Virus record (IMG/VR): IMGVR_UViG_3300022752_005533
Location: 1-37,864 of that record
DNA from: a virus
DNA: 37,864 nucleotides
Direction: 5' to 3' (one strand)
Position numbers and translations under genes: made by a program. Numbering within the stretch: position 1 is the first letter of the stretch; every line of letters starts with the position of its first letter. Positions 1 through 37,864 of this stretch are shown here, in pieces. The notes beneath the pieces are model-generated. The model worked only from the letters and a program-made list of their open reading frames with translations, was not told the origin of the DNA and did no database searches.

Positions 1-36
1 CATCAAGAAATGATCGATCAACAATACAGGAGATAA
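1..36 (+). CDS. C-terminal end of an upstream gene (partial)
   Basis: The frame starting at base 1 is open and ends with TAA at 34-36, two bases before the next ATG, the usual tight packing of phage genes. Only 11 residues are visible (ending QQYRR), so no function can be given. Its last codons contain the AGGAG ribosome-binding site of the next gene. Confidence 0.5.
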   Translation, partial: HQEMIDQQYRR

Positions 37-37
37 C

Positions 38-139
38 ATGGAAAACTACAATTATTTGCCATTGTTTCACGTTATATTATTCGTAATTGGTTTAATGATT
101 CTGGCAGCTTTACCGGTAAAAAAGAAGAATAGGGGTTAA
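38..139 (+). CDS. 33-residue single-pass membrane peptide
   Basis: ATG at 38 follows an AGGAG at 28-32 with good spacing, and the stop at 137-139 is one base before the next ATG. The product has a short polar start (MENYNYLP), one hydrophobic segment of about 17 residues (roughly 10-27) and a basic tail (KKKNRG), so it should span the inner membrane once with the tail in the cytoplasm. It opens a run of five membrane or envelope genes. I do not recognise the family; small holin-like or accessory lysis peptides look like this, but that is only a guess from context. Confidence 0.6.
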   Translation: MENYNYLPLFHVILFVIGLMILAALPVKKKNRG

Positions 140-140
140 A

Positions 141-827
141 ATGACCGAAGAAATCAAAGACGTCAACAAAAAAATTGACGATGCCGAAGCAGCAGTTAAA
201 AAGTATGCTAGCAAAGATACAGTTATTAGTATAGGCGGTTACGAATTTACGCCAGCTAAACTCATGGTAGCCTTTACTTTAGTTTCATCTATTTTAGGTG
301 GTCTGTATGGTACCTTTGAGATATACAAAGACTACATGAGCATGAAAAAGAAAATTGCCGAGTATGTTAGCCCAGATTTCTCAGAGTTTGATAAGCGACT
401 GGCTGTCATAGAAGAAAACTCTGCCAAGACAGCCAAGGCAGTTCAGGAAGGAAGCGATAAGACTGCAGAATATACCCGTGACATTAAGAATGATCTGAAG
501 AATGATATTCGTCGCCTCGAGAAAACAGTTGAAGATGTAGAGCGTGGTAACAAAACTCAACAAAGAGAAATTGATAAGACTGTAGCTGAAGTAAAAACTG
601 ATGTAAGAAACATTCAAAAACAAGCCGATGCATCAATTAATGCTGCTACTAAAGAAATGAATCGCATGGCAGCTGAAAATACCAAGGTCGTATCTTCAAT
701 GGCAGCTGAAAATACCAAGGCCATAAATGCCAACAACAAAGATATAGATGCCAAAATGAAGAAACTTGAGAGAGACATAGATGATAAGCTCAAGAAAGCA
801 CTGGATAATCCTTTAGCAAATAAATAA
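141..827 (+). CDS. Membrane-anchored coiled-coil protein, 228 aa
   Basis: The protein has a charged N-terminus, one hydrophobic segment at about residues 38-60, then about 150 residues of strongly helical, Lys/Glu/Asp-rich sequence with almost no proline, i.e. a long coiled coil. An 11-residue unit containing MAAENTK occurs twice in tandem near residues 176-193. No enzymatic motif is visible. A membrane anchor followed by a long coiled coil is the architecture of inner-membrane spanin subunits and of some tail or baseplate accessory proteins. A lipoprotein gene lies two genes downstream, which would suit a spanin pair, but I do not recognise the family. Function is unassigned. Confidence 0.75.
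   Translation: MTEEIKDVNKKIDDAEAAVKKYASKDTVISIGGYEFTPAKLMVAFTLVSSILGGLYGTFEIYKDYMSMKKKIAEYVSPDFSEFDKRLAVIEENSAKTAKAVQEGSDKTAEYTRDIKNDLKNDIRRLEKTVEDVERGNKTQQREIDKTVAEVKTDVRNIQKQADASINAATKEMNRMAAENTKVVSSMAAENTKAINANNKDIDAKMKKLERDIDDKLKKALDNPLANK
666..720 (+). repeat. Tandem 22-bp exact repeat, 33-bp period
   Basis: Positions 666-687 and 699-720 are identical over 22 bases (starting ATGGCAGCTG). The 33-base period equals 11 residues, so the duplication adds one hendecad turn to the coiled coil of the 141-827 gene in frame. Confidence 0.9.
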
Positions 828-830
828 TAT

Positions 831-1178
831 ATGATTAATTTTCAAATAACTATGTCTTTCGTATTAGCGATAGTAGTATTATTTTTATTACTAGTTTTAT
901 TAATTTGGCATAGACATAGTGATAACAAAATAGATATAAAAGATTTAATTTGTATTGATGGAAGATTGGATGAAAAGAAATTTGTTAGATTTGGAGCTTG
1001 GATAGTTAGTACGTGGGGATTCGTTTATTTAATAGTAGAAGAACGATTTAGTGAATGGTATTTTATGGGATATATGACAGCATGGGTAGGAAATGCCATT
1101 TTAGATAAGTATATAAATAGACAGAAGGAAAATTTTAATGCTAAACCAAAAATTAATCCCATTAATATTTCTAAATAA
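831..1178 (+). CDS. Small polytopic membrane protein, holin-like
   Basis: 115 residues with a strongly hydrophobic first segment (about 8-27), a polar stretch, and two further weaker hydrophobic segments (about 52-68 and 73-92), then a polar basic tail. The size and the three predicted spans fit a class I holin. The pattern DGRLDEKK followed by a Trp-rich pair of helices resembles small membrane proteins I associate with marine phage lysis regions, but I cannot name a family. It starts 3 bases after the preceding stop and is followed by a lipoprotein gene. The holin call is inference from topology and neighbours. Confidence 0.65.
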   Translation: MINFQITMSFVLAIVVLFLLLVLLIWHRHSDNKIDIKDLICIDGRLDEKKFVRFGAWIVSTWGFVYLIVEERFSEWYFMGYMTAWVGNAILDKYINRQKENFNAKPKINPINISK

Positions 1179-1184
1179 AATACA

Positions 1185-1412
1185 ATGTTTAAATATTTAA
1201 TAACTATTTTTTTTACTTTAATATTATTTGGTTGTGATTCAAGATACAGATATCCGTGTCAAAATCCGGATAATTGGGAAAAAGATTTTTGTAAAAAACC
1301 ATACTGTGAAGTATCCAGAGATTGCCCTGAGCATATTTTTAAAGGTCAAGAAGGTGTGGCATCTTATAATAATCCAAGTAGAAACAGTTGTTCTGATTGT
1401 AGAGGAAAATAA
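1185..1412 (+). CDS. Small cysteine-rich lipoprotein, possible outer-membrane spanin
   Basis: 75 residues. The N-terminus is a classic lipoprotein signal: MFK, a hydrophobic stretch, then the lipobox LFGC, with Cys17 as the expected lipidated residue. The mature part (about 58 residues) has seven more cysteines, so disulfides in the periplasm are likely. Phage-encoded small lipoproteins next to a membrane coiled-coil protein are often Rz1-type spanins, but this one is not proline-rich as Rz1 usually is, so the role is uncertain. The stop codon overlaps the ATG of the next gene at 1412. Confidence 0.7.
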   Translation: MFKYLITIFFTLILFGCDSRYRYPCQNPDNWEKDFCKKPYCEVSRDCPEHIFKGQEGVASYNNPSRNSCSDCRGK

Positions 1413-2035
1413 TGAGTATAAAAAATATTTTTAAAGATCCCGGAACAAATGATGGTGCACAAAAGCAAACTGGTATACCTGCTAAAATTGATATCTCTGA
1501 AAAAAAAATCTCTTCTAAAAAGGAAGAAAAACATGAGCACAAAACAGAACCAAGATCAAAACCTGGCGAAAGATATACTGAAAATGAACTTATGGTTCGT
1601 CTTAAGTTCGTTATCGGAGTCTGTCTGGCGCTCACTCTTATTGGGATTGTTTTTACTGTTCTTTATAGTATCATGTTTGTCACGCAACCTCTAAATGCTA
1701 TTAGTCCTATAGATCAAAAATTCTTTGAATTAATAATACCTGTAGCTACATTTTTATGTGGTACTCTTTCTGGTATTATGCTAGCAGGTTCGGGCAAAGA
1801 AGCAGCAATGGCAGGTGCTGCAGCTCAGGCAAATGCAATGAATGGCGCCAATGGGGGAATGAAAACTTTAGGTCCAAGGCCCCTGGGTCCCGCATCATTT
1901 CAAATGAATGATTTACCAATGCGAGGTGATATGGGAACGGATCCCGACCCTATGCCAAGCCCCATGTCTAGCGGTCCATCACCAGGAGTAAGACCAATTG
2001 GTAAACCAGCAATCAAACCAATTAGTATGGATTGA
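1412..2035 (+). CDS. Two-span membrane protein with Pro/Gly/Met-rich tail
   Basis: 207 residues. A charged, Lys-rich N-terminal region (1-60) is followed by two hydrophobic segments, about 66-92 and 105-127, separated by a short loop (VTQPLNAISP). A low-complexity tail rich in Ala, Gly, Met, Pro follows (from about 133). The ATG overlaps the stop of the lipoprotein gene (ATGA-type junction), so the two are probably translationally coupled. It is the last gene of the plus-strand run, directly before a terminator. I do not recognise the family; a holin or envelope role is possible from topology and location only. Confidence 0.7.
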   Translation: MSIKNIFKDPGTNDGAQKQTGIPAKIDISEKKISSKKEEKHEHKTEPRSKPGERYTENELMVRLKFVIGVCLALTLIGIVFTVLYSIMFVTQPLNAISPIDQKFFELIIPVATFLCGTLSGIMLAGSGKEAAMAGAAAQANAMNGANGGMKTLGPRPLGPASFQMNDLPMRGDMGTDPDPMPSPMSSGPSPGVRPIGKPAIKPISMD

Positions 2036-2039
2036 TATT

Positions 2040-2083
2040 ATGGTAGCGTACTCGCTGTTAGGCTGGTACGCTCCATATTTTTT
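2040..2083 (+). terminator. Rho-independent terminator of the plus-strand run
   Basis: Stem 2040-2051 (ATGG, bulged T, AGCGTAC) pairs with 2066-2076 (GTACGCTCCAT) across a 14-base loop, and six T follow at 2078-2083. It starts 5 bases after the stop of the last plus-strand gene. Confidence 0.85.
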
Positions 2084-2132
2084 GATGGGTAATAAGGATA
2101 TTGCAGAATTTATCTGCAAGAAGTGATAGAAT

Positions 2133-2206
2133 TGGTTGCGGGTTCTAGATTCGAACTAGAGACTGAGGATTATGAGTCCTCTGTGATACCTTTTCACCAA
2201 CCCGCG
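2133..2206 (-). tRNA. tRNA-Met(CAU) with an initiator-like C1 x A72 mismatch
   Basis: A full cloverleaf can be folded on the minus strand: acceptor CGCGGGT with ACCCGCA, D-stem GTGA/TCAC, anticodon stem GAGGA/TCCTC with loop CTCATAA (anticodon CAU), T-stem TCTAG/CTAGA with loop TTCGAAT, discriminator A and an encoded CCA at 2133-2135. The unpaired C1-A72 and the acceptor sequence recall bacterial initiator tRNA. However, the D-stem has T11-A24 rather than the initiator A11-U24, and only two of the three initiator G-C pairs of the anticodon stem are present. Elongator Met is therefore still possible. Confidence 0.9.
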
Positions 2207-2215
2207 TTAGTCATG

Positions 2216-2223
2216 TATTTATA
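2216..2223 (-). promoter_or_regulatory. TATAAATA, possible late promoter between tRNA genes
   Basis: An exact T4 late-promoter element (TATAAATA) on the minus strand lies 10 bases before the 5' end of the tRNA at 2133-2206. It could give late transcription of that tRNA, but an 8-mer in AT-rich spacer may be chance. Confidence 0.3.
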
Positions 2224-2224
2224 A

Positions 2225-2317
2225 GATGTTTTGTGCGGCCACCTGGATTCGAACCAGGGACCCACCGGTTATGAGCCGGGCGCTGCTGACCACTGAGCTA
2301 TGGCCGCACAAAACATC
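2225..2317 (-). repeat. 17-bp perfect inverted repeat extending a tRNA acceptor stem
   Basis: Positions 2225-2241 and 2301-2317 are perfect reverse complements. The inner 7 bp are the acceptor stem of the tRNA at 2234-2307; the outer 10 bp pair the 5' leader with the 3' trailer of the precursor. Confidence 0.9.
2234..2307 (-). tRNA. tRNA with CAU anticodon (elongator Met or Ile2)
   Basis: Minus-strand cloverleaf: acceptor GCGGCCA/TGGCCGC, D-arm GCTC...CAGC, anticodon stem with loop CTCATAA (CAU), T-stem CCTGG/CCAGG with loop TTCGAAT, discriminator A. CCA is not encoded (CAA follows), unlike its three neighbours. A CAU tRNA can be elongator Met or, if C34 becomes lysidine, an AUA-reading Ile tRNA, which would be useful in an AT-rich genome. 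The sequence alone does not decide. Leader and trailer form an extra 10-bp stem. Confidence 0.88.
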
Positions 2318-2381
2318 CTTTAAATATTTTCGTATGTTTTTATACTTTTGGGGATCATTTTGTTGTCTGCTAAGGCATAAA

Positions 2382-2469
2382 TGGTACCCAGGGCCGGATT
2401 CGAACCGGCAGTGTTTCTAATGTGACAGATTTTAAGTCTGTTGCGTTTCACCTATTTCGCCACCTGGGC
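2382..2469 (-). tRNA. tRNA-Leu(UAA)
   Basis: Minus-strand class II tRNA of 88 bases: acceptor GCCCAGG/CCTGGGT (G1-U72 wobble), anticodon stem ACAGA/TCTGT with loop CTTAAAA (anticodon UAA), a long variable arm, T-stem GCCGG/CCGGC with loop TTCGAAT, discriminator A and encoded CCA at 2382-2384. The long variable arm is expected for Leu. It reads UUA/UUG, abundant in this AT-rich coding sequence. Confidence 0.93.
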
Positions 2470-2477
2470 ATTAGTCT

Positions 2478-2572
2478 TGGTAGTAGGTAAAGGATTTGAA
2501 CCTTTCCGTCCCAGCCCATCTGACCAGTCTCCAGAGTTTATAAGTCTCCGCCGCACACCAGTGCTACCTACC
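2478..2572 (-). tRNA. Atypical class II tRNA-like gene, identity unclear
   Basis: Acceptor GGTAGGT/ACCTACT, T-stem AAAGG/CCTTT with loop TTCAAAT, discriminator A and encoded CCA (2478-2480) are all clear, and the gene is the promoter-proximal member of the cluster. The middle is odd. The best anticodon stem gives loop CTTATAA (anticodon UAU) but has an A31-A39 mismatch and a G-U pair; a shifted fold would give AUA. The variable region is very long for a 95-base tRNA and the D-arm folds only as GCAC-TGGT-GTGC. A long variable arm belongs to Leu, Ser or Tyr, not Ile, so anticodon and body disagree. Confidence 0.65.
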
Positions 2573-2580
2573 ATAAAATA

Positions 2581-2609
2581 ATTATATAGAAAAAAGTAAT
2601 AGCTGTCAA
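2581..2609 (-). promoter_or_regulatory. Consensus sigma70-type promoter for the tRNA cluster
   Basis: Minus strand: TTGACA (2604-2609), exactly 17 bases, TATAAT (2581-2586). The tRNA at 2572 begins 9 bases after the -10 box, so transcription starts almost at the tRNA cluster. The -35 lies inside TTGCTTGACA, a 10-mer repeated at two other promoters (20857 and 23079). Confidence 0.9.
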
Positions 2610-2620
2610 GCAAAAATGAA

Positions 2621-2740
2621 TTATTTTCCCTGACCTCTATATTTTTTGTATGATTTTTTTGTTTGTTTATTCATGGTAGCAGTCTTGGACCCATTTTGTC
2701 TTGTACCTTTTTCCACTCTTTTATGTTTTTTATCTGACAT
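2621..2740 (-). CDS. 39-residue strongly basic protein
   Basis: ATG at 2740 is preceded by AAGGAG and overlaps the 3' end of the upstream gene by 11 bases; stop TAA at 2621-2623. The product (begins MSDKKHKR, ends YRGQGK) has about 15 Lys/Arg, no hydrophobic core and no cysteine, so it is probably unstructured alone and may bind nucleic acid. It ends just before the tRNA promoter. I do not recognise the family; the start, RBS and overlap make it likely to be real. Confidence 0.65.
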   Translation of the reverse strand: MSDKKHKRVEKGTRQNGSKTATMNKQTKKSYKKYRGQGK

Positions 2741-3023
2741 TCACCAGCTCCTTGACTTGTGGATCTATTCCTTGATTATCTAACGCGATTTTATACGATT
2801 GATCAGTTTTCTTTTTGTTGGATGCAGTTATTGTTCTTGTACCACATTCTTTACAAATAGAAAAATAATAAAGATGATATACTGGTCCACCTACCCACTT
2901 ATAATTTGTTTCCTTAAATTCAGAATACTCTGTTAATTTATCTGCACATTTATCTGGTGAGCATTTAGGTAAACCTGTACTTGGATCAATGTAAACTACT
3001 GGTCCATTCTTCTTATGTTTCAT
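2730..3023 (-). CDS. Small protein with a possible zinc ribbon, 97 aa
   Basis: Two Cys pairs are visible: CSPDKC near residues 21-26 and CKEC near 57-60, the latter followed by GTRT as in zinc-ribbon knuckles. The middle is rich in Tyr and Trp (HLYYF). Its ATG overlaps the stop of the preceding gene (ATGA), so it is coupled to the LSm-like gene. A structural zinc-binding role is inferred from the cysteine spacing. No enzymatic motif is seen and the function is unknown. Confidence 0.65.
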   Translation of the reverse strand: MKHKKNGPVVYIDPSTGLPKCSPDKCADKLTEYSEFKETNYKWVGGPVYHLYYFSICKECGTRTITASNKKKTDQSYKIALDNQGIDPQVKELVNVR

Positions 3024-3325
3024 CTATTAGGTTGTAAATCGTTAGCAAAATACATTGGCACTTCCATTGCCTTATTGTATTCAATTTCCAATTCCGGAGC
3101 AGGATCCGCCATCCACACTATCATATTATCTCTAATAGAAACAGTATGGCCCTTAGTATAACCAGCATATGGCACCAATCCCATAGCATGACGATCCATT
3201 GTAGAATGTGTTGGCAATAAAGTAATAGCACACGGCTGAATCACAAACCAAGAATTATTTTCGGGATCACGAACAACTTTACCCACTATTTCTTCTGTTG
3301 TTGATAACTTAATGATTTTTATCAT
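3020..3325 (-). CDS. LSm/Sm-like small beta-barrel phage protein
   Basis: 101 residues beginning MIKIIKLSTTEEIVGKV, then a beta-rich core with PCAITLLPTH and GLVPYAGY, and a C-terminal part with IRDNMIVWM and PAPELEIEY. This layout (a KLSTxEEIxGKV opening strand, a PCAI strand, a GLVPY loop and a late VWM strand) is that of small Sm-fold proteins common in T4-like aquatic phages; I recognise it by pattern. The Sm fold binds RNA in other systems, but no role is established here. The start follows GAGGAAATT and a stable hairpin at 3338-3359. Confidence 0.65.
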   Translation of the reverse strand: MIKIIKLSTTEEIVGKVVRDPENNSWFVIQPCAITLLPTHSTMDRHAMGLVPYAGYTKGHTVSIRDNMIVWMADPAPELEIEYNKAMEVPMYFANDLQPNR

Positions 3326-3337
3326 AATTTCCTCGGA

Positions 3338-3359
3338 TGAGGGGGATTTCTCCCCCTCA
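3338..3359 (-). other. Stable 9-bp hairpin with GAAA tetraloop before the LSm-like gene
   Basis: On the minus strand the transcript forms GAGGGGGA-GAAA-TCCCCCTC plus one outer A-U pair, a nearly all-G:C stem closed by a GNRA tetraloop. It ends 12 bases before the start codon at 3325. No U-run follows, so it is not a normal terminator. An RNA-processing, stability or translation-control element is more likely. Confidence 0.75.
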
Positions 3360-3361
3360 AT

Positions 3362-3469
3362 TTAAATAATATCTCTGTAACGATTACTAATAATATTTTG
3401 CACTTGCTTATCAATTCGCATTTGTCTGCCCTTGATAATGGCACATAATATATTTCTTAAAAACTTCAT
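3362..3469 (-). CDS. 35-residue basic peptide
   Basis: ATG at 3469 follows AAAGG with suitable spacing and overlaps the upstream stop as ATGA; stop TAA at 3362-3364. The product begins MKFLRNILCAIIKGR and has a short amphipathic N-terminus and a basic second half. It sits between the DUF3563-like gene and the LSm-like gene. Family not recognised; supported by the coupled start only. Confidence 0.5.
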   Translation of the reverse strand: MKFLRNILCAIIKGRQMRIDKQVQNIISNRYRDII

Positions 3470-3600
3470 AGTAAACCTTTTTCCCTGAGATATTTTTCTC
3501 GACAAATAAAATCGACATTATCTATACTTTTGGATAAATAATCCTCAGCATAGCTTGATGTTCTAAAAAATTTAGACACCCATTTAAATATTTGGTTCAT
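3466..3600 (-). CDS. 44-residue DUF3563-like protein
   Basis: ATG at 3600 lies inside the end of the hsp20 gene (17-base overlap) and the stop TGA overlaps the next ATG. The C-terminal half, DYLSKSIDNVDFICREKYL, follows the pattern YLSxSxDxxDxExRxxxL typical of the small DUF3563 family (about 40-60 residues, function unknown). The N-terminal half is basic and aromatic (FKWVSKFFR). The family call comes from pattern memory. Confidence 0.55.
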   Translation of the reverse strand: MNQIFKWVSKFFRTSSYAEDYLSKSIDNVDFICREKYLREKGLL

Positions 3601-4075
3601 CGATTTCTTTCTCGGTTAAAAATTTAGTTTTGGACGTTTTTGTTTCTCCATCCTTAACTTCAATTTTTTTAGGCTTTTTATGCTCGGGGATAATTTTTTC
3701 TAAGGCAATTTTAAGCATACCATTCATCATCGCTGCATCATTAATTTCTATATGATCATTGAGTAAAAAGGTACGGGTAAAAGCCCTATTAGCAATGCCT
3801 TTGTAAAGAAAATTTTCACTATCTTCCTTAGCATTTCCAGTCACAATTAATTTATTATCCTCAATACAAATTTCAATATCAGATTTACCAAAACCGGCAA
3901 CTGCCAATTCAATTACGTATTTGTTTTCTTCAACTTTACGAATGTTGTACGGAGGATAGTTAGGTATATTCTTAGTGAAATCATCATGAAATTTAGACAT
4001 ACGATTATAAGTTTCATCAAAACCAACTAGAAACTTATCCATATCTTTAAAAACTGAAGGTAACATTAGTGTCAT
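3584..4075 (-). CDS. hsp20: Small heat-shock protein, Hsp20/IbpA type
   Basis: 163 residues with an alpha-crystallin domain at about 40-140: NYPPYNIRKVEENKYVIE opens it as in IbpA, followed by VAGFGKSDIEI, LIVTGNAK, FTRTFLLNDHIEI, and the closing NGMLKIALEK. ATP-independent holdase chaperones of this type are common in T4-like cyanophages and marine myoviruses and are thought to protect proteins during assembly or stress. The gene is monocistronic at its 5' end: a T4-type late promoter at 4186-4193 and a structured leader of about 100 bases precede it, and GGAG lies just before the ATG. Late expression is inferred from the promoter. Confidence 0.9.
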   Translation of the reverse strand: MTLMLPSVFKDMDKFLVGFDETYNRMSKFHDDFTKNIPNYPPYNIRKVEENKYVIELAVAGFGKSDIEICIEDNKLIVTGNAKEDSENFLYKGIANRAFTRTFLLNDHIEINDAAMMNGMLKIALEKIIPEHKKPKKIEVKDGETKTSKTKFLTEKEIDEPNI

Positions 4076-4127
4076 TTACATCTCCTTATTAAGCGAGTTA
4101 AAAAATACCAACCCAAATGGCATTGGT

Positions 4128-4165
4128 CCGAGAAATTATTACTAGCCTTATCTCGGAATGCTAGT
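4128..4165 (-). promoter_or_regulatory. Predicted H-type pseudoknot in the hsp20 leader
   Basis: In the minus-strand RNA, ACTAGC (4165-4160) pairs with GCTAGT (4146-4141) and CCGAGA (4156-4151) pairs with TCTCGG (4133-4128). The two perfect 6-bp stems interleave, giving an H-type pseudoknot with 3-, 4- and 7-base connectors, or two mutually exclusive hairpins. A small CCC/GGG hairpin precedes it near the predicted transcript start and an ACCAA/TTGGT stem follows. It lies between the late promoter and the hsp20 start, so a cis-regulatory or protective RNA role is plausible. Confidence 0.55.
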
Positions 4166-4185
4166 CCCCAATCAGGGAATAAAAT

Positions 4186-4193
4186 TATTTATA
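4186..4193 (-). promoter_or_regulatory. T4-type late promoter for hsp20
   Basis: Exact TATAAATA on the minus strand, in the only real gap (4076-4200) between regA and hsp20. T4-type late promoters consist of this -10 element alone and are read by gp55, which this window also encodes (37153-37761). Confidence 0.7.
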
Positions 4194-4200
4194 TAGTTTA

Positions 4201-4614
4201 TTACTTTTTCTTACCAATATTATACTTAGTTTGTAATTCCCAGTTATTCTTTTCTTTAAAAGAAATTACTTTTATTTGAGAAAGTGGTGCTGTGTCTGTA
4301 AAATTTTTAGCTTCATTTATAGTAACCAGTCCCCAATCAACTAGTAAATTGGCAATAGTATTCCTTCTTTGTAAATCATTATCTGTAAGATCTGCATGTT
4401 TACCATCTAAGGCAAACAGTTCCTTAAAATGTACTATATAGTATCTACCTTGCTTATGTAAAATATGGCATGATTGATAAAGAATTTTATCGCTTCTTGA
4501 AGCCACCCCAATACGTGTAAGTGTTTCTCTAACCTTTAAGAAATCGTCAGGGTGCACAAGGGTTACTTCAAGTGGAGTATAACCAGGAAAATCTATTTTG
4601 AAAACATCATCCAT
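4201..4614 (-). CDS. regA: RegA translational repressor
   Basis: 137 residues. The stretch DDFLKVRETLTRIGVAS, then LYQSCHILHKQGRYYIVHFKE, then RRNTIANLLVDWGLV and the closing KVISFKEKNNWELQ...YNIG match T4 RegA closely in order and spacing. RegA binds the start-codon regions of early phage mRNAs, including those for gp44 and gp45, and blocks ribosome loading. It is slightly longer than T4 RegA (122 aa), mostly from a short N-terminal extension. The start overlaps the end of gene 62, as in the T4 order 45-44-62-regA. Confidence 0.95.
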   Translation of the reverse strand: MDDVFKIDFPGYTPLEVTLVHPDDFLKVRETLTRIGVASRSDKILYQSCHILHKQGRYYIVHFKELFALDGKHADLTDNDLQRRNTIANLLVDWGLVTINEAKNFTDTAPLSQIKVISFKEKNNWELQTKYNIGKKK

Positions 4615-5101
4615 TTCTACCGCCTTTTGATAATCTTGTTTTTATTATTTCAATTTGAAAGTCATCGAGAAGTGATAGAACTTGGCGAGCCTTTTCTGTG
4701 CTATAACCATAGTATTCTTTTATTATCTCGATCTTATCAATTTTTTCAGACTTAATCCATTTATTAAATCTTTTCTTGGCTCTCACTGTATTTATTAAAA
4801 AAGAAAATTGTAGTTTCTTTTCCAAATGAGGTCTAGAATTCATCTCATTAGCAGGTATAACTGTATCAGGTCCAAAAGATAATCCTTTATTTACAATGTA
4901 AGGGTTATATTGTTTTTCTGTCCAATCATCAACTATAAGATTTTCTTTAGAAAAATGAATTGCATTTATAAAATCAAAAGGCGTAAAATGTATTTCTGTT
5001 ATTTCTGAGTCTGTTTGTATTCTAGTTAGAGTATCTCCGAAAATATCTTTAGGGTTAGTTTTTTTATCTTCTATAGAATTATTCTTCTTTTTGCTTGTCA
5101 T
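4607..5101 (-). CDS. 62: Clamp loader small subunit gp62
   Basis: 164 residues. The core YNPYIVNKGLSFGPDTVI, then ANEMNSRPHLEKKLQF and FLINTVRAKKRFNKWIK are characteristic of T4-type gp62. One gp62 joins four gp44 subunits to form the ATP-driven loader of the gp45 clamp onto primer-template junctions. The gene overlaps gp44 by an ATGA junction and regA by 8 bases, so 44-62-regA are probably co-translated. It is a little shorter than T4 gp62 (187 aa). No nucleotide-binding motif is expected or seen. Confidence 0.92.
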   Translation of the reverse strand: MTSKKKNNSIEDKKTNPKDIFGDTLTRIQTDSEITEIHFTPFDFINAIHFSKENLIVDDWTEKQYNPYIVNKGLSFGPDTVIPANEMNSRPHLEKKLQFSFLINTVRAKKRFNKWIKSEKIDKIEIIKEYYGYSTEKARQVLSLLDDFQIEIIKTRLSKGGRNG

Positions 5102-6039
5102 TTTATTTCAACAGAAGCCATAATCTCAGTAAGACAAGCAACTAGATTTATTTCTTGATCCGCAACAAATGCAGATTTATACTGATAATCTGCTAGTATG
5201 AGAACAAGTTGGGGAATTTGCACAACGTCATTAGAAAGATGATCATATATTTTTCTAATGATGGAAGTAGGATCATTATCAAGATTATTTGTGACCCAAG
5301 AGCGCATGGACTTCCAGTCTTTATCCTTCAATGCATTTTTAAGTATATTTAGATTATCCTCACTTAAATTAACTAAAATACCCTCATCTATCTTACCCGA
5401 TACTGAATATCTTTGTAATTCGTTCAATACCCTTCTATAATCGGGAAAATGTTTTTCAATAACTTTAGCAATTACCTTTAGATCACATTCAATTTTTTCA
5501 ATTTGTAAAATTTGTTTTACTCTATTGAAAAACTTAGCCATAATCTTAGGTTTATCCTCTTTTGTAATTTTAAATTCAAAGACAGCGCATCTAGAATGCA
5601 GTGGAGCAATTATTCTATTTTTAAAATTACAAGTAAAAATAAATCTACAATTGGCAGAGAACTCCTCGATAAATGCTCGTAATGCGGGTTGAGTAGAATT
5701 CGGATTAAGATAATCTGCCTCGTCTAAAATTACAACTTTAGTTTTTCCACTAAAAGAAACTGTCGAGGCAAATTGCTTTATTTTAGTTCGAAGTACATCA
5801 ATCCCCGATTCCTCGGAACCGTTAATAATAATATAATCTGTATTTAATTCTTCGCAAAGTGCTCTAGCTACTGTAGTTTTTCCTACACCAGAGGAACCAC
5901 ATAGTAACATATTTTGAATCTCGCCTCTATGCAGCATTTCTCTAAACATTAGTTTTTGAGATTCGGGTAAAATACAATCATCTAATTTTTTTGGTCGGTA
6001 CGCCTCAACCCAAAGAAATTGATTTTCATTTCGTTCCAT
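5098..6039 (-). CDS. 44: Clamp loader ATPase gp44
   Basis: 313 residues, AAA+ ATPase of the clamp-loader clade. Walker A is GSSGVGKTT (48-56), Walker B VVILDEAD (102-109), sensor 1 TCN (136-138) and the SRC arginine-finger motif is at 149-151. The opening FLWVEAYRPKKLDDCILP is the standard start of gp44/RFC-like subunits. It forms the gp44(4)-gp62(1) complex that opens the gp45 ring. Upstream, instead of gp45 directly, lies a glycosyltransferase-like gene (6061-6885), so the usual 45-44 adjacency is interrupted. Confidence 0.95.
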   Translation of the reverse strand: MERNENQFLWVEAYRPKKLDDCILPESQKLMFREMLHRGEIQNMLLCGSSGVGKTTVARALCEELNTDYIIINGSEESGIDVLRTKIKQFASTVSFSGKTKVVILDEADYLNPNSTQPALRAFIEEFSANCRFIFTCNFKNRIIAPLHSRCAVFEFKITKEDKPKIMAKFFNRVKQILQIEKIECDLKVIAKVIEKHFPDYRRVLNELQRYSVSGKIDEGILVNLSEDNLNILKNALKDKDWKSMRSWVTNNLDNDPTSIIRKIYDHLSNDVVQIPQLVLILADYQYKSAFVADQEINLVACLTEIMASVEIK

Positions 6040-6060
6040 AATATATCCATCATAATATAA

Positions 6061-6885
6061 TCAACTAACATTTGCACCTGCTGCTGCTAGATCACCAGTA
6101 AAAACATAAGTACCAATATGATCTAAAACAATATCAGGCATTATATAAACCTTACCGCCTATTTCCCTCCATCTATCACAAAACCACCAATCTTCTGATA
6201 ATAATACTCCGGTATTTTCATCAATATCTGTTCTAAAATATTCAGTATACCAATTATTGTGTCTGCCGAAATTAGCTGCCCTTGCTTGTTTCATATAAGG
6301 AAATAATTTTGTAAATACTTCTCTTTTAATAAGCAAAAATCCTGTACCAGTATGAGCAACCTCTACTGCCCCGTTTTCATCAGGAGAGGGGGGATTGTTA
6401 TTATCAATATAATTAATCACATAGGATGCGCCAAATTTATGTAAAGGCAAAGGTTCTTCTATGTGTTTATTGAGTTTTATAATTTCATTAATTCTATCCC
6501 AATCTATTCCTTTTTTGGGATAAGGTACCCCAATAATATCTTTGTTGGCATTCAATAATTTTCTTATTGCTCCTTCAGGAAAATGAATATCTGCATCTAT
6601 AAACATTAGATGAGTACATTCAGATTTCATAAATTGATCTACTAAAAAATTTCTGCCTCTCGTAATTAAACTTTCATTTGCCACAAAGGTCCAGTATGCC
6701 CCAATATTATTAAAGCGCAAATCTAGAATGTTACCGATTAATCCGCTGACATAACCATGATAAGATAATCCTCCATACATAGGGGTAGCAATCATAATGG
6801 ATAATTGTTTACTATTCTCTTCTTGCTTAGATTCTAGTATTTCAGATTTAGGCTGATATTTAATTTTAATTTTTTTATCTTCCAC
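6061..6885 (-). CDS. GT-A glycosyltransferase-like protein inserted between gp45 and gp44
   Basis: 274 residues; the start is GTG at 6885 with AAGGGA upstream at good spacing. After a 27-residue charged lead, MIATPMYGG begins a GT-A-like fold; LITRGRNFLVDQFM and HLMFIDADIHFPEGAI carry the DxD-type metal/sugar-nucleotide motif (DAD at about 97-99). VAHTGTGFLLIKREVF and SEDWWFCDRWREIGGKVYI form the acceptor side. The RGRN...IDAD...GTGFLLI...EDWWFC pattern is that of GT2-like proteins often seen in phages. Donor and acceptor are unknown. Its place inside the replisome operon means early expression with gp45/gp44, unlike the glycan island. Confidence 0.75.
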   Translation of the reverse strand: MEDKKIKIKYQPKSEILESKQEENSKQLSIMIATPMYGGLSYHGYVSGLIGNILDLRFNNIGAYWTFVANESLITRGRNFLVDQFMKSECTHLMFIDADIHFPEGAIRKLLNANKDIIGVPYPKKGIDWDRINEIIKLNKHIEEPLPLHKFGASYVINYIDNNNPPSPDENGAVEVAHTGTGFLLIKREVFTKLFPYMKQARAANFGRHNNWYTEYFRTDIDENTGVLLSEDWWFCDRWREIGGKVYIMPDIVLDHIGTYVFTGDLAAAGANVS

Positions 6886-6908
6886 CTGGATTTCCCTTAA
6901 AATAATTG

Positions 6909-7565
6909 TTATACCACAGAATCCGGTTCCATTGCTATAAAATATTCTATGTCTTTAGTTTCATGTTTAAAATGCAATAACTTCTTTTTAGAAATAGTAA
7001 TAGTATAGGCATCGGGTATCACTTTAAAATTTTCCACTGCAACATGACAATCGAAATCCTCTAAACCAGTACCGATACTTTTCTTATAAGTGTTCGCAGT
7101 ATCATTTTTTTTATCTCCAATAGTTAAAACAACTTGCTGATGTTTACAAACAACGGAAATTGTAGGAGCAGCTGTAATTGCTGCAGCTTTCATAATCATT
7201 TGAACATCTTCTGCAGATAATTTAAACTGAAAATGATTATCTACCTCAATTGTTTTGTCCGGAGCGGCAATAATTACAGTTGGGCTGGAGTAAAAGTATT
7301 CAAATTTTCCACCATCTTTTGAAATAGTAAGAGATTTATCGCCGAATTCCACATTTTGATTTTCCATCAATGTTAATAAGGCTAGCAACGAATTTAGATC
7401 GTAGATAGGTACTTCAACTGGAAAATCCTCAATAACATTGGCTTTAGCAAAAATATTTTTTGCTGTACTAATTGTTGATAAAGCTTTTCCTTTACGAATA
7501 AGAATATTGCTGTTAATACTTGCAAAATTCTTTAAAATATCAATTGTTTCTTTACTAATCTGCAT
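6909..7565 (-). CDS. 45: Sliding clamp gp45
   Basis: 218 residues from the start at 7565 (MQISKETIDILKNFASINS), which aligns with the known T4 gp45 start (MKLSKDTTALLKNFATINS). An in-frame ATG 18 bases upstream lies inside the preceding gene, and AAGGAT is spaced for 7565. IYDLNSLLALLTLM is the conserved IYDLNxxLxxLxL strand. Gp45 is a trimeric ring that tethers the polymerase and, in T4, activates late transcription through gp55 and gp33. In this window two modification enzymes (31707-33002, 33978-35330) carry a C-terminal peptide that may bind it. Confidence 0.93.
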   Translation of the reverse strand: MQISKETIDILKNFASINSNILIRKGKALSTISTAKNIFAKANVIEDFPVEVPIYDLNSLLALLTLMENQNVEFGDKSLTISKDGGKFEYFYSSPTVIIAAPDKTIEVDNHFQFKLSAEDVQMIMKAAAITAAPTISVVCKHQQVVLTIGDKKNDTANTYKKSIGTGLEDFDCHVAVENFKVIPDAYTITISKKKLLHFKHETKDIEYFIAMEPDSVV

Positions 7566-7566
7566 A

Positions 7567-7884
7567 TTAAATATCCTTATCATCTATCAAAGTTAACTTT
7601 GATATATTTGGTTTTACTTCTAAATCATGAACATGTAACATTATCAAAGCATAGTGTAAAATTTTTAAAATATCTTTTCTGTTTCTACCATCTTTTTTTC
7701 CATATCTTTGACAATATTTCATTATGTTGCCTACAGTATGGCCAATTCCATGACCAGCATCAATAATGAATTCTGTAGTTTGTATATTTCCTCGTGCATA
7801 ATGTTCTGTATACGTACTATCAACGTAAAGTTTTAATTGATTTATTAGAACATCCTCATTATATTTGTAATTTATTTTTTCCAT
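7567..7884 (-). CDS. DUF3310 family protein
   Basis: 105 residues. The core GNIQTTEFIIDAGHGIGHTVGN followed by IMKYCQRYGKKDGRNRKDILK and a terminal helix fits DUF3310, a small helical family common in phages (pattern IQTxEfI...GNvxKYxxRxgkK). It has sometimes been labelled a nucleotide kinase-like protein, but no function is established. It lies directly upstream of gp45 with one base between its stop and the clamp start, so it is probably co-expressed with the replication genes. Confidence 0.7.
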   Translation of the reverse strand: MEKINYKYNEDVLINQLKLYVDSTYTEHYARGNIQTTEFIIDAGHGIGHTVGNIMKYCQRYGKKDGRNRKDILKILHYALIMLHVHDLEVKPNISKLTLIDDKDI

Positions 7885-8591
7885 GGTAAATTTCCATAAT
7901 GCTTTTTCATAAGTCTGTTGCCTTCAATAAAAAATGCAGGACTAACAGAATCGGCTCTATTGCCTGCTCTATAGTTTACAGTATAAAAACCTGTCACATT
8001 ACATCTTATTTTATTATCTTTTAAAGTACTTGTCAATATCCTGTCAATCTCAGGTTGATCTTCTGAATGTCTAGCTCGTCTAAACCATAACGGGGATAGT
8101 TGTAATGCTATTTTTTTAGGTAAAAAGAAACAGTTAACATCTACAAAATAATCACCTATTACAGATTTCCAATTACCTAAACTTTCGCAATCATCATTAC
8201 AAATATAGTTGCCATTCATATCTGTTATTTTTCTCAAAGAACAAGAAAAGGATATCTGATCAGATACATCTACTAAACTTTGTACATGGTTCGGATCTAT
8301 CCAGTTATCCTCATCCAAATACATTATATAGTCACCTTTTGCAAAATAGGTACAACCTCCATAAATTCGATGACCATTGTATTGTTCAGTACCCGTGGCA
8401 TATGGCAAAACAATAAGATCTTCTTTTCCTGATAGTTGTTTTGTGACCTTATCTAAATGATGCCTACCATCTACGACAACTAAATGTTGTAATTTTATGT
8501 TATTAGAAATTGACTGTCCTTCGACAGATACTAAATTATCTTTCAAATAGTTAGCACCTGTTGTGGCTGTAATAATAGTAACAGTTGTCAT
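7872..8591 (-). CDS. GT2-type glycosyltransferase
   Basis: 239 residues. VTIITATTGANYLKDNLVSV is the opening GT-A strand-helix; QHLVVVDGRHHLDKV follows, and YIMYLDEDNWIDPNHV carries the metal-binding D-E-D of GT2 enzymes (about residues 93-95). The C-terminal part has SEDQPEIDRIL. Members transfer sugars from nucleotide donors to glycans, lipids or proteins. It is the left-most enzyme of the glycan island (7872-19562). Neither donor nor acceptor can be read from the sequence. Confidence 0.8.
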   Translation of the reverse strand: MTTVTIITATTGANYLKDNLVSVEGQSISNNIKLQHLVVVDGRHHLDKVTKQLSGKEDLIVLPYATGTEQYNGHRIYGGCTYFAKGDYIMYLDEDNWIDPNHVQSLVDVSDQISFSCSLRKITDMNGNYICNDDCESLGNWKSVIGDYFVDVNCFFLPKKIALQLSPLWFRRARHSEDQPEIDRILTSTLKDNKIRCNVTGFYTVNYRAGNRADSVSPAFFIEGNRLMKKHYGNLPWKK

Positions 8592-8594
8592 ATA

Positions 8595-8978
8595 TTAATT
8601 TTCAAAAAATGATTTTTCTTCTACTATTTTGGAATTGGCTTCTAGATTTAATTTGTGTTTGATCACTGAACGCTTATCATTATATTCTCTGATTTTTACC
8701 GCAGTATCTATAAAATATTTATCTAATCTATTTTCCTTAGAAAGTTTTCTAATGGTATTCTCACCATCCCATATACCATAGTTAACTTCCTTCAAATCAT
8801 TAAATATTATTGAATAATTCTTAATAGATTTTTTATCCAATAATTTAAGTAGTTCCTGTTCTTCAGCTATGACATTAGCAATTCGAACAGGATCTGTTAA
8901 CTGTTCCTTTTTTATTTCAAGAATAGTTAATTTATCAATTAGTTCTCCGATAGATATAGGAGCATATATTACATTCAT
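8595..8978 (-). CDS. DUF6165-like helical protein
   Basis: 127 residues. SIGELIDKLTILEIKKEQL near the N-terminus is the hallmark of this family; the rest is predicted helical with charged heptads and no cofactor motif. Such small proteins sit in polysaccharide clusters, but no biochemical role is known to me. A second gene of the island (16102-16458) has the related stretch SLGEVIEKLAILHIR, so the two are probably paralogues. The start ATG overlaps the methyltransferase stop. Confidence 0.65.
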   Translation of the reverse strand: MNVIYAPISIGELIDKLTILEIKKEQLTDPVRIANVIAEEQELLKLLDKKSIKNYSIIFNDLKEVNYGIWDGENTIRKLSKENRLDKYFIDTAVKIREYNDKRSVIKHKLNLEANSKIVEEKSFFEN

Positions 8979-10189
8979 ATTACTAAAAATTTAGGACAAG
9001 GTACAATAAATTTACCACCAGCATTAAGATAGTCCTTTTCTCTTTCAATAAATTCATTAATGAAATGCCATGGCAATATTAAAAGATAATCTGGTTTAGC
9101 TAATCTCATATCTTTTTCAGAATAAATAGGAATGTTAGTTCCAACAGTTTTAAGACCAAATTTATATGGACTTCTTTCTGCAATGCCATCAATCATGGTA
9201 TGATCTAAATTAAAAAACTGCAATAATGTATTACCCTTTGTTGATGCACCATATCCCCAAATAGTTTTCCCTTTAGCTTTTTCTTGCTTAATAAAATTAT
9301 ATGTCTTAGTTTTTAATTCTAATAAATTCTTATAAAATAAATTCCAAATCCCAGGAGTATTATATTCCTGTTCTTTTTCATATCTTAGTAAAGATTGAAC
9401 TCTGAAATTGCAAACATCTCTATTGGGTTGTGTAGAAAATTTAGTAATATCACCCACATCTTTCATTGCATAAACTCTAAACGATCCACCATTGATGTCA
9501 TTCAATTGGCAATCAACAATTTTGAAACCATTTGCTTCGTATAATGTTTTAATTGTCTTAAGAGAATAATAAAAGATATGCTCATGACAAATATTATCAA
9601 AAGCCATTTGTTCTATCATTAATGGTGTATAGCTCATTTGACAAACAAATAATCCATCATCCTCCATCACATTATAGACATCTTTTAGAAAAATTTCAGG
9701 ATTTTCTAAATCGTAGAACATTGCAATTGTCGTAACAACCTTTGCCTTATGCTTTCCAAATTTGGATTTTTTTAATGCACTATGTGTAAAATAATCTTGA
9801 ATTATGAGGTCAGCATGTTTAACGGATTCATTTTTATACGTATCGTCTACAGGATCAACACCTATTCTTATTAGGTCTTTAGATACAAAACTTAGTAGAG
9901 TGCCATCATTACAAGCAATATCTAACCATACATCAGATTTTTTTAACTTAATAAGGCTATTGATATTATCAACGATTCCCTTTAATTCGTTAGTCATAGT
10001 TTGATTAATACCTGATCGATACCAATATTTTCCATACATAGTATCTAAAGGTGCAGCTGTTTCCAATCTTACTGCTGAGGTTTTTTCATCAAACATCATT
10101 TTCATTTCCACGCGGCCACCGCGAGGAGATTCGTCCTCAGCTAAAAAATCAGATACATACAAATCACCTAAAGTGAATAATTCTTTCAT
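8975..10189 (-). CDS. Sugar C-methyltransferase-like SAM enzyme
   Basis: 404 residues. The central class I methyltransferase domain has motif I WLDIACNDGTLLSF (about 108-121), then VGVDPVD-like IGVDPVDD and FYDLENPEIFLKDV. CHEHIFYYSL (about 196-205) and the C-terminal WGYGASTKGNTLLQFF are signatures of the NDP-hexose C-methyltransferase family (TylCIII-like). The N-terminal zinc-binding module of typical members lacks its cysteines here, so zinc binding is doubtful. The substrate is probably a deoxy-sugar nucleotide in this island or the product of a neighbouring enzyme. It overlaps the fucose synthase gene by 4 bases. Confidence 0.8.
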   Translation of the reverse strand: MKELFTLGDLYVSDFLAEDESPRGGRVEMKMMFDEKTSAVRLETAAPLDTMYGKYWYRSGINQTMTNELKGIVDNINSLIKLKKSDVWLDIACNDGTLLSFVSKDLIRIGVDPVDDTYKNESVKHADLIIQDYFTHSALKKSKFGKHKAKVVTTIAMFYDLENPEIFLKDVYNVMEDDGLFVCQMSYTPLMIEQMAFDNICHEHIFYYSLKTIKTLYEANGFKIVDCQLNDINGGSFRVYAMKDVGDITKFSTQPNRDVCNFRVQSLLRYEKEQEYNTPGIWNLFYKNLLELKTKTYNFIKQEKAKGKTIWGYGASTKGNTLLQFFNLDHTMIDGIAERSPYKFGLKTVGTNIPIYSEKDMRLAKPDYLLILPWHFINEFIEREKDYLNAGGKFIVPCPKFLVI

Positions 10190-11109
10190 AGTTTATTTTC
10201 CTTGAACCATTGATATGTCTTAGCAATACCTTCAAAAAACGAATGCTTGGGTTCCCACCCATAACTTTTTATCTTTGTGAAATCTAAAGGTCTCTTAGGT
10301 GTGCCATTAGGTCTAGTTGTATCCCAATAGATTTTACCATCATACTTTGTTACATTTTTAATTAGTTCTGCTAGATCCCGAATAGAGATATCAAAACCAG
10401 AACCAACATTGATGAGGTCTGCTTTTCCAGTGTTTGTATGTTTCATTAAGAAAACGCAAGCATCAGCGAGATCTTCAGAATACAAAAATTCCCTGGTAGG
10501 TGTTCCATCTCCCCACAGTGTGACTGAATCATGTTTAGTATTAAATTTAGTAAGCATAGCGGGTATCACGTGCCCATTATCTGGATGAAAATTATCTCTT
10601 GGTCCATATAAATTAGCAGGCATCAAACATATACTTTGGAATCCAAATTGTTTATAATATGCTTGACACATTTTTATACCTGCGATTTTTGCTACCGCAT
10701 AAGCATCATTAGTTGGTTCTAATTCGCCAGTTAATAAACATTCTTCTTTAACTGGTACCGGAGCAAATTTAGGATAGATACACACCGACCCCAAAAAGCA
10801 AAATTTTTTCACACCTGTCAAAAACGAATTATGAATCAAATTGTTTTGGATCATTAGATTTTCATAAATAAAATCTCCACAATACGCGTCGTTAGCAAAA
10901 ATTCCCCCTACCTTTGCAGCTGCAGCAAAAACATAGTCTGGTTTTTCTTTTTCAAAAAAGCTTTTCACTTCTATCTGATCTATTAAATTCAACTCTTTTC
11001 TAGATCTAGTAACAATATTGGTATATCCATCATCTGTTAATTTTTTGAAAATAGCCGAACCAACTAATCCATTATGACCAGCAACAAAAATTTTAGAATT
11101 TAATTCCAT
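10186..11109 (-). CDS. fcl: GDP-L-fucose synthase
   Basis: 307 residues, extended SDR. The NADPH loop is GHNGLVGS (11-18). The epimerase/reductase residues of GDP-fucose synthase are all visible: Ser108 and Cys110 (GSVC), Tyr137 and Lys141 (YAVAK), His180 (NGHVIP). It converts GDP-4-keto-6-deoxy-D-mannose, the product of Gmd (18555-19562), to GDP-L-fucose by 3,5-epimerisation and 4-reduction. A GT10-type fucosyltransferase in the same island (13446-14315) is a natural user. A second, divergent paralogue is at 17636-18562. Confidence 0.92.
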   Translation of the reverse strand: MELNSKIFVAGHNGLVGSAIFKKLTDDGYTNIVTRSRKELNLIDQIEVKSFFEKEKPDYVFAAAAKVGGIFANDAYCGDFIYENLMIQNNLIHNSFLTGVKKFCFLGSVCIYPKFAPVPVKEECLLTGELEPTNDAYAVAKIAGIKMCQAYYKQFGFQSICLMPANLYGPRDNFHPDNGHVIPAMLTKFNTKHDSVTLWGDGTPTREFLYSEDLADACVFLMKHTNTGKADLINVGSGFDISIRDLAELIKNVTKYDGKIYWDTTRPNGTPKRPLDFTKIKSYGWEPKHSFFEGIAKTYQWFKENKL

Positions 11110-11808
11110 TTAAACCTCATATTTTATAATTTCTATACCTGGAGGAATATCTATCTTTAATCCTCCCTCAGACAATTTTCTTACATCGTGAAAACAAATT
11201 CTATTAGCTCTTAAAAGTTGAAGATAGTGTAACTGAACTATCATTGGCCATAATCCGCTATTGATAAAATGCACTTCTTTTGCATAAATTATAGTGTGAA
11301 TATAATCTAAAATATCTGTAGTATCAGACTTTTCCGCAGTAAATTGTTTTAGATTTGTAGTTAATTTTAGTTCATGTGTACAATGTGTACTAGTATTGAA
11401 AACAAAAATATAATCTTTACCCAGGTTTTCGACTACTTTTTTATGAAAAAGAATAGACTTATTGAGATTAATTGGGAATCTAAATCTAGTAAATCTATTT
11501 TGTAATGGAACGTTAACTAATTCGTAGAACGATCTTTCAAACTTAGATTTATCTAATTCCTCAAATCCTATTTTAGCTAAAGGTATTCCCGTGCTTGCTG
11601 CATATTTATATATGTCCTCAGCCTCATTTGCAACAGGTATAACTTTAATATTAGGGTAATCCTCATATAAATGTTTTACCGTATTATAACAAGATTTTTT
11701 ACAAACTAAATGTACTTCATCGTATTCGTCGCTGATAGAATGAACTAACCCATTACAAATAAAATGATCGCCTATACCCAGATGATGATGTATTATTACT
11801 GATTTCAT
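11110..11808 (-). CDS. GT-B (GT9/heptosyltransferase-like) glycosyltransferase
   Basis: About 232 residues from the ATG at 11808, which overlaps the preceding stop (ATGA); an upstream in-frame TTG is less likely. The N-terminus SVIIHHHLGIGDHFICNGLV matches the GxGDxxxxxG loop at the start of heptosyltransferase-like GT-B enzymes. The C-terminal half has EVHFINSGLWPMIVQL, resembling the sugar-nucleotide binding side (compare the HxDTG/STG motif of GT9), though the usual residues are not all there. Likely a glycan-building transferase; specificity unknown. Confidence 0.65.
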   Translation of the reverse strand: MKSVIIHHHLGIGDHFICNGLVHSISDEYDEVHLVCKKSCYNTVKHLYEDYPNIKVIPVANEAEDIYKYAASTGIPLAKIGFEELDKSKFERSFYELVNVPLQNRFTRFRFPINLNKSILFHKKVVENLGKDYIFVFNTSTHCTHELKLTTNLKQFTAEKSDTTDILDYIHTIIYAKEVHFINSGLWPMIVQLHYLQLLRANRICFHDVRKLSEGGLKIDIPPGIEIIKYEV

Positions 11809-12740
11809 TTTTTCCAATAAGCAGATTCTATACTTTCAAAAATATGTCTGTGGCTAGGTAAATCCTCTTCTAATGGATACCGCCAATATTCATTAAACAT
11901 AGTACTCCATTCAGATAATGAACCCGATTCCCATCGAGGACCTTTAATACCAAAAAATAATTGTAGTGCGCCACATACAGTTATGCCAATTTTATTTTTA
12001 GATTTTGCATAATTGGCTAATGCTGGGGAATATGCTGCAGCACTTATCAATGCCACATCATAATCATAACTGTCCATCATATAAGTCATAGTACTTAAGC
12101 AATCATGCCAACCTGTAACATTAGAGAATAGATCATTTAATAGATATTGCTTATTGTCTATCATTGGATTGAATGGAGATTTAATAATACCAACAAGATC
12201 AAAGGGAAGTATTCTATTCAAATCAATACCCCATATTTTTTCCTTTATTTGCCATTGTTTTTTTATAGTTTGTTCAAATGCTGATATTATTAATACCTTT
12301 TTTCCTTTAAGATTTAAAGTCCATGGATCACTAGTAGACACATTTAAAAAGGTATTAGATTTAAGAAATGCTGGATCTAATGCGTAAATGTCCTCAAAGT
12401 AAAATTTTTCATTTTTAAATTTCGATAAAAAACTATTATCTTTTCTAATTTCACCAGATATATCTATAAATCCAAGTAAATCGGCATTATTCATAGCATT
12501 GAAGTTATACGGGGCATAGATTTTACTTAAATATTCGTAGTCCACAGGAAACACACCTGCCGTATAGAATAAAAATGCTTTAAACTGATCTACAGGCATT
12601 TCCCCTTTATCTAAACATTGTAGAACATATCCTTCAGTGTTACCTACTCGGATTACAGAAAATGATTTTTTTTCTTTAAATAACGTGTTTATAGTTTGAT
12701 TAGTTTTTACTAACGAATCAATATTGGATATGTTAAACAT
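11805..12740 (-). CDS. GT-D fold (DUF1792-like) glycosyltransferase candidate
   Basis: About 311 residues. I choose the ATG at 12740 (MFNISNIDSLVK), one base after the preceding stop; the longer frame would start at a TTG inside the upstream gene. FSVIRVGNTEGYVLQC resembles the RxGxxE motif that opens GT-D/DUF1792 proteins, and near the C-terminus YDVALISAAAYSPALANYAK and TVCGALQLFFGIKGPRW resemble the closing region of that family (D-ALI-AGAY, GGAxQxxFG). The family call is by pattern only. Its place between other transferases supports a sugar-transfer role. Confidence 0.55.
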   Translation of the reverse strand: MFNISNIDSLVKTNQTINTLFKEKKSFSVIRVGNTEGYVLQCLDKGEMPVDQFKAFLFYTAGVFPVDYEYLSKIYAPYNFNAMNNADLLGFIDISGEIRKDNSFLSKFKNEKFYFEDIYALDPAFLKSNTFLNVSTSDPWTLNLKGKKVLIISAFEQTIKKQWQIKEKIWGIDLNRILPFDLVGIIKSPFNPMIDNKQYLLNDLFSNVTGWHDCLSTMTYMMDSYDYDVALISAAAYSPALANYAKSKNKIGITVCGALQLFFGIKGPRWESGSLSEWSTMFNEYWRYPLEEDLPSHRHIFESIESAYWKK

Positions 12741-12741
12741 A

Positions 12742-13449
12742 TTACATGTAGTACTTATAAAGTTTACTTCTGTCAGATTTAATATAACCAAACGCTTCTT
12801 GTATATCAGCAGGCAAGGATAAATACAAAGATCGCATTTCCCATTCTGCCTGCTCTTTATTATAATTAGTACCTGCAGGATGTTGAATAGTATGTGAATA
12901 ATCTCTAAGCACTGGTCGTTTTAACATATATGACAAAGCAGGATAAACTATATCAAAACTCCATCCCATTTTATATGGAGCAAAATTCACACCCCTATTT
13001 TTTGCTTCATTTATAATATCTTTATGAATAAACCAGCAAGTACAATCAGTATTCGCTACCATTTTAAGATTATAATTTGGTATTTCAAAAGCATTTAAAT
13101 CTGTTTTATCCGCATCATACCAAGTATAATCTATATTTGGAGCATAAATTCCCCAGTTAAATTCATTAAAATGTTTTTCCGCATCTACATATAGTTGTTT
13201 CCAATTATCATATGAGGCATCTGCTTGAATATGAAATAGAGCATCTCCATCAAATAATTCTAAAGCTTTTAAAAACTGAGCAGTAAAATAACTATCCTCA
13301 CCTATATGATACCAACCTTTTTCTTTTTTATAGTTATCATCACTATTAATAACTATTGGAGCAATTTTAAGCTTCTTAAGCTGCTTAATTTTTTCTTTAG
13401 TTTTGTCGTATTGCCCTCTCCAATTAAAAATAAATGTCTGTATTTTCAT
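12742..13449 (-). CDS. Glycosyltransferase-like protein (GT-A type)
   Basis: 235 residues. It opens with QTFIFNWRGQYDKTKEKI and an early strand PIVINSD, then GDALFHIQADASYDNWKQL, where the acidic QADAS stretch lies where GT-A enzymes hold the metal-binding DxD. TDCTCWFIHKDII and GWSFDIVYPAL look like the acceptor-side strands and general-base Asp region. I do not place it in a numbered family. ATGA overlap with the upstream GT10 gene implies co-translation within the island. Confidence 0.6.
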   Translation of the reverse strand: MKIQTFIFNWRGQYDKTKEKIKQLKKLKIAPIVINSDDNYKKEKGWYHIGEDSYFTAQFLKALELFDGDALFHIQADASYDNWKQLYVDAEKHFNEFNWGIYAPNIDYTWYDADKTDLNAFEIPNYNLKMVANTDCTCWFIHKDIINEAKNRGVNFAPYKMGWSFDIVYPALSYMLKRPVLRDYSHTIQHPAGTNYNKEQAEWEMRSLYLSLPADIQEAFGYIKSDRSKLYKYYM

Positions 13450-14315
13450 CTATTAAGAATCCTATTGTATACCACAGCATCAAACCAATTTAAGAAATTA
13501 TCTAAAATAAGATAAGAGGGCGGAAGATTATTGATAAACTTAGGAGCAGTAAGATAGGAGTGATATAATTCATCATCATTATCTATTTCTTTTATATGTT
13601 CTATGGCATCACTAAATGATCTAAAATCATGCACATTTATAAATGCATCTGGATTAAAATCTGAAGTTACAGTATTGCTACCCCAATAAATTGGAACAGT
13701 GCCAGCATAAAATGCATGAAGAATCTTTTCAGTTACATATCCAGGATGACTATAGGGTTCAAAACAAATATTAAATTTTCTAGTCGAAAGAAAATCTATT
13801 TTCCCTTGTTCTCCATCCACATTCTTACCTACATTATTAAAAAGTTTACCACCACTATCTACTGTTTTGTAATTGTTCAATAATTTGAAAAATTCATTTC
13901 TTTCCCTACAATTTGGGTTAGAGACAACAAACGAACAAAACGAATCTTTATCCTTGTATTCAGGATTAAAAATATAATCCATTTGATATTTCATTTTATG
14001 AATATATTGCCATGACCACATATAGATAACAAACAACGGTAAACGATAATGCCATGGTTCAAAGTTGTGGTCAAATGAAATAGCATAATGGCAATCAAAA
14101 TTTTCAGGTCTTCTGTTCTCACCAGTATAGAAAATCTTTATAACTTTATTCTTAGAGTATTTAAGATTTTCCCTACCAAAATTATCGTCACCAAAAATTA
14201 AAAAATCTGGATTATCATTATCAAATTCAATATTATATCTACTACTTAATACATAATGAAAGAAGCTAGCCAGATGATCATGAGTGTCGGTAAATGCCAA
14301 TTTTAACTTCTTCAT
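13446..14315 (-). CDS. GT10-type fucosyltransferase
   Basis: 289 residues. FYTGENRRP (about 62-70) and FNICFEPYSHPGYVTEKIL followed by HAFYAGTVPIYWGS (181-213) are the defining motifs of GT10 alpha-1,3/1,4-fucosyltransferases, including the Glu at 186 and the Glu-Lys pair at 196-197 that contact GDP-fucose and the base site. The bacterial and eukaryotic family members use GDP-L-fucose, which this island can make (Gmd plus GDP-fucose synthase). GT10 in a phage is uncommon. Some members could use GDP-colitose or another GDP-sugar, so donor identity is inferred. Confidence 0.88.
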   Translation of the reverse strand: MKKLKLAFTDTHDHLASFFHYVLSSRYNIEFDNDNPDFLIFGDDNFGRENLKYSKNKVIKIFYTGENRRPENFDCHYAISFDHNFEPWHYRLPLFVIYMWSWQYIHKMKYQMDYIFNPEYKDKDSFCSFVVSNPNCRERNEFFKLLNNYKTVDSGGKLFNNVGKNVDGEQGKIDFLSTRKFNICFEPYSHPGYVTEKILHAFYAGTVPIYWGSNTVTSDFNPDAFINVHDFRSFSDAIEHIKEIDNDDELYHSYLTAPKFINNLPPSYLILDNFLNWFDAVVYNRILNR

Positions 14316-15193
14316 ACTTTCTCCGCTGCTATATAATGCATATCAGCTTTACCTGATGGTACGCAGTTAAAAACTTTTGCTTCATGTTCAGACATTATGC
14401 CCTCCATTGCTCTACCATTTATAGTTACGCAATGGTGAGAACCGTGAATGTATCCGAAGTCATGAATAACTTGTATTCTACTTGGATCACTAAAAGCCTT
14501 AAGACAAATACCATGTACAGGCGCATCTCCCCATCTATTAATTAAAAATTCTTTATCATTGGTTAATTCATTTAGAAATTTTTGAACGTCATTTTGTAAG
14601 AAAAAATCTACCCTTGCAGCATATAAATTAGTATAAGGAGCCCATAGAGTAGTTTGATCATAATCATCCGCTTTCCATTTTCCTACAAGCAATTTTTCCA
14701 CTGCTTGTGGTAGTGTTTCATTTGATAGATCATGATATTCATGCGTATATCTAGACGGCATATAATCTAAATTGTGATCTTTCATATATTCAAAAATATC
14801 ATAATTTAATTCGCCGATCATAGCATCTTCATCTACACGTAAAATATAATCATAATTCTTAACATAATTCCAAATTTTTATAGAATGAAAACGACACATT
14901 AATCTATAACCTAAATGAAATCTATGATCTCTCACTTCATTCATATGTATTGTCATAGGCCATTTGAAATCTATACCGATGTCAACAAATTTTACTATAG
15001 AATTTTTTTCATAACTTAAAATAAATTGTTTATGTTCCTCAGTAATATTTCCCTCATGAAATATTAACAAAGGATATTCTTGTTTCATTCTTTTATTGAA
15101 ATTTTCATAGATATGAGCATTACGTCTAATCAAGGTCTCGTAAAACTGAGGATGCTGATATCCTTTAGTTAATAATACTATAGCTGCTTTCAT
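14312..15193 (-). CDS. GT15-like mannosyltransferase
   Basis: 293 residues. GYRLMCRFHSIKIWNYV then YDYILRVDEDAMI (RVDEDA 119-124), and INRWGDAPVHGICLKAF (RWGDAPVH 220-227) are the signature stretches of GT15, the Kre2/Mnt1 alpha-1,2-mannosyltransferase family best known from fungal Golgi. Fungal members use GDP-mannose, which is also the substrate of Gmd here. No signal anchor is present, so it is a cytoplasmic version. It overlaps the GT10 gene by 4 bases. Activity and acceptor are inferred from family only. Confidence 0.78.
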   Translation of the reverse strand: MKAAIVLLTKGYQHPQFYETLIRRNAHIYENFNKRMKQEYPLLIFHEGNITEEHKQFILSYEKNSIVKFVDIGIDFKWPMTIHMNEVRDHRFHLGYRLMCRFHSIKIWNYVKNYDYILRVDEDAMIGELNYDIFEYMKDHNLDYMPSRYTHEYHDLSNETLPQAVEKLLVGKWKADDYDQTTLWAPYTNLYAARVDFFLQNDVQKFLNELTNDKEFLINRWGDAPVHGICLKAFSDPSRIQVIHDFGYIHGSHHCVTINGRAMEGIMSEHEAKVFNCVPSGKADMHYIAAEKV

Positions 15194-15200
15194 TGTTTTC

Positions 15201-16109
15201 TCAAATATTTACTATTGCGCTTAAGATATTGATTTTATCCTGATCTGTTAGGTTCCTATTGTTAATAATAGGAACCGCAGTATATTTACACTTCAATGCT
15301 AATCCATTGGACATGGTTTCCATAATAGTATCATATGCAGGATTTTTAGTATTAAAAGAAATAAATGTCTTATTCTCATTCATAAAGTTGTCATAGGTTT
15401 CACAAAATACATATGGACCAGAATTTTTTCCAATAATAACATCACAAAATCTACTTAGATATGAAACTTCCAATAAGTCTGTTTCACCCACGTCTCCAAT
15501 GATATCTTTAGTATAGATAATATTATCTACATCTTTACTTATGTTATCTGTACAAATAAAATGCACATCTGGGTTTTCTTCTGCCAATGCTACGATATAC
15601 TCTTCCATATTACCAGCAAAAGATTGACCTGAATTAGGATTATTATTACAAATTAGCATTCTTCCCTCAGGTTGGTTGTTTTCAATATAGTAGTCTATAC
15701 CTTCTTTATCTATAAAGTTATAATTGATTCTTGGCAGATACTCTTCTTTAGAATTAAGTAATTTAATGTTACAACCAAACACGTCATTTATTTTATTAAA
15801 GATAATACTCCATCCCTCATAAATTGTATGCATATTAATACCACCATGCTTACAGAATATATCCCAATCACATCCAACCCAGGTATTAACAAATAATGTA
15901 TCTCCCTGCTCATAAAATTTTTGTTTATGATTTAATTGGGAGGGAACACCCGTATGACTTATTCCAAACTCATTAGTTAACTTACTAGGATTATAGTGCT
16001 TATATTCGAACTCAAAATTAGATAATTCTCGCATCACTTGTTTAACATACTCTTTCTGAGTATGCATGTCGCCTCTGTGATAATGATTGAAAAATACTAT
16101 TTTAGGCAT
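15201..16109 (-). CDS. GT-B-like protein of the glycan island
   Basis: 302 residues. KIVFFNHYHRGDMHTQKEYVKQV at the N-terminus has the glycine-poor first loop of a GT-B Rossmann fold, and the C-terminal half has PDVHFICTDN, YLSRFCDVIIGKNSGPYVFCETYDN, which looks like the donor-binding segment of GT9/GT-B enzymes (I-G-x-x-SG). Several His and Asp residues near residues 8-16 could be catalytic. I do not assign a family. It is flanked by the GT15-like gene and a DUF6165-like gene. Confidence 0.55.
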   Translation of the reverse strand: MPKIVFFNHYHRGDMHTQKEYVKQVMRELSNFEFEYKHYNPSKLTNEFGISHTGVPSQLNHKQKFYEQGDTLFVNTWVGCDWDIFCKHGGINMHTIYEGWSIIFNKINDVFGCNIKLLNSKEEYLPRINYNFIDKEGIDYYIENNQPEGRMLICNNNPNSGQSFAGNMEEYIVALAEENPDVHFICTDNISKDVDNIIYTKDIIGDVGETDLLEVSYLSRFCDVIIGKNSGPYVFCETYDNFMNENKTFISFNTKNPAYDTIMETMSNGLALKCKYTAVPIINNRNLTDQDKINILSAIVNI

Positions 16110-16458
16110 TTTCTACACCTTTGTATAATTTAACAGAATCCTCACGTAAAGATTTTCCCGACCTAATTGAGTTTTCAACTAAAGCATTAATTGCTTGAAC
16201 ATATTTAGGACGTTTCACTTTAAAACATATATCAATTTTTCTTTTTAATGCTGCAACCTCTTCATTAGTTTCTGCTGCTTGAATAGCATCTTCTAGCATC
16301 CAAGTGCGAATATGAAGAATAGCTAATTTTTCAATAACTTCACCTAACGAATCTGTTTCAATATATTCAACATCAGGAGGGTTACCTTTTGCTTCAGACA
16401 AAACAATATCAATAGTTGTTTCTAAAAATTTATCTACAACATCTGCAAATTTAGTCAT
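16102..16458 (-). CDS. Small helical protein related to the DUF6165-like gene
   Basis: 118 residues, all predicted helix. SLGEVIEKLAILHIRTWML parallels SIGELIDKLTILEIKKEQL of the 8595-8978 product. KRPKYVQAINALVE is a basic second helix. No metal or nucleotide motif is seen. It overlaps the GT-B-like gene by 8 bases and the ColD-like gene by 1 base, so it belongs to the same transcript. Function unknown. Confidence 0.55.
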   Translation of the reverse strand: MTKFADVVDKFLETTIDIVLSEAKGNPPDVEYIETDSLGEVIEKLAILHIRTWMLEDAIQAAETNEEVAALKRKIDICFKVKRPKYVQAINALVENSIRSGKSLREDSVKLYKGVENA

Positions 16459-17639
16459 TAAATTTCCCTAATAATTTCTCTTAAAAAGTCCATATCATAT
16501 CTAGATACAAAATGGTTATTACCAATATAAACGCCCTGCGTATGAATAATCTGAGCGTTAGGAATTTTACGCTCTGTTTCCATTTTATAGTTTTTCAAAA
16601 ATGGTTGCGATAATAGATTTCCAGCAACCACGGGCCTATACTCTACTCCATATTCTTTAAATTTTTTCTTCATACGTAAATTAATTTCTTTTGATTTACA
16701 AATAAAGGGAAAACAAAAACTACTATTGCCTGTTTCATATTCATGAGAATAAAATAAATCAAGATTGTCATTTACAATTTTAACGTATTCAATATAGTTG
16801 CTGCGTCTTGCCTTAACCATACTATCAAGTCTAGTCAATTGAGATAATCCTAGAACTGCGCAAATTTCATGGTTTCTAAAATTATACCCATCAGTCTGAA
16901 AAATAAATTGCGGATCAATCTCTGGGCTTAGTTTCTTGTACTTTTCAAACTCTATTGATTCTCTAGCAAGACCATGACTTCTTTTCATTCTCATTAGATC
17001 ATAAAGCTCGATATCATTAGTGGTAACCATGCCGCCTTCAATAGTAGACATATGATGTCCGAAGTAAAAACTAAAGGTAGCCCCTAAAGAATCATTACCT
17101 ACTCGTATTTGTTTTTCGTCTCTACAACCATGTGATTCGCATACGTCGTCAATAATCAAAGCTTTAGGGAAAATTTCCTTTAGCTTAGTATTTTCTGCAG
17201 GAAATCCTAGCAGATGAGTAACAAAGATGAGTTTTATGTCTCTATGTTTTTTCGCTATCAGTTTAGCTTCATCTAAATCAAAACTATAATTCTGCATATT
17301 AACATCGCAGAACACAGGTGTCAACCCTAATTGAATAATTGGAGCAACATTGGTCATCCAGGTACAGGCAGGCAGTAATACTTTATCGCCCCTTTTTAAT
17401 CTATACTTATCTATAACAGCTGCAACAAGAAGAAAATTAGCAGTACTACCATTGGATACATATATAGATTTATGATTGTTAAGTGTATTCTCTGCTAACC
17501 ATTCACTCCATTTATTTTCAAACTCTTTTACTTTTTCACCATATGTAAATCTTTTAGCAGTTAAACAAAAATATGCCATTTTAATTCTGTCACCCACAGT
17601 GATAGTCTCACCCATCAGAGGCCATCTTTTATTGTTCAT
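16458..17639 (-). CDS. colD: ColD-like GDP-4-keto-6-deoxymannose 3-dehydratase
   Basis: 393 residues, DegT/DnrJ/EryC1 fold type I PLP enzyme. The usual PLP-binding Lys is replaced: the motif is SFYFGHHMSTIEGG with His195 at the Lys position, as in ColD (FYSHHIATMEGG) and the E1 3-dehydratases that use PLP without a Schiff base. Other ColD-like stretches are GSTANFLLVAAV, EYRPVVAGNLL and the closing GVYIGNNH. ColD removes the 3-hydroxyl of GDP-4-keto-6-deoxy-D-mannose, using glutamate to regenerate PMP. It sits between ColC-like and small helical genes and downstream of gmd, which makes its substrate. The His at the Lys site excludes an ordinary aminotransferase. Confidence 0.85.
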   Translation of the reverse strand: MNNKRWPLMGETITVGDRIKMAYFCLTAKRFTYGEKVKEFENKWSEWLAENTLNNHKSIYVSNGSTANFLLVAAVIDKYRLKRGDKVLLPACTWMTNVAPIIQLGLTPVFCDVNMQNYSFDLDEAKLIAKKHRDIKLIFVTHLLGFPAENTKLKEIFPKALIIDDVCESHGCRDEKQIRVGNDSLGATFSFYFGHHMSTIEGGMVTTNDIELYDLMRMKRSHGLARESIEFEKYKKLSPEIDPQFIFQTDGYNFRNHEICAVLGLSQLTRLDSMVKARRSNYIEYVKIVNDNLDLFYSHEYETGNSSFCFPFICKSKEINLRMKKKFKEYGVEYRPVVAGNLLSQPFLKNYKMETERKIPNAQIIHTQGVYIGNNHFVSRYDMDFLREIIREI

Positions 17640-18562
17640 ACTTTGTTCTCTTTAAACCATTTGATTGTTCTTACCAGGCCCTCTTCAAACGACACTTTAG
17701 GTTTCCACCCCATACCAAATAATTTACTGGAATCCATTTTCCTTCTTGGCGATCCGTTAGGTAAACTAGTATCCCAAAATACCTTCCCCGTATAGCCTAT
17801 CTCATTTTGAATAATTTTAACTAAATCTTTAATAGTTATTTCAATATCACTTCCCACATTAATAATATCGGGACTATCATAGTTATTCATTAGAAACACG
17901 CAAGCATCCGCCAAATCATCACAATATAAGAATTCTCTTTTAGGAGAACCATCGCCCCAAGCAACTATACCCGGCTCATTGTTTACCTTGGCATTATAGT
18001 ATTTAGTAATCATCCCGGGAATAACATGACATCGATCTGGATTGAAGTTATCGTTGGGACCATATAAATTTGCTGGCATTAAACTTATAGTGTTAAAACC
18101 ATACTGTCTAGTATAATATTCGCACATTCTTAGACCAGCTATTTTAGCTAAGGCATACCCCTCATTAGTAGGTTCTAATTTGCCAGACATGAGATACTCC
18201 TCTTTGATTGGCTGCTCAGTAATTTTAGGATAAATACAAGAAGAACCTAAAAATAATAATTTTTTTACTTTATATCGATATGCTGCATCTATAACATTGG
18301 ATTGTATCATTAAATTGTCATAGATAAATTCCGCAGGAACTGTTTTATTGTAATTAATGCCTCCAACCTTTGCGGCTGCTAGAAAAACATATTCTGGTCT
18401 AGTGTATTTGAAGTAAGTATCAACTTCTTCTTGGTTTCGCAAATCAACAGAAGATTTAGCTACAGTAACAAAATTATGATATCCTTCACTACGTAATTTT
18501 CTTACCAAAGCCGAACCAACTAAACCATTCCCTGCCACATATATTTTACTATTTTTATCCAT
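17636..18562 (-). CDS. Second GDP-fucose-synthase-like SDR, probable ColC
   Basis: 308 residues, clearly homologous to the 10186-11109 product. All five catalytic positions are kept: Ser107, Cys109 (GSSC), Tyr136, Lys140 (YALAK), His179 (RCHVIP). The NADPH loop is one residue shorter, AGNGLVGS, giving a plain GxGxxG. Two fucose synthases would be redundant; ColC, the 5-epimerase/4-reductase that finishes GDP-L-colitose, is a member of this family. This gene lies directly between gmd and the ColD-like gene, so ColC is the better call. A second GDP-fucose synthase cannot be excluded from sequence alone. Confidence 0.72.
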
Positions 18563-19562
18563 TAAGGCACATATCCTCAGCTAATGAGAAGATATCATGA
18601 TCTGGTTTCCATCCTAAAACTTCTCTAGCTTTAGATGAGTCACCGAGTAATTGCTCTACTTCTGCAGGTCTAAAATATTTTTTATCTACGGCAATAACTT
18701 TTCTACCTGAAATCGTATCTATCCCTACTTCATTTAGGCCCACGCCTTCCCATTCAATGTTCATGTTAAAATAGGAAGCTGCCAATTCTGCAAAAAATCT
18801 AACTGAATACATCTTACCAGTAGCAATAACAAAATCTTCTGGTTTATCTCTTTGAAGCATGAGCCACATAGCATTCACATAATCTTTAGCATGCCCCCAA
18901 TCTCTTTTAGCATTCAAATTTCCCATTAAAATAGGTTGATTTGTTTTGCCCTGCTGAATTGCCTTTAATCCTTGAACAATTTTTTGAGTAACAAATGTGT
19001 GTCCCCTTCTCGGTGATTCATGATTAAACAAAATACCAGAACAAGCAAACATATCATAAGCTTCTCTATAATTTTTAACTATCCAATAGGCATATAGTTT
19101 AGCAACACCATATGGGGAACGAGGATAAAAAGGAGTGGTTTCCTTCTGAGGTATTTCTTGAACCAATCCATATAATTCAGAAGTAGATGCTTGATAAATT
19201 TTAACATCTTTTTCCAAACCAAGAAGTCTTATCGATTCCAAAATCTTAAGAGTACCTAACGCATCTACATGACCAGTATATTCGGGGGTTTCAAAAGAAA
19301 CCTTTACATGGCTTTGTGCGGCTAAATTATAAATTTCTTGAACAGGATATTGTTTTAGAATCGTCATTAAAGACAAAGAATCAGTAACATCGCCATAGTG
19401 TAACTTGAGATTTTTATTGTAGTAGATATGATCTATACGACTCGTATTGATACTAGAAGATCTACGAATAACACCATGTACTTCGTAACCCTTCTGTAAA
19501 AGCAGCTCTGCTAGATATGACCCATCTTGCCCAGTTATGCCGGTGATAAGAGCTTTTTTCAT
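18555..19562 (-). CDS. gmd: GDP-mannose 4,6-dehydratase
   Basis: 335 residues, close to the usual 320-370. [20 protein letters not shown] opens the NADP-binding fold; [16 protein letters not shown] is the Gmd-specific segment; SELYGL and YGVAK (the catalytic Tyr-x-x-x-Lys) follow, then [15 protein letters not shown]. It makes GDP-4-keto-6-deoxy-D-mannose, the branch point to GDP-fucose (10186-11109) and to GDP-colitose (16458-18562). It heads the leftward glycan operon, directly downstream of a TATAAATA late promoter at 19596-19603. GDP-mannose itself must come from the host, as no GDP-mannose synthesis gene is seen. Confidence 0.95.
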
Positions 19563-19595
19563 TTCAAGTCCTATAATAAAATAATAATATTCTTA

Positions 19596-19603
19596 TATTT
19601 ATA
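19596..19603 (-). promoter_or_regulatory. T4-type late promoter for the glycan island
   Basis: Exact TATAAATA on the minus strand, 34 bases before the gmd start and immediately after the terminator of the CobS-like gene. It implies that the 12-kb run of sugar genes is transcribed late by gp55-programmed polymerase. Confidence 0.7.
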
Positions 19604-19609
19604 AACAGT

Positions 19610-19634
19610 AAAGGGGCACAGTGTGTGCCCCTTT
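19610..19634 (-). terminator. Terminator hairpin after the CobS-like gene
   Basis: Perfect 11-bp stem (AAAGGGGCACA with TGTGCCCCTTT) and a 3-base loop, 18 bases after the stop at 19652. On the minus strand the trailing run is only CTTTACTGTTT, so the U-tract is weak. It separates the CobS-like transcript from the late gmd operon. Confidence 0.75.
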
Positions 19635-19651
19635 TATAAAAGTTATTCTAA

Positions 19652-20806
19652 TTAGAAAGGAATTTCTTCATCAATTTTTATTTCTTGCTCAGTTGGAATA
19701 TTCTCAGTCGAGGATTTATTATCCATTTTACTATATAAATCCATAAAAGCAGTCTTTGTATCGCTATCAAATCTATTAATACAAAGATTAATTGCCTTTT
19801 GCCTATCATTAAATACTGCAAAAGCTTTTACAATGTGTACTAGGCGTCTTGTGGAAATCAATTCATCAATTGCTCCTTCCATAAAAGTTTTACGAATTAC
19901 CTCAGCCCAGTTTACTAATTTATCTGCAAAATCCTCATCAGTACACTCTGCAGTTTGCATATTATTGATAATAATTTTGCGTTCTATTACCGGTGTAGGA
20001 TATTCCTGTTCAACAGTTACGGGGAATCGCTCAAGAAAAGCATCATCTAAAATCTGTGCTGCAATGTATTTTCCATCATCTGTTCCTCGCCCTTTGGTGT
20101 TAGCAGTCGCAATTACATTAAATCCTTTAGAAGGATAAACTATTTCCCCTGTTTTCTTAAGAAAGAAAGGTTTGCCTTCTAAAATACCTTGAATGCACAT
20201 TAATTTATTACTACCTCGATCAATCTCATCAATAAGCAAAACTGCTCCCCTTCTCATTGCTGTAATGACAGGGCCTTCACGAAATACAACATTACCATCA
20301 ACTAAAGTATTTCCTCCAACCAGATCGTCCTCATCTGTTTCAATACTAATGTTGATACGAAGACATTCTCGTTTTAACTTCGCACAAACTTGTTCAACCA
20401 TAGTAGTCTTACCGTTACCAGTTAGACCAGTAATAAAGACAGGATAAAATAATCCCTGTCTAATAATCATTTCTAAATCTTTGAAGAAACCAAACGGTAC
20501 ATAAGTTTCATCTTTGTCTGGAATAAGATTATCCACATCTTGTAACATTTTCTTTTGTTTCATAGGTATAACGGATGCAGATAGTGCAGGCTGAGCGATA
20601 TCGTTTGTCACATTGTTGGCACCATCAAGATTAAAACCAATTACCCCCTTACTTACTCGGTATTCTTCACCGTTTACTAACCAGTTGGGGACAGATTCAT
20701 TTTTATCTTTAAAATATTTAATAAGTTGTTTACGTTCAACAGTTGAACCAAATACTTGTTTAAGTGATTCGAGAATACTAGTTTTGTGTGTTTCAGAAAA
20801 TTTCAT
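19652..20806 (-). CDS. cobS: CobS/MoxR-like AAA+ ATPase
   Basis: 384 residues. An N-terminal region (1-100) is followed by the AAA+ core with Walker A GLTGNGKTT (127-134), EDDLVGG, Walker B AVLLIDEIDRG, FNVIATANTKGRGTDDG (sensor 1) and LDDAFLERF (arginine finger). This layout is that of the phage CobS family, named after the cobaltochelatase subunit and common in cyanophages, and of MoxR chaperones. A cobalt-chelatase role is not established for phage versions. It lies next to a VWA/CobT-like gene, the classical MoxR-VWA pair for remodelling a protein target. It has its own promoter at 20829-20857. Confidence 0.85.
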   Translation of the reverse strand: MKFSETHKTSILESLKQVFGSTVERKQLIKYFKDKNESVPNWLVNGEEYRVSKGVIGFNLDGANNVTNDIAQPALSASVIPMKQKKMLQDVDNLIPDKDETYVPFGFFKDLEMIIRQGLFYPVFITGLTGNGKTTMVEQVCAKLKRECLRINISIETDEDDLVGGNTLVDGNVVFREGPVITAMRRGAVLLIDEIDRGSNKLMCIQGILEGKPFFLKKTGEIVYPSKGFNVIATANTKGRGTDDGKYIAAQILDDAFLERFPVTVEQEYPTPVIERKIIINNMQTAECTDEDFADKLVNWAEVIRKTFMEGAIDELISTRRLVHIVKAFAVFNDRQKAINLCINRFDSDTKTAFMDLYSKMDNKSSTENIPTEQEIKIDEEIPF

Positions 20807-20828
20807 AATATAGCTCCACTAAAATTAA

Positions 20829-20857
20829 ATTTTAAATTAATTTGATTAGAATGTCAA
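20829..20857 (-). promoter_or_regulatory. Early-type promoter for the CobS-like gene
   Basis: Minus strand: TTGACA (20852-20857), 17-base spacer, TAAAAT (20829-20834). The -35 overlaps the stop codon of the VWA gene and lies in TTGCTTGACA, shared with the promoters at 2609 and 23079. A second TTGACA lies 13 bases upstream. Confidence 0.8.
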
Positions 20858-23028
20858 GCAATCTTGTCAATAAAATTATTAAGAAGAATTCTATTCAAAA
20901 TTTTATTCTTTTGAAACTTAATGAATTCTTTAATTACCTCTTTTTTGGTATTATCAGATTTAACATCCAATTCATTGTCCAAAATTTTCAAATCCTTTCC
21001 AGATACTAGAAAATAGCTATCGTACCCAGTTCCTTCTAGTAAAAAGTATTTATTTTTTCTCATATTTTTCATAACATCATCTAAATTCAATTCCTGCCCA
21101 TATTGGCGCGCTAAATAATTGATACTATATCTAGGACTAGACTCCATTATATAGTAACCAACTAATCTCGTATTGGCAATTAGCTTAAGCATTCTAAGAA
21201 GAGCAGATGTTGTTTGCTCTTCTGGCTTTGCAAATACTGTTATTCCTGTTTTTCTATCTTTAAGAACTAGATTATATTTAAAATGGCCCGCTACATGTTT
21301 CATACTATTTCTACCATTTTCTGTAAAAATAGTATTCATGGGAGAACCATCTCCATCTGTTAGAAAAATGGTATTCACAACATCTAGTTTGCATGCAGTT
21401 TTAAAGGCTTCTACAAATCTTGTGGCAACAATAATTGTTTCATTTAAAGGTGTGCCACTCAAGGACCATCCGTCGGGGATACAACCTTGTCTTCCTCGTA
21501 GTATAAATCTTTCATCGTAAGATAAATTACGATTTTTTTCATAAATTCTACCAATTTGTAATAATCTAATTTGAGCTTTTCTATAATCTTGATTTGACAT
21601 TCGATAAGAAAGTAAATTCATTAAAGAAAAATTAAAAGAATCTACATACAAATCTTTAGGCAAGCTTGAAAATTTATATGAATCAACTTTATTAGTATTC
21701 GAATTGCTATCTAAATTAAATAGAAGAGATTTTCTAGTATCAGTGAATGCAAACACTTCAAAAGGTATTTTAACTTTTCTGCAAAAATCTGCCAACACTA
21801 AAGTTTGTTCAAGAGTAGACTCCATATTATTGCTCATAGAGCCCGACCAATCAACAAACATTACCATGCCGTGATTTTTACCATTTGGTATTTTAGTTAC
21901 ACGTTTAAATAAATCTTCCTTTAGTTTATAAGACCATACTTTATCAACATCTAATTCACCAGTTTTAGAAACAGATGCTCTGGCATATTGTGCAGCATTT
22001 CTTTTGAGTTCAAATTCTTTTACCAGATACATAATAAACTTATGATTCTTTTCCTTATATTCTAGTATTAAAGTACCCTCATTAAAAGTTAAACTTTCCT
22101 TTTTTAATAATTCAAGATTAGAAGATCCTATAGATGAGAAATTGAGTTTTACAATTTCCTCATAGTTATCAAAGGATGAGAAATCAGTTTTAGAATATAA
22201 TTTTTTATAATCAATAATGAAATCTTTATAATCAAATTCTGGTAGATACGCATATACGTATGGATAGATTTCACCGGAGAGTAATTTGGACTCGTTTTCT
22301 CTAAAATTTCTATCGGTCAGAGACTCGGGATCAAAATCGCATCCCCCTGATCTATCAGGCAATTCTTCATTCCCCTCATTATCTGTATCTTCATACTCTT
22401 CAGAATATTCTTCCTCTCCAGATAAATCTTCACTATAAAACATATCATCGAAAGAAGTAGTAGGTTGTTCTTTTGAATATTGATATAACTCTGATGCCAG
22501 TTGATACACATCATCCCAAGTTTGAAGATTATCCATCCTATCTAAAAAATGTTTTTCTTCGGTTTTGAAAGGTATATTCAAAAAATGTCCAATCTTATAG
22601 TGTAGATTAATTCTGTCTATAAGTTGCAGACTCGTAACTGGTCTTTCTTTTACACCAAAGAAATCCCTTTCCATAAGTTCTTTGTATGCCTTATAAAATG
22701 GGCCTCTAAGACCAGGATATCGATTTTTTATACGTTTTTCAATACGAGCATCCTCTACAACATTAAGAAAAGATTTGAATCCTCTTCCTTTTTCCTCAAT
22801 AGCATTGTGCCAACCTTTAGGGGGAGTTTCCCAAGCATGACCGACCTCATGGCCAACCAATAAATCATACAAATCCGAGGACATCTCTCGCCAAATAGGA
22901 AGAGTAAGAACACGATTTATTGGATCAAACATCGCTGTATGTACTTTTCGATGTTCTACAGTAAGATTTTCTTGCGCCAATAGTTTAGCAAGAACTGATT
23001 TGGTGTTGGATATATTTGCAATAGACAT
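20854..23028 (-). CDS. CobT-like VWA protein with an N-terminal HEVGH motif
   Basis: 724 residues from the ATG at 23028 (MSIANISNTKS), preceded by AGGAG. A longer frame would start at a TTG that is the -35 box itself, so it is rejected. The N-terminal part has VGHEVGHAW (HEXXH, His60-Glu61-His64) and LNVVEDARIEKRI (about 88-100), the layout of a zincin with a downstream acidic ligand, as also in CobT-like proteins. An acidic linker (197-232) follows, then a VWA domain with the MIDAS motif DWSGS (393-397). With the CobS-like ATPase it should form a MoxR/VWA remodelling or metal-insertion machine. Whether the HEXXH is a working protease is unknown. Confidence 0.8.
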   Translation of the reverse strand: MSIANISNTKSVLAKLLAQENLTVEHRKVHTAMFDPINRVLTLPIWREMSSDLYDLLVGHEVGHAWETPPKGWHNAIEEKGRGFKSFLNVVEDARIEKRIKNRYPGLRGPFYKAYKELMERDFFGVKERPVTSLQLIDRINLHYKIGHFLNIPFKTEEKHFLDRMDNLQTWDDVYQLASELYQYSKEQPTTSFDDMFYSEDLSGEEEYSEEYEDTDNEGNEELPDRSGGCDFDPESLTDRNFRENESKLLSGEIYPYVYAYLPEFDYKDFIIDYKKLYSKTDFSSFDNYEEIVKLNFSSIGSSNLELLKKESLTFNEGTLILEYKEKNHKFIMYLVKEFELKRNAAQYARASVSKTGELDVDKVWSYKLKEDLFKRVTKIPNGKNHGMVMFVDWSGSMSNNMESTLEQTLVLADFCRKVKIPFEVFAFTDTRKSLLFNLDSNSNTNKVDSYKFSSLPKDLYVDSFNFSLMNLLSYRMSNQDYRKAQIRLLQIGRIYEKNRNLSYDERFILRGRQGCIPDGWSLSGTPLNETIIVATRFVEAFKTACKLDVVNTIFLTDGDGSPMNTIFTENGRNSMKHVAGHFKYNLVLKDRKTGITVFAKPEEQTTSALLRMLKLIANTRLVGYYIMESSPRYSINYLARQYGQELNLDDVMKNMRKNKYFLLEGTGYDSYFLVSGKDLKILDNELDVKSDNTKKEVIKEFIKFQKNKILNRILLNNFIDKIA

Positions 23029-23050
23029 ACCTACTCCTTTAATATACCTT

Positions 23051-23079
23051 ATTATATAATAGGAAGTATTACCTGTCAA
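23051..23079 (-). promoter_or_regulatory. Consensus promoter for the VWA gene
   Basis: Minus strand: TTGACA (23074-23079), 17-base spacer, TATAAT (23051-23056). The start codon at 23028 is 22 bases downstream of the -10. It shares GATTGCTTGACA with the promoter at 20857. Confidence 0.9.
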
Positions 23080-23108
23080 GCAATCATAAAACCTTTATTT
23101 TCAATATT

Positions 23109-23522
23109 TTACAAATTTGGTCTAGTTATAGCAAGTATTTTGGCTATCTGGGCATCAATAATAGGTTCTCTATTAGGCCACTTTATTGTGTCCTTACTAG
23201 GATTTTTCTTTAAATTCAATAGAAGAGGCAAGATAAGACCTTCTAGTTTTTTTAATTTTTCTTTTAAATCTTGGTCAACTAATTTTTTATACTCATCTAT
23301 ATTAAAATTATTTCCTGTACCTGCTTTAATAATTTCTTCCAATATATCCATTTTTGAATGAATGTCTAAAACTAATACCTTTATTTTTTCCAATTCTTCG
23401 TTTACCGGTTGCACTATTTCCTTAGTATTAATTATAGTTTTTTCTTGTGTAGATTCTTCTGAATCTATGGCAGTAAAACCAAAATCATAATTGTCATATT
23501 CTTGCAAAATATTATTTGACAT
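23109..23522 (-). CDS. Conserved-type phage protein with coiled-coil middle
   Basis: 137 residues. The N-terminus has YDFGFTAIDSEE, a pattern I associate with hypothetical proteins near gp46/def in T4-like aquatic phages. Residues about 38-100 are helical and Lys/Glu/Leu-rich, then a Pro-containing tail with INDAQIAKI-like helix. No catalytic motif. The start overlaps the def stop by 11 bases, so the pair is coupled. Function unknown. Confidence 0.65.
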   Translation of the reverse strand: MSNNILQEYDNYDFGFTAIDSEESTQEKTIINTKEIVQPVNEELEKIKVLVLDIHSKMDILEEIIKAGTGNNFNIDEYKKLVDQDLKEKLKKLEGLILPLLLNLKKNPSKDTIKWPNREPIIDAQIAKILAITRPNL

Positions 23523-24066
23523 TTAATCGTGCCTCGTTAATTGCCTGAGTAGATACATCTATAATTAATCGTTTTAAAATCTTTGCTCTTTTCTTTTTTG
23601 CCAGATCTAATTTAATACGGGAAACCTTTTCTGTAAAAATTTCACCTTGCATGTGGTCGTATTCATGAAGAAACACCCTGGCTGTAATACCGGTAAAAAT
23701 TTCCTCTTTACTTTCCCCAATTTCATTTTGATATTTAACTTTAATCCAAGAGGGTCTTTTAATGTTTAAAAAAAGTCCAGGAAAACTTAAGCATCCCTCT
23801 TTAAAAAGAACTTCATCCTCGGATTTTTCTAAAATTACAGGATTAAAGATATTTCTTCGACTTTCGCCATATCCCATAACAAAAAACTGCATTCCTATCC
23901 CAACCTGATTTGCTGATAGTCCTATGCCTTTCTGCTCTATCATAGTTTCATAAAGTTTATCCGCCATCTCCTTTGCAACACTAATATTTTGATTAAATAA
24001 AAATTTTGCAGGAGCAATTCTTAGAACTACATCATGTTCATCTACTAGTTTATAATCTAATTTCAT
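23512..24066 (-). CDS. def: Peptide deformylase
   Basis: 184 residues. The three deformylase motifs are intact: GIGLSANQVG (47-56), EGCLSFPG (90-97, with metal-ligand Cys92) and LHEYDHMQG (133-141, His134, Glu135, His138). It removes the formyl group from new proteins. Phage versions often lack the C-terminal helix of bacterial enzymes, but this one has a full basic tail (KLDLAKKKRAKILKRL), so it is close to bacterial length. The ATG shares a base with the gp46 stop (TAATG), so expression follows the recombination genes. Confidence 0.93.
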   Translation of the reverse strand: MKLDYKLVDEHDVVLRIAPAKFLFNQNISVAKEMADKLYETMIEQKGIGLSANQVGIGMQFFVMGYGESRRNIFNPVILEKSEDEVLFKEGCLSFPGLFLNIKRPSWIKVKYQNEIGESKEEIFTGITARVFLHEYDHMQGEIFTEKVSRIKLDLAKKKRAKILKRLIIDVSTQAINEARLNVK

Positions 24067-25778
24067 TAAATTATCCTAGAAAAATTTTGATGCTTTTCAA
24101 ATTTTATTACATTGTCAAACTTATCCAATAGCTGATCTCCCTTATGTGATATAACAAATACATTGACATCATCCCCCAATGTATTTAAAAGATTCATAAC
24201 AAAATCTGTACCATTTGAATCTAGACTACTATCAAATACTTCATCCAATAATAATAAATTAGTAGATGCACTATTTTTCATTTTAGCTATAGTGCGCCAC
24301 GTAAATAATAAAGCTAAATCTATTCTTTGCTTTTCACCTTCACTAAAAGATGCATAACTAAAATCATCACGATGCCTTGATTTGATAGTTTCATTAAATG
24401 CTTCATCCAATTCAAACGATACGAAAAAGTCCATTGCTGACAAATATTTGTTTACCAATTTATTAATAACAGGCAAGTACTGCTTAATAATTTTAGTTTT
24501 GATGCCGGTATCTTTGAGTAAAGAAGAGGCAGCATCCAAGTAAAAAGAATTTTCTTTAAGTTTACCTCTGTTTTCTGCTGCCTCTACTACTTGTTTTGCT
24601 ATAGTTTTTAATTGTATCTTGGCTTCTTCTGTACTAGTTTGATTGTTTGAGAAATCATCCATTTCCTTTTTAAGTTTTCGTATATAATTTTGACCTCCAA
24701 TTATCTCAGTATTATATTTTGTTATTTCGGTTTGTATTTCAAGTATTTTTTGTTTGGCGGCAAAGATTTCATTAGCTCTAGTTTCAAGCTCTTGGATTTT
24801 GTTGTTAAGCGTATCAACTGCAGTACAGATTTCTTCTTTCTTATGTGCATGTTTACCGATTGCAGTCTCCTTAAGTTCACTAGATAAAATCTGAGTACAA
24901 GTCGGGCACGTATCGTGCTCTTCGTAAAACACGATCTCATCTGTGATTTTTTCAATTCTAATTTGCAATGATTTATAAAGAGTAACCATTTCTGTTCTTC
25001 GCTTAGAGATCTCGTTATCATCCTCAATCGAATTCGATAAAGTTCCGAGTTCTCCTGAGAGGCATTCAATCTTTTCTTCAAGGAGTTTGATGCCTTCATA
25101 AGTTTCGCTGATTGTAAGTTGAATATCGTCATGTCTTTTCTTTTTATCTTCTTCAAGTTGCTTGATGTAATCCTGCTGCAGTTTTACCTTTTGTTTATCT
25201 AGTTCTATTCTAGTTTCTATTTCTCTAATTTTTTCTTTTGTTTCTAATATTCTATGTTTAAGAATATTGTTCATAACACTGAAAATTTGTATATCTAGAA
25301 TATCCTCAATCACTTCGCGTCGAGTTCCTTGCGCCAATTGCATAAAGGGAGTAAAAGAAGCGGAACCTAAAATGACTATCTGAGTAAAAGATTTATAATT
25401 TAATTTTAAAATTTTATCTTCAAAGTAATTTTGATAATCTTTTACTGCTGCATCTTGATTTATTAAATTATTTTCTTGGTAGATCTCAAAAATACCAGGT
25501 TTCATTCCCCTTATTATTTTATATTCCTTTTTACCTATTTTAAATTCAATTTCAACAATACAATTTTTTTGATTAATAGAATTTATTAATTGGGGTTTAT
25601 TAATGTTTCTAAATGCTTTACCGAATAAACCAAAACATATCGCATCTAGAATTGTGCTTTTACCTGCACCATTCTCACCTATAATCAGTGTGGTGGAATT
25701 ATTATTTAATTGCACCTCAGTAAAATGATTTCCAGTTGATAAAAAATTTCGCCATCGTATTATCTTGAAATGAATCAT
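24066..25778 (-). CDS. 46: Recombination endonuclease subunit gp46 (Rad50/SbcC-like)
   Basis: 570 residues. Walker A GENGAGKST (34-42), a Q-loop region around SASFTPF, long coiled coils either side of a zinc-hook CPTC (292-295), the ABC signature SFSEGEKQRIDLAL and Walker B LLLLDEVFDSSLD, all in the order of T4 gp46. With gp47 it resects DNA ends for recombination-dependent replication. The start overlaps the gp47 stop (ATGA), as in T4. Confidence 0.95.
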   Translation of the reverse strand: MIHFKIIRWRNFLSTGNHFTEVQLNNNSTTLIIGENGAGKSTILDAICFGLFGKAFRNINKPQLINSINQKNCIVEIEFKIGKKEYKIIRGMKPGIFEIYQENNLINQDAAVKDYQNYFEDKILKLNYKSFTQIVILGSASFTPFMQLAQGTRREVIEDILDIQIFSVMNNILKHRILETKEKIREIETRIELDKQKVKLQQDYIKQLEEDKKKRHDDIQLTISETYEGIKLLEEKIECLSGELGTLSNSIEDDNEISKRRTEMVTLYKSLQIRIEKITDEIVFYEEHDTCPTCTQILSSELKETAIGKHAHKKEEICTAVDTLNNKIQELETRANEIFAAKQKILEIQTEITKYNTEIIGGQNYIRKLKKEMDDFSNNQTSTEEAKIQLKTIAKQVVEAAENRGKLKENSFYLDAASSLLKDTGIKTKIIKQYLPVINKLVNKYLSAMDFFVSFELDEAFNETIKSRHRDDFSYASFSEGEKQRIDLALLFTWRTIAKMKNSASTNLLLLDEVFDSSLDSNGTDFVMNLLNTLGDDVNVFVISHKGDQLLDKFDNVIKFEKHQNFSRII

Positions 25779-26822
25779 GTTTCCTCGTAATCATGTGCTT
25801 CCACATACAACTCTCTAAGCAAAGTTTTTAATCTTATTTTATCCGCATCTGTTTCTAGACCATCTACATATTCAGACAATAATGTCATTGTGTCTTCTAA
25901 ATTTAAATTTTCATCAACTGCTGAATTTTCAAATTCAGAAAGATCCTCAATAATTTTTAATTCAATCGGATTTCTTTTATAAATTTCCTCAATGACTCCA
26001 TCAAATTGTTTATAATCAGTTTTATTTACTACAATTAACTTTATAAACTTATCTTCTAGATTATCATACTGCAGTTTTAAATCTTCAGTATCATTATAAT
26101 ATATTTTCTCGAACATTGTTAATTCGTTTTTAATAAATTCTATTTCTAAGGATTCGCAATCCAAAATATAAAATCCTTTAGTGTCTCCATAATCCATCCA
26201 CGTTAATTCATATGGTGTTCCTAAATAATGAATATTTCCTTTAGAAGATGCGGTATGATAATGCCCACTAAAAACTTGTTTGTATTTACTCAAAAATGTT
26301 GCGTCTTTTCCTTCATGACTCGGAATACCTTTCATCATATCGAATCCTGCCAATTCAAAATGTCCCATACAAATATCTGATGAGGAACCCTCTATAAACT
26401 TAAAGATTTCTTCCTCATTTTCTTTACATATCCATGGTATAATATCAATAGCAATACCATTAATAACTATAGTTTTTGGGAAATTTACAATATTGAGTGT
26501 GGTATAACTATCAAGTAAAAGATTAGGAGAATTTACACTAACACTTTCTTTCCAAAAGATATCATGATTGCCGAGCAATGCAGTTAATTTTATATTCTTA
26601 TTTTTAATAATATCGAAGAAATATCTTTTAGATTCAGAAAGTGTTAAAAAATTAATATATTTTCGTCTGTCAAATAAATCACCTAGTTGTATAATCTGAT
26701 CTATATCATGTTCTTCTAAATAATTAAACAAATAGTTATAAAATTTTTCATAGTATTTATGAAAAGACTTTGAATCATTACGTACACCGAAAATGTGTGT
26801 CGCCTAAAAGACAAATCTTCAT
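25775..26822 (-). CDS. 47: Recombination nuclease subunit gp47 with a +1 frameshift
   Basis: From ATG at 26822, with a strong AAGGAGGT site, the frame reads MKICLLGDTHF and then runs into TAA within four codons. If the single base at 26789 is skipped, it continues GVRNDSKSF into the long frame ending at 25775, giving about 348 residues, the gp47 size. Motif I GDTH is in the first part; LGDLFDRRK, LLGNHD, MGHFEL and FSGHYHT, the other metallophosphoesterase motifs, are in the second. The junction UUU C GGU allows Phe-tRNA slippage and the 0-frame codon there is CGG. A sequencing error, a mutation or programmed +1 frameshifting are all possible. Confidence 0.85.
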
Positions 26823-26871
26823 ACGACCTCCTTTCAAGATATAATCTTAAGTTATTTGAGAACAGGACAAT

Positions 26872-28026
26872 TCATATTAGTTCAGATAATTGTTTTGCTG
26901 TCGCAGGAGCCAGAGTCCAACCGAGATGCCCATGCCCAGTATGATAATAGATTTTTGGATTGATCGAGGATTGTCTAACAATTGGCATCATATCGTGCGA
27001 CATAGGACGTAGACAAGCCCATTGAGAATATTCTGCAGTGTTTACTTGCGGAAAATTATCTTTGACCCATTTAAGTAGAGGAGTAATTCTTGATCTAGTA
27101 ATATCTAAATTGTGGTCACCGATTTCAGCAGTACCAGCTACTCTTAGTCTATCACCCAGCCTAGAACAAACTATTTTAGCTTCATCGTCTAATATAGATG
27201 CAGATGGGGAACCTCTAGCACCCTCAATGGTTATACTATATCCCTTAACAGGGTAAACACAAACATCGTGATCCATAGCTAGACTACAAGTATCAGATCC
27301 ATTCGCAATAACAATTTTGTCAAAATCATAAAGTGCATCTATTTTTTTAATTTCTGTATTATACCTAAAATCAACTTTGTACTTCTTAGCTAGGACTGCT
27401 TCTAATTGAGTGCAAAATTTGTGTATATCACCCACAGAATCTTCCTCAGTCCAAATGCCACCAACTAACCCAGACTTGTGTAAATGATATAATCTTGGCT
27501 CAATTTCTAAACATTCATTAGAAGTCTTAATAACCCATGAACACCCATAAGATTCATAGATGTCCTTCATCTCAACTGCATGTCTAAAATATTCAGGATT
27601 TTTATAGATATGCATTATACCACATTTTTTATAATCAAAATCTAATTTTTCCTGCATTCTTATTGTATTATATAATCTCCTTGAAGCAACGCCCATTTTA
27701 ATTGTTTCAATGGTTCGTAATTCATGGTCATTCTTGACAGTACTAGCCAAGAATTTAATAAGCCAAAATGCTTTTTTCCAATTCAAATTTGGTCTAAGTA
27801 AAAGGGGAGCATCTTTTTTACCAACCCATTTGATAGCCTTTTTAATATTAGGCCACGTATTCCAAACTTCAGAGTTAGATACAGATATTTGTCCCCCGTT
27901 AGCATATGAACATTTCATTGCAGCATATCTTTCTTTTTCAAATACGGTAATATTGTAACCTTTTTTACTTAAGAAATAAGCAGCAGTAATACCTGCTATA
28001 CCTGCACCAACTATTGCAATTTTCAT
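26872..28026 (-). CDS. DadA-like FAD-dependent amine/amino-acid oxidoreductase
   Basis: 384 residues. The FAD Rossmann motif is GAGIAGITAAYFLSKKGY (7-24), and CSYANGGQISVSNSEVW matches the ANxGQIS stretch of D-amino-acid dehydrogenase DadA. VYPVKGYSITI, SILDDEAKI and the closing HTGHGHLGWTLAPAT also follow DadA. Length is slightly below DadA (about 430). The family oxidises the C-N bond of amino acids or secondary amines. Such an enzyme is unusual in a phage. It follows a 2OG oxygenase and QueD in the DNA-modification island, so tailoring of an aminated base is one possible role; this is inference. It is the last gene before gp47. Confidence 0.82.
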   Translation of the reverse strand: MKIAIVGAGIAGITAAYFLSKKGYNITVFEKERYAAMKCSYANGGQISVSNSEVWNTWPNIKKAIKWVGKKDAPLLLRPNLNWKKAFWLIKFLASTVKNDHELRTIETIKMGVASRRLYNTIRMQEKLDFDYKKCGIMHIYKNPEYFRHAVEMKDIYESYGCSWVIKTSNECLEIEPRLYHLHKSGLVGGIWTEEDSVGDIHKFCTQLEAVLAKKYKVDFRYNTEIKKIDALYDFDKIVIANGSDTCSLAMDHDVCVYPVKGYSITIEGARGSPSASILDDEAKIVCSRLGDRLRVAGTAEIGDHNLDITRSRITPLLKWVKDNFPQVNTAEYSQWACLRPMSHDMMPIVRQSSINPKIYYHTGHGHLGWTLAPATAKQLSELI

Positions 28027-28616
28027 TTAAGTTTCCAATGATAAAAACACTGAACATAATGATCTCCCTCGAAAGACATATTATAAAATGGTCTCCAATG
28101 TGGATGTTCTCTTGTACAACAAGCACCATCTCCAATATTAAAATTGTACTCTATAGAATCTTTAAAATAATCTTTCAATAAAATATAACTTTCCTTTTCA
28201 TCCCCTACAGCAGAAGCTTCGGTTTCTTCCTCGGGGGGCATACATTTATTACTAATTACTAGTGGCCAATAGGTATTATCAGAAGAATATATATTTACCG
28301 ATAGAGTCAAATCTAAACCTTTTCTATCTATGTGGGGGTGCAGTACACTGTCATTGGGATATAATCTTAAATAAGAATGGGTAAATTTATATTGATCACC
28401 AAAATCTGCTTCTACTTTATTTTTTATATTTTCGATTTCATTCAATGTTGTGGGAAAATTTAAAGTTCCTGCTCCTCTTCCCGTCCCATCTACACGTATA
28501 GCCGGCGTATCTGCTTCAGAATATAAATTAAAATTATTCATAACTAACGGCATAAAGGAATGATAAATTTCCTCTGCGTTTTGTTTAGATATGATTTGTT
28601 TATAGAATTTAATCAT
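28023..28616 (-). CDS. 2OG-Fe(II) oxygenase
   Basis: 197 residues. The iron ligands of a double-stranded beta-helix oxygenase are visible: LHPHIDRKGLDLTLSVN gives H95-x-D97, and CTREHPHWRPFYN gives the distal His (173) with Arg175 for 2-oxoglutarate. Such enzymes hydroxylate proteins, nucleobases or small molecules. It overlaps the DadA-like gene by 4 bases and lies 2 bases from the QueD gene, so it should be expressed with the deazaguanine pathway. Its substrate is not evident; it could act on the modified base or its precursor. Confidence 0.7.
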   Translation of the reverse strand: MIKFYKQIISKQNAEEIYHSFMPLVMNNFNLYSEADTPAIRVDGTGRGAGTLNFPTTLNEIENIKNKVEADFGDQYKFTHSYLRLYPNDSVLHPHIDRKGLDLTLSVNIYSSDNTYWPLVISNKCMPPEEETEASAVGDEKESYILLKDYFKDSIEYNFNIGDGACCTREHPHWRPFYNMSFEGDHYVQCFYHWKLK

Positions 28617-28618
28617 TA

Positions 28619-29125
28619 TTAGATAAGTATTTCATTCCAATGTCTGTGTCCTTCTCTATATGCCATATTAGATTGTGTTTCCCTTACTTCTACTCTAAAA
28701 CACCATAATCTTTCTGCTTCACCTGGACCCCACATATCTGGAATATAAACTCCGTTGACATATCTATAGAGCATATCAGCTAACCCTTCACATCCTAATC
28801 TAGGCAAAATAGTTAGCTTAGCCATTTTCTTTTCTTGTAATAGTTTAAATGTTTCTAGTTCAGGATCGTCCTCTGCAACTAGTAGAGTATGGTCAAACTG
28901 ATCTTCAAGAATTTTCTTTAGTTCTTTAAGTCCGCCATAGTCTGCTGCCCAGTTACGAACATCTAGGTCATCAGTTCCGAAGTAAAACTTCATACTAAAG
29001 CTATAACCATGAATCATATTGCAATGACTATCTGCTCTCCATTGTCTATATGCGCAGGGAAATGCATCATGGTATTCTTTTGTACTAACGTATTTGTATG
29101 GATGTGGTAAATTGATATAAGCCAT
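28619..29125 (-). CDS. queD: QueD-like 6-carboxytetrahydropterin synthase
   Basis: 168 residues. SHCNMIHGYSF is the CxxxHGH motif with Cys35 and His39, but the last His is Tyr41; FPCAYRQW stands where FxAAHxx has its first zinc His. QFDHTLLV supplies the Asp78-His79 pair and VEVRET the Glu149. QueD converts 7,8-dihydroneopterin triphosphate, the FolE product, to 6-carboxytetrahydropterin. The catalytic Cys/Asp/His are kept while two zinc ligands look replaced. A second QueD-like gene (31330-31710) shows the reverse pattern. Related HGY forms occur in marine T4-like phages, from memory. Confidence 0.8.
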   Translation of the reverse strand: MAYINLPHPYKYVSTKEYHDAFPCAYRQWRADSHCNMIHGYSFSMKFYFGTDDLDVRNWAADYGGLKELKKILEDQFDHTLLVAEDDPELETFKLLQEKKMAKLTILPRLGCEGLADMLYRYVNGVYIPDMWGPGEAERLWCFRVEVRETQSNMAYREGHRHWNEILI

Positions 29126-29160
29126 CTCTTGCCTCTCGGAGTAAGTTTGATGACACGCAG

Positions 29161-29168
29161 AATTTATA
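29161..29168 (-). promoter_or_regulatory. TATAAATT, weak late-promoter candidate before queD
   Basis: Seven of eight positions match TATAAATA on the minus strand, 36 bases before the queD start and in the only gap (29126-29184) of the gene run from dpdA to dadA. An inverted repeat AAGCGG/CCGCTT lies just upstream on the minus strand. Confidence 0.3.
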
Positions 29169-29184
29169 AAGCGGGATGAGCGTC

Positions 29185-30177
29185 TTAAGACCGCTTATTT
29201 AATTTCTTAAAGATATCGGATTGATACCATTGGTGCAAATTTTTTACAATCATAGCCATGGATCTTTGTGCTTTCCAACCAGTAGCTATCTGAAATTTAG
29301 TGGGATCAGCAATTAATATTGCTGGATCGCCTTCTCTTTTAGGGGCAACATTAACAACTATATTTTTATTTAAAAAAATTTCTACTTGTTCTAAACATTC
29401 TAAATTTGATGTACCTTTTAAAGTGCCTAAATTATATATACCCACAGTATCATTTTCAATACATTGTATATGAGCTTCGGCTATATCCGATACATGTAGA
29501 TAATCTCTAATACATGTTTGATCTTTGGTGTGATAGTTAGAACCATATAAGGTAAAAGCAGTATCATTTAAAGCGCATTCAAATAATTTAGCAAAAATAT
29601 GCGATGCTCCTGGTTCTTGTCCGTGAATAGATTCAAAATCTGCACCACAAGCATTGAAATATCGTAATGAGACATACTTTAGACCAAAAATTTTATGATA
29701 CCAACTAAGAATTTTTTCTACCATCAGTTTAGTTTCTCCATATGGAGAAACGGGAAAGGTATCATTATATTCTCTATATGGCTCTCTACTCCAATTACCA
29801 TAAACTGCAGCACTACTACTAAAAATAAATTTAGTTGCTATCAATTCATCTTTTATAAAATCAAGTAATCTGTTTGTCTTTGCTATATTATTATCAAAAT
29901 ATGTTCCAGGCGAAATAAAACTTGGATCAACTAAACTTGATCCGGCACAATGAATAATAGTAGTAGGATTTGCTTTTTTTAATAAAAGAAAAGACTTGTA
30001 ATCTATGAAATCACCTTGATAAAACTCATCATAATATTTATCTAAATGCGAGGTATATCTCTTATCTACTCCAAAAACATTATAACCTTTTCTTTTCAAC
30101 TCTATGCAAGTGATGCCTCCAATATAACCAGCAGCACCAGTAACAACTACATTTTTAGAATTTAGATTGTGGGACAT
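29185..30177 (-). CDS. GalE-like nucleotide-sugar epimerase
   Basis: 330 residues from the ATG at 30177 (MSHNLNSKN); a GTG 39 bases upstream would extend it inside the previous gene and is less likely. VVVTGAAGYIGG is the NAD-binding loop, FSSSAAVYGN holds the catalytic Ser, PYGETKLMVE the Tyr-x-x-x-Lys, and SLRYFNACGAD is the UDP-glucose 4-epimerase signature. It should interconvert UDP-hexoses (for example UDP-Glc and UDP-Gal). It lies within the DNA-modification island next to a GT-B enzyme, so it could supply a sugar donor to that enzyme. Confidence 0.88.
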   Translation of the reverse strand: MSHNLNSKNVVVTGAAGYIGGITCIELKRKGYNVFGVDKRYTSHLDKYYDEFYQGDFIDYKSFLLLKKANPTTIIHCAGSSLVDPSFISPGTYFDNNIAKTNRLLDFIKDELIATKFIFSSSAAVYGNWSREPYREYNDTFPVSPYGETKLMVEKILSWYHKIFGLKYVSLRYFNACGADFESIHGQEPGASHIFAKLFECALNDTAFTLYGSNYHTKDQTCIRDYLHVSDIAEAHIQCIENDTVGIYNLGTLKGTSNLECLEQVEIFLNKNIVVNVAPKREGDPAILIADPTKFQIATGWKAQRSMAMIVKNLHQWYQSDIFKKLNKRS

Positions 30178-31327
30178 AATTTCTATACCTATTATTGCCT
30201 CTATACCATTTTTCACCTGTCTGATTATCTATCATAATATCTATACAACGATCAATGGTGCCATTAGTCCAATCTGACATTTTACCTAGATTTGTTCTTA
30301 GATTATTAAGTAAATGAATTAGTTTTCTTTCTGCATCTTCAATTGACCAAGGAATATATAAACATTCCGAATCATTGGCAAAAGATTCTGGAAAACTTCT
30401 ATAAGCAGGATATAAACAATTTGTGCCAAGTGCATCTGCTTCTGAGGCTGTATTTGATACCCAATCTTGTAAAGCACAATTAAATAAAATTCTACTATCT
30501 GCTAGTATTTCATAATACTCGTTTTTCTTTAGATTCTCATATATTTTTAATTTACCTTGAGCTTCTAAATTTCTAGCACGTTCTAAATACCCATCATCAT
30601 TACTACGTAATGGTCCACCAGATAATACACAGAATTCAGTATTAGTATAATTTGTTACTCTCTCGACTAAATCCATAAAAAATCCGGGTTGTTTTTCCTG
30701 ATCGAATCTCGCAGCAAAGCAAACACGTCGTTTACGATCAAAGAAATTTTTTCTATTAGGTACTCGAGATTGTACTTCTTCTTTACCAAAAGCGAGACCA
30801 GAAATATTGTAGATCGGAACATTCCAACCTGCAATCTTCATATGTGCTACCATTTCTTCATTAGATGCTAGAACCCCTGTTACAAAATGATTAATCATAT
30901 GTTCATAGTTTCGCATCCAATCTTGCATGTCCCAGACATGCAAAAAGTCATCAGGATCAATTGTCTGAGCTAAGCATCTAACCCAAATTTGAGGCCTAAA
31001 CTCTGTAGTTGTTTGATCCATAATATAGGGTAAAGCTTCCATACCTGGAGTAAACATATCCTCAAAGAAAATAGTATCTTCCCAAGTTACTTCACCGGCC
31101 TTCATCTTTGCCACAAGTTTAGCCATCTGAGTCAAAGAATAATAACTACGACCATGCGCATCTAACACCTGCCCTGTTACGATAGACTTGGATGTATCTA
31201 ATAGTTCACCATGAATTACCTCGTAGTTAATACCACGTCGCTTAAATACAGCCTCACTCCATTGCTGAAGCTGTAAAGTGTATCTGCCCTCATACGGCTC
31301 TAAACCGCAATACCATAATTTACGCAT
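30155..31327 (-). CDS. GT-B glycosyltransferase beside the QueD-like and DpdA genes
   Basis: 390 residues. It opens WYCGLEPYEGRYTLQLQQW; the middle has HVWDMQDWMRNYEHM and VTGVLASNEEMV, as in GT4-like proteins; the donor domain begins RRVCFAARFDQEKQPGFFMDLV and continues CVLSGGP, YYEILADSRILFN and SNTASEADALGTNCLYPAY, where the E-A dyad region of GT4 lies. It is flanked by the QueD-like gene and galE, with tight spacing to the former (2 bases). It may act on a glycan or on modified DNA; nothing in the sequence fixes the acceptor. Confidence 0.7.
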   Translation of the reverse strand: MRKLWYCGLEPYEGRYTLQLQQWSEAVFKRRGINYEVIHGELLDTSKSIVTGQVLDAHGRSYYSLTQMAKLVAKMKAGEVTWEDTIFFEDMFTPGMEALPYIMDQTTTEFRPQIWVRCLAQTIDPDDFLHVWDMQDWMRNYEHMINHFVTGVLASNEEMVAHMKIAGWNVPIYNISGLAFGKEEVQSRVPNRKNFFDRKRRVCFAARFDQEKQPGFFMDLVERVTNYTNTEFCVLSGGPLRSNDDGYLERARNLEAQGKLKIYENLKKNEYYEILADSRILFNCALQDWVSNTASEADALGTNCLYPAYRSFPESFANDSECLYIPWSIEDAERKLIHLLNNLRTNLGKMSDWTNGTIDRCIDIMIDNQTGEKWYRGNNRYRNYVPQSKF

Positions 31328-31329
31328 AA

Positions 31330-31710
31330 TTATCCTGGAAAATATTCAACAATGCCATCAGACTCACCATCTTCTGATACAACAATCTCATAGTACCTTT
31401 GACCATATTTAGGAATAAGATGTTGCTCTAGAATATCTGTGGCAATCATCTCACAAGATTTGTGATTCATATTGCCGCCTTTAATAAAATCTTGCAATGC
31501 CCATTTAACTAAAAAGAATTCTAATTCCCTGTCAAGGTGAGATACTGAAATTTTTACCTCAACTTTAAACATATGCCTATGTTCATTTTCAAGAAATGCA
31601 ATACGAGGATCAATTTGGCTCGCAATAGGATATCTATGATAGCCTTCAAACTCTGCACGAATCTTAATAAATGTTTCTGTACGAGGTCTAACGTCTTGTT
31701 TAATAATCAT
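31330..31710 (-). CDS. Second QueD-like (6-pyruvoyltetrahydropterin synthase fold) protein
   Basis: 126 residues. FEGYHRYP (His25) and EHRHMFKV (His44, His46) give the three zinc histidines of the T-fold; SCEMIATDIL resembles the PTxExxA helix and VVSEDGES the closing Glu. The catalytic Cys that precedes HxH in QueD is missing and no DH pair is clear. So this paralogue keeps zinc binding and seems to lack the QueD catalytic set, the opposite of 28619-29125. It overlaps the dpdA stop (ATGA), so it is translationally coupled to DpdA. Confidence 0.75.
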   Translation of the reverse strand: MIIKQDVRPRTETFIKIRAEFEGYHRYPIASQIDPRIAFLENEHRHMFKVEVKISVSHLDRELEFFLVKWALQDFIKGGNMNHKSCEMIATDILEQHLIPKYGQRYYEIVVSEDGESDGIVEYFPG

Positions 31711-33002
31711 GTAAATAAATCCTCTAATGATGAAGGTGGTTTATCAACTACCGATTCTGAATCCATAAATTTTCCGACTTCTTTTTCCCAATGTAGAAAA
31801 TCATCTAAATTCTTTATGTCAAATAATGAAGCATATTGATTTTCACAATCCTTATCTCTTGCAAATTTCAAAAATTGATCTTTAGATTGAGTTAATTCTG
31901 ATACATCTTTAGTAAAGTTATGAACATTGGTAAGAATAAATGATAATCTAGCACGCATAATATCAATAAATTTGCCGCCTTCTTCCAAGTATGCGGTAAC
32001 TTGTTTATTCATTAACTTGTGATATTCCTCGGGCGTATACTCTGTCCCACATACTGAATTGATTTCTTCTGTAACTGTTCTATAGATGTTAGAGTATTCC
32101 CTTCCCATCTTAACTGATGTGCCTCCATAAGCAGATCCTGGTGACTTTTTATAGTGAGAAAAGTAGAATAAACCATTATCAAGAGACATAGAATGAGTAG
32201 TAGAATCGTAAGATAAATCAATCTCATCATACAACCCCGTTTGACTAAAAAGAATATAAGGTAGCATGCGCCTAAGAGCACCTACTCCTAGAACGTGAAG
32301 ATGAAAAGGTCTGCTAAACGGCATTAATGTTACATAAAATGCTCGTTTCACATCTTCTAATTGTCCCATACCTAGAGCAGCTGACCCCATGGCTACTCCA
32401 CCTATTCTATCATGTAATGGTTCAGATACTTCTCGAAGAATCGTTTCCGCCCATTGTTGATATGTTTGATGGGAAGCACCATGCATAATAACGAATGGCC
32501 TGCAAATAGATTTTAGTTCAATAAATTTCTCAATCTGTGCTCTGACATTCTTACCAGTCTGTGTAGCATACGCATCAAAATTTTCTCTATCAAAATATCT
32601 ACGCTTCGTATCAATTTTAGAGGATTTTCCATCCCGTGTTGCCTTAACAGGAATTTCATCAAATGCCATACCTATATCCGCGTATGTTCCTTGATTGGTG
32701 TAAACCTTATCTCTAATCTCAGGTGTATTTTGTAATCCCCTAGTGATTATTTGTAGTCCACCAGAGTCAGCATGAATTTGTTTAACTGCTGGCCTATATT
32801 TTTGAAGTTTAGGTCCAAAATTCTTTTCAGTAAACCCATTATATAAAAGAGAGAACGTATGATTATTTTGATTATGGCAAGTCTTAAGAATAAGACTATT
32901 AATCATATCAAGAGTCTCTGGATCGTTGCATTGGTCCGCCCCTAGGCGAAGATATGCCGGGCCAGAAATTGTGTACTCGAAGATTTTTTGTTTCTTTTGC
33001 AT
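31707..33002 (-). CDS. dpdA: DpdA, DNA guanine transglycosylase
   Basis: 431 residues, TGT superfamily. QIHADSGGLQIITRG holds the base-binding Asp79 (DSGGxQ of TGT); AMGSAALGMGQ and HLHVLGVGALRRMLPY match the GG-x-G and HxLGxG steps of the barrel; YDEIDLSYDSTTHS carries the candidate nucleophile Asp (262 or 266). The TGT zinc site is not apparent, as in phage DpdA. DpdA exchanges guanine in DNA for a 7-deazaguanine. FolE, QueD-like, QueE genes lie in the same island. The C-terminus ends SSLEDLFT, shared with the GT at 33978-35330. It is divergent from the homing endonuclease upstream. Confidence 0.88.
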   Translation of the reverse strand: MQKKQKIFEYTISGPAYLRLGADQCNDPETLDMINSLILKTCHNQNNHTFSLLYNGFTEKNFGPKLQKYRPAVKQIHADSGGLQIITRGLQNTPEIRDKVYTNQGTYADIGMAFDEIPVKATRDGKSSKIDTKRRYFDRENFDAYATQTGKNVRAQIEKFIELKSICRPFVIMHGASHQTYQQWAETILREVSEPLHDRIGGVAMGSAALGMGQLEDVKRAFYVTLMPFSRPFHLHVLGVGALRRMLPYILFSQTGLYDEIDLSYDSTTHSMSLDNGLFYFSHYKKSPGSAYGGTSVKMGREYSNIYRTVTEEINSVCGTEYTPEEYHKLMNKQVTAYLEEGGKFIDIMRARLSFILTNVHNFTKDVSELTQSKDQFLKFARDKDCENQYASLFDIKNLDDFLHWEKEVGKFMDSESVVDKPPSSLEDLFT

Positions 33003-33019
33003 TACAAAAACCGCTTTTT

Positions 33020-33027
33020 TATAAATA
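33020..33027 (+). promoter_or_regulatory. T4-type late promoter for the homing endonuclease
   Basis: Exact TATAAATA on the plus strand, 105 bases before the GIY-YIG start at 33132, in the divergent gap 33003-33131. T4 homing endonuclease genes such as I-TevI use late promoters in the same way. Confidence 0.55.
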
Positions 33028-33037
33028 ATATTGGCTG

Positions 33038-33066
33038 GTTAGGGAATTGCTCGAACAATTCCCAAC
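33038..33066 (+). other. Inverted repeat in the divergent gap
   Basis: GGGAATTG (33042-33049) and CAATTCCC (33056-33063) are perfect complements with a 6-base loop CTCGAA; GTT and AAC extend the stem past one bulged A. It lies just downstream of the plus-strand late promoter and between the dpdA start and its candidate minus-strand promoter. It could be an operator, a leader hairpin for either transcript or a nuclease recognition site. Confidence 0.6.
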
Positions 33067-33096
33067 AAGAGGTCAAGTTCTTGCTGTCCCAGTCTA

Positions 33097-33125
33097 AGTT
33101 TAACATCTTTTTATATATAGGTCAA
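33097..33125 (-). promoter_or_regulatory. Candidate promoter for the dpdA transcript
   Basis: Minus strand: TTGACC (33120-33125), 17-base spacer, TAAACT (33097-33102). One mismatch in the -35 and two in the -10. It is the best such site in the gap upstream of dpdA and lacks the TTGCTTGACA form of the three strong promoters. Confidence 0.45.
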
Positions 33126-33131
33126 GAAAAA

Positions 33132-33989
33132 ATGAACCAACGTATTCCATATTTCTATATTATTCGCCACATTTCCACCGGCAAAATGTATGCTGGTTCA
33201 AGATGGGGTAAGAATTGTCATCCAGATGATCTACTAGTAACATACAAAACTCATAGTAATAAAATTAAAAATATCATAAAAACTGAAGGAATAAAGTCTT
33301 TCGATATTCTTAGAACTGATTCTAATTGCGATGGTCTACATCCATATGAATATGAGAAATCTTTTCTAGAAATAAATGATTGTGCTAATTCAGATAATTG
33401 GTTTAATGGACACAATAATCATTTATTTGTATATGGTACTGAGGAATATAAACAATTTATGCTTAAAAAGTATGGTGTAGATAATCCAAATAAAATTCCT
33501 GGGATACAAGAAAAAATTAAAAATACTAAAAAATTTAGGAATACACAATATCAAGAAAAACGTAAACAAACATCTTTAAAAAAATATGGTGTCGACCATC
33601 ATATGAAAAGTGAATCTTTTATGGTAAAATATCGAGAAACTATAAAAAATAAAACCGGATTTTATAATAATTCTCATAATCCTCTTATCAAAGAAAAACT
33701 TAGTAAAGCTAATAAAGGTAAAATTTTACTTTTTAACACTATCACTAACGAAAAAATATTGGTAAAAAAAGATTCAGATGAGTATAAATCATTGGATCTT
33801 TCTATTTGGAAAAACAAAAATGCTAATACTAAGTGGGTACATTGCCCCATTCTTAAAACTAAAAAGATGATTAGAACTGACGAATTGGATTATTATCTTT
33901 CTATTGGTTTTAAAGCGGGGGTTGGTTCTTTTTCCGCAGAGCATAAACTTAAAATATCCAACGCCCACAAATCAAGATTATGCAAATAA
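33132..33989 (+). CDS. GIY-YIG homing endonuclease
   Basis: 285 residues from the ATG at 33132 (MNQRIPYFYIIRH); the frame is open further upstream but would include the promoter and hairpin. YFYIIRHISTGKMYAGSRWG is the GIY-YIG nuclease start, followed by DDLLVTYKTHSNKIK as in Seg/I-Tev type enzymes and a Glu in the YEYEKSFL helix. Two KKYGVD repeats (about 113 and 153) and KEKLSKANKGK (NUMOD3-like) form the DNA-binding tail. It is the only plus-strand gene in the 35 kb to its left and right, and separates dpdA from the AGT-like gene. Its 3' end overlaps the latter by 12 bases, as expected for a free-standing selfish insertion. Confidence 0.85.
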   Translation: MNQRIPYFYIIRHISTGKMYAGSRWGKNCHPDDLLVTYKTHSNKIKNIIKTEGIKSFDILRTDSNCDGLHPYEYEKSFLEINDCANSDNWFNGHNNHLFVYGTEEYKQFMLKKYGVDNPNKIPGIQEKIKNTKKFRNTQYQEKRKQTSLKKYGVDHHMKSESFMVKYRETIKNKTGFYNNSHNPLIKEKLSKANKGKILLFNTITNEKILVKKDSDEYKSLDLSIWKNKNANTKWVHCPILKTKKMIRTDELDYYLSIGFKAGVGSFSAEHKLKISNAHKSRLCK

Positions 33990-35330
33990 ATCCTCTAAGC
34001 TTCCTTTAGTGTTTTCTTCTCGGGGAACAAAATGCTTTTCTTTTGATAGATAAGTATGCTCATCAGTATAAATTATATTATACTTATGCTTGTTTGTCAA
34101 TACACTTTTTATATCTTCTATAGCCAAATTTTTTCTATTTAAATCTTTAATAAAATCTAAGTATTTTACAGTAGTATATTCGTTTATTTTCGCCGCATCA
34201 GAATTAGATATTGAACTTGATTTGTAATTATCTAAAAAGTCTACCCATTTTTCAGCAGTATTAATGTCAAGTTCTTTTACATATTCTAAAGCGCCACCTG
34301 CATTTGAATTATATAGTGCCTTAATTGCTTCTCCAGCTTTATCAATGGAAACTCTAGTATACAATTCTTTACTAAAATTGGTTACCCATTCAGATTTATC
34401 TAATACTACGCAAGGCATATGCCCAAGACACTCAAAGAATGTAAATGGATAATTTTCTCTGAGAGATGGGTTGAAATGAACCTTTGAGGATCGAATAAAA
34501 TCTACCTTTTCTTTCCCTACAATTCCCGCCTTCATTTCAAAATTAGTAATACCTAGTTCAGCTAATCTTGCTTCAAATTTTTTCTTACCATTACTATTAG
34601 TAATAATTTTTGCAGGCAGGCCTGTCTCTTTTATTACCTTAAGAAATGCTTCAGGGTTTTTACGTTCTTCCCATCTACCAATGTATAATACTCCAGACTT
34701 CTCCCCATTATATGGTTCAAGTAGTTCTCGTTCGGACATAGGCATTGGCAACAGAATAGCATGGTTACATCCATTCGATTTTAATTCATCTACATTACGA
34801 GGGGATTGAGTACCAACAAAGGCATGGTCTACTGTCATTAGTCTAATAAAAAATTCATTGCAACTTTCAGTAAATACACCTTTAAATTTTCTGGTATCTC
34901 TAAATACCATAGACTCTTCATGAGTATAAAACACGACTGGTATATTTCTACCTAAATCTAATGCGAATGCCGCAGGCATAGATTCCATGGAATTGCAAAT
35001 AACCATATCATAAAAATTTTTAGAAAACGCAATCATTAATGCTCTTCTAAAATTAATGATCTTTTCAAAATTTATTGAATCTGAAAATGCAAACGTGCCA
35101 GTATGCTCTGAATAAGAATTTGAATTTGATGGATAAACTAAAGATGCGCCGAACCCCTCTACTATGGAACTAAAACCCCCGGTTGGGGCCTTATCCATGA
35201 TAATATCAACCTTCCATCTGAGATTTTTTGCCATCTCAGTAAAGCCTTTGGCAAATTGACCAATTCCCCCGTGTGCGACTAAATGCTGGTCGCTAATGCA
35301 AAATGCTATTCTTTTATCGTAAAGTTTCAT
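33978..35330 (-). CDS. GT-B glycosyltransferase, candidate DNA (AGT-like) glycosyltransferase
   Basis: 450 residues. GGIGQFAKGFTEMAKNLRW opens a GT-B fold; VVFYTHEESMVFRDTRKF recalls the VVVYQHDHS stretch of T4 alpha-glucosyltransferase, and GVLYIGRWEERKNPEAFLKV the WIGRTTTWKG stretch. NPSLRENYPFTFFECLGHMPCVV carries the GT4-type donor-site Glu pair. It overlaps folE (ATGA) and shares with DpdA the C-terminal peptide SLEDLF (here SLEDLFA). Ordinary glycan transferases could show the same fold. The operon position with folE and dpdA and the shared tail make DNA a reasonable acceptor, but this is inference. Confidence 0.7.
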   Translation of the reverse strand: MKLYDKRIAFCISDQHLVAHGGIGQFAKGFTEMAKNLRWKVDIIMDKAPTGGFSSIVEGFGASLVYPSNSNSYSEHTGTFAFSDSINFEKIINFRRALMIAFSKNFYDMVICNSMESMPAAFALDLGRNIPVVFYTHEESMVFRDTRKFKGVFTESCNEFFIRLMTVDHAFVGTQSPRNVDELKSNGCNHAILLPMPMSERELLEPYNGEKSGVLYIGRWEERKNPEAFLKVIKETGLPAKIITNSNGKKKFEARLAELGITNFEMKAGIVGKEKVDFIRSSKVHFNPSLRENYPFTFFECLGHMPCVVLDKSEWVTNFSKELYTRVSIDKAGEAIKALYNSNAGGALEYVKELDINTAEKWVDFLDNYKSSSISNSDAAKINEYTTVKYLDFIKDLNRKNLAIEDIKSVLTNKHKYNIIYTDEHTYLSKEKHFVPREENTKGSLEDLFA

Positions 35331-36064
35331 TTCATTTTATGAATAATACTAAAAAATTCTTGTTTAAGATGAGGATCATTTCTAAATGCTCCTCTCATAA
35401 CAGAAGTAGTCATGTCTGACTCATGTTCCTTAACTCCTCTGTGAGTCATGCAATGATGCTCGGCCTGCACTAGTACAGCAACACCATCGGCCTGCGTTTC
35501 ACTTTCAATAGCATCAGCAATCTGTACGGTCATTTCTTCCTGAATCTGCGGACGAGAAGCAATCCAATCCGTGATACGATTAAATTTACTAAGGCCGATA
35601 ACATTCTTCCCCGGAAATACGCCAATATAGGCTTTACCAACAATGTTTTGAAAATGATGGGCACATGTGCTCCTAATAGTAATTGGACCTGTTACATACA
35701 ATTCATCATACTCAGTCACATTAGGAAATGCTGTAACTTTAGGCGGATTCGCATAACGACCCCTAAATGTTTCTTTTACAAACATCTTAGCAACACGACG
35801 AGCTGTGTCTTGAGTGTTATGATCGTTCTTTGTATCAATAACTAAAGAACGAAGTACTCCTTGAAACTGCTCTGCTACTTCTTCAACAAGTGCATCTATT
35901 TCATGCTCATGCTTTATACATGCTGAAATATTATCATTGGCGAAAAATCTAGAATTGTTTTGCGTTAATCTTTCTCGAATCACTTCACTCATGGGTCTTT
36001 CAAATACTGCGCATTCATAACCAGGATGGTATGGTGCTTCTTCAACTAATTTATTCATAGTCAT
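35327..36064 (-). CDS. folE: GTP cyclohydrolase I
   Basis: 245 residues. STCAHHFQNIVGKAYIGVFP holds zinc ligands Cys134 and His137; GLSKFNRITDWIASRPQIQE and QIADAI follow, and AEHHCMTHRGV gives the third ligand Cys205. It converts GTP to 7,8-dihydroneopterin triphosphate, first step to 7-deazaguanines. The usual CEHH is CAHH here, so the Glu next to the ligand Cys is lost. The N-terminal 60 residues have no obvious homology. The start is ATG at 36064 or 36058; both overlap the small gene upstream. It feeds QueD and QueE of this island. Confidence 0.92.
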   Translation of the reverse strand: MTMNKLVEEAPYHPGYECAVFERPMSEVIRERLTQNNSRFFANDNISACIKHEHEIDALVEEVAEQFQGVLRSLVIDTKNDHNTQDTARRVAKMFVKETFRGRYANPPKVTAFPNVTEYDELYVTGPITIRSTCAHHFQNIVGKAYIGVFPGKNVIGLSKFNRITDWIASRPQIQEEMTVQIADAIESETQADGVAVLVQAEHHCMTHRGVKEHESDMTTSVMRGAFRNDPHLKQEFFSIIHKMK

Positions 36065-36254
36065 TTAATACCTTTGCCAATTTTTTTATCTCATCTTTGT
36101 TCATAAAAAATTCATATGTATTTCTAATTAGAATATTTTCTTTACTATCAATTTCTTCTCGTATGAAATGAAGCACTTTAGTTTCATCTGGAGCTTTACA
36201 GTCTCCTATAAGAACATACATTTTAAATCCACCTCGGTCTACAATTTTCATCAT
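36051..36254 (-). CDS. Small protein between QueE and FolE, 67 aa
   Basis: The ATG at 36254 overlaps the QueE stop (ATGA) with GGGGA upstream; a longer start at 36263 and a shorter one at 36251 are possible. The product has a beta start (FKMYVLIGDC), an acidic centre and a helical KDEIKKLAKVLNDYE end. It resembles no family I know. Its strict placement between queE and folE suggests an accessory role in the pathway, but nothing in its sequence shows one. Confidence 0.55.
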   Translation of the reverse strand: MMKIVDRGGFKMYVLIGDCKAPDETKVLHFIREEIDSKENILIRNTYEFFMNKDEIKKLAKVLNDYE

Positions 36255-37114
36255 GTTCCCCATTCATTTTTAAACAATGGCACCTGAAGTCTGTCTGAAT
36301 AACGCCAGCCTTTTTTCATGGCCATCAAGGCTACGTTTTTATTATTCATGACGTAAACAGATTCTACACCACCAACAGGCATTAGATATACTGGACCCTT
36401 AAATCCATGATCTCTGTAGCACTCGACTGCCATTTCGGCTTCGGCAACATCGAATTCATTGGCTACAACGAATTTTAAATAAGCATAACCATGTTCTTCA
36501 TACTGCAGAACAATTTCTGGTTTGATGGCATCTTCCCATCTTTCGCCGCTAACACTTAGCTTGGGACTAATACTAAAAGTAAGACGATCCCAACCTTTGC
36601 GCCAGTGTGTCTTTAAATACTCGGAAAATTCAGGTATTAGTTCCTGTGTTCCGTTGGTTTCGAACGTAAGCTCTTGTAGATCGACCATGCCCGAGTGCGA
36701 TAAAAGCGTCGGGTATGCTTTTTGCCAGCCAAGAAGTGGTTCTCCTCCTGTAATAACCAGATGTTCACTTGTCCACTTACCATGAGGTAGCAAACGTAGA
36801 ATGGCATCAACAATACCATCAATGGAATCATTTATAGCGTATTTTTTAAATTCTGGATATATAGAATTATAACTATCGCAACCTGTACGAACTAAAGGCA
36901 AATCCTTCAAAGTTTTATAATTACCAATATTCTTTATTACTTGTTCAACTTCTGGGTTTATTTTTTCCCCCGCAGGTATGTCTTGTAATTTCCTATTAAA
37001 ATTTTTACAACGAAAATTACAACCAAACGTTCTTAAAAATACACTAGGAACGCCCATATAACGTCCCTCGCCTTGTATTGAATAAAATAATTCTGATACT
37101 TTAATTTTGTTCAT
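36251..37114 (-). CDS. queE: QueE, 7-carboxy-7-deazaguanine synthase (radical SAM)
   Basis: 287 residues. It begins VSELFYSIQGEGRYMGVPSV, the QueE opening. The cluster cysteines are split: GCNFRC gives Cys32 and Cys36, but the third position is not in CxxC; TGCDSYNS with Cys79 is the counterpart of the canonical WCDT, so the motif is CX3CX42C with a 43-residue insert. LVITGGEPLL, FETNGT and FSISPKLSVSG are typical QueE motifs for SAM and substrate. It makes CDG from the QueD product. The fold and all other motifs support QueE. Confidence 0.88.
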   Translation of the reverse strand: MNKIKVSELFYSIQGEGRYMGVPSVFLRTFGCNFRCKNFNRKLQDIPAGEKINPEVEQVIKNIGNYKTLKDLPLVRTGCDSYNSIYPEFKKYAINDSIDGIVDAILRLLPHGKWTSEHLVITGGEPLLGWQKAYPTLLSHSGMVDLQELTFETNGTQELIPEFSEYLKTHWRKGWDRLTFSISPKLSVSGERWEDAIKPEIVLQYEEHGYAYLKFVVANEFDVAEAEMAVECYRDHGFKGPVYLMPVGGVESVYVMNNKNVALMAMKKGWRYSDRLQVPLFKNEWGT

Positions 37115-37127
37115 TTATTCACCTTAT

Positions 37128-37156
37128 CTTATAATATATTATATAGTTATCTTCAA
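37128..37156 (-). promoter_or_regulatory. Candidate promoter for the queE-folE transcript
   Basis: Minus strand: TTGAAG (37151-37156), 17-base spacer, TATAAG (37128-37133), just before queE at 37114 and overlapping the stop of the gp55 gene. Two mismatches in the -35, one in the -10. Confidence 0.4.
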
Positions 37157-37761
37157 TTAATGTCTAGTGTATTCTGTACATCTTCCTCTGCTAATTTGTT
37201 CTTTTTTGGCATTTGAATAATTCTTTTATCTGCATCAATTTGATCTAATTGCTTTTTTAAATAATCTATAAATTGATTAGAGTAATCGCCGCTATCATGC
37301 TCCTGCGTTATAATATTATCAATATCTAAATTTTCAATAATTTTATATTTTGTAGCCTGCTGTTTTTTTTCTTTTTGTATTCTTCTAATAAAAGCAAAGT
37401 AAACAATTTGTGTATAGTAGGCAAAAGGATTTGAGGATTTACTAGGATCAAATTTTGCCACTGCAGTTAGGCAGTTTTCTATTCCATCACTTATCATGTC
37501 ATCCTTAAAAGTATAATTTATAAAATTAGATTTATAGGATAAATGTGTGGATATTTTAATAAAACAGTCTCCTATATAATTAGGAACCTGCGGCTGTATT
37601 TTCCCTGCGGCTGCAGCTTCATCCACCAATTTTTTGTATTCAACCAATGCAGTATAAAATTTTTTATTATCAATATAATGCGAGGATGTAGGCAATTTAT
37701 CAATGGATAGTTCTGTTTCCGGGGACTCTAATTGGTCTTTCTGTTTCTTCTTTGTTCTCAT
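37153..37761 (-). CDS. 55: Late-transcription sigma factor gp55
   Basis: 202 residues. The central FKDDMISDGIENCLTAVAKFDPSK, then SNPFAYYTQIVYFAFIRRIQKEKKQ are the conserved region-2-like core of T4-type gp55, which recognises TATAAATA. It directs RNA polymerase to late genes with gp33 and the gp45 clamp. T4 gp55 ends in a clamp-binding SLDFLYE segment; here the tail is AEEDVQNTLDIN, without an obvious match. Its ATG at 37761 lies 62 bases inside the end of the preceding gene, an unusually long overlap; no later ATG would keep the N-terminal region. Confidence 0.9.
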   Translation of the reverse strand: MRTKKKQKDQLESPETELSIDKLPTSSHYIDNKKFYTALVEYKKLVDEAAAAGKIQPQVPNYIGDCFIKISTHLSYKSNFINYTFKDDMISDGIENCLTAVAKFDPSKSSNPFAYYTQIVYFAFIRRIQKEKKQQATKYKIIENLDIDNIITQEHDSGDYSNQFIDYLKKQLDQIDADKRIIQMPKKNKLAEEDVQNTLDIN

Positions 37762-37864
37762 TTGTTTCTTCTAATCCTAAAATATGCATAAGTTTTTTTG
37801 CTACATTGACTTCTTCAGAATCTTGTTTTGTATTGGTTACAAAATTATCTAAGGTTTTTGTATT
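37700..37864 (-). CDS. C-terminal part of a gene running off the right edge
   Basis: The minus-strand frame is open from the window edge to TGA at 37700-37702 (55 codons). Visible residues include VAKKLMHILGLEETN and a tail ending PGNRTIH. It overlaps the 5' end of gp55 by 62 bases. No motif is recognised; in T4 the region near gp55 holds several small early genes. Confidence 0.55.
   Translation of the reverse strand, partial: NTKTLDNFVTNTKQDSEEVNVAKKLMHILGLEETNENKEETERPIRVPGNRTIH

Follow-up and report, generated by a model that had tools for sequence, protein, structure and literature searches.

A C-terminal tail shared by a viral DpdA2 and a glycosyltransferase resembles the clamp-interacting peptides of T4-type polymerases

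The DpdA and a glycosyltransferase (GT) encoded in a viral DNA of 37,864 nucleotides (IMG/VR record IMGVR_UViG_3300022752_005533, positions 1 to 37,864; the whole stretch is termed the window below) both end in SLEDLF. Judging from sequence comparisons, both ends are likely to be clamp-interacting peptides akin to that of the T4 polymerase, by which DpdA and GT would be clients of the sliding clamp gp45 and modification would follow the replication fork. Enzymes predicted to decorate the viral DNA probably ride on the replication machinery in this group of T4-like bacterial viruses. A polymerase-type clamp tail on such enzymes would be one way for a phage to achieve dense, rapid, and selective modification of its own DNA. 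We found no report in the open-licence literature linking DpdA, TGT, or a DNA glycosyltransferase to a clamp.

The tail in the window and its conservation among relatives

The two genes and their tails are as follows.

31707..33002, minus strand: DpdA (DpdA2 type), predicted 7-deazaguanine-inserting base-exchange enzyme (homology to DpdA2 of T4-like phages; phrog_10773)
31713..31730, minus strand: SLEDLF tail of DpdA, residues 425-430 of 431 (translation; 77/77 relatives)
33978..35330, minus strand: GT, GT-B fold, GT4-like (Glycos_transf_1 below cut-off, alignment, AF2, Foldseek)
33984..34001, minus strand: SLEDLF tail of GT, residues 444-449 of 450 (translation; L-E-x-L-F in 25/25 GTs)

Translation of the two ORFs bore out the ends given in the original prediction, SSLEDLFT for DpdA and GSLEDLFA for GT: DKPPSSLEDLFT is the C-terminal end of DpdA (431 aa) and ENTKGSLEDLFA that of GT (450 aa). 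The 15 bases said to be common to both gene ends, TTAGAGGATTTATTT, were found to be identical, and the two proteins appeared otherwise unrelated, as had been claimed, with the best BLASTP match between them no better than E 2.0. When the tails of 47 window ORFs were pooled and shuffled, a hexapeptide shared within the last 9 residues arose in 23 of 20,000 shuffles. A second terminal hexapeptide, WFKENK, is shared in the window by two genes that seem homologous by eye, and the ORF sets of several relatives also contain terminal hexapeptides in common. As real proteomes do share such ends, we placed the weight on comparative data and not on the DpdA/GT pair alone.

IMG/VR relatives were retrieved with search peptides excluding the tail. 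The tail was present in all 77 complete DpdAs (the count excludes three truncated ones, L088, L096, and L099) and in all 77 ORFs upstream of DpdA (three loci lacking an upstream ORF, L021, L070, and L087, are omitted). The upstream ORFs comprised 71 GT homologues and, at six DpdA loci, an unrelated ORF of 300 aa occupying the GT slot and still tailed (SSLESLFL). L-E-x-L-F was kept in 25 of 25 non-redundant GTs. One GT homologue (L018) had no tail, and no DpdA match was found on its 16.6-kb contig by a search with the DpdA alignment, which was applied to Phosso, DSL-LC06, and L018 with no positive control alongside. In a pattern scan for the tail, the reversed control pattern also gave 0-4 matches per contig. 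The linker preceding the tail was poorly conserved in GT, and the corresponding stretch of DpdA was itself fairly conserved, both figures being derived from a right-justified, gapless alignment that exaggerates variability.

Of 70 phage records that matched DpdA, seven were read further for the DpdA end. Taken by lineage, DpdA was tailed in five of the seven lineages read. DpdA2 of KVP40 and VS2 has no tail, though the polymerases of both carry one; the pf16 DpdA tail is degenerate (VTLDLMCA; rank 8 of 238 in the tail model described below, score 0.9), and the pf16 polymerase has a tail. The DpdA of ACP17 ends in TTLDELFE, albeit it is absent from the tail-model ranking, having been missed by the simple ORF picker.

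The original prediction expected the same tail on the phage's own polymerase. As none of the window ORFs was recognisable as a polymerase, the polymerase end was checked in relatives, where the expectation held: among 14 related contigs in which PF00136 found a match, 13 have a polymerase closing in [TS]LEGLF[GSAE], while the fourteenth (G012) has a 487-aa frame that ends elsewhere and carries no tail. In BUCT-ZZ01, FF replaces LF in polymerase, DpdA, and GT alike. We then ranked ORFs by a tail model built from the polymerase tails of other phages only, with the own clade excluded. Polymerase, DpdA, and GT were the top three in G003, G007, G008, G006, and BUCT-ZZ01 (259, 277, 282, 149, and 253 ORFs ranked, respectively), DpdA was second in Mendera (250 ORFs) and X1 (328 ORFs), and DpdA and GT filled the first two ranks among the 50 ORFs of the window. 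The ORF sets for this ranking were mechanical picks rather than annotations, and the joined contigs omit 2,665 bases of G003 and 58 of X1. High scores were also obtained by a baseplate-hub protein of Mendera ending in GLEDFFG (15.3), a 125-aa ORF of KVP40 (15.0), and a fourth ORF in G008 (12.1). Because of these scores and the reversed-pattern matches, we rejected the motif score alone as sufficient proof.

The presence of the tail in 77/77 DpdAs and 77/77 upstream neighbours, with varied codons, makes both chance and copying between gene ends unlikely, and we regard chance as ruled out by this conservation. A recent copying of DNA would account for the 15 identical bases, and the DUF7487 ORF between the DpdA and GT genes in the window is perhaps a mobile element. 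Nevertheless, among 25 GT and 18 DpdA representatives codons and residues at the two gene ends vary while the motif persists, which rules copying out in our assessment, and the distant polymerase gene carries the tail as well, so that this origin is hardly credible. It is also very improbable that the tail is an ordinary structural end of each protein, alike through convergence. The GLEDFFG end of the baseplate-hub protein and the fairly conserved stretch preceding the DpdA tail would fit such an origin, but the GT tail follows a low-conservation linker and falls in residues 441-450, which are among the lowest-confidence parts of the AF2 model (pLDDT 51; 85.7 overall). Furthermore, the carriers, namely DpdA, GT, polymerase, and the 300-aa ORF, lack a significant BLASTP relation to one another (E 0.16 for the 300-aa ORF and polymerase), save for a match of DpdA to a polymerase with E 0.003 (24% over 75 residues, outside the tail).

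The sliding clamp as the putative partner

The window encodes a clamp and putative subunits of its loader.

6909..7583, minus strand: gp45 sliding clamp, putative partner of both tails (PF09116 E 2e-7; phrog_223 E 4e-65; RB69/T4 gp45 in PDB)
5098..6039, minus strand: gp44-like clamp loader subunit (by eye and adjoining gp45 and gp62)
4607..5101, minus strand: gp62-like clamp loader subunit (phrog_225 E 9e-40)

The gp44-like assignment leans on the gene order of T4, in which gp44 lies beside gp45 and gp62. A gp45 match was found in 5 of the 7 records searched, and none in Phosso or DSL-LC06.

T4 gp43 ends in SLDFLFG, and gp55 has SLDFLYEAND near its end. Residues 892-SLDFLF-897 of gp43 have been observed in the gp45 pocket, and removal of the last six residues of gp43 prevented clamp association (PMC12746103); gp43, gp55, and gp33 can exchange their tails (PMC2988020). 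The tails of DpdA and GT share with the CIP/SCBM of gp43, gp55, gp33, and DNA ligase a place at or near the C-terminus and a hydrophobic and acidic composition, and they match the phage's own polymerase in motif type. The CIP carriers named in the cited work comprise polymerase, ligase, RNase H, and the factors of late transcription (PMC2988020, PMC7892883, PMC3012046), whereas the carriers described here are probable DNA-modification enzymes. The clamp-tail reading of the original prediction gained from further lineages, in which the end of DpdA or of GT is similar to that of the phage's own polymerase, but did not extend to the gp55-like protein of the window phage, which ends in NTLDIN without SLEDLF.

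The pocket of the RB69 clamp comprises Tyr39, Ile107, Phe109, Trp199, and Val217, together with Arg32 and Lys204 (PMC3012046). In the window clamp aligned to RB69, positions 39, 107, 109, and 217 are hydrophobic, while position 32 is Ile, 199 is Ser, and 204 is a gap, so that the RB69 residues are not kept at these three. Across the clamp alignment, which does not contain the clamp of G009, an aromatic residue 39 goes with LF in the polymerase tail and a non-aromatic one with any other tail. This relation was drawn post hoc on the first set, and it was repeated in all 6 newly fetched phages, the phages being mutually related and 3 of the 9 fetched regions (P-SSM5, Sa157lw, and K356) having been dropped for lack of a recognised polymerase.

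We infer gp45 binding, coupling to replication, and base exchange by this DpdA. DpdA2 and GT would each bind a gp45 protomer by a flexible C-terminal tail, which would enter the hydrophobic pocket that gp43 uses. As the gp45 trimer trails the polymerase, its spare protomers could hold DpdA and GT. DpdA would exchange guanine in the new DNA for a phage-made 7-deazaguanine, and GT would then glycosylate a base, most likely the inserted 7-deazaguanine. Base exchange is thus predicted to follow the fork, as glycosylation probably does too.

Binding to a partner other than gp45 seems improbable, be it the host DnaN clamp, the other tailed enzyme, or a different phage protein. Ligands of DnaN carry a QLxLF-type motif, and in Phosso, the clamp is annotated 'DNA polymerase III sliding clamp beta', the distant GT has QLSDLF, and gp45 found no match. 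However, the tails are like that of the own polymerase, down to the LF/FF difference of BUCT-ZZ01, and the identity of clamp residue 39 changes along with the polymerase tail. Less readily set aside, although still rather unlikely, is that the tails bind gp45 as a locator of phage DNA, where clamps sit on nicked or transcribed DNA, and not for coupling to a moving fork. gp45 has a role in late transcription too and can slide along DNA (PMC2988020), and in T4 the gp45 interaction was not the main determinant of glucosylation proportions (PMC13216743). The tail is of the polymerase type, which speaks for the fork, yet is compatible with both uses of gp45.

The predicted modification pathway

The following genes of the window bear on the predicted modification.

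35327..36064, minus strand: FolE, GTP cyclohydrolase I, 7-deazaguanine precursor pathway (PF01227 E 6e-51)
36251..37114, minus strand: QueE-like radical SAM enzyme (Fer4_12; tblastn at annotated QueE genes)
28619..29125, minus strand: QueD-type enzyme of the 6-pyruvoyl tetrahydropterin synthase family (PF01242 E 5e-15)
31330..31710, minus strand: 126-aa ORF, possibly QueD-like, no clamp tail (phrog_17812)
30155..31327, minus strand: another glycosyltransferase encoded in the operon, which lacks the clamp tail and serves as a specificity control (PF00534 E 2e-6; ends NYVPQSKF)

The QueE-like ORF gave tblastn matches at QueE-annotated genes of BUCT-ZZ01, ACP17, X1, and Mendera, and the 126-aa ORF, often near dpdA, matched in 7 of the 10 genomes compared. 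No QueC was found in any of the 8 records searched, several of which are possibly incomplete, implying that the base could be made without the QueC step or be supplied by the host.

DpdA is homologous to DpdA2 of T4-like phages, KVP40 (31.4% over query residues 7-369, E 7e-49) and BUCT-ZZ01 among them, and matches phrog_10773, whose function is unassigned in PHROG. Its top profile match to TGT structures was weak (E 0.47) and no match was obtained in Pfam; similarity of DpdA2 to TGT by HHpred has been described (PMC6884629). The DpdA2 of Vibrio phage nt-1 treated there and its KVP40 relative are homologous enzymes beside 7-deazaguanine genes; unlike the window DpdA, that of KVP40 lacks the clamp tail, and the word 'clamp' does not occur in PMC6884629.

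The window GT matched Glycos_transf_1 below the cut-off and 4pqg in a profile search. Glu292 and Glu300 are invariant in the alignment and form the EX7E motif of GT4 retaining glycosyltransferases. The AF2 model matched GT4 enzymes (Foldseek/VIA; Z up to 28.7 among the matches listed), and the GT-B fold together with EX7E places the protein among the GT4 retaining glycosyltransferases. T4 AGT and BGT were not in the best 50 matches listed of either structure search. A DNA base as the acceptor is predicted from the operon and the tail. The parallel with T4 alpha-GT drawn in the original prediction stands for binding, which is in print (Sommer 2004, via PMC13216743), but not for anatomy: alpha-GT ends in KEQFDIITK without such a tail, and we therefore regard it as a functional parallel. 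It is moreover a DNA glycosyltransferase on the clamp, whereas the window GT is GT4-like with a predicted DNA acceptor.

The 300-aa ORF that replaces GT is itself a probable glycosyltransferase on sequence grounds. By tblastn it matched two phage proteins that bear a glycosyltransferase annotation (E 1e-9 and 6e-8); a PHROG match was weak (E 0.044), as was a TAGT match of its relative in Phosso (E 0.026). Its AF2 model was set aside (pLDDT 45.6), and PDB matches to ribosome-inactivating proteins and ABC ATPases (best E 0.0057) were weak and taken as chance.

We tentatively suggest, as a possibility falling a little short of even, that the clamp serves as a tool belt for hypermodification, on which DpdA2 and GT produce glycosylated 7-deazaguanine in the wake of the fork. 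Unrelated GTs would have separately gained a peptide fitting the clamp of their own phage, namely the GT4 type in the window and another, probable GT found in the L085 group and in Phosso. No report of glycosylated 7-deazaguanine in DNA was found in the open-licence literature. In eukaryotes, DNMT1, the enzyme of maintenance methylation, is tied to PCNA by a PIP box; it is likewise a DNA modifier bound to a sliding clamp, but the proteins are unrelated and the position of the motif differs.

In Phosso, the TGT Pfam search gave no match, which is uninformative because DpdA2 genomes gave none either, and no relatives of its GT were found in the searched viral contigs. The polymerase of this phage ends in FNDLFTF and its GT in QLSDLFDFG. 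Among its 724 mechanically picked ORFs, DLF[TD]F ends occur in three, the polymerase, a GT, and one small protein that sits between folE-like and queE-like genes. The Phosso GT and the 135-aa gp228 suggest that a tail like that of the phage's own polymerase may flag further, so far unrecognised enzymes acting on DNA.

The common end of DpdA and the glycosyltransferase

The C-terminal SLEDLF peptide, which the original prediction had assigned to both DpdA and a 450-aa glycosyltransferase (GT), was recovered by translation of the two genes (SSLEDLFT and GSLEDLFA). As had also been claimed, the gene ends have 15 identical bases (TTAGAGGATTTATTT) in common, and apart from this the two proteins are unrelated (BLASTP E value of 2.0 at best).

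31707-33002, - strand: DpdA, C-terminus PPSSLEDLFT (translation)
33978-35330, - strand: GT, C-terminus TKGSLEDLFA (translation)
33138-33989, + strand: DUF7487 ORF (family match) between GT and DpdA, possibly a homing endonuclease

A hexapeptide common to shuffled window tails arose in 23 of 20,000 trials. Real ORF sets also contain shared C-terminal ends, and thus the DpdA/GT pair by itself is only suggestive. In the window, a 37,864-base virus record from IMG/VR, family matches placed T4-type genes (the gp45 sliding clamp, gp62, RegA, and a gp55-like sigma factor) and, for the 7-deazaguanine pathway, FolE plus one QueD-type and one QueE-like enzyme.

IMG/VR was searched with peptides lacking the tail. 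Among the best 80 of 91 DpdA loci, 77 DpdAs reached a stop codon, all of which ended in [ST]LE[DEGN]LF plus one residue. An upstream ORF was present in 77 of the same 80 loci and always ended in [S/T/G/N]LExLF followed by a single residue. Homology to the window GT (47.5 to 99.8% identity) was seen for 71 of these ORFs and not for the other six. The 975-nt gap with the DUF7487 ORF was found only in L020 (99.6%) and L026 (73% identical) among 77 loci. The GT search yielded 14 loci, 13 of which bore the tail. The exception, L018, was 38% identical, and no DpdA match was found in its 16.6-kb contig. Many loci are near-duplicates (L020 and the window share 98.8% identity across 11.9 kb), and non-redundant sets of 25 GTs (68 ORFs clustered at 93% identity) and 18 DpdAs (from 77, at 90%) were prepared. 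The L, E, L, and F of the tail were invariant in all 25 GTs, being encoded by two to four codons each, and at positions -8 to -17 of the right-justified sequences the commonest residue accounted for 24-56%. The stretch preceding the DpdA tail is itself fairly conserved, so that the linker argument is weaker for DpdA.

Polymerase tails and the sliding clamp

The C-terminus of the T4 DNA polymerase gp43 is SLDFLFG. A hydrophobic pocket of gp45 is described to hold residues 892-SLDFLF-897, and gp43 without the last six residues to be prevented from associating with the clamp (PMC12746103). The tails of gp43, gp55, and gp33 were reported to be exchangeable with clamp-dependent in vitro transcription retained, the gp55 tail being preceded by a divergent linker (PMC2988020), and DNA ligase, too, is included in the SCBM idea (PMC7892883).

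No polymerase was recognised among the window genes. PF00136 was matched in 14 of 26 related contigs, and the polymerase ended in [TS]LEGLF[GSAE] in 13 of them; the similar tail anticipated on the phage's own polymerase is therefore present in the relatives. In the fourteenth contig (G012), the matching frame was of 487 aa with a different end. This match lies within locus L113 (G012 37103-40510), where the polymerase is possibly split or interrupted. The pattern [L/F]-[E/D]-x-[L/F]-F-x-stop matched three gene ends (upstream gene, DpdA, and polymerase) in 13/13 contigs, with 0-2 other matches per contig. As the reversed control pattern yielded 0-4 matches per contig, what counts is the position at the three gene ends, not the number of matches. 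We then ranked ORFs by a tail model built from polymerases alone, with the genome's own clade excluded. DpdA, GT, and polymerase were the top three in G003 (259 ORFs), G006 (149), G007 (277), G008 (282), and BUCT-ZZ01 (253). The fourth ORF was near in G008 (12.1 vs 14.4), while the GT of G007 stood at 10.3 and the next ORF at 3.4. Among the 50 ORFs of the window, the score was 16.7 for each of DpdA and GT and 3.4 for the next ORF.

Compared with the pocket residues named for RB69 gp45 (PMC3012046), positions 39, 107, 109, and 217 of the window clamp are hydrophobic, and 32, 199, and 204 are not kept. In a first set of phages, Tyr/Phe at clamp residue 39 accompanied a Leu-Phe polymerase tail and Val/Ala/Ile a Phe-Phe tail. 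This rule was checked in nine further phages, six of which carried both the clamp and the polymerase gene in the stretch retrieved, and all six fitted (Leu-Phe with an aromatic residue 39, otherwise not): KFS-EC, Apostate, and Invicta (Tyr39, LF), S-PM2 and S-RIM44 (Ile39, FF and FL, respectively), and phiM7 (Met39, CF). As the phages are not independent, the relation is support, not proof. Altogether, we regard the tails of DpdA and GT as very probable gp45-binding peptides, predicted from sequence, and a putative coupling of the tailed enzymes to the fork is plausible.

The association of T4 alpha-glucosyltransferase with gp45, invoked in the original prediction, agrees with reported co-purification, which does not extend to beta-glucosyltransferase; the predominance of alpha-glucosylation is mostly explained there by expression, not by gp45 contact (PMC13216743). 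The T4 precedent gives mixed guidance on clamp-coupled glycosylation.

Tails in other lineages and replacement of the GT

DpdA was matched in 70 phage records, and its tail was read in seven of these. DpdA2 was tailed in five of the seven lineages read, namely the window clade and the four listed below, and the tail type (LF or FF) of DpdA and any GT was that of the own polymerase in 5/5.

C-terminal ends in four tailed lineages
BUCT-ZZ01: polymerase STLDDFFS; DpdA ASLDSFFD; GT GSLEDFFND (identity to the window: GT 42%, DpdA 39%)
Mendera: polymerase SSLEDLFG; DpdA NSLDDLFG
X1: polymerase SSLESLFG; DpdA QSLEELFG
ACP17: polymerase PSLDDLFE; DpdA TTLDELFE

The SLEDLF of the window recurs letter for letter on the Mendera polymerase, and also on that of Acinetobacter phage Apostate, a split polymerase (RSSLEDLFDF). 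Unlike the window DpdA, the nt-1-kind DpdA2 of KVP40 and VS2 had no tail on reading of the C-termini, and that of pf16 is degenerate and doubtful, albeit the polymerases of these three phages do carry tails (TLESFFG and SLEDFFS). Low levels of modification were reported for nt-1 DpdA2 (dPreQ0, about 0.11% of G) in a paper that does not contain the word 'clamp' (PMC6884629). No tail was found on a distant GT homologue of X1 (27%), remote from dpdA.

A 300-aa ORF ending in KSSLESLFL takes the place of the GT in six DpdA loci; its BLASTP comparison with GT gave E 1.1 at best. A separate search for this ORF found eight loci, and all seven complete ones were tailed and adjoined DpdA. Two relatives of the ORF were found in the phage collection, both annotated as glycosyltransferases: one of Sinorhizobium phage Phosso (end QLSDLFDFG) and one of the 29.8-kb phage DSL-LC06 (OR003941 5477-6418, end FKDLFDEE). 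The family-B polymerase of Phosso ends in FNDLFTF, and DLF[TD]F ends occurred in 3 of 724 mechanical ORFs: the polymerase, the glycosyltransferase, and gp228 (135 aa; PV764938 153487-153894; end NDLFDFG), flanked by folE-like and queE-like genes and a possible unknown clamp client. The Phosso clamp is annotated as beta type, and no gp45 match was found in Phosso. In DSL-LC06, no match was obtained for either family-B polymerase or gp45.

In several lineages, dpdA or 7-deazaguanine genes have as a neighbour a GT of a second family, whose start is EPxExRYT-like. The clamp tail was absent in all six members read (window, BUCT-ZZ01, ACP17, X1, L085, and Phosso).

Window 30155-31327, - strand: second GT, without clamp tail
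ACP17 gp124; X1 71699-72859; BUCT-ZZ01 65689-66855: second GT
Phosso 150799-151890: second GT, relation by eye

Ends resembling the clamp tail were also seen on a Mendera protein annotated as baseplate hub (40538-41299, GLEDFFG-like), its look-alikes in X1 (84546-85328) and BUCT-ZZ01 (7844-8554), and a hypothetical protein of KVP40 (60956-61303, KTLDGLFFYNS).

GT acceptor and the putative modified base

The AF2 model of GT (pLDDT 85.7; 51 for the final ten residues) has a GT-B fold nearest to GT4-type enzymes (TarM, Z 28.7; BshA; MshA), and also matches tetrahydrobiopterin glucosyltransferases (Z up to 27.1). With Z values this close, the fold matches do not point to a particular acceptor. A DNA base is suggested by the operon and the tail, and glycosylated 7-deazaguanine is a plausible putative product. 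QueC was found in none of eight records (G001, G003, G005-G009, and BUCT-ZZ01), some possibly incomplete, while 12 of 14 control genomes were matched; relatives of FolE, QueD, QueE, and DpdA were found in the five of the eight compared. QueC may be supplied by the host. A 126-aa ORF with VSEDGESDG (31330-31710, - strand; phrog_17812), perhaps QueD-like, has matches near dpdA in 7 of 10 genomes compared, and also in L018.
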